A DNA stretch of 64,000 bases from the IMG/VR virus record IMGVR_UViG_3300025030_000876, positions 1 through 64,000 of that record. One strand, given 5' to 3'. This DNA comes from a virus. The notes below the pieces were generated by a model. It had not been told where the DNA came from, did no database searches, and worked only from the letters and a program-made list of their open reading frames with translations. Made by a program: the position numbers and the translations under genes. Below, piece after piece: positions 1 through 64,000 of this stretch (the first letter of the stretch is position 1; each line of letters starts with the position of its first letter).

Positions 1-308
1 CCCCCCTCGAAGGGACCGGTTACATGTGCCCAACTGGCCGGGTCGTTAGGTGTCTGCGTCTTTTTGAGGTGAATCCCCCATCGGTCATCATCCCCCACCC
101 AGCCATCGTAGAAACAGTACCACCAGCCATCCTCGTAAAAAAGCGAGGTTGTCTGTACCGTGCCGAGGTAGTCCGTGCCGAGGTCTCTCTTTACAACGGG
201 ATTGTTGGAATACCGCTGGAACTGTGGGTCCGGCACATCGATAACTGTCGGTGTCCCTGTCCCGGAAACCTGGAATGAGTCCAGAGTCGATAAATCAATC
301 AGCGCCAT
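1..308 (-). CDS. Receptor-binding or fibre protein, N-terminal part (runs off left edge)
   Basis: The first 102 codons of a late gene are present; the reading frame is still open at base 1. It starts at the ATG whose first base is 308, two bases after the stop of the upstream fibre gene. The protein has an aromatic, Asp/Gly-rich pattern (WWYCFYDGWVGDDDRWGIHL) like the blades of GH32/GH43-type five-bladed propellers, so a carbohydrate-binding or cleaving propeller is inferred. GC content is near 65 percent in places, clearly above the rest of the window. On a circular map it would continue into the leftward frame entering at base 64000, giving one propeller-lectin-repeat fibre. Confidence 0.7.
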   Translation of the reverse strand, partial: MALIDLSTLDSFQVSGTGTPTVIDVPDPQFQRYSNNPVVKRDLGTDYLGTVQTTSLFYEDGWWYCFYDGWVGDDDRWGIHLKKTQTPNDPASWAHVTGPFEG

Positions 309-310
309 AA

Positions 311-2707
311 TTACTCCAGCACCAGCTTGGGTTTGTTCGTACCCTCGCCCCCGTCGAATGATGCCCAATATATTTGTGCAGGAGTACTGTTCTGGAAGTC
401 GTGGGCATACTCCCGCACGCAGATTTTAAGCGTTCCACCACTCCCTCGGAGCGCATTGACTGCATCCCTCAGCGCCGTTGTAGAGATATCGTAATACTGA
501 TTGAGCGTTGTGATTGTGGCTGTTTGCCCAATACTCGTGCCGTTCGGGGCTGACGGAAAGCTGTCGAAATCTGCCGTAGTGGGGGGTAGGGCATGTGTCG
601 AAGTCTGAATCCCCGCGACTGGCGAACCTGCGGATTGCACGGCGTACAGCGAGAGAGTGGCCGTGGTTATGTTCGCCCCAGCCGGGATGGTAAAGTCGAT
701 AAACGTTCTGTCTGTCAGATAATAGGTATCGTAGGGTTCTTCTTCCTCTTCCTCTAATGACGCTGCAATATTGATTGTCCCTCCAGTTGCAAATTCCGCT
801 CCACCGGTAGTAGCGCTACGGATAGTAGCAAACGATGAGGCATGGGTTGCTTCAATGTAGCCGTCAGTCGTGTTGGCGTAGATAGTTTCAGAACCGCCAG
901 TCTGTGTACTATTATTAACAACAACCGCACCCGAGATAGTAGCAAGATCATTACCAACAACATCCTCAGTACCATCAGTAGGCTGGGTATAGCTAATAGT
1001 AGGCACGTCAGCATCCATGACAGTAGCAGCAGTGCTATAAACCAGCGTATTACTATTTGCCCCACTCACATACGTTAGAGCATTAGTCGGGCTATTAAGT
1101 GTCCATCCACCATTGCCGCCAGCACCAAACTTAACTACCTCGTCAAATACCAAAGTAACCTGAGTTCCAGCAGTATTAACCGTAGCAGATTGCAACGTAG
1201 GCGCAGCAGTATCAGGAGTGGCAGACGATACAGCCGTTGCCACAGAACTTCCAGAACTATTACGTGCAACCAAGCAAGAGTTTACTTGAGTCCCGCCAGT
1301 AAATCCGCTGATAGCTGCATCTTTGGTAACACCAGAGTGCAATGTGCCGTTAGCCATAATCTCAGCCGCAGTATCATCACTGGGGTCTACGCTAGTATAA
1401 AGGTCATAAGCGCTAGCACCATTGGCATTAGTCCAAGTAGGTATAATAGTCCCACTCCCAGCAGTAATACTAAATGCAGTAGGCGCAGGAGGAATTAACT
1501 GTACAAGGAAGTTGCTACTTTGGGAACTAGTCCCGCCCAAAGAATCTTTGGCCGCCACAGTCCAGTTAGCGTTGCTGCCCGCGGTTTGCGAAGTCACATC
1601 AGCATACAATGTGCTAAATTCAGTAGTCCCATCTGGGTATCTAGCGCCATCTTTGTAGACAAGATAAGTTATTGGAGTATTACCTTCAGGGTCAGTGGAT
1701 GCTTCCCAATTTAACCTGAATCCAGTTCCACCGGCTAAATAGTTAGTCGCAGTAAACAATGCATAATTAGGAACACTAGGCACTTGATTCTCAGCAGTGA
1801 TGGTGTAAGCATCACTAACAACATTTCCAGCGTTCCCAGCCAAGTCCCTAGCAAAGTGTTTAATAGTCGCAGTTTCTGTAACACTAATCGCGCCAGAGTA
1901 AACTTGCGTAGTCCCAGCAACAGGATACACCGGAGTAGTTCCATCAGTTGTGTAGTAAATATCCACAACAGTTTCATCCGCAGAAATCGTGACAGATTGA
2001 GTACCACCATAAGTCCCTGCTACCGGGCTTGCTGTAGTAACCGGCAACGTGAGGTCAATGCTCCAAGTGTACGAAGTAGCAGAAGTCTCTTGCTGCCAGT
2101 TACCACCAGAGTCTTTACCGATGACTTCAAGAATGTGCATACCGGCGGAAAGACTCGAAAGTTGGATATGAATAGAAACAGCAGTCTCGCTACCCCAAGC
2201 CCCAGCATCAATCCGGTACTTATAGGCCACAACGTCCGTCCCGCTTACAGTAACATCCGTAGATTGGGAATTAGTAATCGTTGCAGGAGTACCACTGAGA
2301 ATCGCAACAACATTTGCAACTCCAATGTCGGCCACATCATAGGCATTTACAGTCGGGATTATACCTCTGACTTCGTCAGCAATTACTCCCCAGGGAGTAT
2401 CAAACTTCGCAGCCATCCATACTTTGCCATTGGCGAGTACATATGCTGCGCCATAGTAAGTTGCTGAACCTGTAAAAGTCCATTCTTGGGTAGCATAGTC
2501 AAACCGGACAATACCACTTTGAACAGACGCAACCCAAGATACTTGGGTAAGAGTCTTAGCATCTGCGCCATTACCACTAGCAAACGTAAAATCCGCAGCT
2601 ACAGATGTTTTTACTGGAGTGAAGTTATTAGTAAACAACCTCAACTGAAGATTATCAGGAGGTAGCCTAGTAGCTTCACCTTCATTTACCAATACCCACT
2701 GTGCCAT
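311..2707 (-). CDS. Tail fibre with Ig/FN3-like domains
   Basis: A 798-residue extracellular-type protein rich in Thr, Ser, Ala and Val with no catalytic motif seen. In order: an N-terminal fibre segment (about 1-140), an Ig-like domain (about 145-215), a chitobiase C-terminal-like Ig domain with IYYTTDGTTP (about 225-305), two FN3-like domains (about 310-495), a SwmB-like domain (APTLQSATVNTAGTQVTLVF, about 500-600) and a C-terminal beta domain of DNRLRE type (FIDFTIPAGANITTATLSLY). A run of six Glu precedes the last domain, and DNA from there to the end of the gene is GC-richer. The domain set suggests adhesion to host surface polysaccharide; the function is inferred. Confidence 0.75.
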   Translation of the reverse strand: MAQWVLVNEGEATRLPPDNLQLRLFTNNFTPVKTSVAADFTFASGNGADAKTLTQVSWVASVQSGIVRFDYATQEWTFTGSATYYGAAYVLANGKVWMAAKFDTPWGVIADEVRGIIPTVNAYDVADIGVANVVAILSGTPATITNSQSTDVTVSGTDVVAYKYRIDAGAWGSETAVSIHIQLSSLSAGMHILEVIGKDSGGNWQQETSATSYTWSIDLTLPVTTASPVAGTYGGTQSVTISADETVVDIYYTTDGTTPVYPVAGTTQVYSGAISVTETATIKHFARDLAGNAGNVVSDAYTITAENQVPSVPNYALFTATNYLAGGTGFRLNWEASTDPEGNTPITYLVYKDGARYPDGTTEFSTLYADVTSQTAGSNANWTVAAKDSLGGTSSQSSNFLVQLIPPAPTAFSITAGSGTIIPTWTNANGASAYDLYTSVDPSDDTAAEIMANGTLHSGVTKDAAISGFTGGTQVNSCLVARNSSGSSVATAVSSATPDTAAPTLQSATVNTAGTQVTLVFDEVVKFGAGGNGGWTLNSPTNALTYVSGANSNTLVYSTAATVMDADVPTISYTQPTDGTEDVVGNDLATISGAVVVNNSTQTGGSETIYANTTDGYIEATHASSFATIRSATTGGAEFATGGTINIAASLEEEEEEPYDTYYLTDRTFIDFTIPAGANITTATLSLYAVQSAGSPVAGIQTSTHALPPTTADFDSFPSAPNGTSIGQTATITTLNQYYDISTTALRDAVNALRGSGGTLKICVREYAHDFQNSTPAQIYWASFDGGEGTNKPKLVLE

Positions 2708-2742
2708 ATATACACCTAGTTGGAGTTAGTAATTAAAACAAA

Positions 2743-2788
2743 TGCGCTTCATAGATGCCACAGTCTATCGTAACAAACAAGAAGCGCA
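2743..2788 (-). terminator. Stem-loop between lectin and fibre genes
   Basis: Perfect 8-bp arms TGCGCTTC (2743-2750) and GAAGCGCA (2781-2788) with a nested 5-bp stem ATAGA/TCTAT. Read leftward, the stem is followed by a T-rich tract (TTTGTTTT). This looks like an intrinsic or partial terminator that would reduce transcription of the distal fibre genes. It may instead be an mRNA stability element. Confidence 0.5.
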
Positions 2789-2833
2789 AAGTCAATAGTA
2801 AGGTATTATGTTTTGAATAGTGCCACCATGCTG

Positions 2834-3610
2834 CTAAGAGATGCTCCATTTACTAGCTAAGTAATTATGAATTAGTGTTAATTCGTTTGTAGTAATGTTT
2901 CTATCATAAAACAATACTTCATATACCTTTGTATTTGTAATTGAAGTAGTTGCACCGCCAGGAGATGCAAGGTGACTGCCTATGCCTAAATTACTACTGG
3001 TTAAGCTATAAGAAAAACTAACAGATTGTATCTCAGTGTTGTTTTTATAACCTTTAACATTACCACTTGCATACTTCTTTGCTAATGTCATTAAACTAGT
3101 TGTTGGGGCGGTAGTGCTTTTAGTAGTTTGCCCATATCCCCCAAACCAATGTTTATCACTATTATAACCTATAGCACTATTCTGATTATTTGCCGCAGTC
3201 CCAGACAAAAAAGCAATTCCTTCGTAATTTGACGTATTTCGGGATAGCGATTCTACAACAGTGATAATTGTGTGCGGTTTATCTCCAGAGCCTATAAACA
3301 CTCCAGAAGATGATACTAAATAATCAGTAGCAAATAAAAGCCCATTCACTCCGCCGACTATCTTCAACTGAGGTCTTAAATTGTCATCCGCGTTAGTTAT
3401 ATCAAATCCGTGGCCACTTCTATCTTGCCATACTTTAACTAAATCCGTATCATTTTCTGCTGCTACAGTCTTGCTGGAATCTTGCCACAGACTCCCAGCG
3501 TAGGAAGCATCGTACCATGCAATGATATTATCTACCTGAGTAGGTAGAAAATTCCCGGCAGCACTGCTTCCACCAACTCCAATTCTCCTTCCTCTAGCAC
3601 TAAGAGGCAT
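2834..3610 (-). CDS. LamG/concanavalin-like virion protein
   Basis: 258 residues. After a short basic N-terminus comes a motif common in lectin-fold phage and surface proteins (IIAWYDAS, then LVKVWQDRSGHGFDI), followed by a beta-rich body with Tyr/Gly/Thr-rich strands typical of Laminin_G_3 (concanavalin A-like) domains. The C-terminus (KVYEVLFYDRNIT..ELTLIHNYLASKW) is the usual ending of this family. It overlaps the upstream gene by 11 bp, so the two are translationally coupled. A role in glycan binding on the tail fibre is inferred from the fold and from its position among fibre genes. Confidence 0.7.
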   Translation of the reverse strand: MPLSARGRRIGVGGSSAAGNFLPTQVDNIIAWYDASYAGSLWQDSSKTVAAENDTDLVKVWQDRSGHGFDITNADDNLRPQLKIVGGVNGLLFATDYLVSSSGVFIGSGDKPHTIITVVESLSRNTSNYEGIAFLSGTAANNQNSAIGYNSDKHWFGGYGQTTKSTTAPTTSLMTLAKKYASGNVKGYKNNTEIQSVSFSYSLTSSNLGIGSHLASPGGATTSITNTKVYEVLFYDRNITTNELTLIHNYLASKWSIS

Positions 3611-4367
3611 GATGACCTCCGATAAACCAGATATTATTAATTCTTGTTGCTTCTACAATTATTCTGCCGGAAGAAGTAACATCAGTTAAATCCACAGACG
3701 CGCCTTCCACTGTTATCGAAGAAGGCACAGTGCCAGCCATAACAAGTAACAACGTAGCACTGGCAGCTTTGCCTATTGATGGTGTATTGGAAAAAGTAAT
3801 AGCTGTATCCACGCCGCTTTCTATTGTAACGACATGAATATTTCCCAGGGAGTAATCGCAAGTTGCAGTACCAGAAGCCCCAGCAACAGAATTCTCAGTT
3901 TCACTATAGCCTTTTAACTCAACCCCATACCCATAAGTTGTGAATAAATTAGACCTGATAGCAACAGGGTAAAAAGCATCTGACGTAGTGTTTCTATATC
4001 CAAGAACAACTCTAGCGACACCTTTGTACCCAGCAGCGGCTCCAGTAGTAATAGATGTTTTGGAAACAGTCAATACAGAATTATTAGTCTCATTCAAATC
4101 CACATAAGCATATTCATTATCGCTCAGAGCAATATTCCCAGCTGCAATTTCATTTGCAATCGCATTCCCAGCAGCAGAGATAAAAATCAACCGCATTTTA
4201 TCCGACCAAGTTAAAGTCCCACTTGCCCAGGTAATACTTCCGTCGCAGTGGAATAAGGTATTATGATGATAAGACAATACCTTATCAATCGCTTGCAATG
4301 GGGCGTTCATTGCTGTTGCTCTAAACTTAGTGGTCCCATCTGCATAATCAGTTATAAAATTACTCAT
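3600..4367 (-). CDS. Tail fibre or baseplate-associated protein
   Basis: 255 residues, rich in Ala/Thr/Ser/Val with predicted beta structure and no catalytic motif. The N-terminus (NFITDYADGTTKFRATAMNA) resembles the start of phage fibre or fibre-attachment proteins whose N-termini dock on the tail tip. The C-terminal portion has repeated short strands (GTVPSSITVEGASVDL). It lies 11 bp after the OB/Ig tail protein and overlaps the LamG protein gene, so it belongs to the same fibre module. Exact role unknown. Confidence 0.6.
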   Translation of the reverse strand: MSNFITDYADGTTKFRATAMNAPLQAIDKVLSYHHNTLFHCDGSITWASGTLTWSDKMRLIFISAAGNAIANEIAAGNIALSDNEYAYVDLNETNNSVLTVSKTSITTGAAAGYKGVARVVLGYRNTTSDAFYPVAIRSNLFTTYGYGVELKGYSETENSVAGASGTATCDYSLGNIHVVTIESGVDTAITFSNTPSIGKAASATLLLVMAGTVPSSITVEGASVDLTDVTSSGRIIVEATRINNIWFIGGHHAS

Positions 4368-4378
4368 CCTTTGCTCCT

Positions 4379-5452
4379 TTAAACCATTAATTCGCCACTA
4401 ACGTCTAACAACGGAATAAGTGCGTAGCCATAAATTATATTACTTTTCCCAACAACCTCAATCCTAACCTTTGGGGAAACATCCCCAGGGTCAACATTAC
4501 CTCGATAGTATGCTATGGTGTCATTACCATCAAATCCAGTAGTTAATGTTGTGATTGTTTTACCTGAGTCAAAATAGCCATTCCCTTCTTCACAGAAAGC
4601 ATATAATGTATAACTTCCTGTTATATTTTCCCCATACTGATCTTTGGCTAGAATTGCAATAGTCGCCGGATTACCGAGCCAAGCCAATGGGGTATCAATG
4701 TCTTTATCACAAGTAACCACTATGCTACTAATAACCGCCGCATACCATATTGCATTTATCATATCCGCCCTAACTTCTGTTGCGCTAGAAGTAAACAAAA
4801 TATGACAAAGCTTAACATGGCTGGAAGGAACAGCTGGTAACGTTGGGTTGGAAGTTACTTCTGAACTACTAATAACATCTACAAGCCCATCAATTCCAAT
4901 AACAAGCAAGTCATATCTTACTTTCCCAGTAGCCGGAGCAGTGAATTCAATAACATCAATATCCCCGCCCATTAAGGTGTCATCACCCATTGTCATGTCA
5001 CTATCAGCAAGCATAGTAACACCAGCAACAGAGTAAACAACACCATTAATACGGTAAGTTCCAGAAGCTATTGTTACTTTCATCTCTCCCGGTATCGGGT
5101 AAACTTGAAGCCCAGTAACAATAGTATCAACAGAAGAAACTCCTGGTAATGCTTCAACTCCATTTGGGAATGTTGGGATATTCATACCATGACCAACAAT
5201 CTCAAACAAAGTCCTATTACCACCCCTATGAGCAATCCTTACAGCATTACCAGGTTTTAAATACTGTGGCGTGCTTTCCCAATTCTCAGGATACCTTGCA
5301 TACAAAGGCAAGTTAGACCCTTGGATTCTTACTTTGCACTTTCTCAGGTCTTCATAAACCTCATACACAATAGCATCCCTAGTCTCTGACATACTAGATG
5401 CCACTCGTTGCATGTTCTTTCTAAGAAATCTTTTTTGCATTAGTGGATTCAT
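4379..5452 (-). CDS. Tail tip or baseplate structural protein
   Basis: 357 residues from the ATG at 5452. That ATG overlaps the stop codon of the hub gene (TAATG) and has a GGTGGAG Shine-Dalgarno sequence. A GTG four codons upstream is possible but lies inside the SD. Residues about 20-95 look like a small OB-type barrel (VRIQGSNLPLYARYPENW, NAVRIAHRGGNRTLFEIVGHG) as in tail-tip and baseplate proteins. The C-terminal 90 residues resemble an Ig/bacterial invasin-like domain (AKDQYGENITGSYTLYAF). Position directly after the hub suggests a connector between the tail tip and the fibres; this is inference. Confidence 0.6.
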   Translation of the reverse strand: MNPLMQKRFLRKNMQRVASSMSETRDAIVYEVYEDLRKCKVRIQGSNLPLYARYPENWESTPQYLKPGNAVRIAHRGGNRTLFEIVGHGMNIPTFPNGVEALPGVSSVDTIVTGLQVYPIPGEMKVTIASGTYRINGVVYSVAGVTMLADSDMTMGDDTLMGGDIDVIEFTAPATGKVRYDLLVIGIDGLVDVISSSEVTSNPTLPAVPSSHVKLCHILFTSSATEVRADMINAIWYAAVISSIVVTCDKDIDTPLAWLGNPATIAILAKDQYGENITGSYTLYAFCEEGNGYFDSGKTITTLTTGFDGNDTIAYYRGNVDPGDVSPKVRIEVVGKSNIIYGYALIPLLDVSGELMV

Positions 5453-8400
5453 TAAATTCTCCACCCTTCTATTTTGTCAATAACTTTAGGTTCTTTACCA
5501 AGCTCCCAAGTACGCTCAATCTCGCTAATAAATATTTTCATTACTTGCCCAGAGTAAGGGTGCGGGATTTGAATTGTATCCCCTTCTTCGTCTTGGAAAT
5601 GTGCAATCTTCTCAAGTTGAACTCGCTTGCGTTGCAATTTCTTGAGCATGATAAGAAACTCAGCAAAAACTCTACAATCCCCGACAGTATAACAAGCAAA
5701 CCCTTCAACTTTCTCAGCAATGATTTTACCAATCTCAATCTGGAATTCTTCATCATTGGCTGTGTATTCTACTGACCTTCTAGCATACCCAAGTGGTTGT
5801 GCCCAGATTTCATATTGGAAGTTGCACATACTGCCAAGAATTGTAAGCGCGATATAAAGCCCAGTACCTTCAATATACCTACCCCAAGGATAAGTGAGTT
5901 TACCAGTCGCAGGGTCTACAATATCCCCAATCTTATTCCCAGCAAAGTAAGTAGCAATAGCAGCGGTTAACTGCGGAATCAAATTAGGCACATCAACAGT
6001 GACAGTACAAAACTTCTCAAAACTATCAACTTCGCTGATAGATTCATCAACTTCACCAGCAAGAAAGAAACCCATCCCCGAAGCAGACTCAAGTACCTCC
6101 AACCTCGGATATCTACATCTCCTACTCCTATCCTCCGAGTAATAAACATCAAAATCCTTCTTCATTCCCCACCAGCCTGCAGTACCACTAAGCGAAGCTA
6201 CTCTTTCTTCAGGAAACAATATCTCAATATCATCCTGTTCTTCCCCGGTAACAGTAACTCTATTAACCATATCCGAGTAACTATCATCCGGTGAATATCC
6301 AATCATTGCTTTCTTATCAGTATACGTATGATTCACTGAATTGTCTATTGCAATCTTTCTGGTAATAAACTTATCATCAGTAGTCATTGTAGAGAAATGC
6401 CCATACCGATTACAGATAATAGGAATCATATCACTAAGTTTAGTATCCGCCCATTGAGCATCAATTAAGTTAGGCCCAGTGAAATTAATAGTAATATCCC
6501 CAGAAGCTATCCCGCCAAGATTCTCAACTAAATCAGCCAAAATAGCTTCAGGATATTGGCCCTGATAGCTCACAACAACTTGTTCATCATCATCCCAGAA
6601 GGTTCTAATATCCTGCGCGGTAATAGATATTGTAGGATACTGGCTTATTCTGAAACTCAACGCAGTCTCAGTAACATAAAAAGTCCCTTGGGCAGCCCAA
6701 TAATCAACCCCAGATACTTTTTCCCCTGCTTTAAATACTAACTTCCTTCCTTTCTTTACATATTTATTAAACAACGAAAGCAAGTTAGATGGGTCAAACA
6801 AGTACCCATGAGATAACTTAAACTGAAGTTCATGAGGCGAACCATCCACGGCTACTTTACGTGAAATACTATCAACTAAGTACTCTGTAACATCAAACTG
6901 AGGTTCAATACTATCCCAAGCAAGGTAATACTTTGTATTGTTGGATTTATCCTTTTGCCAAAAAGCCCATACTTTATTATCTTCATCAATCCCAACCCAA
7001 GCATTAAAATCAGAAATACCATTAATCAATTTAGCAGAAGTACTAAATTCCCAATCGGTATCTTTTGCTCCTATTTTGTACATTGTTTGTTTGAATTTAC
7101 CATCCCTAAGAAATGTAGTAATTCCAAGATAACTGTAAGATGCAGCAAAATACCGATCATTTGCTTGGTCATATAATGCCCACCATAAATTATCTGTATT
7201 ATTTGGTGTAATTCCCGGTATTTCATCATTACTTTTCCTATCAAACGTTTCTGTTAATGTATTAAAAATAACAACACCGTCAGAACTTGTACCTATTAGT
7301 ATTTCATCAAGTTCCGGGACAAGAGTTAAAGAATTAAATCCATAATCATTAGCAGTCTTATATGGGGGGATAGCAAAATGAACATAACTAGATGCAACAT
7401 CAATAATACACAATCCTTTTTGGGTATCATAACCACTAGAAGCGTAATAAGTAAAAATGCCATATATTTTATTATTATGAAGTACAAAATCACCTAATGA
7501 GTTTCTAGGAAGCCCCCCATCAGGGTTAGCATTTAATCTAAAAGATTCTGCTCCCGCAGCCAAATCCCAACAACGTAAAGCAGCATCGCCTTCAATACCA
7601 TCAATCTGACTAAACCAATATTCATTACCATAAATACGTCGCTGTAAAAGATTTGACCCAAAAACATCACTCATTGTATAAAAATCAGCAGAGACATTAA
7701 ATGTATATTCTGGTCCAGTGTCATTTAAATCAAGATAACCAACAACGGAATAGCCACTTGTCCCTCCACTCATACGACCATAAGCCATTATCCAAACATG
7801 GTTATTAACTTCGTCATATTCATGATATGCTTCAGCAAAAGCTCTGTTAGAGGGCCAACCAACGACATTTTGTGCAGTTTCTGTGGCTGTATGCGTTGTG
7901 AAATTAAAACTCCGCATAACATCAGTTTCAGCTTCCCATACACAGATATGTGGTAATGTACCAACAATTACTTTATTTCCAACCATAGCCCGTTTGTAAC
8001 ACTCATCATATCTACTAGATACATATTGAATAACGGCAGGCACAGCCGGGGTTGTTATATAATTCCTAGTTTTAGTAATAGTCCATGTGGCAATGTCAAT
8101 TTCAAAAATTCCTTGTAAATGGGTATACACATAACCAGATTCAGCCACCACAGCATATAATTTCTGGTTAACAGAATCCAGCATAATATAGGAAACAAAA
8201 TCATAACCACTATCACCACCCTGCTGTGGAGGCCAACCTGTGGTACTTTCGCCTATGAATAAAGCACCAGACTCTTCTGTAAAAGCAAGATACATTGAAT
8301 CTGCATCAGTTTGAACAGCAGAAGGGTAATATCCGATTTTAGTGAAATCAGTATAATTTGTGACTTTAACCGTAGTTCCCCACGTAGCCCCGTTATCTGT

Positions 8401-9153
8401 TGATTTTGAATAGTAAATATTCCGTAATGGATTTAAATTTGTATCCAAACCATCAACAAAATAGAAAAACAATAATAATTCACTTTCAGCAGCAGTCTCC
8501 AACAAAAAGAATGTAGACGCTCTATTATCTATTGTATTACTTGGTGATAATCCAAACGAAGAAATAATATCTACTACAGAACTCCAAGAAGTAAAATTAC
8601 TGGATGTTCTAACAAAAACATTCCAGGCAGGAGTGCCTGAAGTGTAGTTATTATAAACCATCGTATAAGTATCATTTGCTAATCTAATTACAGTGATAGA
8701 ATACTTAACATAAGAATTGCTTATAATTAGATAATCACTTATTGTGATTGCGCCAGATACATTAACCCCAAAGGCTCTTATGTCATAGTTAGCGCCATTC
8801 TTTCTAATATAACAAACCCCTATATCCCCATTAACCAACTCAACCAATGCAAAATCATCAATATCAGTATTGGTGATTAGCGGGATATCTATAGTAAATT
8901 CAATCCTATCAACATCGGTATAAAACATATACAAATGATTAGTAGTTGAATCCGCATACTCTAGGTTAAACCCAATTATTCTTCCAGAAGAATGTACCAA
9001 AAACTTTGGCTTCATTTCTTTCGTATCCGAAGTAAAAACATTACCAGTAAACGGAATATCCGCAACAGTCTTCATCGAAAGCAGTTGCACAATCGGATGA
9101 TGTTCAACTCCATCCTGGGCAGTTTGGAGTGCTGAATCAAGAGTAAGTGCCAT
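5452..9153 (-). CDS. Tail hub/tip protein with N-terminal beta-propeller-like domain
   Basis: 1233 residues. After about 35 N-terminal residues typical of tail hub proteins (ALTLDSALQTAQDGVEHHPI), a segment of roughly 700 residues has repeated strand pairs ending in aromatic/Asp turns (LYMFYTDVDRIEF, YYSKSTDNGATWG, AVVAESGYVYTHLQG). It includes an Asp-box-like SxDxGxTW, as in sialidase/BNR propellers. From about residue 770 a hub domain resumes (FDVTEYLVDSISRKVAVDG; TISITAQDIRTFWDDDEQVV). It probably forms the ring at the tail tip and carries a propeller for receptor contact. It follows the distal tail protein with a 1-bp overlap. Confidence 0.7.
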   Translation of the reverse strand: MALTLDSALQTAQDGVEHHPIVQLLSMKTVADIPFTGNVFTSDTKEMKPKFLVHSSGRIIGFNLEYADSTTNHLYMFYTDVDRIEFTIDIPLITNTDIDDFALVELVNGDIGVCYIRKNGANYDIRAFGVNVSGAITISDYLIISNSYVKYSITVIRLANDTYTMVYNNYTSGTPAWNVFVRTSSNFTSWSSVVDIISSFGLSPSNTIDNRASTFFLLETAAESELLLFFYFVDGLDTNLNPLRNIYYSKSTDNGATWGTTVKVTNYTDFTKIGYYPSAVQTDADSMYLAFTEESGALFIGESTTGWPPQQGGDSGYDFVSYIMLDSVNQKLYAVVAESGYVYTHLQGIFEIDIATWTITKTRNYITTPAVPAVIQYVSSRYDECYKRAMVGNKVIVGTLPHICVWEAETDVMRSFNFTTHTATETAQNVVGWPSNRAFAEAYHEYDEVNNHVWIMAYGRMSGGTSGYSVVGYLDLNDTGPEYTFNVSADFYTMSDVFGSNLLQRRIYGNEYWFSQIDGIEGDAALRCWDLAAGAESFRLNANPDGGLPRNSLGDFVLHNNKIYGIFTYYASSGYDTQKGLCIIDVASSYVHFAIPPYKTANDYGFNSLTLVPELDEILIGTSSDGVVIFNTLTETFDRKSNDEIPGITPNNTDNLWWALYDQANDRYFAASYSYLGITTFLRDGKFKQTMYKIGAKDTDWEFSTSAKLINGISDFNAWVGIDEDNKVWAFWQKDKSNNTKYYLAWDSIEPQFDVTEYLVDSISRKVAVDGSPHELQFKLSHGYLFDPSNLLSLFNKYVKKGRKLVFKAGEKVSGVDYWAAQGTFYVTETALSFRISQYPTISITAQDIRTFWDDDEQVVVSYQGQYPEAILADLVENLGGIASGDITINFTGPNLIDAQWADTKLSDMIPIICNRYGHFSTMTTDDKFITRKIAIDNSVNHTYTDKKAMIGYSPDDSYSDMVNRVTVTGEEQDDIEILFPEERVASLSGTAGWWGMKKDFDVYYSEDRSRRCRYPRLEVLESASGMGFFLAGEVDESISEVDSFEKFCTVTVDVPNLIPQLTAAIATYFAGNKIGDIVDPATGKLTYPWGRYIEGTGLYIALTILGSMCNFQYEIWAQPLGYARRSVEYTANDEEFQIEIGKIIAEKVEGFACYTVGDCRVFAEFLIMLKKLQRKRVQLEKIAHFQDEEGDTIQIPHPYSGQVMKIFISEIERTWELGKEPKVIDKIEGWRI

Positions 9154-9530
9154 TATGCAACCTCGCTTATGATGACAAAATCAAGTTCCACATCTTTGCG
9201 GAAAGAGAATCCAGTAGAAACTAGTTTTGGGAGATATAGCTTTCCAGTAAGACTCCGTATTCTAATATTATACGTCTTCGATGACCCATCGGCGGGATTT
9301 AATACTACCGAAGCACTAGCTTGGTAAAGAGCATCCAGGGAGTTAAACAACGCTTCGGGCATTACATCCCAAGAGAGTGTTCTCTCAACTCCGGCGATGA
9401 AGTTGCCAAAATCAAAATAAGCAACTCCATCCATAGTCTCTACAACCGCATCCCGTTTCTCAGCAGTCAATACCCCACTAAGTTCTTCATTGGTTGTTAT
9501 TGCAACCCCGCCGATAGTCATACTGGACAT
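9153..9530 (-). CDS. Minor tail protein (distal-tail/gpM-like position)
   Basis: 125 residues. It sits between tape measure and hub, where lambda encodes gpM and other siphophages encode distal tail (Dit) proteins. It is beta-rich (MTIGGVAITTNEELSGVLTA; TYNIRIRSLTGKLYLPKL), fitting a small tail-tip ring subunit. It overlaps the tape measure stop and the hub start by single bases, indicating coupled translation. The family assignment rests on position and composition, not on a diagnostic motif. Confidence 0.6.
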   Translation of the reverse strand: MSSMTIGGVAITTNEELSGVLTAEKRDAVVETMDGVAYFDFGNFIAGVERTLSWDVMPEALFNSLDALYQASASVVLNPADGSSKTYNIRIRSLTGKLYLPKLVSTGFSFRKDVELDFVIISEVA

Positions 9531-12500
9531 TAACTGTGTCTCCTAACGTATTTTGCAACTGTGTGTTCTATTTCTTGGCGTAAACCACTAGCATAAGCTT
9601 CTGAAGCAGGGCCATTGATATTTACTGGAACACTAATACTATGCCCACCAGCACCACCAGGATTCACATACTCCGGATGATTTTCTGCAATCTGATAAGT
9701 CTTGCCACTATCTTGCCCAACTCCAAACACAGGCTCGGTAATCCAACCACCATTAGCATACGAGTAATCAAATCCAGCAAGTGCGTCACCAGGAACAGGG
9801 GCAGAGCCTTTCATCGGGTTTCCAGCTAACCCAAACCCACCATTAAACAAGCTAGCCCCAAAATCAAGTATAGACCCACCAACACCACTAAAAGTACCCA
9901 TCAACCCGCCAGCACCATTGGCAAATACATTATTAGCATTCCCGCCAGTGAGCAAATTCATCGCAGTATTAGCCATTGCATCTGCCAGAATTCTATTAAG
10001 CGACTGAGCAAACGCTTTCCAGTAATCCGTAAATGAATCCATCTCCCCTTCAAGCGCATCAAAAAAGAAATCGCTGAAAGAGTCCTTCATTGCAGACGCA
10101 GTATCATTTGCAATAGAAACCCAAATGTCAAAGTACTCAGGAAGCTCAGCAGTGAATTTCAGCAACCCAAACTTAAACCCATTAAGAGGATTCTTTAGTT
10201 GCTTTAGCCTTTCCCCAATCCTGGCAATTGCTGACTCCTGCTCAGCAATCTGGGCAGCAAGATCAGCAGTGTCTTTGGAAGTAGGATTCAACCTACGTTC
10301 AATCTCATATCTCTCATACGCCAACGCAAGTTGCTGTTGCTGAATCAGTAGTTCTTCCTTCAACGCTGCTTTGTTCCCAATCTGGAAAAACTCTTTCTTA
10401 AACTCCAACGCAGCCAGTTTGGTTTGCAGCAATACTTCTTTCTTGGAAATCTCAAGAATCTCTGCTTCTCTGTCTCGTCTAGCAAGCAAGAAAGCAGAAT
10501 ATTTCTTCGCCCAAATTTCAAATTCATTACGCTTAGGACTCCCAACCACCCAAAGTTCCCTAACAACAACCATGAACTTATCAAGGTCTTTCTGGGAATC
10601 AATAAGAGCCTTGTCAAATGCTTCAATACCTTCACTCAACATATCAGCATTAAATTGCTCAAAAGTATCTTTAACTTTATCCAACTTCATTTTCTCAATA
10701 TTATCAACAACACTCTGACCGAACTTATTCAGCAAAGCAGTCCATTCTTCAAATTGCTCTTTGGGCAATCCGAGTTTTAGTGCTTCATTGAGTTCATCAC
10801 CCAAATCAGACATCTTAACAAACTGTTCATATACTTCCTTAGCCACCTCACTCATATTCTGCTTTGCTAAATCATCATACAATCCACGCATCTTATCTCT
10901 AATGGAATCTATTTTAGTACCAAGTTTATCTGCCCCTTTTCCATCAGAACCATCAAAGCTAAACGTCCCAAAGAACTCCATCATACTTTTCTTTATTTCT
11001 TCAGGGCTTAATCCTTTAATATCTTCAAATTTAAATACCTTAGCAAAGTAATCCCCAAGTTCTTTAACAGGATCAGTGAAATATTGAGTAAAATCTAAAG
11101 ACTTACCAATAGCAGCAAAAGACCTCTTAACCGAGCCAGCAGCATGATCTGCGGCTTCATCTAAATCCATACCATAAGCAATTGCCTGGGTAAGTTTTTT
11201 CATATACAACAAAGAACCGCCAGCACCCAACGCCGCAGTGCCAACAGCAATTATTGCCAACGCGCCTTTACTTAACGCTGCTGCGGCCAACGGCCAAGCT
11301 TTAGCAAGACTATACCCAGCAGTAACAATCGTAGCAACACCCCTGCCAAGTGCCCCAATAGTCTTAATAATAGTCCAAGCACCGCTAAGTACAATCAACT
11401 TAGCCATTATCCAAAAAGTAGCCATCAATGCAGTACGAATCAACATCGTTGCAGTCGCTACTTTAAATAATGCAACCGCCAAACTCTTTGCTTGGCCCTC
11501 CCCGGAAGAAAATGAAGCAAAGAAAGTATATGCTTTCTTAGCTAAATCAGCAAACAACCCAACAACATTACGAATCAACTGCCAGGTTCTGTAGAAAGCA
11601 TTATAGAACTTAACCCCAAGAGGAGCCAAAGTTCCGTCGGCTTGAAACAGTTGTTTGTTGAAATTCTTAAGTGTATCCACCCAACCCTGGTAAATCCCAC
11701 TAGCCCTAATCGCCATCATGGAGATTACCGATAACGAGTTCTTCGCAACTCCATACTGACCTTGAATTGTAGTCAATGCCTCAACAATAGCATCTTTGAA
11801 ATCAAACATTCTATCAGTGAGCTTGGACCACATCTCTGTAGTAGACCCACCTTCTTCTCGTATCTTTTTAAGTGTTGCATACAAGTCAGGGATAGCTTTT
11901 TTAATCATCAACATAAACTGGTCAGAGATTCTGGCCGAGCCATTAAATAAAGATTGAATCTCTTGACGAACCTGTTTAGTACTGCTACCGACAGTTGTAG
12001 CGATTTCACGAATTAACGCAAACGTATTGAGCGTTTTTGCAGCATCTTCGGGCTTAACCACTACACCAAACTGGGCAAGCTCCTTAAGCCCACTACCTAT
12101 TTCATCCATCGTAACACCATAAGCTGGCGCCAGACGAATCATTTCTTGCATAGTACCAGCCATGATGCTTTTTAATGCAGTAAACCGCTGCTCAAACCCG
12201 CCCATTCCATCAGACAACAACGCTAACATACCCGCAGTAGTGGCTACTGAGTTCTGATACTCATCAGCAAACTTAGCCCCGCCAGCAAAAGTCCTGCTAA
12301 CATTACCAATTGCCATTTCAACTGCATTAATCGCTCTATAAGCAATCCAGAAACCAATAGCAACTCGACCAAACCTATCCATCCAGTTATTAGTCCACTG
12401 GTGGTTAGTTTTGATGTTGTTAGTAAGCCCATGAACACCAGTAGATAATCTGCCAATCCCTTCTTTGGCTTTGTTAATAGAAGTCCCATCAGCCAACTGC

Positions 12501-13420
12501 TTCTGGAATCTTCCCCACGCAGCGGCAGGGTTCTTCAAATCCGCAACAAACCTACCCCAGCCGCTTTGCAACGATCTTTGCTGTGTTGCAAACAACTCAT
12601 CCCCGGCAGCAACAGCACCCCGGTTACTTGCATTACGCGAAAATGACTGAAACCCAGAGCCATTCGCCGTAGCTCGGAGTCTAGCATCGCGCTGCTCTTG
12701 GACAGCCCTGAGTCTTTCAGCTTTCTGCTGTACTGCAAGCGAGGCTGCTTGCCTAACCGCTTCTTTTGCTCTTGCGTCTGCTTCTTTGCTAAACGCAGCA
12801 AACCTTGAATTACTATTTCTGATTGCTTGGGCAGTCCTAACCCTATCAGCAGCTTGTAGCCTAGCTTCGTTAACAAGAATAAGCTTCCTAGCAGCAAGCT
12901 CCCGATTCCAGGCAGCAAATCTATTACGCATATGCTCTACATTCTGTTGCCAACCATAATACTCGTATTTGTTGTACGCAAGAACAGCACCTGAAGCAGC
13001 TTTCCATTCTTTAGTTAATTGAGTAACATTACCTTTACGATCTAACTTAGGCGTGCCATCTTTTTTCCTCAGTACATCTTGCTGGCCTTGAATAATAGCA
13101 TTCTTAGGTCCATAAGGATTAACCTTCATCCCTGCTTTATAAAGCATCTTCAGTTGTTCAAGCTTAACCACAGTAGTCTGAAGTTCTTTATTAGTCCTAG
13201 CAGAGACTTCCCCAAGATTTCTGGCCCCTTTAACTAAATCCTGGTATACAGGCAATCCATTACGGAGCTTAGTCATGAAAGCATTCTGCGCCCCGGTGTT
13301 TTTCTCAAGCTTAGTAGCCATTGCCCCAATCGCATTATTAGCCTCACGCAATTGGTCAATGGCCTGCTTCAATCCAGCAAGAGTAAATGTCGCCTTAATA
13401 TCACCAAGGTTCAAACTCAT
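9530..13420 (-). CDS. Tape measure protein
   Basis: 1296 residues, the second longest protein in the window. The N-terminal third is helical and rich in Ala, Arg and Gln (coiled-coil-like, about 1-300). A TP901-type tape measure core follows (AIGNVSRTFAGGAKFADEYQ; MTGEI-like SGLKELAQFGVVVKPEDAAK). Hydrophobic segments lie at about 660-760 (ATMLIRTALMATFWIMAKLI; ALAIIAVGTAALGAGGSLLY). The C-terminus holds a Gly/Asn-rich tail and VNPGGAGGHSISVPVNI, typical of phage tape measures. It sets tail length and is ejected during infection. It begins 3 bp after the end of the frameshifted chaperone. Confidence 0.92.
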   Translation of the reverse strand: MSLNLGDIKATFTLAGLKQAIDQLREANNAIGAMATKLEKNTGAQNAFMTKLRNGLPVYQDLVKGARNLGEVSARTNKELQTTVVKLEQLKMLYKAGMKVNPYGPKNAIIQGQQDVLRKKDGTPKLDRKGNVTQLTKEWKAASGAVLAYNKYEYYGWQQNVEHMRNRFAAWNRELAARKLILVNEARLQAADRVRTAQAIRNSNSRFAAFSKEADARAKEAVRQAASLAVQQKAERLRAVQEQRDARLRATANGSGFQSFSRNASNRGAVAAGDELFATQQRSLQSGWGRFVADLKNPAAAWGRFQKQLADGTSINKAKEGIGRLSTGVHGLTNNIKTNHQWTNNWMDRFGRVAIGFWIAYRAINAVEMAIGNVSRTFAGGAKFADEYQNSVATTAGMLALLSDGMGGFEQRFTALKSIMAGTMQEMIRLAPAYGVTMDEIGSGLKELAQFGVVVKPEDAAKTLNTFALIREIATTVGSSTKQVRQEIQSLFNGSARISDQFMLMIKKAIPDLYATLKKIREEGGSTTEMWSKLTDRMFDFKDAIVEALTTIQGQYGVAKNSLSVISMMAIRASGIYQGWVDTLKNFNKQLFQADGTLAPLGVKFYNAFYRTWQLIRNVVGLFADLAKKAYTFFASFSSGEGQAKSLAVALFKVATATMLIRTALMATFWIMAKLIVLSGAWTIIKTIGALGRGVATIVTAGYSLAKAWPLAAAALSKGALAIIAVGTAALGAGGSLLYMKKLTQAIAYGMDLDEAADHAAGSVKRSFAAIGKSLDFTQYFTDPVKELGDYFAKVFKFEDIKGLSPEEIKKSMMEFFGTFSFDGSDGKGADKLGTKIDSIRDKMRGLYDDLAKQNMSEVAKEVYEQFVKMSDLGDELNEALKLGLPKEQFEEWTALLNKFGQSVVDNIEKMKLDKVKDTFEQFNADMLSEGIEAFDKALIDSQKDLDKFMVVVRELWVVGSPKRNEFEIWAKKYSAFLLARRDREAEILEISKKEVLLQTKLAALEFKKEFFQIGNKAALKEELLIQQQQLALAYERYEIERRLNPTSKDTADLAAQIAEQESAIARIGERLKQLKNPLNGFKFGLLKFTAELPEYFDIWVSIANDTASAMKDSFSDFFFDALEGEMDSFTDYWKAFAQSLNRILADAMANTAMNLLTGGNANNVFANGAGGLMGTFSGVGGSILDFGASLFNGGFGLAGNPMKGSAPVPGDALAGFDYSYANGGWITEPVFGVGQDSGKTYQIAENHPEYVNPGGAGGHSISVPVNINGPASEAYASGLRQEIEHTVAKYVRRHS

Positions 13421-13423
13421 ATC

Positions 13424-14001
13424 TTAAATCCCCGCTCTAAGCGCCGCCCAAGTATCATCAATCTGCTTTTGATCTGTAACCTCTGAAACGACAAAATGAG
13501 GCTTAAGCATCTTATCTACATACTCATGTAGCTTCCGCCTATCCTCATCCTTACTAAAATGTACTTCATTTATTAGTCTTGCGAGTAAAGAGTACTTGGA
13601 GGCCCTTTGTCTAAGGGCCTCCTTATACACTATCTGCACTTTCTGTGGTGAGAAAGATAAAACCGATTGTTCGCTGTACTGGCTAAACTCATTTAAAATA
13701 GTATACATCATCATGAGTCTAGTGTCATCAGAAGTAGTTATTTGGCAGCGAACAAACTCTCCAACAAAAAATCCATGACACCTCGCATTTCAACGGAGCC
13801 GATTTTGAAATCATCAGCAACGCCATTACAAATCTCGGCCATCAATTCACGCATAACTTCCGGCCCTGCATTTTCATCGACTTTGGAAAACTTCTCCATC
13901 GTCTCAGGAGCAATCTCACAAACCGTGAACTTCTTGCCATTGGAGAGAGTAATCTCTACTTCTTTAGACTTCAGATAAGCGGAACCGTCAAACACTTTCA
14001 A
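13424..14001 (-). CDS. Tail assembly chaperone fusion gpGT (programmed -1 frameshift)
   Basis: Predicted 192-residue fusion made when ribosomes translating the 14001-13738 frame slip -1 on T TTT TTG (13771-13765) and continue in the frame that ends at 13424. The -1 frame is open across the zero-frame stop. The downstream part has no Shine-Dalgarno before its first ATG (13714), so it is unlikely to be an independent gene. In siphophages such as lambda, gpG and gpGT chaperone tape measure and tail tube assembly. The position between tail tube and tape measure is the canonical one. Confidence 0.8.
13738..14001 (-). CDS. Tail assembly chaperone (gpG-like), zero-frame product
   Basis: 87-residue acidic protein (VEITLSNGKKFTVCEIAPET, ending FLLESLFAAK), located directly after the tail tube gene. 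It is the short, abundant chaperone form made without frameshifting; the zero-frame stop is at 13738. It starts at ATG 14001 after AGGATACTACC. The family is inferred from size, position and the slippery site near its 3' end. Confidence 0.78.
   Translation of the reverse strand: MKVFDGSAYLKSKEVEITLSNGKKFTVCEIAPETMEKFSKVDENAGPEVMRELMAEICNGVADDFKIGSVEMRGVMDFLLESLFAAK
13765..13771 (-). promoter_or_regulatory. Ribosomal slippery heptamer T TTT TTG
   Basis: Read on the minus strand, TTTTTTG lies in the register X XXY YYZ relative to the gpG frame (GAT TTT TTG). A -1 shift places ribosomes in the frame of the downstream open stretch, which has no stop from here to 13424. This matches the conserved tail-chaperone frameshift of siphophages. 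Confidence 0.82.
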
Positions 14002-14024
14002 GGTAGTATCCTTTCTATCCGTTA

Positions 14025-14573
14025 TTAGTTAGTAACACTCGAATCACCAAAGAAATACGTCACAACCTTAGCCGACACACCAGTACTTGCCCAAGAAGCA
14101 GTAACCGTAGTCGGATAACCTTTAAACATAACTTTCAGCACCCGTTGGTTCTCAGCATCAAAACCAAGCTCGACGTTACTAACCGGGGCCGCAGTAGGTA
14201 CATAAATCCAATCTTTAGCATCTGCCGAGACAGCGCCATTAACAAACTTCTTGAGAATCAACTGCTTGCCAGTACCTTTCATCGAAGTACCAACTTTATT
14301 CAGGCCAGCGATAACGCTCGGAGTAGAACCCAGCGCCGTTTGCCCAAGAGCAAACGCCAGGGAACTAAGCCCAACTTCCGCCAGTGCAGTCTCAACTTCT
14401 ACGTTAGTGCCAGTGATAATACTATCTTCCGCAGCAGAACCAAACTGGTCACTTTTGAGATCAACGGTATCATCCGTGATTCTCAGCGTAACCCCACCGT
14501 TAGTTTTACCCAAATCAACTTCGGAGCCAGAAGCACCGAAGAATACTGCACAAGGTCCAAGTTCGAGAGCCAT
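14025..14573 (-). CDS. Major tail tube protein
   Basis: 182 residues, Ala/Val/Thr/Gly-rich. The beta pattern is typical of tail tube subunits (ALELGPCAVFFGASGSEVDL; GGVTLRITDDTV; a C-terminal strand ending AKVVTYFFGD). It lies between the tail terminator and the tail chaperones, as in other siphophages, and has a strong RBS (CGGAGGTAGCTAA). It polymerises into the tail tube around the tape measure. The assignment rests on order, size and composition. Confidence 0.8.
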   Translation of the reverse strand: MALELGPCAVFFGASGSEVDLGKTNGGVTLRITDDTVDLKSDQFGSAAEDSIITGTNVEVETALAEVGLSSLAFALGQTALGSTPSVIAGLNKVGTSMKGTGKQLILKKFVNGAVSADAKDWIYVPTAAPVSNVELGFDAENQRVLKVMFKGYPTTVTASWASTGVSAKVVTYFFGDSSVTN

Positions 14574-14577
14574 TTAG

Positions 14578-14952
14578 CTACCTCCGTTCAACGAACATTG
14601 CCACGTTCGCCATAAATGTGAATTTGTCTTTTTCGTTACGACCAATAAATTGCGGCGTGAGATATGGGATGATGTTAAATACATACCCATATGTAAGAGT
14701 TATTCCATTACTGTAAACAAGTGCTTCGTAAGCTTCCCAACAGTTTGTATCTGCGCTTGTGTAGTCATTCCCGTAAGACATAATCTGAAGCACAGTTCGC
14801 ATCATGTTGGTGTCGTTTTCAACCCCACCGAGACTAGAAACCACAATCCCCGTGAGTTTATCTTCTGGCATAATCCCCAGAAACAAATCTGTTCCAACAG
14901 TCTTTGTCGTATTATCACTCAGGTATTGAACTAAGTCTTTTATGAGTGTCAT
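14578..14952 (-). CDS. Tail terminator/completion protein
   Basis: 124 residues, a mixed alpha/beta small protein (LIKDLVQYLSDNTTKTVGTD at the N-terminus; FMANVAMFVERR at the C-terminus). The short helix followed by strands and its place directly before the tail tube gene fit the tail terminator that caps the tube at the neck. It overlaps the preceding neck gene by 4 bp. Confidence 0.6.
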   Translation of the reverse strand: MTLIKDLVQYLSDNTTKTVGTDLFLGIMPEDKLTGIVVSSLGGVENDTNMMRTVLQIMSYGNDYTSADTNCWEAYEALVYSNGITLTYGYVFNIIPYLTPQFIGRNEKDKFTFMANVAMFVERR

Positions 14953-15452
14953 AGATACTTCCTCAATACCTTAACTGCAATGATATCCGCAGTTGCCATC
15001 TTCGCACTGATGTAATTTGCCCCAGCTAAAGGAGCACTGAATTTCCCAGTCCATTCGTGCATCAATGCTGCCACCGGAGAAGTATAAACAATAGTAATCT
15101 TTCCCCTAGTTGTTCCAAACTCTCCATCAGCATCACCAGTGTCCAAACCTCTTTTCCTTAGTGTACCAAAACTCTTTAAAACCCCTAACTCAGCCCTGCC
15201 TCTTTTACCATACTTAGCATAAGCCCCATTAGGATTTGGGAATGTAGTCATTCCAGCGGTATAACCAACTGGTATAGACCCGATGTAAGCAACACCACTG
15301 TTTCTCAACTGCCCAGTATTCCAAGCAGGTCTAGGAGCTTTATCATGAGTCGCATCCAACAGTTCATTAGCTATCTCAACATCAGCATTAGACAACTGAG
15401 TAACCAGCCTGTCTAATTTAGCTATAACCGCTGCAAACTCATAATTAGCCAT
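14949..15452 (-). CDS. Neck/tail completion protein (HK97 gp10-like)
   Basis: 167 residues from the ATG at 15452, which overlaps the previous gene end by 8 bp; the longer frame upstream lies inside that gene. It begins with a helix (FAAVIAKLDRLVTQLSNADV), then KAPRPAWNTGQLRNSG, the ‘D..P..TG.L..S’ pattern of the HK97 gp10/minor capsid C family. It ends with a strand region (VAALMHEWTGKFSAPLAG). It probably joins the tail to the head connector. Confidence 0.68.
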   Translation of the reverse strand: MANYEFAAVIAKLDRLVTQLSNADVEIANELLDATHDKAPRPAWNTGQLRNSGVAYIGSIPVGYTAGMTTFPNPNGAYAKYGKRGRAELGVLKSFGTLRKRGLDTGDADGEFGTTRGKITIVYTSPVAALMHEWTGKFSAPLAGANYISAKMATADIIAVKVLRKYL

Positions 15453-15741
15453 AAATAATTTCCCAATGGTGGAATACACCTTCTCCGTCGTAGCCTTTAA
15501 GCAACTTAGAGATAATATACTCCACCCCATCAATCAACAACCCATCACCTTCTTTAAACTCCAAACATTCAGTAGTAAAAATAACCCCAATTCCAATCAC
15601 CACTGTCTGATTCTTTTTGATGCCATACTTTGTATCAAGCTCAATCAAACAATCAAACTCATCTTCAGTTGATGCGGAGATAGTCCCAAACGCATCTTTA
15701 GTATACTTAACCAACGTAGCTTTGTGCGGCTGATTAAACAT
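15445..15741 (-). CDS. Head closure (stopper) protein
   Basis: 98 residues, a small beta barrel-like protein (HKATLVKYTKDAFGTISAST; VEYIISKLLKGYDGEGVFHH), the usual size and layout of head-completion stoppers. It starts exactly at the stop of the adaptor gene (1-bp overlap). The role, sealing the portal channel after packaging, is inferred from position and fold-like pattern. Confidence 0.55.
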   Translation of the reverse strand: MFNQPHKATLVKYTKDAFGTISASTEDEFDCLIELDTKYGIKKNQTVVIGIGVIFTTECLEFKEGDGLLIDGVEYIISKLLKGYDGEGVFHHWEIIYG

Positions 15742-16043
15742 TAGATATCTCCATTAAACTTAGCATCTTCAGTCACAAAAACATCATCAACTGCAAGATT
15801 ACTTGACTTTGCAACATAATTACAAATCTCTTGCCTTATACTCTTCGGGTCAATCCATTCTTCATACCTGCCAATCTTATAACGGATTTTCCCTCGGTAT
15901 TTGCGGAGGACCATTCTAAGTACCTCTGCACAAACCAAGTTAATATCCACTACGCCAACTTTATTGATGGCGTAGTGGATATCCGTATCAGAAATGACAG
16001 ATGCCGGGAGTTGTAATTCACTCCGAATATCAGCAACGTCCAC
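15741..16043 (-). CDS. Head-tail adaptor/connector protein
   Basis: 100 residues, mainly helical (MDVADIRSELQLPASVISDT..YAINKVGVVDINLVCAEVLR), with the layout of gp6/gp15-type adaptors that bind below the portal. The start is a GTG at 16043 preceded by AAGAGG. It follows the major capsid gene by about 10 bp. The assignment comes from gene order plus helical pattern. Confidence 0.6.
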   Translation of the reverse strand: MDVADIRSELQLPASVISDTDIHYAINKVGVVDINLVCAEVLRMVLRKYRGKIRYKIGRYEEWIDPKSIRQEICNYVAKSSNLAVDDVFVTEDAKFNGDI

Positions 16044-16053
16044 GTTAAACCTC

Positions 16054-16983
16054 TTAGGTCAGAGGAGCATCCTGGAACACACCAAGGTCAGCAGCAACTT
16101 TCTTCATTTGGTGGTAATAATGAACCTCAACACAAGTAGCCGAAGCAGGTTCTTTGTCAAAGTTACGCACACCATAACCGCTCTGGCCGTAACCACTCCA
16201 ACCGAAGTTGTAACCAGCACTCGGCTCTTCCAGCGACGGGGAGCCAGTACAATGCAGCAGAAGGAAGTCATCGCCAGCAATGTACTTCTGGGAAGCAGTA
16301 GCCCCAAACGCAGCAGAGTCATACACTGCGCTCATAACGATGATACGGTCAACTTCAAGAATACTAGCAAGGAGTTCCTTGTTAATATTCGCAGCCGAGG
16401 TATACTTCACCTGGTCTTTGACTTCTGCATGACGCTTCAGAACATCATAAACCTTCTCACTCATAACCGCAGTGTTACCAGTCATGCCAGTAAGGATACG
16501 CATACTGCGTTTGTAACCATCAATATCCAGCAGCGGGGTACTATTAGCCGCATCCCACTTGGTCGAAGGCGCATTAGGGTCAGAACCCCAAACAGTAGTT
16601 TTCATGAAACGACTAACAAAATCCACCTCATCAAAAATAGCAATCTTCTGAGTAACACGCCGAGTAGCAGACTTCAGAGGATTCAGCGGAGAAGGGTCGT
16701 TCTTGATATATTCCCAAGGAACGTCTTCATGGTAAGAGATATCTTCGCACTCATAGGTATCAAACCCGCGAGCATGACCACCACCAGCAGATTCAGTACC
16801 AGGCTTACGTTTAGCAGCCTCATTTTTCATCCAGTAGCTTTTGTCATAGGTAGGAAATTCCCCAGCAAGAGTAACAACCGGGCAAGCAGGGAAAATCTTG
16901 CTCGCCTGAAAGTTAGCCGGGTCTTGGATATACTTCACTCCAACCTTAGTCAGAGTATCGGTTACTTGCGCTTGCATGGGCAT
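16054..16983 (-). CDS. Major capsid protein
   Basis: 309 residues. It follows the scaffold and decoration genes and has a very strong RBS (CGGAGGTAATTAGACC then ATG). Features typical of HK97-fold capsids of this class include an N-terminal arm (KVGVKYIQDPANFQASKIFP), AAKRKPGTESAGGGHARGFD, and a C-terminal segment rich in Gly/Tyr (YNFGWSGYGQSGYGVRNF). ATG codons at residues 1 and 3 are both usable. Codon choice is biased to common codons, fitting high expression. Confidence 0.88.
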   Translation of the reverse strand: MPMQAQVTDTLTKVGVKYIQDPANFQASKIFPACPVVTLAGEFPTYDKSYWMKNEAAKRKPGTESAGGGHARGFDTYECEDISYHEDVPWEYIKNDPSPLNPLKSATRRVTQKIAIFDEVDFVSRFMKTTVWGSDPNAPSTKWDAANSTPLLDIDGYKRSMRILTGMTGNTAVMSEKVYDVLKRHAEVKDQVKYTSAANINKELLASILEVDRIIVMSAVYDSAAFGATASQKYIAGDDFLLLHCTGSPSLEEPSAGYNFGWSGYGQSGYGVRNFDKEPASATCVEVHYYHQMKKVAADLGVFQDAPLT

Positions 16984-16999
16984 GGTCTAATTACCTCCG

Positions 17000-17332
17000 T
17001 TAGATGATCTTGCAATCAATGAGTTCGCCGGGATTTCCTGCACCAAGAGCAAGAGCACCAGCAAGATGAATGTTAGTAGAATCCCCAACATCAGCAGTAC
17101 CGATCGAAGAAGGAATCAGAACAGCACCTTTGGCGATAGTAACCTGGGCCTTCACCAGAGCCATACCACAAATCTGAACCTGGCCCAGAGTCTCAGTAGC
17201 CCCAGTCGGCTCGTACAACACGCCCATAGGTTTCACAGTAGCCGAAACCGTGCCAAAAGAACTAATGAACAGTCCACGGCCAGTAGAAGCCGGAACAGTC
17301 ATCGAAATAAGCACCTTACCTTGATCTGCCAT
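17000..17332 (-). CDS. Head decoration (capsid cement) protein
   Basis: 110 residues rich in Gly, Ala, Val and Thr. It resembles the DUF2190/lambda gpD type of capsid-stabilising protein (GRGLFISSFGTVSATVKPMG; VTIAKGAVLIPSSIGTADVG; a C-terminal ALALGAGNPGELIDCKII). It is encoded between the protease/scaffold and the major capsid genes, the usual place, with an excellent RBS (CGGAGGTAAATAACA). Confidence 0.75.
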   Translation of the reverse strand: MADQGKVLISMTVPASTGRGLFISSFGTVSATVKPMGVLYEPTGATETLGQVQICGMALVKAQVTIAKGAVLIPSSIGTADVGDSTNIHLAGALALGAGNPGELIDCKII

Positions 17333-17334
17333 TG

Positions 17335-17805
17335 TTATTTACCTCCGAGTTTCTTAAAGAGTTCAGGAAATTCCGCAGCAGCTTTATCCGTAGCTTCTTC
17401 TACATCTTCGAGATTATCCCGTTTGGAAATAAGAGCAACAGCGGCGTCGATAGTAGTAGGAGCCGCTGCATCTTCTTTCTTACCGTCAACTTCGCCAGTT
17501 TCAATAGTCAGTTTACTAGCAAGTTCTTTAACCTTAGCTGCCGAAGCATCAAGGGTCGCAACCACAACACCAAACGCTTTCTCATCAAGCGCCATACCAA
17601 GAGCAACCAACTCCGCATTCTCTTCGTTCTTCGAGGCTTTCAACGCACCAATAACCGCTTCTTTCTTCTTCTCCGCAGCAATCTCATCTTCCCGCTTAGC
17701 AAGTTTCGCCAGAGCATCAGCAGCATCAGTCTGGGCTTTAACCAACTGCGCCTGGAGCTCTGCGAACTGCTCAGCACTAATAGTAGCGCCTTTCTCTTCA
17801 GCCAT
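17335..17805 (-). CDS. Scaffolding protein from internal in-frame start
   Basis: A nested 156-residue product (MAEEKGATISAEQF...) starting at codon 287 of the protease frame. The internal ATG has a near-perfect Shine-Dalgarno, CGGAGGTAAAAAACAA, of the same form as those of the capsid and decoration genes. The product is a helical Ala/Glu/Lys-rich protein, as expected for a scaffold that is removed before packaging. Confidence 0.72.
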   Translation of the reverse strand: MAEEKGATISAEQFAELQAQLVKAQTDAADALAKLAKREDEIAAEKKKEAVIGALKASKNEENAELVALGMALDEKAFGVVVATLDASAAKVKELASKLTIETGEVDGKKEDAAAPTTIDAAVALISKRDNLEDVEEATDKAAAEFPELFKKLGGK

Positions 17806-18663
17806 TTGTTTTTTACCTCCGTCTTGTAGTTTCTTGGATTCAATCAACCCAAGGAGAATATCCGTTGCTACTTCGATGCCACCAACAGCATCAACCAAGC
17901 CAATTTGTTTTGCTTGCTCTCCGATAAAAACTTTCCCATCAGCCATCTTCAAAGCATCAGAGACTTCGATACTTCTATTCGCAGCCACATCATTAACAAA
18001 CAAGGTGTAATAAGCATCTACCTTTTCTTGTAAGTAGGCTTTGCTATCTTCCGTAAGAGGTTCGTTAGAGTTACCATAAGCTTTGTACTTACCAGCAAAG
18101 ACATGAGTAACTTTAACTCCAACTTGCTCTTCCGCTTTAGACCAGTCCTCGTGGCTCATGATAACACCAATCGAGCCAACTTGTGCGGTGTCATAAGCTA
18201 CTATCTTCGACGCTGCACAACCAATCCAGTAAGCCGCTGAGGCCATTGTTCCATTTGCATAACTAACAATCGGCTTCTGTTTGTTTGCATCAGCAATAAA
18301 ACTTGCAAGTTCCTTAGTCCCAGCAACCGTTCCGCCAGGAGAGTCTACATCTAATATAATACCATCAACACTAGAATCCTCAAGTGCATTTTTAACGTCA
18401 TTAGCAATATCAACCGTAGTCCTTGCACCACTCAGAGCCGCAAGTCCATAGTTTTTCTTCTTGATAGTTCCTTGCACCGGAATCACTGCAAGGTTATGGT
18501 GTTGAGGATGCCTTGCAAACTTGGGTTCATCCTCTTGCCCAAGTACTACATTCCGGCCCGCCATGTGGTCAGCAACAATACTTTTAATAACCTCCAACGA
18601 TTCAGGAACAATCGCCCAAGGTTGAGACTCAATAAACTTAACTATCGCCCTATCTTTAATCAT
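17335..18663 (-). CDS. S49-family head maturation protease with C-terminal scaffold domain
   Basis: 442 residues. The N-terminal 280 are a ClpP/crotonase-fold S49 peptidase: oxyanion loop SPGG (about 108-111), catalytic Ser142 in TMASAAYWIG, and Lys192/194 in AGKYKAYGN as the likely base. The C-terminal 155 residues are an Ala/Glu/Lys-rich coiled coil that serves as capsid scaffold. The same C-terminal frame can be translated separately from an internal start at 17805, as lambda does with C and Nu3. The protease matures the prohead and then degrades the scaffold. It overlaps the portal gene by 8 bp. Confidence 0.85.
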   Translation of the reverse strand: MIKDRAIVKFIESQPWAIVPESLEVIKSIVADHMAGRNVVLGQEDEPKFARHPQHHNLAVIPVQGTIKKKNYGLAALSGARTTVDIANDVKNALEDSSVDGIILDVDSPGGTVAGTKELASFIADANKQKPIVSYANGTMASAAYWIGCAASKIVAYDTAQVGSIGVIMSHEDWSKAEEQVGVKVTHVFAGKYKAYGNSNEPLTEDSKAYLQEKVDAYYTLFVNDVAANRSIEVSDALKMADGKVFIGEQAKQIGLVDAVGGIEVATDILLGLIESKKLQDGGKKQMAEEKGATISAEQFAELQAQLVKAQTDAADALAKLAKREDEIAAEKKKEAVIGALKASKNEENAELVALGMALDEKAFGVVVATLDASAAKVKELASKLTIETGEVDGKKEDAAAPTTIDAAVALISKRDNLEDVEEATDKAAAEFPELFKKLGGK

Positions 18664-19969
18664 CAGCTTTGCCTCCAGTATCTTCCTTCATTGGTTTCTT
18701 CTTCATTTCATCTTCTGTAGGTTCTGCTTTAGGCGTCTCTACAGCAGCGAGTCTGGTAGTTGCCAGGTCTTTCTGAGGCAACGAAGCTCTGTCTCTCAAA
18801 TAACTCTCAAGGTTGTCATCAGGCTGGATGATGTTGAACTTCAGCAATCTACCAAGGAACGAAGCCAGAGAATCCAGGTCCGGTTTATCAATCCCAACAG
18901 GAACAACCCTAGGTTGTTTTTTGAGTCCATTAAGTTGCTGCATCGCAGGCGCACCAGCGAACTGAGTATTAACCACATCCGCAGTCATTAGTGCAAACCC
19001 AGCAAATGCTTTGTAGAACAAGTTACTCTGTTCTTTCCCAAGTGCAAAAGACCCAGAGGAATTAATAACCCCAAGGATAAGAAACTGGCTCAACATACTA
19101 AGCGCCATGTTTGCACTGTAACGATCAATAACCTTATTCAAATCAAACTGCCTTTGTCCCGGCGAACCAAGCAATTCTACTTCCCACCCAGGAGGCAACA
19201 CAAGACCTTCCTGAGAGTTATTCTTGATGTTTCTAACTACTTTCCAAGCCCAAACACCGCGCTTGTTCAAACTACCATCAACATCAGTAATCTCTTCCCC
19301 TTCAGGGGCTTTTAGCACTGGCAAGCCAGTAAGGTCACGCTCAACGCCTATGGCTTCAATCCGTTCAATGTTAGTCTTATAATACCAATCCCGATAAGCA
19401 TTTCTAAACAAGCTCTTCCCTTTAGGATTAGCCTGAGTGCTCATGATCGTAAACAACAGACATTTGTACGCTGGAATCTCAGCGATTTCCCCAGAAGAAA
19501 CCATCTGGTCAAAAGACGCTACATCCCCACGGTTATCAAAGTTCCATTGCTGGATAGTACTCTGAGGCCGATAACGAAGTCTATCCCAGACATACTTACC
19601 ATCAGTATCTTCTTTATAAACCACTTCCATCAGAGAGTGGCCATAGGTGAAGTAAGTAAGAATGTCAACAAGAACCTTAGTCCACCCAACATTCTTAAAC
19701 GAACGCTCTAGTATCTTATCATCATCATCTTCAAACTTCCAAGTAATTGATTGGAAGATTTCCGTAAGGGCAAGTAAAACCGCCCCACAAATAGCATCAT
19801 TCGACGCCATAGATTTAAAGACGGTTATGTACTTATCCCCAGAGAGCCGCATCTCTGCTTCTTCGTCAATGAGACACTCGAAAGTGCCTTTAACCGACTG
19901 AAGCGCCCTAGGCCCAATGGTCTTAGTATCAACAACCGGCTTATCTTTAAACCAGTTAAAGTTTAGCAA
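18656..19969 (-). CDS. Portal protein
   Basis: 437 residues. It contains sequences of the DUF935/Mu gp29-like portal group (DILTYFTYGHSLMEVVYKED; WDRLRYRPQSTIQQW; RIEAIGVERDLTGLPVLKAP; a C-terminal stretch around LASFLGRLLKFNIIQPDD). It forms the dodecameric ring at one capsid vertex through which DNA enters. It overlaps the large terminase by 14 bp and the protease by 8 bp. An acidic and basic C-terminal tail (EPTEDEMKKKPMKEDTGG) follows the last helical region. Confidence 0.85.
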   Translation of the reverse strand: MLNFNWFKDKPVVDTKTIGPRALQSVKGTFECLIDEEAEMRLSGDKYITVFKSMASNDAICGAVLLALTEIFQSITWKFEDDDDKILERSFKNVGWTKVLVDILTYFTYGHSLMEVVYKEDTDGKYVWDRLRYRPQSTIQQWNFDNRGDVASFDQMVSSGEIAEIPAYKCLLFTIMSTQANPKGKSLFRNAYRDWYYKTNIERIEAIGVERDLTGLPVLKAPEGEEITDVDGSLNKRGVWAWKVVRNIKNNSQEGLVLPPGWEVELLGSPGQRQFDLNKVIDRYSANMALSMLSQFLILGVINSSGSFALGKEQSNLFYKAFAGFALMTADVVNTQFAGAPAMQQLNGLKKQPRVVPVGIDKPDLDSLASFLGRLLKFNIIQPDDNLESYLRDRASLPQKDLATTRLAAVETPKAEPTEDEMKKKPMKEDTGGKADD

Positions 19970-21374
19970 AGCTAGACTCCTTTACGAGCTTGTCATTTAT
20001 ATCCATGTAACCAGATAAGTCTAAAGCATCATCAATAAATCTATCAAAGTTAAAATGCCGGTAAGTACTAAGCATCAAACTATCAGAGAAGTCAGGAGAA
20101 AAGCCAAGTCTCCCGCGTAGATAAGGCTTATCTACTATCTGCATTGGAACCTTATCTTGAATCTCACAAATCTCAGGCAACTCCATCACAAACCGATCAT
20201 GGTCTGATAGCGCCAATTCCCCGAAGTTCTCGCTAAGCTCTTTAAACAGCTCTGCTCTAAGATTCTTGTAAGCTTCAGGGTTATTTGCCCTAGCATTCAT
20301 TATAACCTTGAAGGTTCTAACTCCACCTTTACGCTTTAGTTGATCATAGACCCCAACGCCTAACCCAGTGTAATCCACATACAACTCGCGCACTTTGTTA
20401 TTCAAACAAAGAGTATGCGTCTTGCTTACTAAGTCAACTGTGTCCGAGTGCTTGATACGCAATGGTTCAAATATATAACATCCTTGCCGCATAGTCAATA
20501 CAGAGTAGTCCCCATGCCCAGCACCGCAGTCGAGGCCAGCTACTTTGACGCCTGTTATTAGTTCTTTATTAAACTGATGCCAACGTTCGATTGCGGCATT
20601 GATCGCATCAATAGAAAACAGCGTGGTACTGCTGCCAATCGGGAATTCCCCAAGTACTTTGGTTCTGTAGAAGTCACTATCTTCGCCATAAATCTCTTTA
20701 TCCATCGCCATTTGTGCTTGGCTGTTGAAGGGAGAATTAAGGGAAGAGAAAGTAAGCCCTGTCCACTTTGCTTTGTTCTTGTGAAAAGCGTCATAGAAAA
20801 ACCCAGTGTTACGCGTTGGGTTTCCAGTTAGTAGCGCAAAAGTATTCTTCTGAAGCATTGAACCTGAAATACCTGCAAACACCGAGTCAGGTATGCCAGA
20901 GGCTTCGTCGCAGATAAACAGCAAATGAGGTGCATGGAAACCGGCTAGCACATCGCCAAGTTTATCTTGATTGTCCCTGGGAATAGTACGCGCAACAATA
21001 TACCAATCCCGATAACCTTCAATGTAAATCTTATCTTTGATGACTTTTATGGATTCCCGCAGTTTATCATACTTAATCCTACGTATCCACGTATGCATCT
21101 CAGCAAACAGCAAGTCTTCCAACTGATGGCCGGTAGGGGCAGTACAAACAATCTTAGACTCTGGCCTAGTGGTTTGAAACCACAAAGCAACAGTCGCATC
21201 AAATGCCGTCTTACCAGTACCGGTCCCCGACTTGATTGCCACAAAGTTCTTATCAAGTAACGTATGCGAGGCATCATTTTGGTAAAACGTGACATCTGCC
21301 CCTAGAATCTCTTTCATCCAGAGCTTATAATTTTGCTGGTAACGATCAATATAAACCTGAGAATCCGATACCAT
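19956..21374 (-). CDS. terL: Terminase large subunit
   Basis: 472 residues, the packaging motor. ATPase: Walker A SGTGTGKT (49-56), Walker B LLFICDE with Asp156/Glu157, and coupling motif LLTGNPTRN (181-188). The C-terminal RNase H-like nuclease has Asp282 in AGLDCGAGHGD, Asp334 in LYVDYTGLG and a third acidic site near FSPDFSDS (about 437). Both catalytic domains look intact. The small subunit lies 3 kb upstream, with lysis and host-interaction genes in between, an unusual separation. Confidence 0.93.
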   Translation of the reverse strand: MVSDSQVYIDRYQQNYKLWMKEILGADVTFYQNDASHTLLDKNFVAIKSGTGTGKTAFDATVALWFQTTRPESKIVCTAPTGHQLEDLLFAEMHTWIRRIKYDKLRESIKVIKDKIYIEGYRDWYIVARTIPRDNQDKLGDVLAGFHAPHLLFICDEASGIPDSVFAGISGSMLQKNTFALLTGNPTRNTGFFYDAFHKNKAKWTGLTFSSLNSPFNSQAQMAMDKEIYGEDSDFYRTKVLGEFPIGSSTTLFSIDAINAAIERWHQFNKELITGVKVAGLDCGAGHGDYSVLTMRQGCYIFEPLRIKHSDTVDLVSKTHTLCLNNKVRELYVDYTGLGVGVYDQLKRKGGVRTFKVIMNARANNPEAYKNLRAELFKELSENFGELALSDHDRFVMELPEICEIQDKVPMQIVDKPYLRGRLGFSPDFSDSLMLSTYRHFNFDRFIDDALDLSGYMDINDKLVKESSFAKL

Positions 21375-21379
21375 AAATC

Positions 21380-21649
21380 CTACTTTCTAAGTTTCGCCAT
21401 AACTGCATCAATCGCCAACTCGATAACATCTGCTGCAACCTGAATCCCTTCATCAGCGAGCCGTGCAGTTACAATCATCCGAATCTCTTTACGATTTTCG
21501 CGAGTGGTGTTATTAGCTTGGTTTTCAAGCACAACTATTGCTGCTTGTTTCGCGGCTTCAAGAACTATCGGGCCGAATTTAATAACAAGAAGCTTTGCTA
21601 GTTTCCAGATGTTCCCCCAGACTGCGGTTGCAATTATTTCTTTCCACAT
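21380..21649 (-). CDS. Small membrane-associated late protein
   Basis: 89 residues. An N-terminal amphipathic/hydrophobic segment (IATAVWGNIWKLAKLLVIKF) is followed by a charged helical tail (TTRENRKEIRMIVTARLADE). Cotranscribed with lysis genes and the terminase. It may belong to the holin system or be a regulator of it; I do not recognise the family. Confidence 0.5.
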   Translation of the reverse strand: MWKEIIATAVWGNIWKLAKLLVIKFGPIVLEAAKQAAIVVLENQANNTTRENRKEIRMIVTARLADEGIQVAADVIELAIDAVMAKLRK

Positions 21650-21663
21650 AGTTATTTCCTTAG

Positions 21664-21852
21664 TTAAATTGTTTCTGCCGGCTTGTATCTGATAAGAACA
21701 AATGCAAAAGAGATGTTAATAAACTTCGCCACCCAGCTACCATCCATAAACGCAGCAATTATAGATTCTCCTGTTGCATTAGGATACACAGTGTAAAGAA
21801 TTACCAAAAAGCCATACACACTAGAACCGATATCTTTCCAATTAAGACCCAT
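21664..21852 (-). CDS. Small membrane protein, holin candidate
   Basis: 62 residues from ATG 21852 (AGAGG seven bases upstream); a GTG two codons earlier is less likely. Two hydrophobic segments (VYGFLVILYTVY and VAKFINISFAFVLIRY) flank a short loop, the topology of small two-helix holins. It lies in the late operon near the endolysin. The holin assignment is inferred from size, topology and neighbourhood; an XhlA-like protein at 61.4-61.6 kb is a competing candidate. Confidence 0.5.
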   Translation of the reverse strand: MGLNWKDIGSSVYGFLVILYTVYPNATGESIIAAFMDGSWVAKFINISFAFVLIRYKPAETI

Positions 21853-21854
21853 AA

Positions 21855-22718
21855 TCACACCTCTCTAAAGATGACGTTCTTGAGTTGATAATTCTCTACT
21901 TGTAACTCCAACCAACCTATCTTCGCTGGGCCGTACATGTGAATTTCGCTGTAAACTGGTTTCTTCGTCCCTGGGTCTGCGTAGGTCTTTTGAAAACTAG
22001 CAGTTGAGCAATACCACCTAGCCTCGGCTGGAATGTAAGTAGCCGCTTGATTAGTATGCATTCGTTTAACTTGCTTGAGTTTAGTCCCGTTATCCGTAAG
22101 CACAACATCATTCTCTATCGTCGGCTTAGTGATTATCGCATGATGAATATGACTCATCCCGTTGTAGATACAATCACTTGGGGCACAACCAAGCAGCCGC
22201 TGTTTTAACCAAGCCTTTTGATTAGCTTCCCTTTGTATCGGGTCTTTTGCACCCCTAGGCAACTGCCCACTCCCATGATGAAAGAAAAACTTGAGCCGAA
22301 CCTTTCCTTTCTCATCCTTGATAATCAGTTTATATGCAAGGCACCCATAAGGCACCCCAAGTCTTTCAGCAATCTCAGCGCCAAAATCCGCTGTATTTAG
22401 TAACCTATACTCGTGATTCCCAAACCCCCAAGCCCAAATCTTATCTTTAATCGTCTCAAACAACTCAACTATTGCCTTCACTTGTTTCTGCGGAGTCCCT
22501 ATCTCCTTATCCGTTATTTCTGATTTGTAGAACTTATTATCAGGTAAAGTACAATCAATAGAATCCCCAGTATTAACAAGGAAATAGTCTTCATCCTTCC
22601 TCACAGTTTCAACCATCTCTTTGATTGCGTGCTTCTTGCAATTAATACTTCCCAGATGCAAATCTGCAACATGCGCTAGTTTGAACGTAGATGGTGCTGT
22701 TACAGTTATTAACTCCAT
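21855..22718 (-). CDS. Calcineurin-like metallophosphoesterase
   Basis: 287 residues with all signatures of two-metal phosphoesterases: D19-x-H21 (VADLHLG), GD52 (NTGDSID), GNHE (100-103), a His pair in FFFHHGSG and a terminal His cluster in GMSHIHH. Such phage enzymes act on nucleic acid or nucleotide phosphoesters; the substrate cannot be told from sequence. It is in the late operon between the Zn-ribbon protein and the small membrane proteins, overlapping the former by 10 bp. Confidence 0.82.
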   Translation of the reverse strand: MELITVTAPSTFKLAHVADLHLGSINCKKHAIKEMVETVRKDEDYFLVNTGDSIDCTLPDNKFYKSEITDKEIGTPQKQVKAIVELFETIKDKIWAWGFGNHEYRLLNTADFGAEIAERLGVPYGCLAYKLIIKDEKGKVRLKFFFHHGSGQLPRGAKDPIQREANQKAWLKQRLLGCAPSDCIYNGMSHIHHAIITKPTIENDVVLTDNGTKLKQVKRMHTNQAATYIPAEARWYCSTASFQKTYADPGTKKPVYSEIHMYGPAKIGWLELQVENYQLKNVIFREV

Positions 22719-22999
22719 CCTTTATTCTCCCATTTGTAAGCTGTGCAAAGCTTGCAATTCTTGCCCTCGGTATTTATTAATGGCCGCCCACAAGTATAAC
22801 AACGATTTTGTTCTTCGAGTCTCTTTTGCTTGTACTTTTTAACCGATTGACTATGCTTTAATTTGTGTATTGGACAAAGCCCACCCGGAGTTGACACAGG
22901 TTCCATGCATTCCAAACATAACCCAAGCGCTATTTTCTTTGCGCGTTTATTACTCGCATCCTTTCTCCACCTTGCTCTTTGTTCCTCTTTATCTATCAT
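22709..22999 (-). CDS. Zinc-ribbon protein
   Basis: 96 residues, basic. Several Cys pairs could bind zinc: CLECMEP (28-31) with CPIH, then CYTCGRP and CKLCTAY. A Lys/Arg-rich stretch (KHSQSVKKYKQKRLEEQ) lies between them. This resembles HNH-like remnants or small DNA-binding ribbons, but the catalytic His-Asn-His are not evident. Overlaps both neighbours by a few bases. Confidence 0.6.
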   Translation of the reverse strand: MIDKEEQRARWRKDASNKRAKKIALGLCLECMEPVSTPGGLCPIHKLKHSQSVKKYKQKRLEEQNRCYTCGRPLINTEGKNCKLCTAYKWENKGWS

Positions 23000-23412
23000 T
23001 TCATCCTAACCATTGCCGCTTGATTAATCCAAAGCACAACTTTCCTAACCGCAACTTTCTCATCAAGAGGACTAACAACACCTTCAGCCCCAAGAGTTTC
23101 AACAGCCATATCCTTAACAAGCAGCACAAGCTCCTTAATAGCGATCTCGCTCTGCGGAGTCATGCCCTCAAAACTAATATTCTCAATCACGAACTTATCA
23201 ATCCCGGCAACCGTGATAATCTCACTCTTATCAATGGTATGCAATGCAGTTAAACTAATAGCATAAACCACAGGAATCAACTCAGGATTGTTGTCCAACA
23301 CCAATCCAGCAGCAACTCTTGAAGACGCCGCAATAACAGGTTCGTATTTAGTAACTTTAGCACAGCCACTAGCCAAGGCCAACATCATCGCTACAACCAG
23401 AATCTTTTTCAT
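22996..23412 (-). CDS. Lipoprotein (possible outer-membrane spanin-like or exclusion protein)
   Basis: 138 residues with a bacterial lipoprotein signal: MKKILVVAMMLALASGC, lipobox ALASGC with lipidated Cys17. The mature part has Val/Ile/Leu-rich helices without a recognised domain. Being next to the endolysin and HNH genes, it could act as an o-spanin, but it is longer than typical Rz1 proteins and not proline-rich; superinfection exclusion is an alternative. The signal peptide itself is clear. Confidence 0.65.
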   Translation of the reverse strand: MKKILVVAMMLALASGCAKVTKYEPVIAASSRVAAGLVLDNNPELIPVVYAISLTALHTIDKSEIITVAGIDKFVIENISFEGMTPQSEIAIKELVLLVKDMAVETLGAEGVVSPLDEKVAVRKVVLWINQAAMVRMK

Positions 23413-23421
23413 TTTGTTCTC

Positions 23422-23664
23422 CTATTTAATTGTTAACTTCCTATTCGGGTGTTTCGCTTGATGACATTCAAAACAAAGAGCGACTAAATCACTCAGTCGC
23501 TCATGTCTAAATCTTTCATAAGTTTTATGATGCACATGAATGGCAGTCCTGCAAAAGCACTCTTCGCAGAGACTCTTACACCGTTTCATGACAGCTTCTC
23601 TCTTCTGCTGCCATGTTTTGGTTTTGTAGTACGCCGAGAAAGACCTGCTGAATCTCTTAGACAT
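23422..23664 (-). CDS. HNH endonuclease
   Basis: 80 residues from ATG 23664, which has GGGTGAG upstream and overlaps the endolysin end by 8 bp. The HNH core is visible: CEECF, then AIHVHHKTYERF (His-His), LSDLVALCFECHQAKH. The two CxxC pairs bind the structural zinc. Beside terminase genes, such small HNH proteins often assist terminase nicking at the packaging site; an alternative is a free-standing homing nuclease. Confidence 0.75.
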   Translation of the reverse strand: MSKRFSRSFSAYYKTKTWQQKREAVMKRCKSLCEECFCRTAIHVHHKTYERFRHERLSDLVALCFECHQAKHPNRKLTIK

Positions 23665-24115
23665 ACTCACCCAGATCGTTGTCTCTGCACCAGTTAGTAA
23701 CATCAAACGACGGGCAAGCTTTTGCAACTTTAGGAAGCTGATAATGGCCTTTGATTTGCTTTATATTAGGGTATCTGCTAGTAAGTTCCAAGCACAACCA
23801 CCTGAGCATTTTGAACTGTGCTTGAGTGAAGTTGTTCTCTGCTTGGCCCTTGGAACCTTTCCCACCAACAAGACAAATCCCAATGCCAGTAGCATTGAAA
23901 TCCGCTGCGTGTGCTCCGGTTTCTTCTACTACATCACCATCCTTGTCTAAGTCTCGTCCAAGTTCCAATTTCCCGTCCCGCCGAATAACATAGGCGTAGC
24001 CAATATCTTTCCAACCTCTTTCTTTTATATGCCACCAACGGATCTCATCAACTCCAATATCCTGAGTTGCTTTAGTATCCGCACAGTGGATTACTATAAG
24101 AGTTTTAGTTGCCAT
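23657..24115 (-). CDS. Endolysin, N-acetylmuramoyl-L-alanine amidase (T7 lysozyme type)
   Basis: 152 residues, the length of T7 lysozyme and collinear with it. Zinc ligands are His10 (VIHCADTK), His124 (IKGHYQLP) and Cys134 (AKACPSFDV), with Lys132 at the T7 Lys128 position and GYAYVIRRDG carrying the conserved Tyr. It hydrolyses the amide between muramic acid and the stem peptide. It has no signal peptide, so a holin is needed. In T7 this enzyme also inhibits the phage RNA polymerase, but no such polymerase is seen here. Confidence 0.92.
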   Translation of the reverse strand: MATKTLIVIHCADTKATQDIGVDEIRWWHIKERGWKDIGYAYVIRRDGKLELGRDLDKDGDVVEETGAHAADFNATGIGICLVGGKGSKGQAENNFTQAQFKMLRWLCLELTSRYPNIKQIKGHYQLPKVAKACPSFDVTNWCRDNDLGEYV

Positions 24116-24117
24116 CC

Positions 24118-24342
24118 TTAATCTCCCTTTTTAACCCTCCCCTTAAACCACAAAGGAGGAAACCATTTATTCGGCTTGTGACTATCATCTGGCACAAACG
24201 ACTCCATTTTATCACACTTGCCACAAGACTTAGGCAACCACAAGAAATGCGGAAAAGGAATCTTAAGTATCCTAGTCCTTCGCATCGCTATATATCCACC
24301 ATCTTTTAGATATCTTTTAACCGCGTATATAACACACCGCAT
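24118..24342 (-). CDS. Small basic Cys-containing protein
   Basis: 74 residues, rich in Lys, Arg, Trp and Pro, with one CxxC (SCGKCDKMES) and a C-terminal KPNKWFPPLWFKGRVKK. It starts at ATG 24342 (GAGAGG upstream) between small terminase and endolysin. No family recognised; possibly a nucleic acid-binding packaging accessory. Confidence 0.55.
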   Translation of the reverse strand: MRCVIYAVKRYLKDGGYIAMRRTRILKIPFPHFLWLPKSCGKCDKMESFVPDDSHKPNKWFPPLWFKGRVKKGD

Positions 24343-24352
24343 GATATCCTCT

Positions 24353-24976
24353 CTAGTGTCTCAATCGTACACCCTCTAATTGCTCTTCTTCCTCATACTC
24401 CGCTTCAACCGCTTTCGGCGCTTCTATCTGAGGAACTTCAACCGCGTCAATAGTCTTAGTTGCCTGTGCCGCCAACCATTGCCCGAAGCTTACTTTGACT
24501 TCTGAGTTAACATTCGACGTTCCATTATTCATCAAGTTCGTCGATAGCAGTACATCCTTCGACGCCTTGTAATCCCCTTTATCAACTGCCTCTTTAACAT
24601 TCTCCGCAGCCTTTACAACGGTGCTCATCAATATCTCTTTCGCCCTACCCACAGTATCCTTAAGAGTCTCTTCCATCCTAGCTTGAATCTTGGGATTCTT
24701 AAGTACTTTCCCGTAATACCCAGCACTCGTAGGCTTACACCCAGTAACCGTACTACTAGCCTCCCTAACGGTCAACCCAACAGAGTGCAAGTCCGCGATC
24801 AGCTTATGCCTCATTGTAACATCACTATTCGGCCGCATCATATACACCTTCCCCACTCCCTTTACGGTTGCAGTTCGGGTAACGGAGTTGTACTCAGCAA
24901 GATGCTCACCGTAGACTGCTTTGGCGAATTCATCTGCTGGGTCTCTTGGTCTTCCTCTACCTTTACGTCGGGACAT
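24353..24976 (-). CDS. terS: Terminase small subunit
   Basis: 207 residues. A basic N-terminus (MSRRKGRGRPRDPADEFAK) leads to a helix-turn-helix of the kind in small terminases (LHSVGLTVREASSTVTGCKP, followed by YYGKVLKNPKIQARMEETLK). A helical oligomerisation region comes next, and the C-terminus is acidic (EAEYEEEEQLEG), as expected for contact with the large subunit. It recognises the packaging site, which is often in or upstream of its own gene. Confidence 0.75.
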   Translation of the reverse strand: MSRRKGRGRPRDPADEFAKAVYGEHLAEYNSVTRTATVKGVGKVYMMRPNSDVTMRHKLIADLHSVGLTVREASSTVTGCKPTSAGYYGKVLKNPKIQARMEETLKDTVGRAKEILMSTVVKAAENVKEAVDKGDYKASKDVLLSTNLMNNGTSNVNSEVKVSFGQWLAAQATKTIDAVEVPQIEAPKAVEAEYEEEEQLEGVRLRH

Positions 24977-25000
24977 AACACCTTCACCTTTTCTCTATAA

Positions 25001-25291
25001 TCAACTTTCATCACACTCACTCACAGGACAGATTGTGTATTTCAACTCATATTCTTCTGAGATAACTCCTGTTACTATAAACGCCGGGTCAATATCTAAT
25101 TGCATCAAATCTGCAAAGAACGCTTCAAGGAACATCAATGTATGCAGCAGCCACATCAGCCAACTTAGCTTAGTCATCACCCAAAGTTCTTCTTGCTCAT
25201 CCCATCTGTAGTACACCGGAAGCTTGTAGTAACTGCCGCTATGCGTATATTCATTAAACACCGCTTCCGCTGGGCTTATATAACCGAGCAT
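25001..25291 (-). CDS. Hypothetical first gene of the late operon
   Basis: 96 residues, acidic and Tyr-rich, with a hydrophobic stretch (LSWLMWLLHTLMFLEAFFAD). It begins at ATG 25291 with GGCGGAGATTAAA upstream, about 25 bp after the predicted late transcription start. Unrecognised; the first-gene position suggests high expression or a regulatory role. Confidence 0.6.
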   Translation of the reverse strand: MLGYISPAEAVFNEYTHSGSYYKLPVYYRWDEQEELWVMTKLSWLMWLLHTLMFLEAFFADLMQLDIDPAFIVTGVISEEYELKYTICPVSECDES

Positions 25292-25321
25292 TTTAATCTC
25301 CGCCGTAAGATGTTATATGCT

Positions 25322-25350
25322 ATCTTAACCCTGGACCTCTTTATTATCAA
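25322..25350 (-). promoter_or_regulatory. Sigma70-like promoter for the late operon
   Basis: Read leftward: -35 TTGATA (25350-25345), 17-bp spacer, -10 TAAGAT (25327-25322). Predicted start near 25315, upstream of the first late gene. The two hexamers match the consensus at five and four positions. Confidence 0.55.
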
Positions 25351-25391
25351 GTGCATTTGTTTACAAAGTGTTGATTTGTTGGGTAAGTATG

Positions 25392-25405
25392 TAAGTGTTC
25401 ACTTA
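25392..25405. promoter_or_regulatory. Palindrome TAAGTG-TT-CACTTA (candidate operator)
   Basis: Perfect 6-bp arms around two bases, preceded by another half-site (GTAAGTATG). A second palindrome, ACTTA-G-TAAGT, is at 25511-25521. Related palindromes occur at 27182, 27667-27840 and 39575, suggesting a shared DNA-binding protein. Confidence 0.5.
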
Positions 25406-25651
25406 ACCGGAACAGGTCTGCCCTATAAAATCCAGGTAACGACTTGAGCGAGTTAGTGCAAATCTCCCTTGGAACCTTCTTTTACTCCTGGTAGTTTCTG
25501 CTAATTCATTACTTAGTAAGTGTGGATTTTGGAAAGAGCATTGCGTGTATCGGTTACGCCGCATCCAGGTCCGACCTCCTACAATATTGGAACCTTATAT
25601 GGTAGAGATTAGAACATAAGAGGGATAACATATATGATGTGGAGTTGTACC

Positions 25652-25750
25652 ATGGGGCAAATTATTTTCACTGGCAGAGAAAAAAGTATTGAAAATAACT
25701 GGACAAAGTACTTGACAAGGTATAAAATTAAATCAAAAACAGCAGAGTAA
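25652..25750 (+). CDS. Possible tiny early protein
   Basis: 32 residues (MGQIIFTGREKSIENNWTKY...), basic. The ATG at 25652 has TGGAG seven bases upstream; an in-frame ATG pair at 25634 could extend it by six residues. It would be the first gene of the early unit. No family recognised; it overlaps the predicted promoter for the next gene, which lowers confidence. Confidence 0.35.
   Translation: MGQIIFTGREKSIENNWTKYLTRYKIKSKTAE
25700..25728 (+). promoter_or_regulatory. Candidate early promoter
   Basis: TGGACA (25700-25705), 17 bp, TAAAAT (25723-25728), in an AT-rich stretch. It would drive the gene at 25770. A better-looking TTGACA at 25712 has no -10 at the right distance. Confidence 0.4.
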
Positions 25751-25769
25751 GACAACCTGGGAGGCTGAC

Positions 25770-25952
25770 ATGGGAATCAGACAAGAAACGGAAAAGCGGA
25801 TGCACAGTGTTTATATCCTACGGGTCAAGGGGTATCCTAAAGCTACGATAGTTGTTAGCAATGAAGATTATGATGAAGGTATGGATATGTTAATTGCAAG
25901 GTATCCGGGGAAGGATATCACAAGCGAATTTAGCATCCTGAGGACGTTTTAA
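25770..25952 (+). CDS. Small early protein
   Basis: 60 residues (MGIRQETEKRMHSVYILRVK...), mixed alpha/beta, with RBS GGGAGG. Its first codons (ATGGGAATCA) and the block upstream resemble those of the small gene at 27231. Followed at once by structured hairpin R1. Function unknown. Confidence 0.6.
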   Translation: MGIRQETEKRMHSVYILRVKGYPKATIVVSNEDYDEGMDMLIARYPGKDITSEFSILRTF

Positions 25953-25995
25953 CCGCTGTTAGACTCCCTTGTAAAGGGGAGTTTATAGAACGGTT
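25951..25995 (+). ncRNA. Intercistronic hairpin R1 (copy 1 of a paired element)
   Basis: Outer stem AACCG/CGGTT (25951-25955, 25991-25995), internal loop strands CTGTTAG and TTATAGAA, and inner stem ACTCCC/GGGAGT. A second copy, R2 (26743-26795), has the same internal loop strands but different, compensating stem sequences. Such covariation indicates conserved RNA structure. Confidence 0.65.
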
Positions 25996-26010
25996 ACAAC
26001 AGGAGGATAT

Positions 26011-26178
26011 ATGGACGCATATGAAGCACACCAAGCCGGTATATTGGAAGCTAAAAAGACTATCAAAAACACATTTAAGTCTGATTTGATAGACCTTGCT
26101 AATGTAAGGCCAGACAGTGACCCGCGGATTATGTATGCATTCTTGAAAAGACTTGAATTGAAACTAAACAAGATTTAA
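26011..26178 (+). CDS. Small helical early protein
   Basis: 55 residues (MDAYEAHQAGILEAKKTIKN...LKRLELKLNKI), predicted helical, with a strong RBS (AGGAGGATAT). It lies just downstream of hairpin R1. No family recognised. Confidence 0.6.
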   Translation: MDAYEAHQAGILEAKKTIKNTFKSDLIDLANVRPDSDPRIMYAFLKRLELKLNKI

Positions 26179-26234
26179 CCGGGCAATTAAGCCCACAACA
26201 GGCCAATAAAGGCCATATCAAGGGAGGTAGCAAA

Positions 26235-26741
26235 ATGAAACAGATCATTGTGAAACGGGAGATCAACGAGGTAGAACACCAAGCGGCGGTTAATGGCACG
26301 CCGGAAAACTGGCAGGAGCTGGTTGCACTCGTTGAAAGCAGTGAGGACTATCAGCAACCTGCGTTCACCCTTTTCCTCTCTGCGTTTGAGGCAAAGGTGA
26401 AGGGACAGATTTTCGAAAACAGTAAGGACGGCATTGAAACTGATACCGTGGAGTTTGAGGATACGCTGGCAGGTATCACCGAAGGACGCGCCACGATGAA
26501 AGCGCGTCAAGAGCGGCTGGAGGTTTTCAGGACGGAAGCCGTTGCACAGCTTGCGGAACTGGCGGGAGACATTGACAACATCATGAACAATGCTACGTTG
26601 ATGGGGGAACTTTCGGCCAAGGTTAAAGCCCTGACCGTGCAGATTGCCGACCTGGCGAAGGCCCGCGAGGAAAGAGGGGAGAAAATGGCGGAGACTCGCA
26701 AAACGAAAGCCGCTGCAAAGGACAAGTACAATAAAAAGTAA
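26235..26741 (+). CDS. Coiled-coil early protein of atypical base composition
   Basis: 168 residues, mostly helical with heptad-like Ala/Leu/Glu pattern (TMKARQERLEVFRTEAVAQL; SAKVKALTVQIADLAKAREE), ending in a Lys-rich tail (KTKAAAKDKYNKK). The RBS is AGGGAGG. The gene is visibly richer in GC than its neighbours (many GCC/CTG/GCG codons) and lies between hairpins R1 and R2, which hints at separate acquisition. Function unknown. Confidence 0.65.
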   Translation: MKQIIVKREINEVEHQAAVNGTPENWQELVALVESSEDYQQPAFTLFLSAFEAKVKGQIFENSKDGIETDTVEFEDTLAGITEGRATMKARQERLEVFRTEAVAQLAELAGDIDNIMNNATLMGELSAKVKALTVQIADLAKAREERGEKMAETRKTKAAAKDKYNKK

Positions 26742-26742
26742 T

Positions 26743-26795
26743 TTGACCGCTGTTAGGGTAGCAGGTTACGGCCTGCTACCTTATAGAACGGCCAA
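26743..26795 (+). ncRNA. Intercistronic hairpin R2 (copy 2)
   Basis: Outer stem TTG(a)CCG/CGG(c)CAA, the same internal loop strands as R1 (CTGTTAG and TTATAGAA), and a 9-bp inner stem GGTAGCAGG/CCTGCTACC with loop TTACGG. Sits between the coiled-coil gene stop and the next RBS. Confidence 0.65.
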
Positions 26796-26817
26796 ACAAC
26801 TAACAGGAGGCTACAAC

Positions 26818-26937
26818 ATGAAAACGGCTATATTCGGAACACTGGGGTTTTTGTTGTTCACGGCGTATATGATCGGCCTGGAGCTGGCAGCAAGGTTACA
26901 GGCGCAATATTTACTATTGGATGCGCTCACAAAGTAA
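26818..26937 (+). CDS. Tiny single-pass membrane protein
   Basis: 39 residues (MKTAIFGTLGFLLFTAYMIG...), one N-terminal membrane helix, with RBS AGGAGG eight bases upstream. Followed by a strong terminator. Could modify the host envelope early in infection; no family recognised. Confidence 0.6.
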   Translation: MKTAIFGTLGFLLFTAYMIGLELAARLQAQYLLLDALTK

Positions 26938-26955
26938 AACCTACCTTGCAAGGCA

Positions 26956-26987
26956 AAAATCCCCTAGGTTAATTCCTAGGGGATTTT
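26956..26987 (+). terminator. Intrinsic terminator, probably bidirectional
   Basis: A perfect 13-bp stem, AAAATCCCCTAGG (26956-26968) and CCTAGGGGATTTT (26975-26987), with a 6-base loop. A tracts on one side and T tracts on the other suit termination in both directions. The CCCCTAG core recurs in the 60.8-kb terminator. Confidence 0.82.
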
Positions 26988-27230
26988 GGCGTTTTAAGGG
27001 AGGAAAACAAGGGAAATTAGTAATGGTAAGTAAGCGGCTGGAAAGGGCCATAGAGGGCCTTAAAATCCCTCCGGGAATAGCAGAAGCCACAAACGGATTT
27101 TAAACCCAACCGGAGCCACGCCAGACGCCAGAAACACGGGTTTTAGCGCGTAGGGATTTTCCACCGGGAGCAAGGGCAAAGTAAGTGAAGATTTACTTAG
27201 CCGGAACATATCTACCCTATGGAGGAAGTC
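26988..27230 (+). other. Region with repeated promoter-like block and possible 26-residue ORF
   Basis: Contains an ATG at 27023 opening a 26-residue frame (MVSKRLERAIEGLK...), whose SD is too far upstream to be convincing. It also has an inverted repeat AAAATCCCT (27062-27070)/AGGGATTTT (about 27152-27160) and a block at 27182-27220 (TAAGTgaagatttACTTA, then CCGGAACA..TCT.CCCTAT). That block matches 25392-25432 and may be a repeated promoter/operator for the gene at 27231. Confidence 0.45.
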
Positions 27231-27365
27231 ATGGGAATCAACGGCAGTGAGTATTGGAGAATAAGCTACTATCGCCAGATAGCAAAACAACTGATGTTTG
27301 GGGTTATTGAGATTGCAGGGTATGGCGGTCTTTTGTTGATTGCGGCAAAGATGTTTAACACCTAA
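27231..27365 (+). CDS. Tiny membrane protein
   Basis: 44 residues (MGINGSEYWRISYYRQIAKQ...), C-terminal half hydrophobic (LMFGVIEIAGYGGLLLIAAK), probably one membrane helix. RBS GGAGG six bases upstream. It follows the repeated promoter-like block. Unknown function. Confidence 0.55.
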   Translation: MGINGSEYWRISYYRQIAKQLMFGVIEIAGYGGLLLIAAKMFNT

Positions 27366-27381
27366 CAATGGAGGAAAGAAA

Positions 27382-27561
27382 ATGGAATCAACATTCGCAG
27401 CTATTGAAGAAATCAAAGAAAAGTATACCAACGGGCTTATTAGTAAATCAGAGTGTATTAATACTCTGATCGATTTACTCTTGTCAGATCGAGAGTCTAT
27501 TAAATACGACCTGGAGAAAGAAGCAGCTAGACTCTCTGAGGAAATCAAAATGCTTTCGTAA
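27382..27561 (+). CDS. Small helical early protein
   Basis: 59 residues (MESTFAAIEEIKEKYTNGLI...EEIKMLS), charged and helical, with RBS GGAGGAAAGAAA. The stop codon lies inside the 5' strand of the following RNA structure. No family recognised. Confidence 0.6.
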   Translation: MESTFAAIEEIKEKYTNGLISKSECINTLIDLLLSDRESIKYDLEKEAARLSEEIKMLS

Positions 27562-27669
27562 TCCCTCCTCACAGGGTACAAGGGATTCTTTCTTTTGTAC
27601 CTTGTCGGGAGAAGATTACATTTAACCCCTGTCGGGTGTTAGTTTCATCTATTGCCGGGAGAGGGATTA
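27559..27669 (+). ncRNA. Branched RNA structure with TGTCGGGAG motif (E1)
   Basis: A 9-bp closing stem, TAATCCCTC (27559-27567)/GAGGGATTA (27661-27669), encloses a hairpin GGTACAA/TTGTACC (27575-27601). TGTCGGGAG follows (27603-27611), then GATTA, which can alternatively pair with the first TAATC. Two further CGGG motifs lie at about 27632 and 27656. Related elements with TGTCGGGAG on the 3' side of an inner stem occur at 28156, 28335 and 29429. Confidence 0.55.
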
Positions 27670-27840
27670 AGTAAATTAAGTGAATCCATGTAAGTCCACA
27701 ATTCGAGATAGCTTTCTAAAAGTAAGTGTTTTGTAAGTAAGTAAGTATAAAAAAAAAAATTAAGTGAATACTTACTTACTCAAAACCAAACCTTTAGAAA
27801 GCCAGTTCAAAATGTGGACTTAGTTGGGCTCACTTACTTA
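27667..27840. repeat. Large imperfect palindrome with TAAGT iterons (candidate origin or control locus)
   Basis: Nested arms share one centre: TAAGTCCACA (27691-27700)/TGTGGACTTA (27813-27822); GCTTTCTAAA (27711-27720)/TTTAGAAAGC (27793-27802); and GTTTTG plus AGTAAGTAAGTAT (27728-27748) against 27769-27787. The loop is a run of 11 A and TTAAGTGA. TAAGT/ACTTA half-sites flank it on both sides. No coding frame fits. The AT-rich centre with iterated sites suits replication initiation or binding of an early regulator. Confidence 0.7.
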
Positions 27841-27865
27841 GCAAAACTAACGAAAGGAGTTAAAA

Positions 27866-28069
27866 GTGCGGGTTAAAATGATAGTAAGAAACAAAACGGG
27901 TGATAGGTTGGCGGAAAAGGAAGTTCAGGCGTATATGCCGGAAAATTATGGAGCAAAAGTAAAAGGTATTAGGGAGATTTTAGAGGTGTTGGTGGCGGTG
28001 AAGGAATTAGGTGGGATAGTTGAGTTGAGATTAATGGAGGATTGGGAAGATGCAGAGAATAGAGGTTAA
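27866..28069 (+). CDS. Small early protein
   Basis: 67 residues from a GTG (AAAGGAG upstream), alpha/beta (MRVKMIVRNKTGDRLAEKEV; IREILEVLVAVKELGGIVEL). It ends with EDWEDAENRG, overlapping the start of the next gene. Unknown function. Confidence 0.6.
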   Translation: MRVKMIVRNKTGDRLAEKEVQAYMPENYGAKVKGIREILEVLVAVKELGGIVELRLMEDWEDAENRG

Positions 28070-28340
28070 ACAAACAGCAGGTAAGACAAAAAGAGAAGAA
28101 CAAGAGGAGGTTATAGGGAGTAGGTGGTTTGAAACAATAGGGGAGGTTGCAGAATTTCTAATTAGCAAGAACTCTTGCTTCTGTCGGGAGAGTAGAACGA
28201 ATAATGCGATTTTTACAAGTAGCAATAGCAGGAAAAGGTTTGAGGTTATAGATACACCGGGCAGGTTGATTAGTGCGGCGATTAAGGCTAGGAAAACGCA
28301 GACTGGGAGGAAGATAGAGGAGTTTATTGATAGAGGTTAA
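28050..28340 (+). CDS. Basic early protein containing an RNA-element insertion
   Basis: 96 residues, Lys/Arg-rich (MQRIEVKQTAGKTKREEQEE...AAIKARKTQTGRKIEEF). ATG 28050 follows TGGAGGATTGGGAAG. An RNA hairpin of the TGTCGGGAG family (28156-28197) lies in the middle of the frame and encodes SKNSCFCRES, so the element is either tolerated in frame or marks the boundary of a shorter gene. Unrecognised. Confidence 0.5.
   Translation: MQRIEVKQTAGKTKREEQEEVIGSRWFETIGEVAEFLISKNSCFCRESRTNNAIFTSSNSRKRFEVIDTPGRLISAAIKARKTQTGRKIEEFIDRG
28156..28197 (+). ncRNA. TGTCGGGAG hairpin element (E3)
   Basis: Outer stem TTCTA/TAGAA, inner 7-bp stem AGCAAGA/TCTTGCT (28164-28170, 28173-28179), then TGTCGGGAG (28182-28190). 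Same layout as E5, but this copy lies within a reading frame. Confidence 0.5.
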
Positions 28341-28394
28341 CGCTTGCTGGGGATAATAAGTTTAGGCTTGTTGTCTCTGTCGGGGAGTTAAACC
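28335..28394 (+). ncRNA. TGTCGGGGAG hairpin element (E4)
   Basis: Outer stem GGTTAAC/GTTAAACC (one bulge), inner stem ATAATAAG/CTTGTTGT with two G-U pairs (28353-28360, 28367-28374), then TGTCGGGGAG directly before the 3' outer strand. It ends nine bases before the RBS of the gene at 28416. Confidence 0.5.
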
Positions 28395-28415
28395 AATAAC
28401 AAAGGAGAATAAATC

Positions 28416-28673
28416 ATGACACCTTCAGAATTAAAAGCAAAAGTGGAAGCAACAAACACAGATAGTTATTTCTTTACACGTAAAACCATGAAGTTCTTTG
28501 GGGATACAATGAAGAACTACGGGGTAAAAGAAGCAATTATCAACACCTACTCCGAAGACAACGTAGAAGTATGGGAGTTGTATAGAAAGAAACCTGTTAA
28601 ACACGGGTTAATTTCTAGTGCTTATTTTCGCAAAGAAGATTTCTCACAAGCATTTGCAAAAAGAGAATACTAG
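28416..28673 (+). CDS. Small protein preceding the radical SAM gene
   Basis: 85 residues (MTPSELKAKVEATNTDSYFF...FSQAFAKREY), a compact alpha/beta pattern seen in many phage early proteins. RBS AAAGGAG. It is eight bases from the radical SAM gene, so the two are co-translated. It could be a substrate or partner of that enzyme, but no recognition motif proves it. Confidence 0.6.
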   Translation: MTPSELKAKVEATNTDSYFFTRKTMKFFGDTMKNYGVKEAIINTYSEDNVEVWELYRKKPVKHGLISSAYFRKEDFSQAFAKREY

Positions 28674-28681
28674 GAGGTTAT

Positions 28682-29425
28682 ATGTATCTACAAATAACAA
28701 CCAGATGTAATATGAAATGCCCACATTGTTGTTACTCCTGCAGACCGGGAGCAGGTAAACACATGGAGTATGCAATAGCAATTGATGCAATTAATTTTGC
28801 ATTAGATCACACAGAATGTATTACTATTGGAGGTGGCGAACCAACACTCCATCCAAAATTCTTTGATATCTTAAGAACATGCCTGGATTCTTTTGATTAT
28901 GTATGGATGGCAACTAACGGCAGTAACATAAAAGCAATGAGAAGACTAGCAAATATCATAGACGGAAATGATTACGAGTCCTTTGATATTGAAAATTATT
29001 GCACATGTAGTAAACAAGTAGAACGGGAAAACTGTGATTGTTATCCAGAGGATACAATCCACCAAGAGGATAAATTATCTGTCGCGCTCTCACAAGACTG
29101 GGCACATGATGATATTGACCAATGGGTAGTAGATTACTGGACTCGTAGAAGCAAACACCAGTATTCTCATTTTGAAATTCGCAATGTATTTGCGTCATCC
29201 GCTGGAGCAACATCTCAAGGCAGAGCAAAGAAAACAGGGAGTGGTACTGGAGATCATTGCCCATGTGATAGTATTATCATAAAACCTTCTGGTAAACTTA
29301 AGCTTTGTGGTTGTACTAACTCACCAACTATCGGGGATATCTGGCAAGGGATACTTCCTAAGTGGCAGAAGTTTATGGAGTTGGATAGATACAGGGATTG
29401 TGAATGCTGGAATAAAAGCAAGTAG
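28682..29425 (+). CDS. Radical SAM enzyme
   Basis: 247 residues. The AdoMet cluster motif CNMKCPHC (Cys9, Cys13, Cys16) is at the extreme N-terminus and is followed by the GGEPTLHP motif (about 57-64), both diagnostic. The central part is unusual, with a Cys-rich insert (YCTCSKQVERENCDCYPEDT). The C-terminus holds further Cys residues (CPCDSIIIKPSGKLKLCGC and DCECW) that could bind an auxiliary cluster, as in SPASM/twitch proteins. It is somewhat short for a full SPASM enzyme. The substrate is unknown: nucleotide, tRNA or peptide modification are options. Confidence 0.85.
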   Translation: MYLQITTRCNMKCPHCCYSCRPGAGKHMEYAIAIDAINFALDHTECITIGGGEPTLHPKFFDILRTCLDSFDYVWMATNGSNIKAMRRLANIIDGNDYESFDIENYCTCSKQVERENCDCYPEDTIHQEDKLSVALSQDWAHDDIDQWVVDYWTRRSKHQYSHFEIRNVFASSAGATSQGRAKKTGSGTGDHCPCDSIIIKPSGKLKLCGCTNSPTIGDIWQGILPKWQKFMELDRYRDCECWNKSK

Positions 29426-29428
29426 GTT

Positions 29429-29487
29429 TAACAACCCTTTCTTGAAGAGTAGAGCTTATGTTCTACTCTTCTGTCGGGAGGTTGTTA
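29429..29487 (+). ncRNA. TGTCGGGAG hairpin element (E5)
   Basis: The clearest copy: outer 8-bp stem TAACAACC (29429-29436)/GGTTGTTA (29480-29487), and inner 10-bp stem GAAGAGTAGA (29444-29453)/TCTACTCTTC (29462-29471). TGTCGGGA fills the 3' side of the internal loop. It lies between the radical SAM stop and the next gene. Confidence 0.65.
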
Positions 29488-29520
29488 CAACAGAAGTTAA
29501 CCCTAGCAACAGGAGAAAGT

Positions 29521-29691
29521 ATGGAGACTAACTATTACTGCATACAATGCAAAGACAAGCGTACTGGCAAGATTGGGGATTTTGTGCATAATGGGGATTT
29601 CTATTCTGTATCTCCGGTGTTTGATTCACTGATGGATTTATTCGCTTGGGCAAAAGAGAACAATAAGAAGTTGGAGATGAATTTATCCTAA
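29521..29691 (+). CDS. Small early protein with CxxC
   Basis: 56 residues (METNYYCIQCKDKRTGKIGD...) with one N-terminal CIQC. ATG 29521 follows AGGAGAAAGT; longer frames upstream run through hairpin E5. First of a long series of tiny coupled genes. Unknown function. Confidence 0.6.
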   Translation: METNYYCIQCKDKRTGKIGDFVHNGDFYSVSPVFDSLMDLFAWAKENNKKLEMNLS

Positions 29692-29743
29692 CAGCAGAAG
29701 TAATCAACAGACTTGGAGTTGCTAACAAATAAGGAGAACTCTT

Positions 29744-29941
29744 ATGACTTCCCACGAAGTAGTAACAGCACTAGCAAAGCAAATGTTCTTAGAAGGCTAT
29801 GAAATTATCGGAGCATCCCAACATCCAACAGGGTTGATTGTTAGTTTCAATAACCCTGAGAACAACAGAAGGTGTTTACACGTTGCGAATGATGGAGAAG
29901 TTAAAGAAGTAATAGCGGATTACATAGACTTCGGAGGTTAA
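29744..29941 (+). CDS. Small early protein
   Basis: 65 residues (MTSHEVVTALAKQMFLEGYE...IDFGG), alpha/beta, RBS AAGGAGAAC. Its last codons (TTC GGA GGT) form the Shine-Dalgarno of the next gene, one base away. No family recognised. Confidence 0.6.
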   Translation: MTSHEVVTALAKQMFLEGYEIIGASQHPTGLIVSFNNPENNRRCLHVANDGEVKEVIADYIDFGG

Positions 29942-29942
29942 A

Positions 29943-30176
29943 ATGCAAAAGAAAACTTTTGTCATACTTGAATGTTCCAACAACCCTAAACTCTGGTTGT
30001 CGCAGGATGGTAAAGAACTTGTAAGCATCATTCTCTCTCACTCTTGCGAAGAATGTAATTCTCCTGTCGAGATTGAAGTTACTTTAAATGACATGGATAA
30101 ACTCAACGAACTTATTTGGAAAACTAAAGAAGAGTTAAAGTTTTTAAAATATGCTAAACCTATAACGGAGGATTAA
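29943..30176 (+). CDS. Small protein with Cys pair
   Basis: 77 residues (MQKKTFVILECSNNPKLWLS...) with CEEC in the middle, possibly half a zinc site, and a C-terminal helix. Its final codons ACG GAG GAT serve as the SD of the following gene, which begins at the next base. Function unknown. Confidence 0.6.
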   Translation: MQKKTFVILECSNNPKLWLSQDGKELVSIILSHSCEECNSPVEIEVTLNDMDKLNELIWKTKEELKFLKYAKPITED

Positions 30177-30497
30177 ATGAAAGACTACCTAACTCTCGGA
30201 AACTCCCCAATCAACGAAGATTGTGTGCAAGTTAACTCCCATGCAGTTTATCTTCCAGCGATGAAGGCAGAATGTCAGTTGTTTAAGAAACAACTAGAAA
30301 GAATGTTCCCGGATATCCCAGACAACACTTGCTTCAGAATCAAATCCTTCTCCCATGATTTCGGGGAGTATTTGGAAGTTTGTATTATCTATGACACCGA
30401 CGACGAAAACTCTTGTGATTTTGCTTATGAAGTAGAAGGGAATTTGCCGGAGTATTGGGATGCTGAAGCACGAAAAGAACTTTATTCTTATCTGTGA
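30177..30497 (+). CDS. Acidic early protein
   Basis: 106 residues, strongly acidic (IIYDTDDENSCDFAYEVEGN), mixed fold. Acidic phage early proteins of this size sometimes mimic DNA or bind host enzymes, but no specific motif is visible. ATG directly abuts the previous stop. Confidence 0.6.
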   Translation: MKDYLTLGNSPINEDCVQVNSHAVYLPAMKAECQLFKKQLERMFPDIPDNTCFRIKSFSHDFGEYLEVCIIYDTDDENSCDFAYEVEGNLPEYWDAEARKELYSYL

Positions 30498-30508
30498 GGA
30501 GACACAAA

Positions 30509-30661
30509 ATGCCAAGATACACAATCATCAAACGTAGACCCGGTGGGGAAGTATTCAATGTACCGGCATTTGACACAGAAGATTTATGGAAACATATAAA
30601 AGCTGTTGTGGAAATAACTCCAGAGTATGAAATCATTGCAGTTATTAACTTAGGAGAATAA
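30509..30661 (+). CDS. Tiny early protein
   Basis: 50 residues (MPRYTIIKRRPGGEVFNVPA...INLGE) with RBS TGAGGAGACAC. Ends two bases before the next ATG. No family recognised. Confidence 0.55.
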   Translation: MPRYTIIKRRPGGEVFNVPAFDTEDLWKHIKAVVEITPEYEIIAVINLGE

Positions 30662-30663
30662 CT

Positions 30664-30918
30664 ATGATAACCCCAGAAGATTTCGCAAAGCTCCTTGAAT
30701 GGAAATCGCAAAAACCCTCACGTAACTTCACTGTCGAGGTAGGAGTAGAACCAAGCAATAAACCTCCATACAAGATTTGGGTTTATGATTACGAAATGGT
30801 GTATGGAGATTTTCTTTACTCCCCTGTTGGGGAAATAAATCTCGAAGCGAGTAAATACCAATACGATCTAGAGCAACTGGAGAAACTCAGAAAACAATAC
30901 GAAGGAGGGAATAACTAA
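30664..30918 (+). CDS. Small early protein
   Basis: 84 residues (MITPEDFAKLLEWKSQKPSR...), with a C-terminal helix (YDLEQLEKLRKQYEGGNN). RBS AGGAG lies within the previous coding end. Stop overlaps the next ATG (TAATG). Unknown. Confidence 0.6.
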   Translation: MITPEDFAKLLEWKSQKPSRNFTVEVGVEPSNKPPYKIWVYDYEMVYGDFLYSPVGEINLEASKYQYDLEQLEKLRKQYEGGNN

Positions 30919-31112
30919 TGAGAACTTTTGAATCGCCAAGTGGGCTTAAGTGTGTTGTTTGTAATACCTCTAAAGAAGTCCCTTGTATTCTTGTCGGAAT
31001 TGATGGGACGCTTGATGGTAATAACGAAGAAGCCACAGTATTGCATGTAGATTGCATAAATCTGCGTTTAAGCTATAACAGAAAAATTATTTATCAAATT
31101 ATTGGAGGTTAA
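30918..31112 (+). CDS. Small Cys-containing early protein
   Basis: 64 residues (MRTFESPSGLKCVVCNTSKE...), with CVVC and two later Cys (VPC, HVDC) that could form a zinc site. Final GGAGGTTAA provides the SD for the next gene. Unknown. Confidence 0.58.
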   Translation: MRTFESPSGLKCVVCNTSKEVPCILVGIDGTLDGNNEEATVLHVDCINLRLSYNRKIIYQIIGG

Positions 31113-31115
31113 CTA

Positions 31116-31316
31116 ATGAGCGATATAATTCTTTGCAAAGACGGAGTAACTCGGGAACTCTTTTGTGAGTGCGACGAAGGACACAAATGGAAACCTTGGA
31201 TGGTAGATGATGGGAAAATCCATTGTTTGCCTGATTCATTGAAACCTGATGATTATGACAATGGTCGATGCTCTGTTTGCGGTTATTACAAATGGTACAT
31301 TATTGAGGAGAATTAA
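31116..31316 (+). CDS. Zinc-ribbon-like early protein
   Basis: 66 residues. Four Cys in the pattern FCECDEGH and CSVCGYY suggest a treble-clef or ribbon zinc site. RBS GGAGG. Likely nucleic acid- or protein-binding; family unknown. Confidence 0.58.
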   Translation: MSDIILCKDGVTRELFCECDEGHKWKPWMVDDGKIHCLPDSLKPDDYDNGRCSVCGYYKWYIIEEN

Positions 31317-31318
31317 TT

Positions 31319-31648
31319 ATGTTAGACAAATGGACTTCAAAAGACTTAATTGTTTTTCGTAATGGGTTAGGAGATATGTTGGCTGGGAATATCGAATATA
31401 AATTTTGCGGTATTTGTGGGAACTTGCAAGAATACTGCATAACTTGCTGTGATGATGCTTATGATTTAGTGGCAGAATTATCTGCCTATTGGCCAGATAA
31501 TGAATCAGGAAGTGGAAATTTCCCTATATTGGGTTATTATACATGCGAAAATCACTGGGTAGGAGAACAATTAGATAAACGCACAAAACTAATGAAGTTC
31601 ATGGTAGTTGAGATTAACAAAGAACTTGAAGCCAGAAAGGAGAATTAA
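31319..31648 (+). CDS. Cys-rich early protein
   Basis: 109 residues with CGICGNLQEYCITCC near residue 30, a plausible zinc knuckle, and a helical C-terminus (LMKFMVVEINKELEARKEN). RBS GAGGAG is in the previous gene's end. No family recognised. Confidence 0.58.
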   Translation: MLDKWTSKDLIVFRNGLGDMLAGNIEYKFCGICGNLQEYCITCCDDAYDLVAELSAYWPDNESGSGNFPILGYYTCENHWVGEQLDKRTKLMKFMVVEINKELEARKEN

Positions 31649-31650
31649 TC

Positions 31651-31962
31651 ATGACAACACAATCAATCACCCTCCGAGGATTTACTTTTGAGGTAGAATT
31701 CTCTTACACCAAACCTTACTATGGAGCAAGAGAACCAGGCACCGGGCTTGCTCTTGAGCCTGATGCACCGGAGTCTATTGAAATCAACTCAATCATCCTT
31801 GTCGAAGCAGGAGCTAACTTGGTTGATCTTTATGACCTCTGGCCGAAGTACGAAGATCTTGCGGATTCTATCGCAGAAGCTTTGTTGCAATCCAGAAAAG
31901 AAGCCTCAGATGATTATGCTTATGAATGTTGGAGAGATAAACAACTAGAGAAAGGAGAATAG
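31651..31962 (+). CDS. Early protein of unknown function
   Basis: 103 residues; an N-terminal beta region (TLRGFTFEVEFSYTKPYYGA) and a helical C-terminus (DLADSIAEALLQSRKEASDD). The layout resembles phage proteins that report pI-like acidic adaptors, but no family can be named. RBS AAAGGAG. Confidence 0.58.
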   Translation: MTTQSITLRGFTFEVEFSYTKPYYGAREPGTGLALEPDAPESIEINSIILVEAGANLVDLYDLWPKYEDLADSIAEALLQSRKEASDDYAYECWRDKQLEKGE

Positions 31963-31964
31963 TC

Positions 31965-32141
31965 ATGGCTTGCGCTAAATCTAAAAAAGAAAAATCCCAC
32001 GCGGAGCATTTTTGCTATAATTGTAAACACTACGACAACAAGTATAAAACTTATGAGGAAATCTGTGAAGAGTGCATAATCAATGTCGGCGAAGCAGAAA
32101 CGAAATGCAACTGGGAACCGGAGGAAGGAAATAACAAATGA
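31965..32141 (+). CDS. Small zinc-finger-like protein
   Basis: 58 residues with CYNCKHY and CEEC plus a later Cys (KCNW), a four-Cys pattern common in small phage proteins (‘C..C....C..C’). Starts at ATG 31965 after AAAGGAGAATAGTC; overlaps the next gene by 4 bp. Confidence 0.58.
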   Translation: MACAKSKKEKSHAEHFCYNCKHYDNKYKTYEEICEECIINVGEAETKCNWEPEEGNNK

Positions 32142-32323
32142 AAACTCCCAAAGATGCAAAAGTAGGGGATAAGTTTATTATTACGCATAACGTCCCAACT
32201 TGGGGATTACTTAATGCAAAAGGTGAAATAGCTGCATTAAGCACGCTTGAAAGACGCGTGCACCAATTTGTTATTACAAAAAGACCCTGGTTGGAATTGG
32301 TACATCCCTTTTCGTTATCTTAA
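32138..32323 (+). CDS. Small early protein
   Basis: 61 residues (MKTPKDAKVGDKFIITHNVP...), with a beta-hairpin-like start KVGDKFIITHN that recalls small SH3-like barrels. RBS GGAGGAAGGAA. Unknown. Confidence 0.55.
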   Translation: MKTPKDAKVGDKFIITHNVPTWGLLNAKGEIAALSTLERRVHQFVITKRPWLELVHPFSLS

Positions 32324-32344
32324 ACCTTATGAGGAGAACTAGCC

Positions 32345-32539
32345 ATGACCCGCGAATTTACATTCTCTGTTGCAATGCTCGACGGAAGCTACAACGTATC
32401 TGCCAAAGAAGAAACTAATATCTACTCCCGTAAAACCCTTGTCGATGAAATCGGCCAGACTGCTGTAACTATGCTTCAAGAACTCCTTGGGGATGTAGAG
32501 AGTAATTGTGGAAGTATTACTATCATCGTGGAGGATTGA
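32345..32539 (+). CDS. Small early protein
   Basis: 64 residues (MTREFTFSVAMLDGSYNVSA...SITIIVED), alpha/beta. The last codons (GTG GAG GAT) double as the SD of the next gene. The C-terminus resembles that of the gene at 32870-33193, because both encode the same kind of SD. Confidence 0.58.
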   Translation: MTREFTFSVAMLDGSYNVSAKEETNIYSRKTLVDEIGQTAVTMLQELLGDVESNCGSITIIVED

Positions 32540-32541
32540 AC

Positions 32542-32865
32542 ATGGCGAGGGTATATGTAAAAACACAGGTCTACTCTGGGGCTATTGTAGGATTAACTAA
32601 AGCTGGCGTGATGAAAGATGCCAGAGAAAAAACCTTTGAGCATAGTGATTACATCTGTGTAGGTGTAACTAAATTCCTCTTTTCCGAAGGCCCAGGGTTT
32701 TATGAAATAATCGAGCATACTACAGAAGATTACTTCATCGAAGTAGAAGATGGTTATGTAATTATCCATTGTGCCATCAAAGCTCTGTGCAAACGCACAA
32801 CCATAATTAACTTCCTTAAAATCTTGGATAAAATCCCTGAGAAGTTTTGCTTAAGAAAGGAGTAA
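32542..32865 (+). CDS. Early protein of unknown function
   Basis: 107 residues from ATG 32542 (GGAGG upstream); the longer frame upstream overlaps the previous gene. Mostly beta with a basic C-terminus (NFLKILDKIPEKFCLRKE). Not recognised. Confidence 0.58.
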   Translation: MARVYVKTQVYSGAIVGLTKAGVMKDAREKTFEHSDYICVGVTKFLFSEGPGFYEIIEHTTEDYFIEVEDGYVIIHCAIKALCKRTTIINFLKILDKIPEKFCLRKE

Positions 32866-32869
32866 TCCT

Positions 32870-33193
32870 ATGGTCGGCATCAACCGCCACAAAGTCCTAC
32901 CTTATCTCCGTTCCACAAAAGGTAGAATTTTTCACGTGACATTTACCAAAAAAGATGGTACACTACGGGAGATGACTTGCTTGATAAAACCTCCCAAACC
33001 TAACCCTAAACGCCCAGCTCCGGCGAAGTTGGATAATCCTTATGTACTTGTATGGGATATTCAGAAATACAAAGAGTTTCTAAAAGAAGGAGTAGAAAAC
33101 CCCAAAGCATCTGATGGAGCTTATCGGCTTGTTAACTTAGATACCATTATTAAGTTTAAGATTCATGGTATCGAATTTATCGTGGAGGATTAA
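32870..33193 (+). CDS. SH3-like barrel phage protein
   Basis: 107 residues. The pattern (FHVTFTKKDGTLREMTCLI... YVLVWDIQKYK...AYRLVNLDTIIKFKIHG) matches the small SH3 beta-barrel proteins found in many phages: FxKKDGTxRxMxC, then VxDxxxxGYRxxNLDxI. Their role is unknown. RBS AAAGGAG; ends with the SD of the next gene. Confidence 0.68.
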   Translation: MVGINRHKVLPYLRSTKGRIFHVTFTKKDGTLREMTCLIKPPKPNPKRPAPAKLDNPYVLVWDIQKYKEFLKEGVENPKASDGAYRLVNLDTIIKFKIHGIEFIVED

Positions 33194-33664
33194 ATGCAAA
33201 TCACAATTAACACCAATGACATTCTTGGCGACGAAACTACTCTTAGAGAAGAAATAATCGACCGAGTTGTTAGCTCTATTACTTTGTGGATGCAGAAGGA
33301 ATTTACTACCAAAATCTCTCAAAGCATTGAAACGCAATTGCAATCTATCATCGGGGATAAAGTTGCCGAAATTGTAGCAATGCAAGTGGACACAGAGATT
33401 ACAGAAGTGGATAGATATGGCAAGACGTTGGCTACAACTACCATCCGTAACAACATTGCAAACAAACTAGAAACTCTTTGTCAATTTAAACAAACAACAT
33501 ATTCCTCGGAGCAAAATCCATTCACAAAGATTGTAATAAAAACAGTAGAGGAAGAAATGACGAAATTTAAGAAAGATTATATGTCTTTGGTAAACGCCAA
33601 ACTTGTGCAAGAATGTCTAGATGAAGCAACCAAGAAACTCAAAGCGGCTTGTGGGATTAAATAA
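33194..33664 (+). CDS. Helical early protein
   Basis: 156 residues, predominantly helical and coiled-coil-like (IIDRVVSSITLWMQKEFTTK; KIVIKTVEEEMTKFKKDYMS). ATG immediately follows the previous stop. No motif found; possibly a structural or DNA-binding oligomer. Confidence 0.58.
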   Translation: MQITINTNDILGDETTLREEIIDRVVSSITLWMQKEFTTKISQSIETQLQSIIGDKVAEIVAMQVDTEITEVDRYGKTLATTTIRNNIANKLETLCQFKQTTYSSEQNPFTKIVIKTVEEEMTKFKKDYMSLVNAKLVQECLDEATKKLKAACGIK

Positions 33665-33698
33665 CTGACGTTTGCAACTTTTATTTAGGAGGTTTCTT

Positions 33699-33866
33699 AT
33701 GCGTAAACATCATCTCTGGGAAAATGCAAAAAGGGTATTTAGGTTTCCGTCAACAGAAACTAAACCCCAACGCGAAGTTTATAAATACCCTATCCGCAGA
33801 TGGGAACCTAGTTCACGTTGTAGGCACTACCCTGGGGTGTTGTTTGTGCAACAAGGACCGATGTAA
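33699..33866 (+). CDS. Small basic protein
   Basis: 55 residues, Arg/Pro-rich (MRKHHLWENAKRVFRFPSTE...), with a strong RBS (TAGGAGGTTTCTT). Basic composition suits RNA or DNA binding; no family recognised. Confidence 0.5.
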   Translation: MRKHHLWENAKRVFRFPSTETKPQREVYKYPIRRWEPSSRCRHYPGVLFVQQGPM

Positions 33867-33877
33867 AGGAGAACATC

Positions 33878-34090
33878 ATGTGGAAATGTTATAAATGCGG
33901 AATAACTTTTGAAAGACTCCAGATTTGTTGGGGAACTTGTTGCGGCGAGAAGGTGGATGTTATTGATTATTTTTGCCCAAATTGCTCTAATAACGAACCA
34001 ATATTTACAGGAACTCCAAAGGAATTAGAAGAATATTGGAAAACAGAATGGGATAACGAAGGAGAATATAAGGAGTCTACTAATGACTAA
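33878..34090 (+). CDS. Zinc-ribbon protein
   Basis: 70 residues with CYKCG, CWGTCC and CPNCS: three Cys pairs that fit a rubredoxin-like or two-zinc ribbon fold, followed by an acidic tail. RBS AAAGGAG. Overlaps the next gene by 8 bp. Confidence 0.62.
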   Translation: MWKCYKCGITFERLQICWGTCCGEKVDVIDYFCPNCSNNEPIFTGTPKELEEYWKTEWDNEGEYKESTND

Positions 34091-34334
34091 ACCAACTGGC
34101 GGGCCAGCTTATCCAATTCCCATTATCAGCCAAAACAACAGCACAGGAGAAACAACTATCTGGCAAACAGAAGGCGGAATGACCCTACGAGATTATTTCG
34201 CAGCAATGGCGCTTCAGGGATTCTTTAGTAGCGGTAATTTGAGACAGCACGATGGTACGCTGCATACTTACGAATCACTGACGGCAGAATGTTATTACGC
34301 CGCCGATGCTATGTTGGCAGAAAGAGAGAAGTAA
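34083..34334 (+). CDS. Conserved small phage protein (GGPAYP/MTLRDYFAA family)
   Basis: 83 residues with the recognisable pattern TGGPAYP ... GMTLRDYFAAMAL ... YAADAMLAER, found in many phages and prophages of Proteobacteria. Function unknown. Stop overlaps the next ATG. Confidence 0.7.
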   Translation: MTKPTGGPAYPIPIISQNNSTGETTIWQTEGGMTLRDYFAAMALQGFFSSGNLRQHDGTLHTYESLTAECYYAADAMLAEREK

Positions 34335-34552
34335 TGAAAAAGCTAATTGTCGTAGTTGCATTACTTTTAACCGCTTGTGATAATTCACCTAAATGGGAAG
34401 TAAATCAAAAACTTCGTAGAGAGATTTTCAATGAATGTTTAAATAATCTCCCAGCGGGGCCTAATGCTACAATGTACAATGACTGGGCTGAAGTTGTTAG
34501 TGAATGTGGGCAACAAGCTTATTATATGTCTTTAACGCCGGGAGGGAAATAA
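34334..34552 (+). CDS. Small lipoprotein
   Basis: 72 residues with lipoprotein signal MKKLIVVVALLLTACDN (lipobox LLTAC, Cys15 lipidated). The Asp after Cys could retain it in the inner membrane by the +2 rule. The mature part carries two further Cys that could pair. An early lipoprotein suggests superinfection exclusion rather than lysis; inference only. Confidence 0.65.
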   Translation: MKKLIVVVALLLTACDNSPKWEVNQKLRREIFNECLNNLPAGPNATMYNDWAEVVSECGQQAYYMSLTPGGK

Positions 34553-34554
34553 CT

Positions 34555-34773
34555 ATGAAACTAGGACTCCAAGACACGGCATGGGAATACATAGGTGCAA
34601 AGCTCGCGCAAGAAGATTCAATCGCTCAAGTAAAGTTCTTCAAAGCATTTGTTGCAGAAATGCAAACCTGGGGAACAAGTTACCAAATGCAAATGCAACT
34701 AGCGTATGTTAATGGAGAGTTAAGCGAAGAAGAAAAAGAAGTGTTATCAATGTTGGGATACCAAGGAGAATAA
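34555..34773 (+). CDS. Small early protein
   Basis: 72 residues from ATG 34555 (GGGAGG upstream). Helical (SIAQVKFFKAFVAEMQTWGT...NGELSEEEKEVLSMLGYQGE), similar in style to phage proteins that may be adaptor-like. Function unknown. Confidence 0.58.
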   Translation: MKLGLQDTAWEYIGAKLAQEDSIAQVKFFKAFVAEMQTWGTSYQMQMQLAYVNGELSEEEKEVLSMLGYQGE

Positions 34774-34775
34774 TT

Positions 34776-35132
34776 ATGATAAACTTACTGGCAGAAACTA
34801 TCGAAGATATTAAATCCAGTGGTCGAACTCCAGAGGAAATAATCTTTATCGGTTCAGAAATCAGCGGGCATCAATGTACTTGGGAAGAATTTAAAACATT
34901 AGCAAACAGAAATTATGACAACGGCTATGGCTCTGCTGAAGTTGCAATGGATTTAATTATTGTATTCTCTGATGGTTGCAAACTACACCGTGGGGAGTAC
35001 GATGGTTCTGAATGGTGGGAGATACAAAAGCCGTTTAAACGGCCAGAAGTGCAACATACAATTAAATCATTGTTTATCACGGATTATAGGAGTTCTTTAG
35101 CGGAATGCAATGACGACACTTTAGGAGACTAA
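34776..35132 (+). CDS. Early protein of unknown function
   Basis: 118 residues with a helix-loop then a beta section (EVAMDLIIVFSDGCKLHRGEYDG, EWWEIQKPFK). Family not nameable from sequence alone. RBS AAGGAG at the end of the previous gene. Confidence 0.6.
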   Translation: MINLLAETIEDIKSSGRTPEEIIFIGSEISGHQCTWEEFKTLANRNYDNGYGSAEVAMDLIIVFSDGCKLHRGEYDGSEWWEIQKPFKRPEVQHTIKSLFITDYRSSLAECNDDTLGD

Positions 35133-35134
35133 CC

Positions 35135-35626
35135 ATGCTCCCAAAATCCACCAAACGTCTACGAAGAATAACAGCAATCTTGTTGTTAACCTCTGGTATC
35201 ATTTGGGCATCCAGTTCATTGTACCTATGCACTCAATTTACAGAATCGCCCAAAGCTCATGACAACAGAGATAAGCTCCTGGAAGTAATCTTCGGGCCAG
35301 AGTTTTCCTCTGAAGCCCCGATACTTTCAACCAACGTAGCAATAACAGCATATTCTGCTTCTGTGGAAGAATGTGATTCAGAACCTTGGTACACCGCAAG
35401 TGGTAGTTTGTCGAGAATAGGAGTACTAGCAGTTAGTCGAGACTTACTCTCAGAAGTTGGTTTAACTTACGGCCAAGTAGTAATACTCGAAAACATAGGA
35501 GTGTTTAGGATTCAAGATACCATGAACCCCAGATTCTCCCACAGAGTAGATATCCTAATGGGTAATCCCACTGCGGCGAAGTTATGGGGAAGAAAGAAGG
35601 TAAACTTATTTGGATTGGAGGAATGA
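35135..35626 (+). CDS. Membrane-anchored 3D-domain (barwin-like) cell-wall protein
   Basis: 163 residues. An N-terminal transmembrane helix (ITAILLLTSGIIWASSSLYL) anchors a 3D/double-psi beta-barrel domain: VAITAYSASVEECDSEPWYT, GVLAVSRDLL, VFRIQDTMNPRFSHRVDILM. Asp-Thr and Val-Asp in the last motif match the catalytic acidic pair of MltA/YuiC-type lytic transglycosylases. Likely acts on peptidoglycan from the periplasmic side. Its location in the early rather than late region is unusual. Confidence 0.7.
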   Translation: MLPKSTKRLRRITAILLLTSGIIWASSSLYLCTQFTESPKAHDNRDKLLEVIFGPEFSSEAPILSTNVAITAYSASVEECDSEPWYTASGSLSRIGVLAVSRDLLSEVGLTYGQVVILENIGVFRIQDTMNPRFSHRVDILMGNPTAAKLWGRKKVNLFGLEE

Positions 35627-35627
35627 G

Positions 35628-35939
35628 ATGAGATGCCCAAACTGTTACCAAGAGCCAGTAGTATGTCAATCGTGCGTAACACAATTAAATCATGCAAATC
35701 GACAAGGTACGCTAGAACTCCTAAGATTACGCAAAGAGTTAGACGCTCTCGCTAAAGAACTCTTAACACCAGAAGTATTCACCAGCTTAATAGACTGGCT
35801 CAGAGAATCTCCAATTCGCCCAGCTGGAGCTGCATTCACAGCAGGGATAACCAGACAGATTGCGTATGCGTTAGAAGCTAGTATATTGCCAGAAATTAAA
35901 TCCCTACGGGCCAAGTTTGTCAATAAGGAAACCAACTAA
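35628..35939 (+). CDS. Helical protein with N-terminal zinc knuckle
   Basis: 103 residues from ATG 35628. An N-terminal CPNCYQEPVVCQSC zinc-binding segment is followed by helices (TLELLRLRKELDALAKELLT; ALEASILPEIKSLRAKF). Overlaps the next gene by 1 base. Unknown function. Confidence 0.6.
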   Translation: MRCPNCYQEPVVCQSCVTQLNHANRQGTLELLRLRKELDALAKELLTPEVFTSLIDWLRESPIRPAGAAFTAGITRQIAYALEASILPEIKSLRAKFVNKETN

Positions 35940-36106
35940 TGAGGCCGCTTATGAAGCTAGTATTCAGCATAGACACTCTACTCAACGGATGGTTTTTCCT
36001 AACCCTTATCCTCGGAGGTTGTTTGATCTTTACCCTAGACTCCGGGATGCTGAAAGCAATACTTGGGTGTTACTTAGCGGTTATGGTGTTATCACTTATT
36101 GCTTAG
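35939..36106 (+). CDS. Tiny two-helix membrane protein
   Basis: 55 residues with two hydrophobic segments (GWFFLTLILGGCLIFTL and AILGCYLAVMVLSLIA). Starts on the previous gene's stop (TAATG). Could be an accessory holin or envelope modifier. Confidence 0.55.
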   Translation: MRPLMKLVFSIDTLLNGWFFLTLILGGCLIFTLDSGMLKAILGCYLAVMVLSLIA

Positions 36107-36118
36107 GAGACTCTTGCT

Positions 36119-36415
36119 ATGCACCGCCTGCCACCTATTGAAGTAAAACCAGTACAAAGTTATGACTTTATCCAACAACAAACAATCAGAGGATTACTAC
36201 TCCGTGATGAAGCGTTTATGATTGCAAGGGCAGTTCTCGAACAAGCAATAGAAGACCTAGATTTGCCGCTAAAAAACAAAAACTGCTCCTGTCGGTGGTT
36301 TATTTCTAACGAAATGCGACCATATAGTTACATTTGGCTTTGTCAACACTTAAAAGTTAATCCAGAGAGACTTAGGAAGAAGTATTTTGGGAAGATTTAT
36401 AAGGAGTTTGTTTAA
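36119..36415 (+). CDS. Early protein of unknown function
   Basis: 98 residues, basic and helical (LLLRDEAFMIARAVLEQAIE; LKVNPERLRKKYFGKIYKEF). The C-terminal ‘HLKVNPERLRKKYF’ resembles a helix-turn-helix recognition end, so DNA binding is possible. RBS TAGGAGAC. The stop sits in a hairpin. Confidence 0.6.
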   Translation: MHRLPPIEVKPVQSYDFIQQQTIRGLLLRDEAFMIARAVLEQAIEDLDLPLKNKNCSCRWFISNEMRPYSYIWLCQHLKVNPERLRKKYFGKIYKEFV

Positions 36416-36426
36416 CTTTAAACTCC
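36403..36426 (+). other. Hairpin overlapping a stop codon
   Basis: 7-bp perfect stem GGAGTTT (36403-36409)/AAACTCC (36420-36426) with a 10-base loop that contains the stop codon of the preceding gene. No T tract follows; may affect mRNA stability or translation of the next gene. Confidence 0.45.
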
Positions 36427-36450
36427 CGCCAACGAGAGAAGGAGCACTAA

Positions 36451-36750
36451 ATGTACTGGGTCATTATTATCATTCTTGTTCTATATTTGATAGTTGCCCG
36501 CATAGACCTGGGGACAAATATCACTGAGTATGAAAATCATAGAGTCGTAAAAGGCGGCGGATTCTTTGGCGGTAATTCCCTCGAATGTGATGAACACCAG
36601 CGTAAGCCCATGAGCACGGACATCTACTATGCTGCCTTATGGCCTCTCAGACTTGTAAGGTATTTTATTTGTTCAACTCTTTGGATGGCGTGCTCGCTGT
36701 TCTTTGCTACTGACTCAAAATTTGCTAAATGGTTGGAAAAATTCGTATAA
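36451..36750 (+). CDS. Membrane protein
   Basis: 99 residues with an N-terminal membrane helix (MYWVIIIILVLYLIVARI) and a second hydrophobic stretch (YFICSTLWMACSLFF). RBS AAGGAGC. No family recognised. Confidence 0.6.
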   Translation: MYWVIIIILVLYLIVARIDLGTNITEYENHRVVKGGGFFGGNSLECDEHQRKPMSTDIYYAALWPLRLVRYFICSTLWMACSLFFATDSKFAKWLEKFV

Positions 36751-36817
36751 CCTCGCCAACGCAAGAAGTAATCCGCAAAATCAGAGGCGCCCTCCCACCC
36801 GGCGAAGGAGATAAGCC

Positions 36818-37216
36818 ATGAACCAACAACGAGATAAGTTTCTAACAGAAGCAATGGGAATTAAATCGAGTGGTAATTACAAAGTAGGCATTACATACCC
36901 ATTCCCTGCCGGCAGTATTGCATTTCGAGGGACTTTAGAAGATTGTGAAAGCTACACCAATAGACATAAAAATAAAGGATATGCTGGAGACATTGCTTTT
37001 ATTGAGCCCGTAAATGTTAGAATTATTAACTTCTCCACTTGGCCCAGCTTCGGGAAACTATGGGAGTGGGCAATTAATCAAAAATGGTGGCAGAAATTCG
37101 CGCAAGAGAAATTGGATAAAATGTATTATGTAAACGATGAAGATGTGTTTCCTCAGGAACTTATCAACCCAGATAACTTCGCCAACGCAGTTTATGATTT
37201 CTTAAAGGAAAAATAA
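36818..37216 (+). CDS. Early protein of unknown function
   Basis: 132 residues with aromatic-rich C-terminal half (KLWEWAINQKWWQKFAQEKL). RBS GAAGGAGATAAGCC. The 67 bases before it contain a small stem CGCC/GGCG. No motif recognised. Confidence 0.58.
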   Translation: MNQQRDKFLTEAMGIKSSGNYKVGITYPFPAGSIAFRGTLEDCESYTNRHKNKGYAGDIAFIEPVNVRIINFSTWPSFGKLWEWAINQKWWQKFAQEKLDKMYYVNDEDVFPQELINPDNFANAVYDFLKEK

Positions 37217-37218
37217 CT

Positions 37219-37374
37219 ATGCCTGAGTACAAATTGCATTGTCGCTACTGTAAAGAACTATCACTACGGGAGGAATGGAAAGACGATGGCGATGGCATGT
37301 GCTCTGAAGGGTGCTGTGATAGGCTTATTTGTCCGAAATGTGGAGCAAGCTGTCTATTTGAGTGTGGTGATTAG
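37219..37374 (+). CDS. Tiny Cys-rich protein
   Basis: 51 residues with eight Cys (CRYCKEL, CSEGCC, CPKCGASCLFECG): a likely double zinc ribbon. ATG 37219 two bases after the previous stop. Function unknown. Confidence 0.6.
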   Translation: MPEYKLHCRYCKELSLREEWKDDGDGMCSEGCCDRLICPKCGASCLFECGD

Positions 37375-37404
37375 TCGCTCATCTCGACAGAAGGAAAAAT
37401 AACT

Positions 37405-37617
37405 ATGGACGGCTACACTCAAACTCCCCATAAAAAGAAACGAGGCAATGCCAAGAAACCATTTACTGTCGAATGGAAATCCATCCGCCCAATATTCCCC
37501 AGTTGGGGAGAATGGAGAACATGGAAGAGATATGCAACAGAAGAACAAAGAGATGAAGCATTAGAAACACTCCAAACCAAAGACCAGAAGTATTTTGAAT
37601 ACAGAAAAGGAGAATAA
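37405..37617 (+). CDS. Small basic protein
   Basis: 70 residues, Lys/Arg/Trp-rich (HKKKRGNAKKPFTVEWKSIR; WGEWRTWKRYATEEQRDEAL), a pattern compatible with nucleic acid binding. RBS GAAGGAAAA. Ends with the SD of the next gene. Confidence 0.55.
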   Translation: MDGYTQTPHKKKRGNAKKPFTVEWKSIRPIFPSWGEWRTWKRYATEEQRDEALETLQTKDQKYFEYRKGE

Positions 37618-37618
37618 T

Positions 37619-37888
37619 ATGACTGATGCAGAAAAGTATCAATTTATTCTCAACAACGATATAGAGCTTTTCAGCAACAGCACAACATACACGGATGTCC
37701 ATGGAAATAAATACAAGCCTAAATACACAGTCGCAATTAATAACACAGGGTATTGCGGCTATGATTTAGACGAAGCTATTGAATTAGCTTATGCCTCAGC
37801 ACCAAAATGCCCAATCTGTAACAACATCCTCGAAGAAAGTTGTATGGGCACATGGACTTGTCCCATTCATTGGTATGATTTTGAGTAA
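37619..37888 (+). CDS. Early protein with C-terminal zinc site
   Basis: 89 residues from ATG 37619 (AGGAGAATAAT). The C-terminal CPICNNILEESCMGTWTCPI has four Cys for a zinc site. Function unknown. Confidence 0.58.
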   Translation: MTDAEKYQFILNNDIELFSNSTTYTDVHGNKYKPKYTVAINNTGYCGYDLDEAIELAYASAPKCPICNNILEESCMGTWTCPIHWYDFE

Positions 37889-37900
37889 AGGAGCCTAACA

Positions 37901-38062
37901 ATGTCTCTCGGTTGCAACAAACTCATAAAAGTAACCGACCCTAGAGGGTTATCTTTTCGCCAAATCACAACAACTTGTGGCTCTGTCGGGTTTTATGGGC
38001 TGATAAATCTTTGTGAAGAATGTAGAGAGGAGGAAAAAGACAATGAGCATACAATTTATTGA
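37901..38062 (+). CDS. Tiny Cys-containing protein
   Basis: 53 residues (MSLGCNKLIKVTDPRGLSFR...) with scattered Cys including CEEC. RBS AAAGGAGCCTAACA. Overlaps the next gene by 20 bp. Not listed among long frames but well supported by its RBS and tight spacing. Confidence 0.55.
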   Translation: MSLGCNKLIKVTDPRGLSFRQITTTCGSVGFYGLINLCEECREEEKDNEHTIY

Positions 38063-38213
38063 ATGCCCAAATTGCGGCTGTACCTCCCATACAGGTAATC
38101 ATGATGAAGGATATGAAAAAACTGGAAACGAATTTGTAAGCAACACAGAAATATTTAAATGGCGTGTGCTTTACGGTTGTATTTCTTGTGGCCATGTTTG
38201 GGTTAACTACTGA
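38043..38213 (+). CDS. Small zinc-ribbon protein
   Basis: 56 residues from ATG 38043 (GAGGAGGAAAAAGACA upstream): CPNCGCTSHTG and CISCGHVW form a classic zinc ribbon with a Trp-rich end. Many phage and cellular ribbons of this type bind nucleic acid or RNA polymerase. Function here unknown. Confidence 0.62.
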   Translation: MSIQFIECPNCGCTSHTGNHDEGYEKTGNEFVSNTEIFKWRVLYGCISCGHVWVNY

Positions 38214-38242
38214 TTTATTATTTATTTCTAGGAGATTATATT

Positions 38243-38344
38243 ATGAAAGCCTTGACTGTTGATATTGTGAATCGCGAAACATCCCTTAACTCCCTCCCCA
38301 ATTCCCACCTATTTGTCCTCTACACCGAGGACACCCGCACGTAA
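38243..38344 (+). CDS. Possible 33-residue peptide
   Basis: MKALTVDIVNRETSLNSLPN... with RBS TAGGAG ten bases upstream. No other feature; could be real or a chance frame with a good SD. Confidence 0.4.
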   Translation: MKALTVDIVNRETSLNSLPNSHLFVLYTEDTRT

Positions 38345-38419
38345 TTCCAATTTCTTTGGCATTACTGTACCCTTTATTTTCTATGTTTATCTTTTGGTTT
38401 CTAACCAAGGAGCTTCTTT

Positions 38420-38698
38420 GTGCATAAATTATCCCAGAGAGAGATAAAACGTCGCGAACAATCAACAAGATTGCTCATAAGTAAAGAATGCAATGTCTAC
38501 CTATCTGCGGATATCCGTGGAAATTTAAGACCTTCTGTAGACAAAGCTAATATCCTTGTTGTCAACGACAAACGGGAACACAGTGTTCTTTGCGAATACA
38601 TCCAGCATAACTTCTACCCCCGTAGACTTACTGTGCCCGAGTTAGAAACTGTGCGCCTTGTAGTAAAAGATTTCACGGGTAGTTTTAGAAACACTTAG
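38420..38698 (+). CDS. Basic early protein
   Basis: 92 residues from GTG 38420 (AAGGAGCTTCTTT upstream). Basic N-terminus (KLSQREIKRREQSTRLLISK), then strands. No family recognised. Its end is followed by a probable new promoter. Confidence 0.58.
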   Translation: MHKLSQREIKRREQSTRLLISKECNVYLSADIRGNLRPSVDKANILVVNDKREHSVLCEYIQHNFYPRRLTVPELETVRLVVKDFTGSFRNT

Positions 38699-38717
38699 TA
38701 GAAATTTCCGTCCAAAC

Positions 38718-38749
38718 TTGAAGCAACTATTTTAATGATTTTGTATATT
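38718..38749 (+). promoter_or_regulatory. Candidate promoter for the gene at 38837
   Basis: TTGAAG (38718-38723) with TTGTAT 17 bases on, or TATATT (38744-38749) 20 bases on. Neither pair is ideal, but the gap of 138 bp and a strong 5' UTR hairpin support an independent start here. Confidence 0.4.
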
Positions 38750-38753
38750 GACT

Positions 38754-38808
38754 TTAGGCCGGTCAGATGCGACAATAGCCTTACAGTCAAAACAGGCCAC
38801 CGGCCTAA
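38754..38808 (+). promoter_or_regulatory. Long 5' UTR stem-loop
   Basis: Perfect 10-bp arms TTAGGCCGGT (38754-38763) and ACCGGCCTAA (38799-38808) with a 35-base loop, 13 bases before the RBS of the following gene. Most likely an mRNA 5' stabiliser or a translational control element. Confidence 0.6.
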
Positions 38809-38836
38809 TTCCCAAACCCTCGAAAGGAGTTTACTT

Positions 38837-39244
38837 GTGCAGAAAGTAACTAAAGAAGTTGGAACTCGTGAAGAAGTCCTTGGTACTCTTGTTTTCTCGG
38901 TATGTGATAATCTCTCGGAAGCTATTAGTGTCTATGGCGAAGGTAGTGTTCTCAATCTCTTCAATCGTTCCATCCAGCAGGACATGGAGCGCGTTGCTAG
39001 AGAGAACTTCAAAAAGGATGGCGCTACCCAGGAAAGCGTTCAGGCTCTTGTTGATAACTACCGTCCGGGCGCTCGTACTGCAAAGCCCACCATGAAGAAC
39101 TTCCAGGAACTTATTACTCAGTTTGTCGAAGCTGACCAAGTTGAGATGGTTCTGGAAGCTCACCGTATCTACAAGAACGAAGACCTTGAGGCCGCTTATA
39201 ACTTCCTGATGGAGAAAAAAGGCCAAGGGGCGCTGAACGGGTAA
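38837..39244 (+). CDS. Probably highly expressed early protein, unknown function
   Basis: 135 residues from GTG 38837 with an excellent RBS (CGAAAGGAGTTTACTT). It has its own promoter region and a 5' stem-loop, and its codon choice is closer to the capsid and ssDNA-binding genes than to its neighbours, all signs of high expression. Helical core (EAISVYGEGSVLNLFNRSIQ; FQELITQFVEADQVEMVLEA). Structured non-coding DNA follows. An abundant DNA-binding or host-takeover role is a guess. Confidence 0.6.
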   Translation: MQKVTKEVGTREEVLGTLVFSVCDNLSEAISVYGEGSVLNLFNRSIQQDMERVARENFKKDGATQESVQALVDNYRPGARTAKPTMKNFQELITQFVEADQVEMVLEAHRIYKNEDLEAAYNFLMEKKGQGALNG

Positions 39245-39608
39245 TAAAGAAATATAGTCTTTAGTCGTGCATCGACTGAAAGGATGAATTAACATCGTAT
39301 CAATCGCCAAATGCGAAGATGGACTATCAAATTCAAGAGAAGTAGGAGTTAGGGGAAGCGTGGAGTAATTTACAGAAACCTGCTAGCGCGTCCGGAGGAT
39401 ATAAGACCCGAAGCTCCTCGGGCTAGAGTTAACCCGCTCTTGAATATTAAATCCAGTTAGCTCTCCGGCCTTGGCTTTTAGCCTTTATGGCACACAAACT
39501 TAGCAACTGGTCAGTTAGAGGTACTGCAAAACCTCCGAGTAGGTGAGAAGCCTACATTTTAAATCTACTAAATCTAAGTGCATTAACACTTACTTTGGAG
39601 CACTAACT
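39245..39608 (+). ncRNA. Candidate structured non-coding RNA or replication locus
   Basis: 364 bp with no supported gene but a dense series of perfect short hairpins: AGTCG/CGACT (39263-39277) inside ATAGTC/GACTAT (39254-39327), CCCGA/TCGGG (39407-39422), CCAGTT/AACTGG (39453-39510), GAGGT/ACCTC (39518-39535), GTAGG/CCTAC (39539-39555), then a TAAGTG palindrome. CCGgAGG (39392-39398) can pair with CCTCGG instead of the CCCGA stem, giving an alternative fold. No known RNA family is recognised. Confidence 0.5.
39575..39592. promoter_or_regulatory. Palindrome TAAGTG-N6-CACTTA
   Basis: Perfect 6-bp arms, the same half-site as the palindromes at 25392 and 27.2-27.8 kb. It lies just upstream of the gene at 39623. 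Candidate operator. Confidence 0.45.
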
Positions 39609-39623
39609 ATGGAGACTTTCTGA
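39609..39623 (+). CDS. Possible four-residue leader peptide METF
   Basis: ATG GAG ACT TTC TGA with its own RBS (TTGGAGCACTAACT). Its stop overlaps the ATG of the next gene (TGATG), so it could couple or gate that gene's translation. Too short to judge by coding statistics. Confidence 0.3.
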   Translation: METF

Positions 39624-40036
39624 TGGCTACCCGATGGGGTTTAACTGCTGGAGCATACAAAAAGTGGTGTTTTATCTTCGATAAACCCCTGCCGGTGGTT
39701 ATTACAACAAACAGTCCTATCAGTGACGCGAGTTATGTTAGGGATGTTATAAGATACGCGAATATGAATAATCTAAAAGGCGCGAATTGGTTTAATAATG
39801 TTAAAGTTTCCGCCGCAGAAGATGGAACCTTGGTTATCTCTCACCGCAATGGAGGCATGGAAGTCTACCCGAAACTTAACATTTTTGAATTCATTCGTAC
39901 AATCCAAGATAACGAATACAAAGACGGAGATAGGTTTATTGTCCTAGACGGTCACCTTGCCGCGAAACAAGTTTGTGAGAACCTTCAACTTAGCATCATT
40001 CATCTTGGGAATGATGTAGTAGAAATTAGGAGATAG
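39623..40036 (+). CDS. Early protein of unknown function
   Basis: 137 residues, alpha/beta (CFIFDKPLPVVITTNSPISD; DGDRFIVLDGHLAAKQVCEN). Preceded by the structured region and a possible mini-leader. Followed two bases later by the next gene. No family recognised. Confidence 0.6.
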   Translation: MATRWGLTAGAYKKWCFIFDKPLPVVITTNSPISDASYVRDVIRYANMNNLKGANWFNNVKVSAAEDGTLVISHRNGGMEVYPKLNIFEFIRTIQDNEYKDGDRFIVLDGHLAAKQVCENLQLSIIHLGNDVVEIRR

Positions 40037-40038
40037 CT

Positions 40039-40200
40039 ATGTTTGGGCTCTTGAACTCTGTGTTGAATTTAGGCAAAAATGTAGTGGATATTGCAGTTGC
40101 CCCAGTAGAAGTTGCTGTAGATATTGTAAACGCTGGAGTGAAGCCTGTTGCTGACGCCGCGAAAGATATAGTGAAAGATATTAAAGAAAGCACGAAATAA
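40039..40200 (+). CDS. Small amphipathic protein
   Basis: 53 residues (MFGLLNSVLNLGKNVVDIAV...), Val/Ala/Ile/Lys-rich with amphipathic helix character, a type often seen in phages. Starts after GGAGATAGCT; its stop overlaps the next ATG (TAATGG). Confidence 0.6.
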   Translation: MFGLLNSVLNLGKNVVDIAVAPVEVAVDIVNAGVKPVADAAKDIVKDIKESTK

Positions 40201-40424
40201 TGGACTACTCAGATATCTTCACTCGGCCTATCGAGGAAATAACGGATGATGAGATAATTCAGCGCGCTAGGGAGTTGCGAGAAAAGGGCCGATACCCAGT
40301 AATTGTTAAAACTCCAGTAGATAAAAAACCCAAGGCTAAAAAGAAAACGAAAGCTGAGGAACAATTAGAGGGTTTATTTAATCAAGCACAAAAATTAGCC
40401 GAGGCTAAGAAACAGGATGGGTGA
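40200..40424 (+). CDS. Small Lys-rich protein
   Basis: 74 residues; acidic N-half (EEITDDEIIQRARELREKGR), then a Lys-rich linker and a helix (KKKTKAEEQLEGLFNQAQKL). Overlaps the HNH gene by 8 bp. Unknown. Confidence 0.55.
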   Translation: MDYSDIFTRPIEEITDDEIIQRARELREKGRYPVIVKTPVDKKPKAKKKTKAEEQLEGLFNQAQKLAEAKKQDG

Positions 40425-41070
40425 ATGCACAGTAGATAATTGTAAAAATTATTCCTATGCTCTTGGGTATTGTAAACGCCACTGGAGGCAATTCCATATT
40501 TATGGTAAAATCTTACCTGCAGCAAAACGTGATCCTAATGAAATTAAGTCAGATGGAGATATTGCCTATATATTTTTATACAACTATAAGGGTATAAAAA
40601 TAGCAGAAGCAATAATTGACAACTCCGATGTGGATTTAATTAAAAATATAAAATGGTCTTGTGATAGCAAAAATTATGTGCGTAATGACAGGCTGGGGAG
40701 TCTACACCGTTATTTGCTAAAGCCAGCAAGAGGAGAAAAAGTAGATCATATAAATTGTTGTCCACTAGATAATAGAAGAAGCAATTTAAGAATTTGTACC
40801 ACTAAGGAAAATTCATGGAACCAAAGAGGAAGAAGTATAAGTGGATACAAAGGCGTATACAAAAATGGAGATGTGTTTCAAGTATCAATATGTAAAGATG
40901 GAAAAGTATACAATTTAGGAAGATTCAAATGTAAGAAAGCCGCGGCATACGCATACAACCAAGCAGCTATTAAGTATTTCGGTGAATTTGCGTTACTGAA
41001 TGTTATTGAGTACAACCAAGAGGCTAGTTATGTTAAATTTGAGCGCGTCACAAATAACGACCTTTTATGA
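40417..41070 (+). CDS. HNH homing endonuclease with AP2 domain
   Basis: 217 residues. An N-terminal Cys/His zinc segment (CTVDNCKNYSYALGYCKRHW) leads to an HNH core (KVDHINCCPLDNRRSNLRIC) and a C-terminal AP2 DNA-binding domain (YKGVYKNGDVFQVSICKDGK; AAYAYNQAAIKYFGEFALLN). The architecture is the same as the gene at 51765. It overlaps the RecB-like nuclease start by 41 bp and may have inserted there by homing. Confidence 0.85.
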   Translation: MGECTVDNCKNYSYALGYCKRHWRQFHIYGKILPAAKRDPNEIKSDGDIAYIFLYNYKGIKIAEAIIDNSDVDLIKNIKWSCDSKNYVRNDRLGSLHRYLLKPARGEKVDHINCCPLDNRRSNLRICTTKENSWNQRGRSISGYKGVYKNGDVFQVSICKDGKVYNLGRFKCKKAAAYAYNQAAIKYFGEFALLNVIEYNQEASYVKFERVTNNDLL

Positions 41071-41851
41071 ATGCAATAGGCGTTGGTATTATACCTATAT
41101 CAACCGTAAAACAAAAAACTCTACAGGTGCAATGGACAAAGGTTCTTGTTTTCACTTTTGTCACGAACTGCATTACAAGGACAAAATAGGTCTACGGGAA
41201 ATCCCGGAAGCAATTAAAGAAAGAAAACCAGAGTATGAATCTGTAATGCCCGAAGTATTCCCAGCGTTTATCCGCTACACCGGGGACCAAGGTGGTTATG
41301 AAATCATTGAACTTAATGGTGAACCTGCTATCGAAGTAAACTTCCAACTCCAGATTGCAGACGACATCACTATCCGAGGGATGATTGACAGAATTCAACA
41401 ACAAGGGGTTAGGAAGTACATAACCGACCTCAAAGTAACAAGCAGTTATCTCAATGACAACTTCTTCAGTAAATTTGAAATGTCTATCCAGGCAATGCTT
41501 TATTCCCTTGTTGGGAGAGAATACTTTGATAGACTAGATGGATTCCTGATTGACGCAGTACAAATTGGCAAAAAGTACGATAACAAGATTCAGTTCTTTC
41601 CTTTGCTCCCGACCATTGAGCAATTTGTTAGTGAGCTTCACAGGATTGGCAAAAGCATTATTGCTAACCTTGATAACAAAGATTTCTTCATCCACAATTA
41701 CTCCAGTTGCATCAACCGCTACGGCCACCGTTGTAACTTCTTTGAAGTCTGCCGCGCTAAGAATGAAATGCAAGAAGTTATACTTAATAGCTCTGAGTTC
41801 GTAGATTACAAAAGCCCTTATGACAAACCAAAGGAGATTGAAGATGTTTAG
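41030..41851 (+). CDS. PD-(D/E)XK nuclease, RecB/Cas4-like
   Basis: 273 residues from ATG 41030. Hallmarks: N-terminal QITTFYECNRRWYYTYI with Cys, GMIDRIQ (acidic), DLKVTS (Asp-x-Lys) and QAMLYSL (motif IV). Three C-terminal Cys (SCINRYGHRCNFFEVC) with the N-terminal Cys probably hold an Fe-S cluster, as in Cas4 and AddB. A 5'-3' or end-processing exonuclease acting with the recombination ATPase at 42752 is likely. Confidence 0.82.
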   Translation: MLNLSASQITTFYECNRRWYYTYINRKTKNSTGAMDKGSCFHFCHELHYKDKIGLREIPEAIKERKPEYESVMPEVFPAFIRYTGDQGGYEIIELNGEPAIEVNFQLQIADDITIRGMIDRIQQQGVRKYITDLKVTSSYLNDNFFSKFEMSIQAMLYSLVGREYFDRLDGFLIDAVQIGKKYDNKIQFFPLLPTIEQFVSELHRIGKSIIANLDNKDFFIHNYSSCINRYGHRCNFFEVCRAKNEMQEVILNSSEFVDYKSPYDKPKEIEDV

Positions 41852-42017
41852 TCATGTGTTTATGTTCGACCTAGGGCAAGAGGTTTACCACAAGGCTTCT
41901 GGAATGGTAGGGGTTATTGAAAGTTGTGCGGCTAAGCTAGATGCTAATTGGTACGATATTACTGGCTTTGCTGCATGGGTTATTGAGAGTGACTTGGAGC
42001 CCACCAATGAATCCTAA
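41844..42017 (+). CDS. Small early protein
   Basis: 57 residues from ATG 41844 (AAGGAGATTGAAG). Pattern VYHKASGMVGVIESCAAKLD...AAWVIESDLEP resembles small KOW/SH3-like barrels. Overlaps both neighbours by about 10 bp. Function unknown. Confidence 0.58.
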   Translation: MFSHVFMFDLGQEVYHKASGMVGVIESCAAKLDANWYDITGFAAWVIESDLEPTNES

Positions 42018-42180
42018 ACCAAAACCTTTGTTTGAAGTAAACTCAATGGTAAAATGCCCAATCGGGCTTAGTATCGTTAACTTTATTCTTGCCAACGACG
42101 AAGGGTATCTATACCACACAGACTGCGGTTGGTGGCATGAAGAGGAACTTAGGAGCCTTAGCGATGCTAATGCAAATTAA
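42007..42180 (+). CDS. Small early protein
   Basis: 57 residues from ATG 42007 (TTGGAGCCCACCA upstream); an upstream extension lies in another gene. Contains MVKCPIGL and HTDCGWW. Similar in style to the previous gene (a short barrel-like protein). Unknown. Confidence 0.55.
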   Translation: MNPKPKPLFEVNSMVKCPIGLSIVNFILANDEGYLYHTDCGWWHEEELRSLSDANAN

Positions 42181-42346
42181 ACGCCTAACCGAAACCAAAA
42201 CCTGTGGAAGCTCCCGGTTGATTCTGGAGTTAGTTGACCCTCACTTGGCTCCTGAGTTTAGCCCGAAGCACTCGCTAAAACCAGGGAATGTAATCCGAGT
42301 AGAAGTTATTTCCCACGAGGAAGCTTATGAAATTCGAGATAACTGA
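42164..42346 (+). CDS. Small early protein
   Basis: 60 residues from ATG 42164 (AGGAG eight bases upstream): MLMQIKRLTETKTCGSSRLI... Overlaps its neighbours by about 17-20 bp. No family recognised. Confidence 0.55.
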   Translation: MLMQIKRLTETKTCGSSRLILELVDPHLAPEFSPKHSLKPGNVIRVEVISHEEAYEIRDN

Positions 42347-42581
42347 AAACCAAGGTCTTGCTCTCCGAGAACTCCAAGAAGAAGAATCAGCAGCTTCGCT
42401 AACTCTCAAAGTAGCAATGTCACACCACAGTTCTTTAATGCGTCAGATTGCTACAACTACTGAACTCGTCTGGAGCGAGATAGTAGACACCCATGAACTC
42501 GACATCACAACCCACGACTATCAACTTATCGAAGAAGCTGGGAAGTTCTTTGTAATTTCCTCTAAACCGGAGAAAGCATAA
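42327..42581 (+). CDS. Small helical protein
   Basis: 84 residues (MKFEITENQGLALRELQEEE...), helical with a short C-terminal strand. RBS GAGGAAGCTT. Its stop overlaps the next ATG. Unknown. Confidence 0.55.
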   Translation: MKFEITENQGLALRELQEEESAASLTLKVAMSHHSSLMRQIATTTELVWSEIVDTHELDITTHDYQLIEEAGKFFVISSKPEKA

Positions 42582-42751
42582 TGAACATCAACAAAAACCT
42601 CGCTGATGCTATCTTTTGGCTTTGTGTTACTATCTCTGTCGGCTTTATGAGTGCTTGCACTGTTCGTATTGTCGAAGCCGACCTTGCCAGAGAGCATCCG
42701 GTGATTGTTACTAACCCAACTAAAGTCCTTTGGTCTAAGGAGGTGAAGTAA
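42581..42751 (+). CDS. Small membrane or secreted protein
   Basis: 56 residues with one hydrophobic segment containing FWLCVTISVGFMSACT; LMSAC-like GFMSAC could even serve as a lipobox. RBS CCGGAGAAAGCATA. Ends with the SD (AAGGAGG) of the Sak4-like gene. Confidence 0.55.
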   Translation: MNINKNLADAIFWLCVTISVGFMSACTVRIVEADLAREHPVIVTNPTKVLWSKEVK

Positions 42752-43498
42752 GTGGCACAAACAGAAAACATGGAGACGAAAGCACTAAGGGTTTTGATTT
42801 ACGGTCCGGCGGGCACTAAGAAAACAACCCTTGCAGGAACATTCCCTAACCCGCATTTCGTTGACCTTGATGGCGGGATGATGGTTCTTAAAGGCAAGAA
42901 AGGAGTTAATTACGTAACCATCAATGGACGCCCAACTACCGACCCAGACTTTATCTCACTTGTCGGGCAGAAGTTCTCTAACCAAGACGCATTTACCAAA
43001 GCCCAAGAATTGATTGAGAAATGGGCTAATAAACTAACCAAAGAAGAAACCCTTGTCATCGACAGCCTTAGTTTTCTTAGCAATTATACTATGGATTATG
43101 TCCTCACAACTGCGAAGGTAAAACAAGCTAGGATTCAGGATTTTGGGGCAGCTAGAGCTTTGATTGAAGCAACCCTGGAAGCTACTAAAGGCTGTGAGTG
43201 CAACGTGGTTATGATCGCTCATGAGACCTTTGAAAAGGATGACGAGCAAGGATATATGAGCTTCATGCCCAACACAGTAACCAAGAACCTTGCCACACAA
43301 ATCCCGAATTACTTTGACGAAGTTTGGCGCAGTTTCGCCGAACAAGGGAAAGGAGAAGCTAGGGGAAAAACTATCTTCGGTATCGACACAGTGCCAACTA
43401 GACGTACTGTGGGCAAATCCAGAATCAATCTTCCTGCAAGGATTGAGGAACCAACTTACGAACTCATTATGAAGCTCAAAGGTACTGGAGATAAATAA
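42752..43498 (+). CDS. Sak4-like recombination ATPase (AAA_24)
   Basis: 248 residues from GTG 42752. Walker A GPAGTKKTT (18-26), a Walker B-type strand LVIDSLSFLS (about 99-108), and a RecA-like core with VVMIAHETFEK. This matches phage AAA_24/Sak4 proteins, RecA-core ATPases that promote single-strand annealing with a phage SSB. Here the nuclease (41030) and SSB (44086) flank it, making a complete recombination set. Overlaps the next gene start by 1 bp. Confidence 0.82.
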   Translation: MAQTENMETKALRVLIYGPAGTKKTTLAGTFPNPHFVDLDGGMMVLKGKKGVNYVTINGRPTTDPDFISLVGQKFSNQDAFTKAQELIEKWANKLTKEETLVIDSLSFLSNYTMDYVLTTAKVKQARIQDFGAARALIEATLEATKGCECNVVMIAHETFEKDDEQGYMSFMPNTVTKNLATQIPNYFDEVWRSFAEQGKGEARGKTIFGIDTVPTRRTVGKSRINLPARIEEPTYELIMKLKGTGDK

Positions 43499-43632
43499 TG
43501 CCAAAGTACGAACCTCATTCTCCAGTGAAATTAAAACGGCTTTCATGGCTTGTGTGTCGTTACTGCGGATTGGTTTATCTAAGAAATGAACTTACCAAAC
43601 AAGCAATAAAGAAAGGCCATGAGGTAGACTAA
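43498..43632 (+). CDS. Tiny Cys-containing protein
   Basis: 44 residues (MPKYEPHSPVKLKRLSWLVC...) with CRYC, basic. Start and stop codons overlap neighbours (TAATG at both ends), a clear operon link. Unknown. Confidence 0.55.
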   Translation: MPKYEPHSPVKLKRLSWLVCRYCGLVYLRNELTKQAIKKGHEVD

Positions 43633-43796
43633 TGCTCTGGGCGCAATCAATCGTAGTAATCTTCATACTCCTTGGACTTTGGGAGGCTTTAAAATCCACT
43701 CCCAAAAACGTAGTCTACTGGTTTCTGCTGGTTGCACTATTGTATTTCGCAGGAACGTTTAACCAACTTGTCCCGTATGTTACGGGATTGTTCTAA
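43632..43796 (+). CDS. Tiny two-helix membrane protein
   Basis: 54 residues with two membrane segments (SIVVIFILLGLWEAL and VVYWFLLVALLYFAGTF). Start overlaps the previous stop. Could be an envelope or holin-type accessory; unknown. Confidence 0.6.
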   Translation: MLWAQSIVVIFILLGLWEALKSTPKNVVYWFLLVALLYFAGTFNQLVPYVTGLF

Positions 43797-43806
43797 AGGA
43801 GTTAAA

Positions 43807-43995
43807 ATGTCATACTCACTGATCGCACCATGTTATGATTGTACCAAGAAAGATAAATGCAACGACAGGCATTTTATTCAAGGTGGAATTAATGGTATCC
43901 ACGATGTGTGGCCCCAAGAAAAAGGACATCTAGGTTCTGGCATCGTTACAATTAGTTGCCAGAATTATATCCAAGTAACCTCAGGAGGTGCATAG
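43807..43995 (+). CDS. Small Cys-rich protein
   Basis: 62 residues from ATG 43807 (AAAGGAGTTAAA): CYDCTKKDKCNDR and a later Cys. This CxxC..C pattern is found in many small phage zinc proteins. Unknown. Confidence 0.6.
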   Translation: MSYSLIAPCYDCTKKDKCNDRHFIQGGINGIHDVWPQEKGHLGSGIVTISCQNYIQVTSGGA

Positions 43996-44085
43996 ACGAA
44001 ATCAATACTACATTATGTTATTGGCAAAAGCGAACAAGACATAACCTCTTACCTAATTACACTCAACGAAAAAGGAGCAAAACAA

Positions 44086-44463
44086 ATGGCCGTAATTTCT
44101 CTCCCCAAATCCCTGAACGATGTTGTTGTCAACGATTTCTCTGCTGTTCCGCCCGCAACCTATGAACTCGAAATCGTCAAAGTAAAACATCAGGTTTCCC
44201 AAGCTGGCAATCCCATGCTGGTTGTCCAGTACAAAATCATCAATGATGATGAATATACCGGTAAGATGGTTTTTGAGAATGTTTCCCTTGTGCCCGAAGC
44301 ACTCTTTACCCTTAAAGCTATCTCGATGGCTACTGGTTTGGAGATTGATTCCGATTTCGACACCGATGACCTTATCGGGGAAGTTGTTACTGCGGTTCTT
44401 GACGTTGAAACTTACAATGGCAAGGATAAGAATGTGATCAAAAGATATGAATTCAAAGAGTAA
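44086..44463 (+). CDS. Single-stranded DNA-binding protein (DUF669-like)
   Basis: 125 residues, acidic. The DUF669-type pattern is visible: PPATYELEIVKVKHQVSQAG, MLVVQYKIINDDEYTGKMVF, LIGEVVTAVLDVETYNGKDK, with an acidic-aromatic C-terminus (NVIKRYEFKE). Such OB-fold proteins are the phage SSB partners of Sak4. It has a strong RBS (AAAAAGGAGCAAAACAA), codon use suited to high expression, and is followed by two terminator-like structures. Confidence 0.75.
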   Translation: MAVISLPKSLNDVVVNDFSAVPPATYELEIVKVKHQVSQAGNPMLVVQYKIINDDEYTGKMVFENVSLVPEALFTLKAISMATGLEIDSDFDTDDLIGEVVTAVLDVETYNGKDKNVIKRYEFKE

Positions 44464-44488
44464 TTTGTAGTTCTTGCCCTCACCGGAG

Positions 44489-44510
44489 GCTAGGGCGTAA
44501 AATCCCTAGC
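44489..44510 (+). terminator. Hairpin after the SSB gene
   Basis: GCTAGGG (44489-44495)/CCCTAGC (44504-44510) with an 8-base loop, followed by TTCTATT. Intrinsic terminator or attenuator. Confidence 0.6.
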
Positions 44511-44536
44511 TTCTATTGAGTATAAGAGTTGCAATC

Positions 44537-44619
44537 GCCGGGGCAACTAGTAAAATAGTTCCCTTCCTCCTGCTGTTTGCTAGTGGGTTTCCTCCCTCCT
44601 AGCCCAGCCCCGGCTATTT
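44537..44619 (+). terminator. Branched terminator-like structure
   Basis: Outer 8-bp stem GCCGGGGC (44537-44544)/GCCCCGGC (44607-44614) followed by TATTTTT. An inner hairpin AACTA/TAGTT lies at the 5' side. The stem plus T tract supports termination or strong attenuation ahead of the next operon. Confidence 0.6.
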
Positions 44620-44635
44620 TTACCAAAGGATTTTT

Positions 44636-44848
44636 ATGTTATCTATCCGAAGATTATCTGATAAAGCTTACGGGATTAACACTTACGAACTTAGGATAAA
44701 CTCCCAATTAATTTGCACATTTAACCACCGTTATGAAGATGGATTGGCTGCGTGTTTGTTGCGGGCGTCTGAAGCAGTAACTAAAGCCAGGCAAGCTGAG
44801 TTAGAAGTATTCCTCCAACACCTTTGCGAAAGGACTAAAGATGTTTAA
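44636..44848 (+). CDS. Small early protein
   Basis: 70 residues (MLSIRRLSDKAYGINTYELR...FLQHLCERTKDV), helical C-terminus. RBS AAAGGA. First gene after the 44.5-kb terminators. Unknown. Confidence 0.58.
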   Translation: MLSIRRLSDKAYGINTYELRINSQLICTFNHRYEDGLAACLLRASEAVTKARQAELEVFLQHLCERTKDV

Positions 44849-44960
44849 GTTTGTAGATGTCATGCGTGTTATCATCCTCCCCGGCGAAATCACTCCCGAA
44901 CGCGAAGCAGTAATCAAGATGTTCATTTCTTACGACGAGAGGAAAGGGAAGAAGAAATGA
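44841..44960 (+). CDS. Tiny early protein
   Basis: 39 residues (MFKFVDVMRVIILPGEITPE...) from ATG 44841 (GAAAGGACTAAAG). Overlaps the genes on either side by 4-8 bp (ATGA at its end). Unknown. Confidence 0.5.
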   Translation: MFKFVDVMRVIILPGEITPEREAVIKMFISYDERKGKKK

Positions 44961-45514
44961 CGACACATGAAACCTATCTGGCGTTGTTGCGGACATATAG
45001 TTCTTTTGATAATCGCGGTGCAGTGATGGTTGTAACAGAAGATAACACAATCTCAGTAATCAGCAGTCATTACCACAACCCTTATCCTTTTGACCTTGAA
45101 CAAGACCTTATCCCTACTGCAATCGCAACCGCTGCAAAATGGTCTGGGAAATGCAAAAATGCAACGCTCTACACCACCGAATACCCTATCCGGCAAGAAT
45201 CCAAGATGATTATTGCTTCCGGGATTTCAATGGTAGTCTTGGATCACAAAAGAATCCCTGCTGTTGTTGATGGGCTTGATTTGCTTTATCGCGCTGAAAT
45301 TCCTGTTATTCGGTTTGTTGATGGCAAACTTGAAACTTACATGCGTTGTATTAAATGCAGCAATCCTAACTTCTACCAAGGCCACGTATACTATTGCCAA
45401 GATTGTTTCTCCAACAAAGGCCCGTTTTGTATCTTTGGTAGCGATTGTTCATCTGCCGGTCAGTGCCAAGATTACACGAATTTTATTTCTATGACTAGAA
45501 GGGAGACTTGCTGA
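44957..45514 (+). CDS. Cytidine/dCMP deaminase-like protein lacking zinc motif, with zinc ribbon
   Basis: 185 residues. The central part resembles the deaminase core (CKNATLYTTEYP... MIIASGISMVVLD; compare ATLYVTxxPCxxC and GIxxVVY), but HxE and PCxxC, which hold the catalytic zinc, are absent. The C-terminus adds Cys pairs (CIKCSNP, CQDCFSN, CIFGSDC) of a ribbon. It may be a regulatory or inactive paralogue, or the similarity may be superficial. Confidence 0.45.
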   Translation: MTTHETYLALLRTYSSFDNRGAVMVVTEDNTISVISSHYHNPYPFDLEQDLIPTAIATAAKWSGKCKNATLYTTEYPIRQESKMIIASGISMVVLDHKRIPAVVDGLDLLYRAEIPVIRFVDGKLETYMRCIKCSNPNFYQGHVYYCQDCFSNKGPFCIFGSDCSSAGQCQDYTNFISMTRRETC

Positions 45515-45705
45515 TGTTTATTGACAGGCCTAAAACTATATTTGTCTGTGGCTTATGCGGCAGTACTAACATTGGTAGGCCAATGAATAATGATCGAGTA
45601 GATATCGAATGTATGGATTGTGGTCATCGCAAAATGAAATCTGTTGATGGCAGTGGTATTGCTGATTGGCATTTTATCAATAAGCCAAGAAGAGTGGAGT
45701 TTTGA
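45514..45705 (+). CDS. Zinc-ribbon protein
   Basis: 63 residues from ATG 45514 (GGGAG eight bases upstream). CGLCGSTNIG and CMDCGHRKM form a canonical four-Cys ribbon. Start overlaps the previous stop. Function unknown. Confidence 0.6.
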   Translation: MFIDRPKTIFVCGLCGSTNIGRPMNNDRVDIECMDCGHRKMKSVDGSGIADWHFINKPRRVEF

Positions 45706-45706
45706 T

Positions 45707-45991
45707 ATGAAACAAGCACCGATTCAGATGTATAAAGTTGTTGATAAGATGACTCACTTTCGTAACGAGCAGATGCTAGACGCAGTAGAGGCTCTTGAAG
45801 GTAAACCTGTCAGTCGTAGCGAAGTAATGGAATTTGGTAAACTCTATGCTTATGACAACGATGAGCTTCATTTTGTGTGGAAGGGCAAGCTTGCTATTAT
45901 CTTTCTGCCACCTAGCATTGATGATTTGTCAATGCTGAATATGGAAGCTATTTTAGTTTATGCCGATGATAAAGTGGTGAAGCCAGTTTAG
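45707..45991 (+). CDS. Early protein of unknown function
   Basis: 94 residues from ATG 45707 (GTGGAGTTTTGAT). Compact alpha/beta (LAIIFLPPSIDDLSMLNMEA; VYADDKVVKPV). No motif recognised. Confidence 0.55.
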   Translation: MKQAPIQMYKVVDKMTHFRNEQMLDAVEALEGKPVSRSEVMEFGKLYAYDNDELHFVWKGKLAIIFLPPSIDDLSMLNMEAILVYADDKVVKPV

Positions 45992-46007
45992 GGAGGATAA
46001 GATTAAT

Positions 46008-46463
46008 ATGAATATGAATTCCGCGTATATAACCAAGCACCAAGGAATAATTACAAGGCTCTGCTACAGTCGTGCTTTGCCACCTAACATTGCTATTCAA
46101 AGCAATATTGAAACCTATATTGAACCTGTATTGGAAGAAATGATATACAAACTATCTGTATATCTAGCTGCGAAACAACACAAGAAAACAGATACAAAAA
46201 CTATAGAAGAAGTAATAGATATCATAAAAATTCCTTCCTCTTGGTGGCAGCATTTTAAACGGGAATACGCACCTGAATGGTTCACAAATAGATGGCCGGT
46301 TAAAGTCTACGAACATCCTTTGAGAGTGTTACGTAAAACCACAACCATCACAGAGATAACAAATATATGCCCACATACTTTGGTAGATAAAGAACGAACT
46401 CATTTTGAGTTTTTGTTATTTAGCAAAGATAGTGAATATCCAGGGGTTAGGAGGCCTAAGTGA
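46008..46463 (+). CDS. Early protein of unknown function
   Basis: 151 residues, rich in Lys/Ile/Trp with SSWWQHFKREYAPEWFTNRW in the middle; this Trp-rich segment followed by HPLRVLRKTTTIT resembles proteins seen upstream of other phage metabolic genes. RBS GGGAGGATAAG. Overlaps the glycosyltransferase start by 4 bp, so it is coupled to it. Function unknown. Confidence 0.58.
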   Translation: MNMNSAYITKHQGIITRLCYSRALPPNIAIQSNIETYIEPVLEEMIYKLSVYLAAKQHKKTDTKTIEEVIDIIKIPSSWWQHFKREYAPEWFTNRWPVKVYEHPLRVLRKTTTITEITNICPHTLVDKERTHFEFLLFSKDSEYPGVRRPK

Positions 46464-48496
46464 AAATCTCTTGTTGTATGATAGTTAAGGATGAAGAAAA
46501 GAATATCAAACGTGCGTTAACTTCTATTTCAGGTAAGGTGGATGAAATCATTGTTATTGACACAGGAAGCACAGATAAGACAACGAGAGAAATTATTGCT
46601 TTTATGAAACATTATGGCCGCGAAAATATCATTGTCAATGATTTTGTTTGGATTGATGACTTTGCAGCGGCAAGGAATTACTCCAAGCGGTTTGCAACTG
46701 GCGATTTCATCTTCTTCATGGACGCAGATGAAGAGTTTATTGGTGAAATGCCAGAACTAACCAAACAAGCATTCTACACCATAACCATACAAAACCATAC
46801 AGACGCCGGAGTTCCTATGACTTCTGTCCCTGTGCGCTTCGCGCCTAACATTCCAGAAGTATCTTTCAAAGGCAGAGTTCATGAGCAGTTTGCATCAACA
46901 ATCCCGCTTGAAGTAATATCTATCAATGATTGTTACTTGAATCATTATGGATATCTTGGAGAAGCTAGAGAAGCCAAAGACAAACGCACTCGCAACGTAA
47001 CCTTGCTCGAAGCCGAACTTACTGAGAATCCAACTCCGGATTTGTGTTATTACCTTGGCCAGGAATACTACGGCCTCGGTAAATTCCAAGAAGCTCTGGA
47101 ACTCTCAGACAAAGGAATTGCATTAATCTCTGAAGATAAATCCTACGCTGCAACTTTGTATAACCTCCAGGTTGTTTGTCTCATTGAACTTGGTTGCAGA
47201 AGTGAACTCACTGCTTTTGCTGACCACTACGCTGATGAATACGAACACCCTGAAACCTATCTCGCTCTTGCTTCTTACTTTGCTTCTGTAGCCGACGAAG
47301 GCAGAATGCTTCGGTGTGCATTCAACTGCCTCAAGTTCCACAACGCTGGAGTTCTACCAGTTCGCTACGCAGAATCCTCCATCAAACTCATGCCTTACAA
47401 AATCCTCGGAGAATACTATGAATCCAGAGACAAGTTGCTATCACTGTATTTCTACGAGTATCTGCTGGGGGCAGGATGCACCGAAGTCGAACTCTATACA
47501 AAACTCCATTCCCTCCTCCCAAAAACCTACCGAACAACCCCTAAGTGGGAATACTACGCAACAAAATGTTACGAGCTGACGAATCATCCTGGGTACTTCA
47601 AGAGCATTGCAAATGCTTACCTTAACACCACTGACTCGGAAAAACACGAAGAAGCCATGAAGATGATTGACCAAGTAGCGAATCCTCTTGAGAGAATCCA
47701 GATTAGGGACAATTTGGAATCTAATGGCAAGCAACATCTTGCAGTTATGCTTACTAGGCCAATGCAATATACTATACCAACTCTGGCCTCAACAAAAGCT
47801 TCTATTAGCATTATCATCCCAACAATGCTAAAAGCCTCAGCAGATTATTTTGAGTATAACTTGAAACTCCTTGAAGAATGCCCTTTGGTAGATGAAGTTA
47901 TCATCATCAACAACAGTAATGAAATATTCCCATACTATTGCTCTAAAGCAATCATTTATGAGCTTGGTAAAAACATCGGAGTAAACCCAGCTTGGAATCT
48001 TGGGATGCAAGGAGCAAAGGGTGATTATTATCTGCTACTAAATGATGACTGTTTAATCAACGAGCAAGTTCTTTGGGATTGTGTTTCTGCCCATAAGTGG
48101 ATTGAAGACGCTGGAGTTATTGGATGTTTTACTAAGCACGAATCTCTTGAGCAATATATAAGTAAGACAGCACTATATACTCAGACCACTGCTATCGAAT
48201 ACAACTTTGAAGAACACAAAGCATTTTCTCTTGGGTGGTTTATTTTTGGAAAGACTTCTGATTGGGTTCCTATTCCAGAAGAACTTGTTTATTTTTATGG
48301 CGACGATTTCATACATCACAAACAACTTGTAGCGGGAAGAACGAATCTGGTTATCACTTCTAATTACATTTCACACGCTGTTAGCACGACTGTAAACGCG
48401 CTTGATTTGTACCGCAAAGGCTTATTGCAATCAGAAGGAACTATCTACCAAAGAATCCTGGAGGAAGAGAATGGTAATTTTATTCACAGTGCTTAA
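46460..48496 (+). CDS. Two-domain glycosyltransferase with TPR-like middle
   Basis: 678 residues from GTG 46460. The N-terminal GT2 (GT-A) domain starts with MKISCCMIVKDEEKNIKRAL, has IDTGSTDKT (about 34-42) and the metal-binding DAD at 88-90 (FFMDADEE). A helical repeat region follows (about 185-420; LCYYLGQEYYGLGKFQEALE is TPR-like). A second GT2-like domain starts near 447 (ISIIIPTM) with LLLNDDC near 525. It could glycosylate phage DNA, a virion protein or host surface sugars. The adjacent methyltransferase suggests a sugar modification path. Confidence 0.8.
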   Translation: MKISCCMIVKDEEKNIKRALTSISGKVDEIIVIDTGSTDKTTREIIAFMKHYGRENIIVNDFVWIDDFAAARNYSKRFATGDFIFFMDADEEFIGEMPELTKQAFYTITIQNHTDAGVPMTSVPVRFAPNIPEVSFKGRVHEQFASTIPLEVISINDCYLNHYGYLGEAREAKDKRTRNVTLLEAELTENPTPDLCYYLGQEYYGLGKFQEALELSDKGIALISEDKSYAATLYNLQVVCLIELGCRSELTAFADHYADEYEHPETYLALASYFASVADEGRMLRCAFNCLKFHNAGVLPVRYAESSIKLMPYKILGEYYESRDKLLSLYFYEYLLGAGCTEVELYTKLHSLLPKTYRTTPKWEYYATKCYELTNHPGYFKSIANAYLNTTDSEKHEEAMKMIDQVANPLERIQIRDNLESNGKQHLAVMLTRPMQYTIPTLASTKASISIIIPTMLKASADYFEYNLKLLEECPLVDEVIIINNSNEIFPYYCSKAIIYELGKNIGVNPAWNLGMQGAKGDYYLLLNDDCLINEQVLWDCVSAHKWIEDAGVIGCFTKHESLEQYISKTALYTQTTAIEYNFEEHKAFSLGWFIFGKTSDWVPIPEELVYFYGDDFIHHKQLVAGRTNLVITSNYISHAVSTTVNALDLYRKGLLQSEGTIYQRILEEENGNFIHSA

Positions 48497-48737
48497 GTCT
48501 GCTTTATTAGTTTTTGGTATTATTATAGCAGCCACTTTTCTTCACATGGGTATGGTGATAAGTTGCATGTCTCCAAACGATTATAGAGATTTGCAGAAAG
48601 CGTCCAGAACAACTGCGGGTTGGCTTAACTTTTGGGACAACTATAGAGGACGTATAACGCCAACGGTTAAGACTATAATTTTTGTATTGTACGCTGGCCT
48701 CGTTGCATTTAGTATAATCCAATGGAGTGCAAAATGA
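48471..48737 (+). CDS. Two-helix membrane protein
   Basis: 88 residues from ATG 48471 (TGGAGGAAGAGA), overlapping the glycosyltransferase by 26 bp. Membrane helices: MVILFTVLKSALLVFGIIIA and TIIFVLYAGLVAFSIIQW. Position between glycosyltransferase and methyltransferase suggests a membrane partner, but no motif proves it. Confidence 0.6.
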   Translation: MVILFTVLKSALLVFGIIIAATFLHMGMVISCMSPNDYRDLQKASRTTAGWLNFWDNYRGRITPTVKTIIFVLYAGLVAFSIIQWSAK

Positions 48738-49327
48738 ATTCAACCAGAACTGATATCATAAATCACTACATCTCCAAACACAACTACTCCCGGTATCTCG
48801 AAATAGGTATCGACAACGGAGCCAACTTCGCAGCAATTAATTGCCATCACAAAGTCGGAGTAGACCCAGAACCGTCTTGTAAAGCAACTTGGCCGACAAC
48901 ATCTAACCAATTCTTTCGGGCAAACAAAGAATATTTTGATTGTATTTTCATCGACGGCCTACACCATGCAGACCAAGTAGTAGAGGATGTCCAAAATGCT
49001 CTACAAGTGCTTACTATGCAAGGAACCATAATCATCCACGATTGTTTACCTACTTCTGAGCTTCACCAACTTACTCCTCGGCAATCAATCACCTGGACCG
49101 GTGATGTCTGGAAAGCATGGGTACGTCTCCGGCAACTTAATTGTATCCAGCAGTTTGTAATCGATACCGATTGGGGATGTGGGATTATCCAGTTTGGAGT
49201 CCAGCAGAAGCTATTGGTCCCCGATGCTAAACTCACTTGGGATAACTTCTGCAAACACAAACAAGAATGGATGAATATCGTTACTATTGACCAATGGAAA
49301 CTATCGGAGGCGAATAATGCTAGTTGA
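48734..49327 (+). CDS. Class I SAM-dependent methyltransferase
   Basis: 197 residues from ATG 48734 (TGGAG upstream). SAM motif I YLEIGIDNGANF (about 21-32), acidic loop VGVDPEPS, and FDCIFIDGLHHADQVVEDV, typical of Methyltransf_24 enzymes. That family often methylates sugars or small molecules, in line with the adjacent glycosyltransferase. Overlaps the next gene by 11 bp. Confidence 0.78.
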   Translation: MNSTRTDIINHYISKHNYSRYLEIGIDNGANFAAINCHHKVGVDPEPSCKATWPTTSNQFFRANKEYFDCIFIDGLHHADQVVEDVQNALQVLTMQGTIIIHDCLPTSELHQLTPRQSITWTGDVWKAWVRLRQLNCIQQFVIDTDWGCGIIQFGVQQKLLVPDAKLTWDNFCKHKQEWMNIVTIDQWKLSEANNAS

Positions 49328-49727
49328 TGATTTCGCAGACCTAGTAGATAAAGCTATAGCTTTAAACAAAGCAAACCGAAAATGCGGACCTAGTAGTGCA
49401 ATGTTTTCACCAATAGCTTATGCTAAACAGATGTGTACTGTCAAATTAGATATTGGGCGGGCAGTGGGTAAATCAACTTATATCGCAGATCATGCAACAG
49501 CCAAGGATATCATTATAGTGCCAACGCTAAGACATAAATCCATGATGTATCTTTATTATAAAGATAAAAATGTAGTGGCGTATACTGAAATCCTAGGTTA
49601 TCGTACAAGCAAGCCACCATATGTCAATATTTATGTAGATGAAATTGCTGGTATTGATTTGGATTTTATTTATAACACATTTGTTGACTCAACGATTGCA
49701 CAAACCTTTATCATCTTGGGAGCTTAA
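49317..49727 (+). CDS. Small P-loop ATPase-like protein
   Basis: 136 residues from ATG 49317 (CGGAGGCGAATA). LDIGRAVGKSTYIADHA is a Walker A-type loop (GxxxxGKS) and VNIYVDEIAG a Walker B-type strand, so it has a minimal P-loop NTPase layout. It is short for a full motor and sits directly before the ligase. Role unknown. Confidence 0.6.
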   Translation: MLVDDFADLVDKAIALNKANRKCGPSSAMFSPIAYAKQMCTVKLDIGRAVGKSTYIADHATAKDIIIVPTLRHKSMMYLYYKDKNVVAYTEILGYRTSKPPYVNIYVDEIAGIDLDFIYNTFVDSTIAQTFIILGA

Positions 49728-49729
49728 TA

Positions 49730-50812
49730 ATGGCAAAGCCTAAGAAAAGAGAATTCCTGCAACTGGCTTTTACTTATAATCCTGCTAAACACAACATCAC
49801 CAATTGGCTAGTATCCGAGAAACTTGATGGGTGCAGAGCATTTTGGGATGGCAGGGTCTCCAGAGGTATGCTTTGCTCCGAAGTACCTTGGGCGAATACT
49901 CTCAAAGATAAAAAAGAGTTTACGGCAACGGGCTTATGGAGTCGTTATGGGAAACCCATTTTCGCCCCTGAATGGTTTCTAAACCAACTCCCGGTAGGAA
50001 TTCCACTTGACGGAGAACTCTTCGCCGGGAGGGGTAAACACCAGACGCTTAGAAGTGCCACGTCGAAGCATATTCCTATCGATAGCGAATGGCAGAAAGT
50101 TAAGTATTGCATCTTCGATTCGCCTAATTTGTGTGATGTTCTTTATAATTCTACAATTAACATTACTAACTTCCAGAAAACTATCTCAGGAATGCAAGAG
50201 TTTTTTATCGCTAATAATGAACCTCCTGCGCATCATGGGTGTAAGACTTATGCTCAAGTTTACCAGTATCTCCAAGACACTTGGATTTACCAACCAAACA
50301 TGGAACTTGTACTGCAAACCCCAATGCACATGATTGATGATATTGATACCATGCTGGCTGAGATTGTATCATCTGGCGGGGAAGGCCTAATTTGCAGAGA
50401 CCCTTATGCTTCTTATGTCCCTTGGCGTGCTCATTCAATGGTAAAACTTAAGCCTTCGTTGGATTCAGAAGCAGTTGTAGTGGGATACATCACAGGGCGT
50501 GAAACAGATAAAGGCTCTAAACTCCTTGGCCTCATGGGAGCAATGATTGTTGAATGGAGAGGCAAAAGATTTGAGCTTAGTGGCTTTACGGGTGAAGAAA
50601 GAACTCTGCATATATGCGAAGGCCCTTCCAGATATAACAAAGCAGTTGCATTCGATTGGGCAGCCGAAAATCCAGAAACTCGATGTCCTGGTTGGATTGA
50701 AGCAAAGCATTTCCCTAAAGGCTCTAAAGTGACCTTCTGCTACAGGGAACTCACAGATAAAGGGATTCCTAAGGAGGCGCGTTTCCTACGTCCTCGCGGA
50801 GACTTCGAGTAA
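49730..50812 (+). CDS. ATP-dependent DNA ligase
   Basis: 360 residues. Nucleotidyltransferase motifs are complete: I EKLDGCR with adenylated Lys31, III LDGELF, IIIa YCIFD, IV GGEGLICRD, V MVKLKP. An OB-fold C-terminal domain follows with motif VI-like KGIPKEARFLRPRGD. No BRCT or N-terminal extension, as in T7-type and other small phage ligases. It seals nicks in replication and recombination, and its stop overlaps the polymerase start. Confidence 0.9.
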   Translation: MAKPKKREFLQLAFTYNPAKHNITNWLVSEKLDGCRAFWDGRVSRGMLCSEVPWANTLKDKKEFTATGLWSRYGKPIFAPEWFLNQLPVGIPLDGELFAGRGKHQTLRSATSKHIPIDSEWQKVKYCIFDSPNLCDVLYNSTINITNFQKTISGMQEFFIANNEPPAHHGCKTYAQVYQYLQDTWIYQPNMELVLQTPMHMIDDIDTMLAEIVSSGGEGLICRDPYASYVPWRAHSMVKLKPSLDSEAVVVGYITGRETDKGSKLLGLMGAMIVEWRGKRFELSGFTGEERTLHICEGPSRYNKAVAFDWAAENPETRCPGWIEAKHFPKGSKVTFCYRELTDKGIPKEARFLRPRGDFE

Positions 50813-51756
50813 TGGTAAAAAACAAACTAAACCCATCTGCCCCGGTAGCAATCCTAGTTGGAACCCCAACCGCAGAGGATGATGTTAAGCGCAAACTTCT
50901 TAGCTGCAAAGCAGGGCAAAAGTTCCAATCATTCTTGAGTGCTAATGGGATTTTGCCAGATGATTGTAGTTACTTGTCGCTTGTATCCGAACGCCACCCT
51001 ACTTTGGATAGAATCCGCCCAGATGAACTACTTTGCTGGCAGGAACTAACTCGTAGAGACATAGTTAAAATCAATCCCAATATTGTGTTGGCTGTTGGCG
51101 AACTTCCATTTAAGTTCCTAACTGGCCTTAGTGACCATTACTCCTATAGAGGTTATATTTGTAAACCACTTATGGGAGATTTCAAAGTTCTTTGCATTTG
51201 GGATTATAGCAACTTCTTCTCTAATCCAGAATGGAATCCATTAACTCACTGGGATGCAGCAAAAGTAAAAGAGCATATGCATACCAAAGACCCAATGTAT
51301 AATAAAGTAGAAGTAATAGTCACCCATAATCTGCAATTAATTATGGACGAGTTTCTTAGCGAAGAGTACATAAATAATCCAGACAGCATGTTATCTTTCG
51401 ACATTGAGTGTAATAAGCAAGAATTAACTTGTATTGGATTCGCTAAAGAGACAAATAAGGCTTATGTAATTCCGTTGAACAAAATGCATTCCGGTGAATA
51501 TGCCAGAGCAATTAGGGTTATTAATGCTGTGCTTAAATCACCAGTCAAGAAGGTAGCCCAGAATGGGTCGTTTGATATAACATATCTTGCATACTACAAC
51601 AATATCCAAGTTAATAATTTCGCATTCGATACTATGCTAGCGATGCACTCAATGTATTCAAATCTCCCGAAAGGACTTGGTGTTCTTGGGTCTGTGTTTA
51701 CTAATTGCGAACCCTGGAAAATGAACAAAGGTGATGACTCAGATGATTTTAAGTAG
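50812..51756 (+). CDS. DNA polymerase A, N-terminal fragment (UDG-like plus 3'-5' exonuclease part)
   Basis: 314 residues. Residues about 10-150 resemble the uracil-DNA glycosylase fold fused to several phage PolA enzymes (APVAILVGTPTAEDDVKRKL; VLAVGELPFKFLTG). From about 190 begins the 3'-5' exonuclease with ExoI SFDIECN (about 196-198) and ExoII AQNGSFDI. The frame stops at KGDDSDDFK, before ExoIII; that motif is in the downstream fragment. So the exonuclease active site is shared by two proteins that must assemble. Confidence 0.82.
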   Translation: MVKNKLNPSAPVAILVGTPTAEDDVKRKLLSCKAGQKFQSFLSANGILPDDCSYLSLVSERHPTLDRIRPDELLCWQELTRRDIVKINPNIVLAVGELPFKFLTGLSDHYSYRGYICKPLMGDFKVLCIWDYSNFFSNPEWNPLTHWDAAKVKEHMHTKDPMYNKVEVIVTHNLQLIMDEFLSEEYINNPDSMLSFDIECNKQELTCIGFAKETNKAYVIPLNKMHSGEYARAIRVINAVLKSPVKKVAQNGSFDITYLAYYNNIQVNNFAFDTMLAMHSMYSNLPKGLGVLGSVFTNCEPWKMNKGDDSDDFK

Positions 51757-51764
51757 GAGTTTTT

Positions 51765-52376
51765 ATGGCTAAATGCTCAGTGGAAAATTGTGAATCAAAT
51801 ATACTAGCTAAACAATTATGTAGCAAGCATTATCAGCAAAAATATATTTATGGTGGTATTCGACGAACTAAATTTGACCCAAACGAAATTTTGGAATACG
51901 ATAGTCATGCTGAGATAAAGCTCTATGATGCTAAAGGCAACCATATAGCATCGACGTTAATTGATTTAGATGATTCTCAAAGAGCCAGAAAATATAAATG
52001 GTATTTAAGCGGTGGATATGTGAAGACCCAGGATGGTCTAACCCTAGCTGATTATATTATGAGAAAACCTAGGGAAATGTATATTGACCATGCGAACAGG
52101 AATACATTAGATAACAGAAAATCAAATCTGCGAATATGTACTGCTGGGCAAAATAACTGTAATAAGCCCAATTGTGGTAATAGACAATCTAAATACAAAG
52201 GTGTTCACTATAATGGATATTCCTGGTGTGCATTTATTTACAAAGGAAAGTCTTATTATATAGGTAGTTATAATTCTGAAATTGAAGCAGCAAGAGCTTA
52301 TGATATTAAAGCTATAGAATTACATGGCGAATTTGCTTATTTGAATTTCCCGGAGGACTATGATGGCAAAGATTGA
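51765..52376 (+). CDS. HNH/AP2 homing endonuclease splitting the polymerase gene
   Basis: 203 residues with the same layout as the gene at 40417: zinc segment CSVENCESNILAKQLCSKHY, HNH core YIDHANRNTLDNRKSNLRIC, and AP2 domain YKGVHYNGYSWCAFIYKGKS. It starts eight bases after the stop of the polymerase N-part (RBS TAGGAG) and overlaps the C-part by 17 bp. There is no space for a self-splicing intron, so this is a free-standing homing gene that created two polymerase cistrons. Confidence 0.88.
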   Translation: MAKCSVENCESNILAKQLCSKHYQQKYIYGGIRRTKFDPNEILEYDSHAEIKLYDAKGNHIASTLIDLDDSQRARKYKWYLSGGYVKTQDGLTLADYIMRKPREMYIDHANRNTLDNRKSNLRICTAGQNNCNKPNCGNRQSKYKGVHYNGYSWCAFIYKGKSYYIGSYNSEIEAARAYDIKAIELHGEFAYLNFPEDYDGKD

Positions 52377-53727
52377 TTTTTCAGCACAAAGTAATGCAAA
52401 CTTTGACTGGGAGGCATTTTACCGATACAATGGCCGCGATGCTGCTAATACTCTTGCTATTGCATTAGTAGAAAAGGATTTGTTGAAAGTCCGAGGAACT
52501 GAAGCAACCTTTGCCCAAGAAATGGCATTGACTTATCCTTTGATTACTGCTGAATGTATTGGAATCAAAGTAGACCCAGCAAAGATTGAAGAGTTGTCAG
52601 AGCAAATTAGTGAAATTATTCGTAAATGGAAATTATATATTCAAACTCTTGTTGGCTACGATATTAATCCCAACTCATCCCAGCAACTACAAGAGTATCT
52701 TTATGATAGACTCAAATATCCCAAGCGAGTAAAGAAAGGTAAAATTACTGTTGATGTTGATGCTTTGATTAGCTTGATTCCATATAACCCAGTGCTAATT
52801 AAGCCTATTGCAATTTATCGCAAACTAATAAAGGAGTATTCTTTCTACAAAGTAAAAGTTGGTGAAGACGGGCGCGTTAGAACAACACTCAAACCAGCAG
52901 GCACAGAAACAGGACGATTAGCATCTAGTAAGAGTATTACTGGAACTGGCACGAACTTGCAGAATCAACCTAAGATTGTACGACAGATTTATATCCCCGA
53001 TGAGGGAAATATATTCCTCCAAGTTGATTACGGTAAGGCCGAGAGTTGGTTGGTGGCATACATGGCCCAAGACCAAAAGATGCTTGATGCATTACGTGGG
53101 CCAGATTTTCACAGTACAAACGCTTCTAACTTCCTAGGCCGCCCAGTTACTAAAGCAGATTATGCTGACAGACAAATCGGCAAAAAGGTAAGCCACGCAA
53201 GAAACTACCGAATGACAGCTTTCTTGCTTCAAAAGGTGATGCTACGGGAGGGATTCAATCTATCTAAGTCAGATTGCCAAGATTTGTTAGACAAATATGA
53301 CAGAAGCTACCCAAACATCAAGAATGTATACCACAAATGGGTAGAAGAGCAATTACGTAGAGATATGACAATAGCTAATGCTTTTGGGAGAAAGATAACA
53401 TATTTTGGTTTCTGGAACGATGCGTTACTTAATGCCGCTACTGCGTTTTATCCACAATCAACAGTCGGTGATATGACCAACAAAGCATTGATTAATCTAT
53501 ATGAACAATTTAGAAATAGGCCAGTGTGGGTTAATCTGCAAGTACATGACTCTATTCTACTCCAAATGCCAAAAGCATACTTAACTTGGGATTTGATTGA
53601 TGAGATTAGAGGATGTATGGCTGTTCCATTAACAGTACGTGGCGAAACATTTACTATCGGAGTAGATTTTGAGGCAGGGTATGATTGGTATCACTTAGAC
53701 GATCTAAGCAAACATCTGCCTGCTTAA
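52360..53727 (+). CDS. DNA polymerase A, C-terminal fragment (polymerase domain)
   Basis: 455 residues from ATG-ATG at 52360. It begins inside the exonuclease: ExoIII YRYNGRDA (about 22-29). Polymerase motif A is LQVDYGKAESWLVAYM, motif B RQIGKKVSHARNYRM (Arg, Lys and Tyr conserved; the nucleotide-selecting position aligned with E. coli Phe762 is His), and motif C LQVHDSIL. The replicative activity looks intact. Its first residues (AKIDFSAQ) probably derive from the insertion, and homology resumes near SNANFDWEAF. Confidence 0.9.
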   Translation: MMAKIDFSAQSNANFDWEAFYRYNGRDAANTLAIALVEKDLLKVRGTEATFAQEMALTYPLITAECIGIKVDPAKIEELSEQISEIIRKWKLYIQTLVGYDINPNSSQQLQEYLYDRLKYPKRVKKGKITVDVDALISLIPYNPVLIKPIAIYRKLIKEYSFYKVKVGEDGRVRTTLKPAGTETGRLASSKSITGTGTNLQNQPKIVRQIYIPDEGNIFLQVDYGKAESWLVAYMAQDQKMLDALRGPDFHSTNASNFLGRPVTKADYADRQIGKKVSHARNYRMTAFLLQKVMLREGFNLSKSDCQDLLDKYDRSYPNIKNVYHKWVEEQLRRDMTIANAFGRKITYFGFWNDALLNAATAFYPQSTVGDMTNKALINLYEQFRNRPVWVNLQVHDSILLQMPKAYLTWDLIDEIRGCMAVPLTVRGETFTIGVDFEAGYDWYHLDDLSKHLPA

Positions 53728-53767
53728 TGTTGTTTAAATAATTCTGTCAACCTAAGTATTTTCTGTC

Positions 53768-53796
53768 TTGATAACTACGGGTTTAATTGGTATAAT
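53768..53796 (+). promoter_or_regulatory. Strong sigma70 promoter
   Basis: TTGATA (53768-53773), exactly 17 bp, TATAAT (53791-53796); five and six matches to consensus. It lies in the only sizeable gap of this gene block and starts transcription near 53803, 20 bases before the kinase gene. Confidence 0.8.
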
Positions 53797-53823
53797 TAAC
53801 TATACTTCACAAGGAGAACTGCT

Positions 53824-54474
53824 TTGATTATCGGAGTAAGCGGACGTATAGGCTCAGGCAAGACTGAGTTTGCTAGGTTGGCAGAGAGTGAGTTCAACGC
53901 AACAGTGGTTAACTTTGCGGGAGAACTAAAGAAAGAAGTAGATGGTTATTTGCATCAATGGCAGATAGCTCATAGCGATGCTTCTCTTTGGGGGCATCAA
54001 GATCATAAAGCCGAAAGAAACATCAGAATTCCTATGTCTTGTGTGACTCTGGAAATGCAAAAACATGGATTCAAGTCTTATGGAGTTAGTGAAACATCGG
54101 ACCTTATTCAATTAACCTCTGGCCGCGAACTTCTCCAATTCTGGGCTGAATGGAAACGCGCAATCAACTCCAACTACTGGGTCCACAAACTCTTTGCTGA
54201 AATAGAAGACTCTGATTTTGTGGTTATTGATGACGTTCGCTACACCAACGAAGCGGATATGATTCGGATATGTGATGGTTATGTCCTTAGAGTCAACCGT
54301 ATTCCTGCATTTAGTAACTCTACCCATATTGGTGAAGTCCAACTTGATAACTACCCAGGTTTTTGTATGACCATCACCAATGATTCTTCCCTTGAATCCT
54401 ACCACAAACTCTGCCGCGAGGTACTTACCCATTATCGGAGGTCTTACTTGGATGCAAAAAGAGGACACTTTTAA
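53824..54474 (+). CDS. Deoxynucleoside monophosphate kinase
   Basis: 216 residues from TTG 53824 (AAGGAG seven bases upstream). P-loop GRIGSGKT (7-14), then T4 gp1-like features: LTSGRELLQFWAEWKRAINSN and FVVIDDVRYTNEADMI. It phosphorylates dNMPs for phage DNA synthesis. It starts a new transcription unit that also carries the ribonucleotide reductase. Confidence 0.8.
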   Translation: MIIGVSGRIGSGKTEFARLAESEFNATVVNFAGELKKEVDGYLHQWQIAHSDASLWGHQDHKAERNIRIPMSCVTLEMQKHGFKSYGVSETSDLIQLTSGRELLQFWAEWKRAINSNYWVHKLFAEIEDSDFVVIDDVRYTNEADMIRICDGYVLRVNRIPAFSNSTHIGEVQLDNYPGFCMTITNDSSLESYHKLCREVLTHYRRSYLDAKRGHF

Positions 54475-54781
54475 ACTATTTTTATTGCAAAATGGCTTCG
54501 ACCCAGAAGGCTTGATGCAGATAATCAAACTCCATCCATCATTACTCGATGTTTATGAGTTTGATGAATTAGCGCCATTGTGCCTACTAAGTTCAAAGCT
54601 GTTAAAAAAGAAGCATTGCTATATCTATCTCCCTGAGTTCCTTTACGATATCGTAGCCAAAGGAAACCCAGAAGCAATAAACCGTGTGTTGGAGCAACTT
54701 ATCTTCAAAGAATTCTCCGGCCCGGCAGTTGATGTTATCGACTCTCATTTGGATGTTGCCAAAAACCTCTTAGGCAAATAA
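54452..54781 (+). CDS. Early protein of unknown function
   Basis: 109 residues from ATG 54452 (CGGAGG upstream), helical and Leu-rich (DTFKLFLLQNGFDPEGLMQI; VLEQLIFKEFSGPAVDVIDS). Overlaps the kinase by 23 bp. No family recognised; gene order suggests a replication accessory. Confidence 0.58.
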   Translation: MQKEDTFKLFLLQNGFDPEGLMQIIKLHPSLLDVYEFDELAPLCLLSSKLLKKKHCYIYLPEFLYDIVAKGNPEAINRVLEQLIFKEFSGPAVDVIDSHLDVAKNLLGK

Positions 54782-54782
54782 C

Positions 54783-55958
54783 ATGATTATTGATGAGTAT
54801 TTGAAATTCACTTCCTGTAACTCTGCCCCAAAGAGTTTTCATACTTGGTCGATTCTCAGTATGATCTCCGCGGCAGTAGGAAAAAAGCTTTGGGTTAAAT
54901 GTAATTACTTCAACGCTTATCCAAATATGTATATGGTTCTTGTTAGCTTGCCTGGAGTTGGAAAGAAATCAACCTCCATCAGTCTAGCTTATGAAACCCT
55001 AAAGCAAGCAGAACTTGAAACTAAGTTCTCTTTTGATTCACTAACTCCGCAAGCCTTGATGATTGCTCTCCATGATGCTTATGGCGTCGAGGATATGGGT
55101 GGCGGAAAACTACATAGTAGCTCACCACTAACCGTCATCGCTGATGAACTTGTATCTTTGCTCTCTAGTGGTCCATCAATGGTCGAATTCCTAACCAACG
55201 TCTTTAGTGTCAACAAATACGAATACAAAACTAAAAACATGGGGGAATGTATTATCAAAAACCCATGTTTAAATATCGCTACTTGTGCAACAACGGATAC
55301 TTTCAGCGCCAGAATTATCCGAGAAGGTATTGCCGGTGGATTTATGTCTCGTGCGATAATTGTCTACGATGACAACGTAAAACCAGTTTCTCCTTTTTGT
55401 ATGCCCTCTGAAGAACAGGAAATCTCAAGGCTTCGGATGGTAGAACGATTTCGGGAAATGAGCAAGCTCTATGGCGAAGTTACCTGGACTCCAAAAGCCG
55501 TTCAACATTTTGAACAATGGTTCGGAGAAGAAATGGTCGTAGGTGCAGCAAAAGCAGTTAACAAAGAATTCTCCAGCAGAAAGGACTTGCATGTAATCAA
55601 AACATCAATGTTAGTTGCAGCTAGTGAACTCAGAAGAGTTATCAATGAGGATGATTTTAACTACGCGGTGCATCTCTTAAAACAAGTTGAGCATAATATG
55701 AAGTTTCTGTATATTGGCGCAGGAGCTAACAAATTTGCTGATTTGTACATTAAGATCCTCGCGGCAATCCACGAAGTAGGAGATTGTGAATATTCTCAAC
55801 TCCTTCAGTATTTTATGAAAGACATCGAGCAATCAGACTTCGACAACCAGATAAAAACACTTGAGACTGTAGGGTATATTAAACGATTCATTGCAGACAA
55901 AAAGGAAACTATTATGATAACTAACAAAGGAAAGGAGATGTTTTCACGTTATGTCTAA
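54783..55958 (+). CDS. DUF3987-like replication ATPase
   Basis: 391 residues. The N-terminus (IDEYLKFTSCNSAPKSFHTW) and Walker A region VSLPGVGKKSTS (about 54-65), followed by TVIADELVSLLSS (Walker B-like), match phage DUF3987/primase-helicase-like proteins. A winged-helix C-terminus (YIKILAAIHEVGDCEYSQLL...VGYIKRFIADKKET) completes it. No primase motif is seen, so it may be the replicative helicase or a helicase-like loader. Confidence 0.7.
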   Translation: MIIDEYLKFTSCNSAPKSFHTWSILSMISAAVGKKLWVKCNYFNAYPNMYMVLVSLPGVGKKSTSISLAYETLKQAELETKFSFDSLTPQALMIALHDAYGVEDMGGGKLHSSSPLTVIADELVSLLSSGPSMVEFLTNVFSVNKYEYKTKNMGECIIKNPCLNIATCATTDTFSARIIREGIAGGFMSRAIIVYDDNVKPVSPFCMPSEEQEISRLRMVERFREMSKLYGEVTWTPKAVQHFEQWFGEEMVVGAAKAVNKEFSSRKDLHVIKTSMLVAASELRRVINEDDFNYAVHLLKQVEHNMKFLYIGAGANKFADLYIKILAAIHEVGDCEYSQLLQYFMKDIEQSDFDNQIKTLETVGYIKRFIADKKETIMITNKGKEMFSRYV

Positions 55959-56160
55959 ATATATAGATACATTCCAAGTAAGGATTAAACTAGCGGATCA
56001 TGCTATAGCGGATGTAGATAAACTTAAATCTGCATTTAGTAAAACTGAACAAGCCTTTAAAGAGTTGCAACAAGCTATGGCTGAATTTGATGAAATAGCT
56101 CAACGCTTTAACTACTATAACCCTATCGAAACCGAGGTGGTAGATGGCGAAGATAAATAG
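55951..56160 (+). CDS. Small coiled-coil protein
   Basis: 69 residues with a continuous amphipathic helix (KLADHAIADVDKLKSAFSKT; AFKELQQAMAEFDEIAQRF). Overlaps the ATPase gene by 8 bp. Perhaps its adaptor; unknown. Confidence 0.58.
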   Translation: MSKYIDTFQVRIKLADHAIADVDKLKSAFSKTEQAFKELQQAMAEFDEIAQRFNYYNPIETEVVDGEDK

Positions 56161-56407
56161 TATCCAAATCGAATTATCCACAGGGCGCAAGATAACCTTG
56201 AGTAAAACAGAAGCTAGAGAGTTGAAACTTAAACTTGATGAATTGTTTGGAGTTACTTATTATCCAACTTGGTATCCTAATTATCCAATAGTAACTTATA
56301 CCACAGATAATATAAAATTTGTCAGTTCCACAGCCTCAGATACCATTGATTTGAATAAAATTAAAACGGGCATTGAGGATTCAATTAACAAAGGACTTAC
56401 TAAATGA
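56144..56407 (+). CDS. Small early protein
   Basis: 87 residues (MAKINSIQIELSTGRKITLS...), with a helix KTEARELKLKLDELF typical of small phage proteins beginning IELS.G..I.LS..EA.EL...L. Function unknown. Overlaps the next gene by 4 bp. Confidence 0.6.
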   Translation: MAKINSIQIELSTGRKITLSKTEARELKLKLDELFGVTYYPTWYPNYPIVTYTTDNIKFVSSTASDTIDLNKIKTGIEDSINKGLTK

Positions 56408-56553
56408 GCATCCTATATCTAAACGACGTTGAGCCATGTTTCTGTTGTTCCAAACCCACTAAACGCGTAAACACCGAACTTGAACTCCCAAGTTGTTCTC
56501 TTTCTTGCGACGTTAAACTCTTCGAGGAGCCTATTGATGAAACTGGTAATTAA
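56404..56553 (+). CDS. Tiny zinc-finger-like protein
   Basis: 49 residues with CFCCSKPTK and CSLSCDV: four Cys resembling a small zinc knuckle (as in MYND-type or Sau-like zinc ribbons). ATGA overlaps the previous stop. Unknown. Confidence 0.58.
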   Translation: MSILYLNDVEPCFCCSKPTKRVNTELELPSCSLSCDVKLFEEPIDETGN

Positions 56554-56749
56554 ATGGCTAGAAGATTCCCATGATTGTGAAACTTGCGGATATTCGTATT
56601 CCTATGGGGCTAAAGTAACTTTAGACGATGTAGTTATCCTAGATGACTTCGAGAAAGCTCATTGTTACGGTGGCTCGGATGTAACTCCTGAAGATATCCT
56701 TAAAGCTCTTTGCAAACATCTCAATATTGAAATCCGGGAGATTTATTAA
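56537..56749 (+). CDS. Small protein before NrdJ
   Basis: 70 residues from ATG 56537 (GAGGAGCC upstream): CETCGYSYSYGAKVTLDDVV then DVTPEDILKALCKHLNIEI. One CxxC. Its stop overlaps the NrdJ start (TAATG), so it is translationally coupled to the reductase. Function unknown; possibly a reductant or partner. Confidence 0.6.
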   Translation: MKLVIKWLEDSHDCETCGYSYSYGAKVTLDDVVILDDFEKAHCYGGSDVTPEDILKALCKHLNIEIREIY

Positions 56750-59700
56750 TGAAGTTAACTGACCGTGCTGAAACAGTTGCTAAGCTCCGAATCTTTGCAA
56801 AAGATGCTACTGGCAACTGTATCGAAGATTTCGATGGAATGTGCCATAGGGTTGCAAAGCATCTTGCAAATTCCGAAGAAGAAGAAAAAGACTTATTCTG
56901 GGTGATGAATAATCTTTTGTTTTTGCCTAATAGTCCTTGCTTGGTAAATGCAGGAGCTAAAGGACGTAAGAATCAACTCAGTGCTTGCTTTGTTTTAAGC
57001 GTAGAAGATTCTATCGAAGACATCTATGACACCATCAAAGAAACCGCATTGATTCACAAAACCGGCGGAGGTACGGGTTTCAATTTTAGTAAAATCCGCC
57101 CGAAAGATTCCAACGTAGCCTCAACTGGTGGCGTTGCTTCTGGCCCGGTTAGTTTCATGAAAGTCTTTGATGCTTCCACGGATGGCATCAAGCAAGGCGG
57201 AGTTCGTAGGGGTGCGAATATGGGAGTTCTCCGTGTTGACCATCCTGATATCCTAGACTTTGTTAATTGTAAACGCGGGAAGAATGCACTACAGAACTTT
57301 AACATCTCAGTAGCAATCACTGATGAATTCATGGAAGCTAAGCTCAAAGGTAATGAGTTTACTTTGGTTAATCCCAAAACCAAAGAGAAGACTTCTATCA
57401 GTGCTAAGACCATCTGGGATGCGATAGTAGATAACGCTTGGAATTCAGCAGACCCAGGTGTACTGTTTATCGACCGAATCAACGAGCACAATCCCCTGAC
57501 CGGAGTTAGTAGTATAATCGAAGCTACTAATCCTTGTGTTTCTGGAGATACCTTAGTATTAACTGATAATGGATACATTCGCATTGATGAGCTTGTTGGT
57601 AAACCAGTTAATATTTGGAATGGTTATAGATTTTCTAAAGTTACTCCGCAGATAACAGGAACAAACCAGAAGATGGTAACTGTGGAGCTAAGCGATGGTA
57701 ACAAACTCACATGCACAGAATATCATAAATTCATTGCTTGGAAAGGAACTGTCGCAGCCAAGGATTTGCAAATTGGGGATAAATTAATCAAATGGAATTA
57801 TCCGGTAATTGAGGGCAATACTACGCTGCCAAGGTCTTATGCTTACACTACGGGTTTCTTTTGTGGAGATGGTTCGCAAGAAACTACTAGAGACAGGAAT
57901 TCTATCTGGCTTTATGGAGACAAAATAGCTTTGTTGGACCATTTGGAATACGCTACGTACAATGAATGCGCAAATGACCGGTTGTTTGTTAAGATGCGTC
58001 CTAGCGTGTTTGATAAACAATTTGTACCAGACACTAATTATTCAATACAAACCAGGTTAGATTATCTGGCTGGGCTAATTGATTCTGATGGTACTCTCAA
58101 CGACAAAGGAGGAAGTATAGCTCTTTGGTCTAATGATAATACCTTCATTACCAAAGTAAAATACATGCTCCATACTCTTGGCATTAATTGTTCAGTATCT
58201 ATCGGCACTTCTGGTGGAAGTAAATCAATGCCTAATGGCAAAGGAGGGCATAAAGAATATAATACTCAGGATTGTTTTCGGCTGGTAATAAGTGCTTACA
58301 ATGTGATGAAGTTACGTGAATTAGGCTTGGCTACAAATAGAGTGGCTGTAGATGCCAAACCTAATAGAAGCTCGGCCAGAGCAATATATGTAAAATCTGT
58401 CGAAACTTCTGGTATCGCTGATGTTGTTTATTGTTTTACTGAGCCATTTAATCATACTGGTGTGTTTAATGGTATGATGACAGGGCAGTGCGGAGAACAA
58501 CCATTAGCGCCTGGAGAAGCATGCGGGCTTGGAAGCATCAATCTAGCAGAAGTTATCAAAGACTACGGCATCGACTACGACAAACTAAAAAAGATAACTC
58601 GTATTGGCGTTTTGCTTCTCAATCGCATGATGACTAAGAGCGAATACCCTAACAAGAAGATAGCTGAACGCGTTAACGCTTCTCGTAAAATCGGCCTCGG
58701 CGTAATGGGTTTCGCTGACATGCTTATCAAGATGCGTATCCCGTATACTTCCCAAGACGCTCAAGAAGTTGCAGGGAACATTGCTCAGTGCATCTTGGAT
58801 ACTTGTGTTAAAGCAACCCACGAGCTAGGAACCAAAGAAGGCGTGTTTCCTTTGTTCAAATCAGAATACAAAATGCCGGGACATATTAAGGAATCTCTCA
58901 AGAGACTGAAGATTAAGCCTAGCGATTACAAACCGGCAAATAGCACACTTACAACCATCGCGCCAACAGGAACGCTTAGCATCATTGCTAATTGCTCCAG
59001 CGGGATTGAACCTATTTTTCATTTTGAACAAACAGAACGTAGAGTTGATATGGAGATTGTCCATACCCATCCTTTGTATGCAGCCTATAAAGAAAAGTTC
59101 CCTAAATGTGACATGCCACATTACTTTCAAGAACTTGCCGATATCGACGTAGATACACATGTCTATATCCAAGCAACATTCCAGAAGTATATTTGCAGCG
59201 GGGTTAGTAAAACAGCAAATCTTCCTCATGACGCAACAAAACAAGACGTTGAGAAAGTCTACCGTGAAGCGTTTATTCTTGGCTGTAAAGGAGTGACCGT
59301 CTACCGTGATGGTTGCTTGGAGAATCAAGTAATCTCAGGGAAGGATTCTAAAGGCTTTACCATTGCAACAGAAATCCTACCAGAACCTAGGCCCGAAGCA
59401 CTTAGCGGTATCACCTATGAAATCAAGACTGGCTTTGGGCCGATGTTGGTAACGGTGAATTATAAAGATGGGAAGCCATTTGAAGTCATCTGCCAACTAG
59501 GTAAAAGCGGCGCGAGTGAAGCAGCTAAGGCAGAAGCGATTAGTAGGCTTTGTAGTATACTACTGCGTTGTAATGTACCTCCAAAAGTCATTGTGGAACA
59601 ACTTGAAGGGATTGTTGGCAGCGAAAGCATCCATACCAAATACGGACTTGTTACTTCCATCCCTGATGCTCTTAGTAAAATCATGATTAATCATGTGCTT

Positions 59701-59832
59701 ACTAAGGAAGAATATAACCCGACCATTCCAACCATGATAAAATGCCCAGACTGCGGAAAGTTCAATACCATGATTAAAGAAGGTAGTTGCTCCACTTGCC
59801 AGAACTGTGGCTTCAAGTCATGTGGAGGCTAA
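56749..59832 (+). CDS. nrdJ: Adenosylcobalamin-dependent ribonucleotide reductase (class II) with intein
   Basis: 1027 residues before splicing and 709 after removal of a 318-residue intein (residues 263-580). NrdJ features: FLPNSPCLVNAG and QLSACFVLSVEDS near the N-terminus, GGGTGFNFSKIRP, ATNP-CGE around the radical site, APTGTLSIIANCSSGIEP, VTVYRDGC, and a C-terminal Cys-rich tail (CPDCGKFN...CQNCGFKSCGG). It makes dNTP precursors with B12 and needs no oxygen or separate radical subunit. The extein joins at Cys263/581, the catalytic thiyl radical cysteine. Confidence 0.93.
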   Translation: MKLTDRAETVAKLRIFAKDATGNCIEDFDGMCHRVAKHLANSEEEEKDLFWVMNNLLFLPNSPCLVNAGAKGRKNQLSACFVLSVEDSIEDIYDTIKETALIHKTGGGTGFNFSKIRPKDSNVASTGGVASGPVSFMKVFDASTDGIKQGGVRRGANMGVLRVDHPDILDFVNCKRGKNALQNFNISVAITDEFMEAKLKGNEFTLVNPKTKEKTSISAKTIWDAIVDNAWNSADPGVLFIDRINEHNPLTGVSSIIEATNPCVSGDTLVLTDNGYIRIDELVGKPVNIWNGYRFSKVTPQITGTNQKMVTVELSDGNKLTCTEYHKFIAWKGTVAAKDLQIGDKLIKWNYPVIEGNTTLPRSYAYTTGFFCGDGSQETTRDRNSIWLYGDKIALLDHLEYATYNECANDRLFVKMRPSVFDKQFVPDTNYSIQTRLDYLAGLIDSDGTLNDKGGSIALWSNDNTFITKVKYMLHTLGINCSVSIGTSGGSKSMPNGKGGHKEYNTQDCFRLVISAYNVMKLRELGLATNRVAVDAKPNRSSARAIYVKSVETSGIADVVYCFTEPFNHTGVFNGMMTGQCGEQPLAPGEACGLGSINLAEVIKDYGIDYDKLKKITRIGVLLLNRMMTKSEYPNKKIAERVNASRKIGLGVMGFADMLIKMRIPYTSQDAQEVAGNIAQCILDTCVKATHELGTKEGVFPLFKSEYKMPGHIKESLKRLKIKPSDYKPANSTLTTIAPTGTLSIIANCSSGIEPIFHFEQTERRVDMEIVHTHPLYAAYKEKFPKCDMPHYFQELADIDVDTHVYIQATFQKYICSGVSKTANLPHDATKQDVEKVYREAFILGCKGVTVYRDGCLENQVISGKDSKGFTIATEILPEPRPEALSGITYEIKTGFGPMLVTVNYKDGKPFEVICQLGKSGASEAAKAEAISRLCSILLRCNVPPKVIVEQLEGIVGSESIHTKYGLVTSIPDALSKIMINHVLTKEEYNPTIPTMIKCPDCGKFNTMIKEGSCSTCQNCGFKSCGG
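57535..58488 (+). mobile_element. LAGLIDADG intein within NrdJ
   Basis: 318 residues. Block A starts CVSGDTLVLTDNGYIRIDEL, block B has TCTEYHKF, and the endonuclease motifs are FFCGDGSQ and LAGLIDSDGT. Block F is EPFNHTGVFNG, and the end is MMTGQ followed by Cys+1. The last intein residue is Gln rather than Asn, and the penultimate residue is Gly rather than His. It sits in NPCGE, the most conserved site of the enzyme, as is typical of inteins. Confidence 0.92.
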
Positions 59833-60012
59833 ATGGCTCTTACTAACCACAACTGCAGCCCATGTATCATCAACACCAAGAAAAAGTGTGCATCTTGTGT
59901 TCTTGCGAGAAAACAATATGAAACACCATGTATTGCAACTGAAAGTATGTTAGTAAAATTCCTTCGTCATCATCGTTACGAAGATTATCTATCAACCGAG
60001 GAACATTTTTAA
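59833..60012 (+). CDS. Small Cys-rich protein
   Basis: 59 residues with CSPC, CASC and another Cys: a likely zinc-binding protein with basic C-terminal part (LRHHRYEDYLSTEEHF). Starts a single base after the NrdJ stop, using GGAGG in the NrdJ end. Unknown. Confidence 0.6.
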   Translation: MALTNHNCSPCIINTKKKCASCVLARKQYETPCIATESMLVKFLRHHRYEDYLSTEEHF

Positions 60013-60023
60013 AGGAGCATCTA

Positions 60024-60209
60024 GTGACCAACAAAGAACTGGCCGTATCAATCATCAACGAAATCTCAACTGACATCAACAGCCGGACTGGTTTCGGAGT
60101 CGTATGGCGTCAAATCTCCGTAACCCGCAAGAAAGAAATAATCGACGCTTGGGAACATCGTATCATCAGACTTCTGGAAGCAGAAGAGAAAGGGAAGATA
60201 AAGAAATGA
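60024..60209 (+). CDS. Small helical protein
   Basis: 61 residues from GTG 60024 (AAAGGAGCATCTA), helical and Lys/Glu-rich (RKKEIIDAWEHRIIRLLEAE). Overlaps the exonuclease gene by 4 bp. Unknown. Confidence 0.55.
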   Translation: MTNKELAVSIINEISTDINSRTGFGVVWRQISVTRKKEIIDAWEHRIIRLLEAEEKGKIKK

Positions 60210-60784
60210 GTGTGAAGACATTGTGGCTTGACTGCGAAACAACAGGTTTAGTGCCATATAAGCATGGTATTATTCAACTAGGTGGGATGATAGAAATTGG
60301 CGGAGAGGTAGTAGAAACCTTCAATTTCAGAATGCAGCCTTGCCCTACTGCAATCATCGACGACAAGGCTATGCAAGTAAACAAGATAACTCCAGAGGAA
60401 CTTAGGACTTATCCATCGTCAAACAGCCAATATTGTGCATTTATTAATGTCCTTGACAAGTACATTAATAAATTCAACAAAGAAGACAAATTCATTCTCG
60501 CTGGTTACAACGTTCAATTTGATGATGGTTTTGTAAACCACTGGTTTAAACGCAATGGAAATAACTACTGGTACTCCTATGTCAACAGTGCGAAACTTGA
60601 TGTAATGTCTTCCGTAGCAACTTGGCGTAGAGCAACCAATACCAAAACCCCTAACAACAAACTAAGCACAATCGCTGAATGGTTTGGTATCGGCGGAAAC
60701 TTCCATGATGCTCTAGACGACATCAAAGCAACCAGAGAACTTGAGTTGAAAATCCAAGAAGTAATGTGCGGTATCAGAAACTAA
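60206..60784 (+). CDS. DnaQ-like 3'-5' exonuclease
   Basis: 192 residues from ATG 60206; an upstream extension lies in another gene. DEDDh motifs: LWLDCETTG (Asp9, Glu11), GYNVQFDDGFVNHWF (Asp in motif II) and FHDALDDIKATREL (His and Asp of motif III). A stand-alone proofreading or RNase T-like exonuclease. It could support the polymerase, whose own exonuclease is split. Last gene of the early unit. Confidence 0.85.
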   Translation: MSVKTLWLDCETTGLVPYKHGIIQLGGMIEIGGEVVETFNFRMQPCPTAIIDDKAMQVNKITPEELRTYPSSNSQYCAFINVLDKYINKFNKEDKFILAGYNVQFDDGFVNHWFKRNGNNYWYSYVNSAKLDVMSSVATWRRATNTKTPNNKLSTIAEWFGIGGNFHDALDDIKATRELELKIQEVMCGIRN

Positions 60785-60807
60785 GCAATAACTATTGCAG
60801 ATAAACC

Positions 60808-60837
60808 AAAGCCCCTAGCTTTAACTCTAGGGGCTTT
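60808..60837. terminator. Bidirectional intrinsic terminator
   Basis: Perfect 11-bp stem AAAGCCCCTAG (60808-60818)/CTAGGGGCTTT (60827-60837), 8-base loop, T-rich on both strands. It lies between converging early and late units. Confidence 0.85.
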
Positions 60838-60843
60838 ATTTAT

Positions 60844-61383
60844 TCAATCTGGGGCATATCTTCCATAAACCTGATATTTCTTTGGATATTCCTGTAAGTA
60901 CCTATTAACATCCTCTGGAGATGGATGCTCCAAATCATACTTTGTATCTGCATACTTTAAATACTTTGCTTGATCGCTGCAAATCTCAGGCCCGCCAGGA
61001 AGTTGCAACCAAGGTAATTTAAACCTCAACCCCAATATCTGTAACGGGTCATAGATTCTCTTATACCAAGGTTGTTTAATTGCTTCTGAAAGTTTATTCT
61101 TAATAACCAACTTAACTGCTGGACTCCAACATCTACTTGTCCAAAGTTTAAGCCTGTGCTTCTTAAGATAATCCTCCAATGAAGTCTCTTTTAACATCCA
61201 ATCCTGAGTAACCAATACTCCAGGCCGCACTAACCACATTAGATGATTATAACTCCCATTAGTAACATCCTTAATCCTAGCGCTCACAAGACTCTCCATG
61301 TTATCACTAAGCATTAGCAGCGGATAATCACTTAACGGGATATTTCTTATCTCTTCTTTTGTCATATACTGTGTTGGAGACAT
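60844..61383 (-). CDS. Permuted papain-like (NlpC/P60 superfamily) enzyme
   Basis: 179 residues. His47 in NGSYNHLMWLV and Cys135 in GPEICSDQAKYL fit the circularly permuted papain-fold group (YiiX/YebB-like), in which the His lies N-terminal to the Cys. Such enzymes cleave peptide or acyl bonds in cell-wall or lipid substrates. It lies in the late unit with an XhlA-like protein, so a role in entry or lysis is inferred. No signal peptide is seen. Confidence 0.6.
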   Translation of the reverse strand: MSPTQYMTKEEIRNIPLSDYPLLMLSDNMESLVSARIKDVTNGSYNHLMWLVRPGVLVTQDWMLKETSLEDYLKKHRLKLWTSRCWSPAVKLVIKNKLSEAIKQPWYKRIYDPLQILGLRFKLPWLQLPGGPEICSDQAKYLKYADTKYDLEHPSPEDVNRYLQEYPKKYQVYGRYAPD

Positions 61384-61392
61384 TATCTTCTC

Positions 61393-61620
61393 CTATCTCA
61401 GTACAACATTACTGACGAATTTAATAAACCCAATTTTATCTGCGATATAAAACGCAGATGCGCCAATAGCTGCCCACTTAATAGCCCCCATGTTATCTGC
61501 TAATATTTTAACTTGGTCCTTAACTGTCTTAATATCACCAGCCATAGCTTTAGTCACTACCTCTAAGGAAGTGATTCTATGTTCTTTGTCCCTAAGACAA
61601 TCCAAATCCCCACAAGTCAT
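61393..61620 (-). CDS. XhlA-like membrane protein (lysis candidate)
   Basis: 75 residues: coiled coil (LEVVTKAMAGDIKTVKDQVK) followed by one membrane helix (MGAIKWAAIGASAFYIAD) and an amphipathic end. This is the layout of haemolysin XhlA-type proteins that act with holins. Two N-terminal Cys (MTCGDLDCLR). Located among late genes. Confidence 0.62.
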   Translation of the reverse strand: MTCGDLDCLRDKEHRITSLEVVTKAMAGDIKTVKDQVKILADNMGAIKWAAIGASAFYIADKIGFIKFVSNVVLR

Positions 61621-61631
61621 TGCTAAACCCC

Positions 61632-62009
61632 CTATGCAATCTTAACTGGAAAGAAGTAATAAGTATTCTTTGCACCAGAGGCCAAGGTAAGTTCAAATGC
61701 CAGAGTCATGCTAGCACCTTTGTACCCAATTCCTGGGTATTTAAATTTGCACAAAACATAATCCGTAGAAGTCTGGATGGTGTAATCCTCATCCACCACA
61801 TAAGAAGAAATATCAACCACAGCAGTTAAGTCAGACGTAGGGATTATTTCCCCTACATAAGCCTTAACCACTGCAGATTGAATATTATCCCCTTGCGGCA
61901 GAGTACCATCATTCCCGGCAGAAGTAGCTTGGGGAAACAGAAACTTATACGGTCCCCAGTTATCCATTCCTGCTCTAAGTTCAATGCTCGCCCCAAGAAA
62001 ATCCATCAT
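61632..62009 (-). CDS. Virion-associated protein of unknown function
   Basis: 125 residues from the ATG pair at 62009/62006 (AAGGAGCAGT upstream); the longer frame starts inside the previous gene's end. Beta-rich (VVKAYVGEIIPTSDLTAVVD; ASMTLAFELTLASGAKNTYY). It follows the 158-residue virion protein by a few bases. Probably a fibre or baseplate accessory. Confidence 0.6.
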   Translation of the reverse strand: MMDFLGASIELRAGMDNWGPYKFLFPQATSAGNDGTLPQGDNIQSAVVKAYVGEIIPTSDLTAVVDISSYVVDEDYTIQTSTDYVLCKFKYPGIGYKGASMTLAFELTLASGAKNTYYFFPVKIA

Positions 62010-62017
62010 ACTGCTCC

Positions 62018-62494
62018 TTATGCGTATTCCCATTTGATAGTAGCGGTATCAGCGGAAGTATTAGCCGCGCCAGCATTAACTACCCGCTTAAACCAAATCC
62101 GATAACCTTGACCTGCAGGAATATCAGGCACAGACATTCTGCTGGAGGTGTTATAAGTAGCAAATACAATCGCGGCAGGAGCGGTAGATTCATTAGCCAC
62201 AGACAAAGAACTCTCAAGTGCATTAGGCCCGAGGTCAAGCCGAGTATCCGCGCTTGAAGTATCAGGGTCCAGGTAAACAGTTACCGAAGTAGCCGCTGCA
62301 TCCCCTGAATTGTACAAATCCAACGCCCGGTACTCAGTATCCCCTGCAGCAGATTCCACTGCACTCACATCATCAAACAAGTTATTCAACGGAGTAGAAC
62401 TCAAAGCCACTGAACTTCTAACTCCTCCCAACGAAGCATTTGCATTGCTGTTGCTCGCCCCACCAGTGTATCTCAGTTCCAACGTCGCTGCCAT
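62018..62494 (-). CDS. Virion-associated beta-rich protein
   Basis: 158 residues, Ala/Ser/Asn/Thr-rich, with a pattern common in phage structural genes (LELRYTGGASNSNANASLGG at the start; SVPDIPAGQGYRIWFKRVVN at the end). Acidic, no Cys. RBS AAGGAGATAAGA. Lies downstream of the repeat-containing fibre and is probably part of its adhesin module. Confidence 0.65.
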   Translation of the reverse strand: MAATLELRYTGGASNSNANASLGGVRSSVALSSTPLNNLFDDVSAVESAAGDTEYRALDLYNSGDAAATSVTVYLDPDTSSADTRLDLGPNALESSLSVANESTAPAAIVFATYNTSSRMSVPDIPAGQGYRIWFKRVVNAGAANTSADTATIKWEYA

Positions 62495-62505
62495 ATCTTA
62501 TCTCC

Positions 62506-64000
62506 TTACTTGGTTTTTGCCAGAATCACAAATGTTCTGGTTTTGGTGTTAAACAACATGGTATGGGTTTTTGTAGTGAAAGTCTCTAAAGGACTAACTG
62601 CAATAACTGTAGAAATAACCGCCCAAGCTGACTGCGCTTCTTCTTTGCTGAGAATCTTCCAGTTACTATCTTTACTTACTGTTTTAAATATCTTCCAAGA
62701 AGTAGACGCTGACAGATTACTTAGTGCAAAAACCTTCCATTCAGAATCTTCATTCCCAGAAGCAAACAATTTCCAAGCACTTGCTTTCTCTATCCCTACT
62801 TGGATTTTCCAAGAAGTATCTATTGCTTCAAGTCCTGCGACAAATATCACCCAAGCAGAATCTTGGGTTTGTTCTTTGTAAATCTTCCACTCAGCAGATT
62901 CGCTTAACTCTGCAAACAATTTCCAAGCAGAGTCTTTGGTGTTTTCTTTAAACAACTTCCAACTAGAAACTTTATTCAGATTCTTAAACAGTTTCCAACT
63001 GGTTTGTTTGCTGACTGGTTTGAAAACTCGCCAACTAGCAATCTTGCTCAACCCAGTTGCAATCTTCCAAGCAGTATTTACTGCAACCGTGCTTCCAACA
63101 AGTACTTGCCAATTGGTGTTAATACTTGGATTTTTAAATAATTTCCAGGTTGTTTGTTTTGCTATACCGAGTTTAACTTTCCACGTGGCTTGTCTATTTG
63201 TGCTTTTAAATAACTTCCAGACGGTGTTTTTAGTCAATCCCTTGCGGAGTTTCCATGCTGTATCCTTAGTAATAGCCTTAAATAATTTCCAACTGACATT
63301 GTGTGCAAAAACCTTAACCATTTTCCATGCAACAGATTGTTCATTATAGGCTGGGATAGCAAGCTTCCCGCCGGTTGCATATCCGCCTATAAATGTAACT
63401 GGTGGGTTTATTATACCAAGCGGTGCTTCTGCAAACTCAATCTGTGTGATATAGCCATCCATTTTTGTCGTGAGTTGCACAGCCGTGGCAGGGCCAGTGA
63501 AGTTGGCAATTCTGTTGCCCATGTAAAAGGCAACAAAACTTGCCCCATCTCGGACAAAAGTGAATTCTATGGGTTTAATTTCTGCATTGAAATTAAAGGT
63601 AGTCGTAGTGACAACCCCGTTCTTATTAAATTTGAGATAGGGTGAAGAACTGCCAAATTCAAAAGCATATGTATTGACTCCATCTGTAATGCCTGCCATG
63701 AAGCCGCTCGCCTGACCAAGCATGGCCGTAACCTGCACAGCCAGCATTCCCTCAGTGAACTCATCTTCCAGCGTCAGCGTCTGTGCTATAGTACATTCGA
63801 TTGCATGTCCCCAATTGAAGGGCCAGGTTGCCGAAGCAAGCCCAACATCGCGGTGCATCTGTGCATCATAAGGCCAGACGTTATCCCAGCCATTGGCTAA
63901 AACCGGCTCGGTGAAGTTGCGGGTTGGAGCCAATGACCTTCCATCATAGGCAAGGTGCGCCTCCCCATCCTTAATGGCAAGATTGGACGGAACCCCAATG
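62506..64000 (-). CDS. Receptor-binding fibre with lectin-like domain and 12-residue Trp repeats (runs in from right edge)
   Basis: 498 codons, open at base 64000, so the true start is outside the window; an apparent TTG at 63933 is not the start. The first part (PSNLAIKDGEAHLAYDGRSL) looks like the end of a propeller. A concanavalin-like domain follows (about 63.4-63.9 kb). Next come twenty units of W-K-[LIV]-F-K type with a 12-residue period (62590-63327), then a short beta tail. GC content falls sharply where the repeats begin. On a circular map this is the continuation of the gene at 1-308. Confidence 0.75.
   Translation of the reverse strand, partial: IGVPSNLAIKDGEAHLAYDGRSLAPTRNFTEPVLANGWDNVWPYDAQMHRDVGLASATWPFNWGHAIECTIAQTLTLEDEFTEGMLAVQVTAMLGQASGFMAGITDGVNTYAFEFGSSSPYLKFNKNGVVTTTTFNFNAEIKPIEFTFVRDGASFVAFYMGNRIANFTGPATAVQLTTKMDGYITQIEFAEAPLGIINPPVTFIGGYATGGKLAIPAYNEQSVAWKMVKVFAHNVSWKLFKAITKDTAWKLRKGLTKNTVWKLFKSTNRQATWKVKLGIAKQTTWKLFKNPSINTNWQVLVGSTVAVNTAWKIATGLSKIASWRVFKPVSKQTSWKLFKNLNKVSSWKLFKENTKDSAWKLFAELSESAEWKIYKEQTQDSAWVIFVAGLEAIDTSWKIQVGIEKASAWKLFASGNEDSEWKVFALSNLSASTSWKIFKTVSKDSNWKILSKEEAQSAWAVISTVIAVSPLETFTTKTHTMLFNTKTRTFVILAKTK
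62590..63327 (-). repeat. Twenty tandem 12-residue (36-nt) Trp-Lys repeats
   Basis: Units start at a conserved Trp: consensus W-K-L-F-K-x-x-x-K-x-(T/S)-x. Three units have two extra residues, so the 246 codons are exactly 17 x 12 plus 3 x 14. The DNA copies are diverged, so expansion is not recent. Predicted to form a regular beta stack or solenoid shaft. Confidence 0.82.

Follow-up and report, generated by a model that had tools for sequence, protein, structure and literature searches.

In the 64,000-nt viral DNA analyzed here (hereafter the window), the PolA DNA polymerase is probably a two-subunit enzyme made from adjacent genes, and the free-standing HNH gene between them most likely moved into the subunit junction after the split had arisen. 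The relevant features are listed below.

50812–51756, + strand: N chain of the polymerase (314 aa), a UDG-like domain followed by ExoI (D197, E199) and ExoII (D255)
51757–51764, + strand: 8-nt gap between the N-chain stop and the HNH start, GAGTTTTT
51765–52376, + strand: complete gene for a predicted free-standing HNH/AP2 homing endonuclease (203 aa), ATG at 51765, stop at 52374–52376
52350–52376, + strand: C-chain GGAGG and ATGATG, contained in the 3′-terminal part of the HNH gene
52360–53727, + strand: C chain of the polymerase (455 aa), a 22-residue leader, ExoIII (Y23, D27) and the PolA domain
40417–41070, + strand: paralogous HNH/AP2 gene (217 aa) at another gene junction, outside the polymerase locus

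Both polymerase frames are fully open, and each chain has its own start and Shine-Dalgarno-like site. The N ORF (50812–51756) ends with WKMNKGDDSDDFK, followed by the stop TAG, and this stop codon together with the gap bases forms TAGGAG, a putative ribosome binding site (RBS) for the HNH gene. The HNH gene and the C ORF share 17 nt (C start at 52360, HNH stop at 52374–52376), with GGAGG located a few nucleotides 5′ of the C-chain ATGATG and both elements contained within the HNH frame. The ORFs and junction sequence are as an earlier note on this DNA had described them, including the 8-nt gap, the overlap of the HNH gene with the C part and the HNH RBS.

Pfam placed a UDG domain (PF03167, E 1e-5) and an exonuclease domain (PF01612, E 5.8e-7, covering only profile positions 4–109 of 173) on the N chain, and PF00476 (DNA_pol_A, E 1.9e-46) on the C chain. 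Alignment to uninterrupted homologues assigned ExoI (D, E) and ExoII (D) to the N chain and ExoIII (Y, D) to the C chain, which bears out a break between ExoII and ExoIII. Every exonuclease catalytic residue and every residue of polymerase motifs A, B and C that we checked is kept across the two chains, among them motif A D223 and motif C H396/D397 in the PolA domain of the C chain. The Klenow fragment alignment of the C chain begins at chain residue 170, just before ExoIII, whose position in Klenow is established. In the AlphaFold2 model of an intact homologue (L018, pLDDT 90), the break maps to the connecting segment between helix 317–324 and the long ExoIII helix 343–371. The window C chain modeled alone has a confident PolA polymerase fold, with PDB matches at E 1e-22, and its residues 1–37, which include ExoIII, have a pLDDT <50. 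Low confidence in this segment would be expected if the ExoIII helix needs the N chain, although it is not proof of such a requirement.

The polymerase had also been described as a UDG-fused PolA. A UDG-like fold is indeed present on the N chain, but the GExPG and HPS motifs of an active family-4 uracil-DNA glycosylase are absent from it, the corresponding positions reading GTPTA and DYS in the alignment. The likeness is one of fold only; with these substitutions the UDG part is degenerate, and glycosylase activity should not be assumed.

We looked for any means by which the halves could be joined at the RNA or protein level, whether a cryptic group I intron, translational bypassing or a split intein. 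Such devices have precedent in phage polymerase genes, as introns occur in those of SPO1-like phages. A split intein is found in the PolB of MIJ3 (PMC6892783). At this locus, however, Rfam returned no intron at the gathering level over the whole window and none even at E ≤10 across 50700–53800, nor a group I intron core in an I-HmuI-type arrangement around the HNH ORF. The interval between the chains is HNH ORF except for 8 nt, the only bases outside ORFs, and translation of the C chain can start at an RBS and ATG of its own, in agreement with the proposal that no intron can be spliced out. A Pfam search found no intein domain on the N chain, the HNH protein or the C chain, though the same search detected an intein in a neighboring reductase. 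Joining of the halves is therefore extremely improbable. A dying polymerase gene, in a phage that relies on another polymerase missing from the record or supplied by the host, is very improbable too. The polymerase sits on a long branch in our tree, and the 64,675-base record, which IMG/VR lists as "linear", is of unproven completeness and may be incomplete; within it, the split locus is the only PolA and no PolB was found, so the intact second polymerase that the earlier note wanted sought was not found in it. Against decay, both frames are open with all checked catalytic residues kept, and purifying selection acts on this architecture in other phage sequences.

With no intron, intein or second polymerase found, the polymerase and its exonuclease site have to be built from two polypeptides, and a composite two-chain polymerase is very likely in this phage. 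The earlier claim that the phage assembles its polymerase and proofreading site from two chains is supported on condition that the gene is functional: the split exonuclease residues and the lack of an intron would then make the exonuclease site a composite of both chains. We propose that each chain would be translated from its own start, the N chain contributing the UDG-like domain and most of the exonuclease fold and the C chain contributing the ExoIII helix and the polymerase. The chains would have to associate, completing the exonuclease active site across their interface. An HNH gene at this subunit junction would interrupt no folded unit and could be co-transcribed and translationally coupled. 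A promoter and terminator scan and RNA folding of the junctions gave nothing above chance, and the folding showed no sign of a mobE-type sequestering hairpin.

The HNH protein matched HNH_3 above the Pfam cut-off (E 2.1e-6) and AP2 below the curated cut-off (E 9.4e-5), with the AP2 assignment also made by PHROG matches and PDB AP2 chains. It carries an N-terminal CxxxxC...CxxH motif, the HNH at approximately residues 102–131 and the AP2 at 142–188. The gene is AT-richer than the polymerase halves (33.7% vs ~39% GC), and the closest HNH relatives that we found are free-standing genes between other genes. The paralogue at 40417–41070, which is 41% identical, overlaps both of its neighbors, and its 3′ end reads into the start region of the downstream gene. 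As an HNH and a DNA-binding domain are both present and lie outside any intron or intein, the gene is very likely a free-standing homing gene and a tenant of the junction, for which we predict homing. The HNH gene at the polymerase shows the habit of the paralogue, its 3′ end lying within the RBS and start of the C gene, and this would suit insertion beside an existing gene start. The HNH gene of a Felix O1-like phage was rejected as a same-site match, as it adjoins the polymerase at its downstream end.

Profile scans identified >100 viral contig loci, excluding the window itself and one false call, in which the exonuclease N part and the ExoIII-polymerase part lie in different ORFs, split at the same ExoII–ExoIII linker; this sample is enriched, since one scan used split sequences as the query, and is not a prevalence estimate, and a few contigs appear twice in it under different locus ids. 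Most of these contigs belong to one clade. The cultured Caulobacter phage Kuura (OQ067476.1; PMC9959647) has the same linker split, with the UDG-like and exonuclease part and the ExoIII and polymerase part in separate genes; its N chain is annotated as hypothetical, and the passages on the polymerase in the Kuura paper do not mention a split. Its slot between the chains holds two small non-HNH ORFs, whereas that of the window holds the HNH/AP2 gene. With >100 contigs and Kuura split at this linker, the site is not the exception it had been taken for. In the open-access literature, with subscription papers outside the scope, we found no description of an ExoII–ExoIII split of PolA. Two candidates were set aside: overlapping frames within an intact clade (L205) were not counted as an independent split, as a frameshift or sequencing error is possible, and Serbin (L011) was flagged as split by the script only because the exonuclease profile missed its exonuclease.

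The slot is variable, being occupied by unrelated small genes (DUF3310, DUF6378, DUF1937), rarely by an HNH gene, or by nothing. Slots in marine phages contain an unknown protein of ~95 aa followed by DUF3310 or DUF6378, and other slots contain DUF1937 or unrelated ORFs. An HNH_3 protein occurs in the slot of L223 (E 2.8e-8) and weakly in L217 and L229, in each case of a kind other than that of the window, suggesting that homing genes are occasional tenants of the slot. In three loci (L209, L216 and L232) the slot is empty and the stop codon of the N gene overlaps the C-gene start in the sequence ATGA; here AAGAGGG codes for the conserved N tail IKR(D/E) and is likely the Shine-Dalgarno sequence of the C gene. 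The AAGAGGG tail is kept in L228 and L234 despite other sequence now lying between the chains. The simplest reading of these sequences is that, within the clade, coupled two-gene polymerases came first and the slot genes later.

Pairs within the split clade gave dN/dS values of ~0.05–0.2 in both chains, indicating purifying selection, and nine split records, the complete Kuura genome included, each have a single PolA gene. These observations argue strongly that two-chain polymerases built this way work in at least some phages; by homology, the two-chain polymerase of the window would be functional as well.

We compared the window junction with these splits. The N tail, counted from the WK Trp up to the stop, is 13 residues long, and the C leader, from the Met to the ExoIII Tyr, is 22; both values fall within the ranges of 20 other splits (tails of 13–17 and leaders of 21–25 residues). 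The median for intact linkers is 19 residues in total (range 11–22, one of 38), and the window junction is ~16 residues longer. The Gly of LGS, just upstream of the junction, is present in 31/31 split-clade members, in the window and in L196, and in 0/49 intact proteins. The window therefore looks like a settled two-chain enzyme and not like a freshly broken gene, with convergence as the alternative.

In the tree, one clade (SH-aLRT 100) unites 31 dereplicated split sequences; its sister consists mostly of intact homologues, and L196 is a separate split within an intact group. The long branch of the window grouped weakly with intact homologues (support 71). Forcing it into the split clade was not rejected under thin sampling (AU p 0.60), and under dense sampling it cost 16 log-likelihood units, a borderline result (AU p 0.0535). 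The N chain alone favored the split clade, by 12.8 log-likelihood units (AU p 0.80), and the C chain alone leaned toward the intact group (AU p 0.144 for the split clade). We preferred these AU tests to HMM scoring of the halves against the clades, as the HMM scores are suggestive but biased by clade size. Measured by identity, the C chain is closest to intact polymerases (37% to L018), and it is without the ~25-aa insertion (VWPxLxWTGD..YRH, before motif B) common to the aligned split-clade members, Kuura included. Because the AU tests give no firm placement and this insertion is absent, we do not file the window as a member of the split clade. Single-sequence scans with each chain found no close relatives of either in viral contigs.

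These results bear on whether the HNH gene itself broke the polymerase, as the earlier note had it. An ectopic insertion of the HNH/AP2 gene into the exonuclease linker of an intact UDG-exo-PolA could have created a stop and a new start, with the halves reassembling afterward. The identity of the C chain to intact polymerases, its missing insertion, the weak grouping of the window with intact homologues and the cost of holding it in the split clade all favor such an event; L196 indicates that independent splits at this site do occur, and the likeness of the window junction to other splits could be convergent. We nevertheless judge this origin possible but less likely than entry into an existing split. 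At ~16 residues longer than intact linkers, the junction is proportioned like that of settled two-chain enzymes and comes with the marker Gly; the N chain fits better with the split clade, and the C gene has its own RBS and start within the HNH 3′ end. Because of this junction geometry, and because the linker is also broken in relatives that have other genes, or no gene at all, between the chains, we favor entry of the HNH gene into an existing split; the break is a recurring design and probably not just damage by this insertion.

We also explored the hypothesis that the exonuclease linker of PolA is a hot spot, with conversion to two subunits having occurred independently at least three times (the large clade, L196 and the window). 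This we hold only tentatively, as a doubtful reading. The Gly/Trp signature and the longer chain ends might then have evolved each time, with chains later exchangeable between lineages, a suggestion that is equally tentative and is prompted by the affinity of the window N chain for the split clade and of its C chain for intact relatives. On the same doubtful footing, homing genes that settle at the junction would promote the exchange of chains.

Among known systems, Aeromonas phages 25 and 44RR resemble the window in that two genes encode the replicative polymerase; in phage 25 the junction carries a homing endonuclease gene. The halves of their gene 43 (PolB) product co-purify and are active, and a review raises the possibility that gene 43 was already split when the homing gene arrived (PMC2988022). 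These cases differ from the window in the polymerase family (B), the GIY-YIG (seg) endonuclease and the T4-like phage type. In phage Aeh1, the halves of nrdA flank the free-standing HNH homing gene mobE and the essential enzyme still works (PMC2988022), an arrangement like that of the window except that the enzyme is a ribonucleotide reductase and the mobE family is without the AP2 arrangement. The OM43 phages MEP401/402 (PMC10580990) and Vibrio phage VS-ABTNL-3 also divide PolA between two ORFs separated by a small ORF, but there the break lies in the polymerase domain before motif A and the first chain retains the complete exonuclease. The SPO1-type polymerase shares the order of UDG-like, exonuclease and PolA domains with the window. 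Its gene carries an HNH gene (I-HmuI) inside a self-splicing group I intron and yields a single polypeptide; at the window locus no such intron was found (Rfam, E ≤10).

Split polymerases with homing genes are already known in T4-like phages; the widespread split of PolA at one site is more interesting than this single insertion. The finding also carries a warning for annotation, which currently overlooks the exonuclease half of such polymerases, the Kuura N chain being labeled hypothetical. Should the chains assemble as proposed here, a proofreading site shared by two proteins would be a standard solution in many phages and not a peculiarity of one genome. Such a split would also offer natural pairs for studying the coupling between proofreading and synthesis, and a clear case for asking whether the split gene or the homing gene came first.

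The viral-contig locus L196 encodes a polymerase that, like that of the window, is broken at the linker between ExoII and ExoIII. In the tree it lies within a clade of otherwise intact polymerases, making it a candidate for an independent split; it also carries the LGS glycine, the marker residue found upstream of the junction in split polymerases.

L196, 3704-6521: split polymerase
Vibrio phage VS-ABTNL-3 (MF497422.1), 3710-6844: split PolA
Caulobacter phage Kuura (OQ067476.1), 2279-3388: Kuura_029, annotated "hypothetical protein"

In VS-ABTNL-3, a 184-aa phrog_8380-like ORF interrupts PolA at another site, ahead of motif A, apparently the same kind of split site as in OM43 phages MEP401/402. 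Kuura_029 is the UDG-like and exonuclease half of the Kuura DNA polymerase.

Three further loci split at the linker (L209, L216 and L232) share a conserved N-chain tail, IKR(D/E), encoded by AAGAGGG. This stretch looks like the Shine-Dalgarno element of the overlapping C gene, and the conservation of the protein at the junction may reflect this RNA signal.

The window carries a second HNH/AP2 gene (40417-41070), which shares 41% identity with the HNH/AP2 gene in the polymerase; it overlaps the gene upstream of it as well as the beginning of a PD-(D/E)XK/Cas4-like gene. The ribonucleotide reductase is also interrupted, by an intein.

Window, 56749-59832: ribonucleotide reductase large-subunit gene
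Window, about 57556-58476: intein with LAGLIDADG homing endonuclease within that gene (PF14890, PF14528)

With this intein, the number of homing elements in the phage genome comes to at least three.

What the first reader, a model, noticed from the sequence alone, without database searches (positions are those of the whole stretch)
62590..63327. Twenty 12-residue Trp-Lys repeats in a receptor-binding fibre
The repeats have a strict period (17 units of 12, three of 14 residues) with an invariant Trp in all twenty units. The pattern does not match collagen, beta-helix hexapeptides or other repeats I know in phage fibres. The alternating WKLFK pattern suggests a new beta-solenoid or stacked shaft with a Trp ladder.
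Basis: seen in the sequence. Interest (0 to 1): 0.7.

Follow-up and report, generated by a model that had tools for sequence, protein, structure and literature searches.

The report
Trp-repeat phage fibre with conserved partner
A bacterial virus protein carries twenty 12-residue tryptophan repeats behind a sugar-binding-type head; the same repeat occurs in many other phages and mostly sits beside one conserved small partner gene, so it looks like an uncatalogued, portable virus-surface fibre module.

Summary
The repeat is real: twenty Trp at spacings of 16x12 and 3x14, far beyond chance. It is not unique. DNA-pattern scans found 16 further loci with the same 12-residue unit, [ST][AS]W[KR][ILV][FLY]; spacing is almost only 12 or 14. 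No Pfam, NCBIfam, PHROGs or PDB family describes it; two relatives pass Pfam's MgtE_N cut-off, which I read as coincidence.

The main find lies outside the given coordinates. The next gene (62018-62494, 158 aa, a predicted beta-sandwich) is conserved beside the repeat gene. Starting from that partner alone, 25 of its 30 closest relatives lie beside a Trp-repeat gene, and two more beside a 12-residue repeat that has largely lost its Trp. So Trp is not essential, which weakens the 'Trp ladder'. N-terminal domains vary or are nearly absent; array, C-terminal tail and partner are the constant core. In one phage the array is fused to baseplate protein Tail_P2_I.

Best reading: a virion fibre cassette with one short beta-strand per unit, anchored by its C-terminal side and partner, presenting interchangeable glycan-binding heads. 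A bolder reading is that each unit is a donor strand for one partner copy. AlphaFold2 of the array is low-confidence (pLDDT 44), so its fold is open.

The parts
62506..63999 (-). Trp-repeat protein gene, the part inside the window's last 1.5 kb (497 aa + stop); continues to 64675 of the record and, if circular, into window 308-1
1..308 (-). Probable N-terminal 102 codons of the same gene (ATG at 308), in frame across the record ends
   Evidence: inference that the record is circular
63415..63927 (-). Jelly-roll / concanavalin-like region before the repeats (reading from sequence; no profile match)
   Evidence: sequence; no hit
62590..63333 (-). Array of twenty units, 12 residues each, three of 14
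62509..62592 (-). C-terminal tail with a motif of the type F....R.F.F....RTF.(I/F), shared with relatives
62018..62494 (-). Partner gene, 158 aa, predicted beta-sandwich (phrog_13135, unknown function)
61632..62033 (-). Third small gene of the cassette, 133 aa; relatives in the same place in L582 and L570; another ~100-aa family stands there in five other loci
311..2707 (-). Upstream tail-type gene, 798 aa, with CHB_HEX_C_1 and Fn3_assoc domains; its stop lies 2 bases before the ATG at 308

Best explanation
This is a virion fibre cassette. The N-terminal part (probable five-bladed propeller plus jelly-roll) is an exchangeable head that binds, and perhaps trims, host-surface glycans. The twenty 12-residue units are a rigid beta-repeat stalk in which each unit gives one strand of about seven residues (-2 to +4 around Trp) and one turn. 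The 14-residue units are a special variant (W.IL..G.LS..TAW). The C-terminal tail, together with the 158-aa beta-sandwich partner and usually a third small protein, joins the stalk to the particle. Shown: the repeat family, its linkage to the partner, variable or absent N-terminal domains, fusion to a baseplate protein in one relative, a low-confidence strand per unit. Inferred: direction (head at the N-terminus, anchor at the C-terminus), direct contact of array and partner, glycan binding.
For: Partner homologue found in 14 of 16 loci chosen only by the Trp DNA pattern; the other two loci end short, and their contigs have it. In the reverse direction, 25 of the 30 closest partner loci carry the repeat on the same strand beside it, 12 of them on contigs not found before; a bacterial-genome locus repeats this (L609). 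N-terminal parts differ: DUF2341 (L204), choice-of-anchor Q (L420), nearly none (L586, L587, L592). L569: the array is fused to Tail_P2_I (E 5.5e-10), with Baseplate_J upstream and the partner between. Spacings in 14 array loci: 173 of 12, 23 of 14, 2 of 13, 1 of 11; insertion by two keeps a strand's in/out pattern. AF2 gives one strand in nearly every unit. Shared C-terminal tail.
Against: AF2 of the array is poor (mean pLDDT 44, pTM 0.37, 12 rows), so neither fold nor order is established. No virion proteome or binding data. Gene position is not constant: last tail-side gene here, between portal and prohead protease in L574, after the large terminase in L582. The cassette could therefore sit on the tail, neck or capsid. 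No Pfam or PDB hit for the N-terminal domains of this protein. In 4 of the 25 linked loci the repeat gene lies downstream, not upstream, of the partner.
Confidence: 0.47

Rival explanations
1. Donor-strand string: each 12-residue unit is a short beta-strand that completes or docks on one copy of the 158-aa partner, so one repeat protein displays or is clad by many partner subunits.
For: Strong linkage in either gene order. The partner is a confident beta-sandwich (pLDDT 83.7) whose nearest solved folds include TasA and type 1 pilins, which use donor strands (the mechanism is recalled). Both loci whose repeats lost most Trp have Phe at partner position 151, which is G/A/T/C/I in all 24 Trp-type partners of the same alignment and in L344, L447 (A, G) and L609 (C).
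Against: Fold matches are weak: best Z 7.9, TM about 0.3, within the noise the tool warns of. The Phe-151 link was found after looking at all columns (1 in 406 by my arithmetic for this column, not significant over 158), the two loci are 69% identical, and L595 has Phe without any repeat. A new scan gave no further Trp-less loci to test it. Strict 12/14 spacing is not required by a flexible string.
Confidence: 0.22
2. Fibre plus downstream chaperone: the partner is not in the particle but folds or trimerises the repeat protein.
For: Small gene directly after a fibre-type gene in 21 of 25 linked loci; such chaperones are common after phage fibre genes (recalled).
Against: Distant partner relatives stand without any annotated fibre-repeat gene directly beside them, between neck and terminase genes, in KVP40-like phages and before the portal gene in a podovirus; in 4 of 25 the order is reversed.
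Confidence: 0.13
3. Alpha-helical superhelix of MgtE_N type, one short helix per 12 residues.
For: Pfam MgtE_N passes its cut-off (25.9 bits) in L163 (27.1) and L566 (32.3) and scores below it in five more array proteins, the given one included at 13.4.
Against: Only 2 of 20 array proteins scanned pass. Asn/Thr dominate position +4, T/V/I/W are frequent, and 12/14 spacing has no helical logic; AF2 shows strands, no helix.
Confidence: 0.06
4. Largely disordered linker with periodic Trp 'stickers'.
For: AF2 pLDDT below 50 over 242 of 277 residues.
Against: Strict period, conserved hydrophobic +2 and +3 positions, conserved 14-residue variant, low alignment depth.
Confidence: 0.08

Closest known systems
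Phage tail-fibre / tailspike proteins with repetitive shafts
   Same: Exchangeable receptor-type domains on a repetitive stalk, small partner genes beside them, fusion to a baseplate protein in L569
   Different: 12-residue Trp-Lys/Arg unit not in Pfam, NCBIfam, PHROGs or PDB by sequence; variable domain at the N-terminus; closely linked beta-sandwich partner
Pfam MgtE_N (PF03448)
   Same: About 12-residue periodicity (recalled); two relatives exceed the cut-off
   Different: Helical domain of a magnesium channel (recalled); the given protein scores 13.4 bits against 25.9; composition and spacing point to beta
Chaperone-usher pilins (FimA/FimG) and TasA
   Same: Among the best fold neighbours of the partner; would supply a precedent for donor-strand assembly
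   Different: Weak matches, no convincing sequence similarity, no usher or signal context seen
Insect 12-residue beta-helical antifreeze proteins (Tenebrio type; recalled, search listing only)
   Same: 12-residue unit forming one beta-strand per coil
   Different: Those are Cys/Thr repeats with disulphides (recalled); no sequence relation
phrog_13135 and KVP40.0353-type proteins
   Same: Relatives of the partner (KVP40 type 28-33% identity)
   Different: No Trp-repeat gene annotated beside the KVP40-type ones in the regions read

Membership tests
MgtE_N (PF03448) | Score at or above Pfam's gathering cut-off | tested here: not met
   Given protein 13.4 bits against 25.9; 2 of 20 array proteins pass
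MgtE_N (PF03448) | All-helical superhelix | tested here: inconclusive
   AF2 shows strands but at pLDDT 44
Collagen-like fibre repeats | Gly-X-Y triplets | tested here: not met
   Sequence of the array
Donor-strand-assembled fibres | Subunit with an incomplete Ig fold | tested here: inconclusive
   Partner is a predicted beta-sandwich; pilin/TasA neighbours at Z below 8
Donor-strand-assembled fibres | A strand from another chain fills the fold | not testable with these tools
Phage tail-fibre / receptor-binding proteins | Gene among tail genes next to the lysis region | tested here: inconclusive
   Here after tail-type gene 311-2707 and before a weak XhlA match; in L574 between portal and prohead protease
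Phage tail-fibre / receptor-binding proteins | Physical link to a tail protein | tested here: inconclusive
   Seen in one relative only: L569, array fused to Tail_P2_I; not seen in the given protein
Phage tail-fibre / receptor-binding proteins | Binds a host receptor | not testable with these tools
   Needs experiment

The most novel reading that the evidence does not exclude
A phage builds a multivalent surface filament from two genes: a string protein of 7 to 41 similar 12-residue strands, each of which captures one copy of a small beta-sandwich subunit by donor-strand complementation, like a pilus whose donor strands are all on one scaffold. Repeat number would set filament length, and the Trp/Phe-151 exchange would mark the contact.
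Probability: 0.2. Interest if true: 0.85.

Novelty: new variant of a known kind. Interest (0 to 1): 0.55.

Why it matters
It defines an uncatalogued repeat family and a two- to three-gene cassette found in different phages and at different genome positions, with interchangeable N-terminal heads. If the stalk reading holds, it is a plug-in host-recognition unit that could help annotate unknown virion genes. If the donor-strand reading holds, it would be a new way to assemble a multivalent filament. Either can be tested with two small, expressible proteins.

Tried and rejected
Sequence searches with the whole protein found nothing usable: tblastn in phages, the search for related loci in viral and genome contigs. 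The only phage hit with a long match (LR756501) is the opposite strand of a collagen-like gene; H5, the 642-kb phage hit, was fetched but not examined. The broad TGGR period-36 pattern returned mostly the same kind of antisense artefact. Of the 24 frames flagged I dropped six by eye as low-complexity or unrelated (L433, L488, L408, L439, L300, L422), leaving the given protein (listed twice) and 16 other loci. The Tunturiibacter phage hit proved to be a protein without the repeat.

Rejected: trivial DNA tandem repeat, collagen, MgtE_N membership. Not pursued: fold search with the array model, since pLDDT 44 makes matches meaningless. The compensation test on partner position 151 got no new Trp-less loci. 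Bacterial genomes: 6 of 297 and 36 of 398 hold a partner-like match. Most are ~345-aa distant forms, and a crude motif scan of the + strand of 30 loci showed no convincing Trp array. Literature searches gave search listings only and no paper describing this repeat; one search looked for unit strings and its hits look unrelated by title. Foldseek gave no convincing solved relative for the partner; the best viral model match is an uncharacterised protein (A0A8S5MMQ1, E 4e-7, TM 0.72).

Full report
What was checked. The window's last gene on the minus strand (62506-63999) is open to the window edge. It has twenty Trp at spacings 12,12,12,12,12,12,14,12,12,12,12,12,12,14,12,12,14,12,12. The array beats 20,000 shuffles (16 pairs at distance 12 against a maximum of 8). 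Lag 12 stands out in self-similarity, with 24 second. The DNA copies are too diverged for Tandem Repeats Finder, so I read this as an old, selected protein repeat, not a recent DNA expansion.

The full gene. The record is 64,675 bases and the frame runs to its end with 722 open residues. A frame at the other end of the record (window 3-368, minus) is open to base 3 and joins exactly in frame. The upstream gene 311-2707 stops two bases before the ATG at 308. If the record is circular, the protein has about 825 residues. I read the first ~350 residues as a five-bladed propeller of GH43-like type and the next ~170 as a jelly-roll. That is from sequence pattern only; Pfam and PDB sequence searches gave nothing usable.

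Relatives. Ordinary searches failed. DNA patterns for three Trp-Lys-(Ile/Leu/Val) units 36 bases apart and two variants gave loci among which 16, besides the given protein, carry the same array in a long frame (six of the 24 flagged frames dropped, the given protein listed twice). The unit consensus is [TS][AS]W[KR][IVL][LFY]N.....[DN] (173 units; 329 units). Spacings in 14 array loci are 173 of 12, 23 of 14, 2 of 13 and 1 of 11. The 14-residue units share their own motif, W[QRK]IL..G.LS..TAW. 42 were listed, of which I judge four to lie outside the arrays. Array sizes run from 7 to 41 Trp; some of those loci are cut by contig ends.

The partner. The gene right after the array gene (62018-62494) is conserved at 43-64% identity in 14 of the 16 loci. 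The two without it, L204 and L363, end short, and other loci of the same contigs have it. To remove the selection on Trp, I searched with the partner alone (43 loci) and scanned the frames around it with a profile of the repeat. 25 of 43 loci have the repeat on the same strand beside the partner, 21 upstream and 4 downstream. Among the 30 loci with tblastn E at or below 1e-25 it is 25 of 30; among the 13 weaker ones, 0 of 13. The five exceptions are one locus without upstream sequence (L568), two without a repeat (L589, L591) and two with a repeat the profile does not see (L578, L582). Of the 25, 13 lie on contigs already found by Trp pattern and 12 are new; L575/L576 and L586/L588 carry identical array hits and should each be counted once. 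A bacterial-genome locus (L609) shows the same pair.

Trp can be lost. L578 and L582 keep a clear 12-residue period (no shuffle in 1000 reaches it) while Trp is mostly replaced, by Tyr/Phe/Leu in L578 and by Ala/Ser/Asn in L582. So the strand-and-turn period is the constant, not Trp. Their partners share Phe at position 151, where the 24 Trp-type partners in the alignment have G, A, T, C or I; L344, L447 and L609 agree. Against this: the column was picked after the fact, the two loci may be related (69% identity; the tree does not resolve them), L595 has Phe without a repeat, and a further scan produced no new Trp-less locus. It is a lead.

Structure. AF2 on the array with 11 relatives gives mean pLDDT 44.2, pTM 0.37, with one strand of about 5 to 9 residues in nearly every unit and no helix. 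That fits the even spacing and the composition but establishes no fold. AF2 on the partner is good (83.7, pTM 0.83): eight strands, a beta-sandwich. Its nearest solved folds include TasA, FimA/FimG and other Ig-like domains, at Z up to 7.9 and TM about 0.3, within the tool's noise range. Sequence profiles of both against the PDB found nothing convincing.

Context. In the given phage the cassette follows a tail-type gene with CHB_HEX_C and Fn3_assoc domains and is followed by a third small gene and a weak XhlA match. In L574 it sits between portal and prohead protease, in L582 after the large terminase, and in L569 next to Baseplate_J with the array fused to Tail_P2_I. A third small gene follows the partner: the given phage's has relatives in L582 and L570, and a different family stands there in L566, L574, L580, L587 and L592 (12 loci compared, the other four unmatched). 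N-terminal domains differ: DUF2341 in L204, choice-of-anchor Q in L420, almost nothing in L586, L587 and L592. The constant core is array plus tail motif plus partner.

Judgement. The core behaves as a portable virion module. I favour a stalk anchored at its C-terminal side that carries exchangeable heads (0.47). The linkage, the beta-sandwich partner and the Phe-151 lead leave room for a donor-strand string (0.22). MgtE_N passes its Pfam cut-off in 2 of 20 array proteins (the 20 include two Trp-poor ones and two pieces of one contig). I think this is a coincidence of period and composition, but it is the one described family whose cut-off any relative's repeat passes.

Limits. The partner loci come from one viral collection by degenerate peptide patterns, so counts are of loci, not independent lineages. 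Functions are inferred from domains and neighbours only. Papers were seen as search listings, none read.

Noticed in passing
window 56749-59832 (+): Ribonucleotide reductase large chain (Ribonuc_red_lgC, E 3e-111) interrupted by an intein-like insert: LAGLIDADG_3 above its cut-off, Intein_splicing below its cut-off.
   Followed up: partly
window 1-308 and record bases 64000-64675: A gene joins in frame across the two record ends, which suggests that the phage record is complete and circular or circularly permuted.
   Followed up: partly
L628 and similar loci L629-L656: About 345-aa proteins in many bacterial genomes (36 of 398 searched have a match) match part of the partner profile, several copies in some genomes; they look like prophage proteins with an inserted domain.
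   Followed up: partly
L560 7001-7396 (KVP40), L562, L563, L564, L565: KVP40-like Vibrio phages carry a lone distant partner relative between the tail sheath stabiliser gene gp15 and the small terminase gene gp16, annotated hypothetical.
   Followed up: partly
L570 and L583 (and L583's upstream frame 5127-5672): Proteins upstream of the partner also carry another short repeat of the type PP..DAVNF.F, suggesting further short-strand repeat families beside this partner.
   Followed up: no
window 46460-48496 (+): Large glycosyltransferase family 2 protein encoded by the phage.
   Followed up: no
Viral-contig scan, L005-L124: Trp-codon period patterns in viral contigs are dominated by the opposite strand of collagen-like genes, a trap for anyone hunting Trp repeats.
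   Followed up: yes
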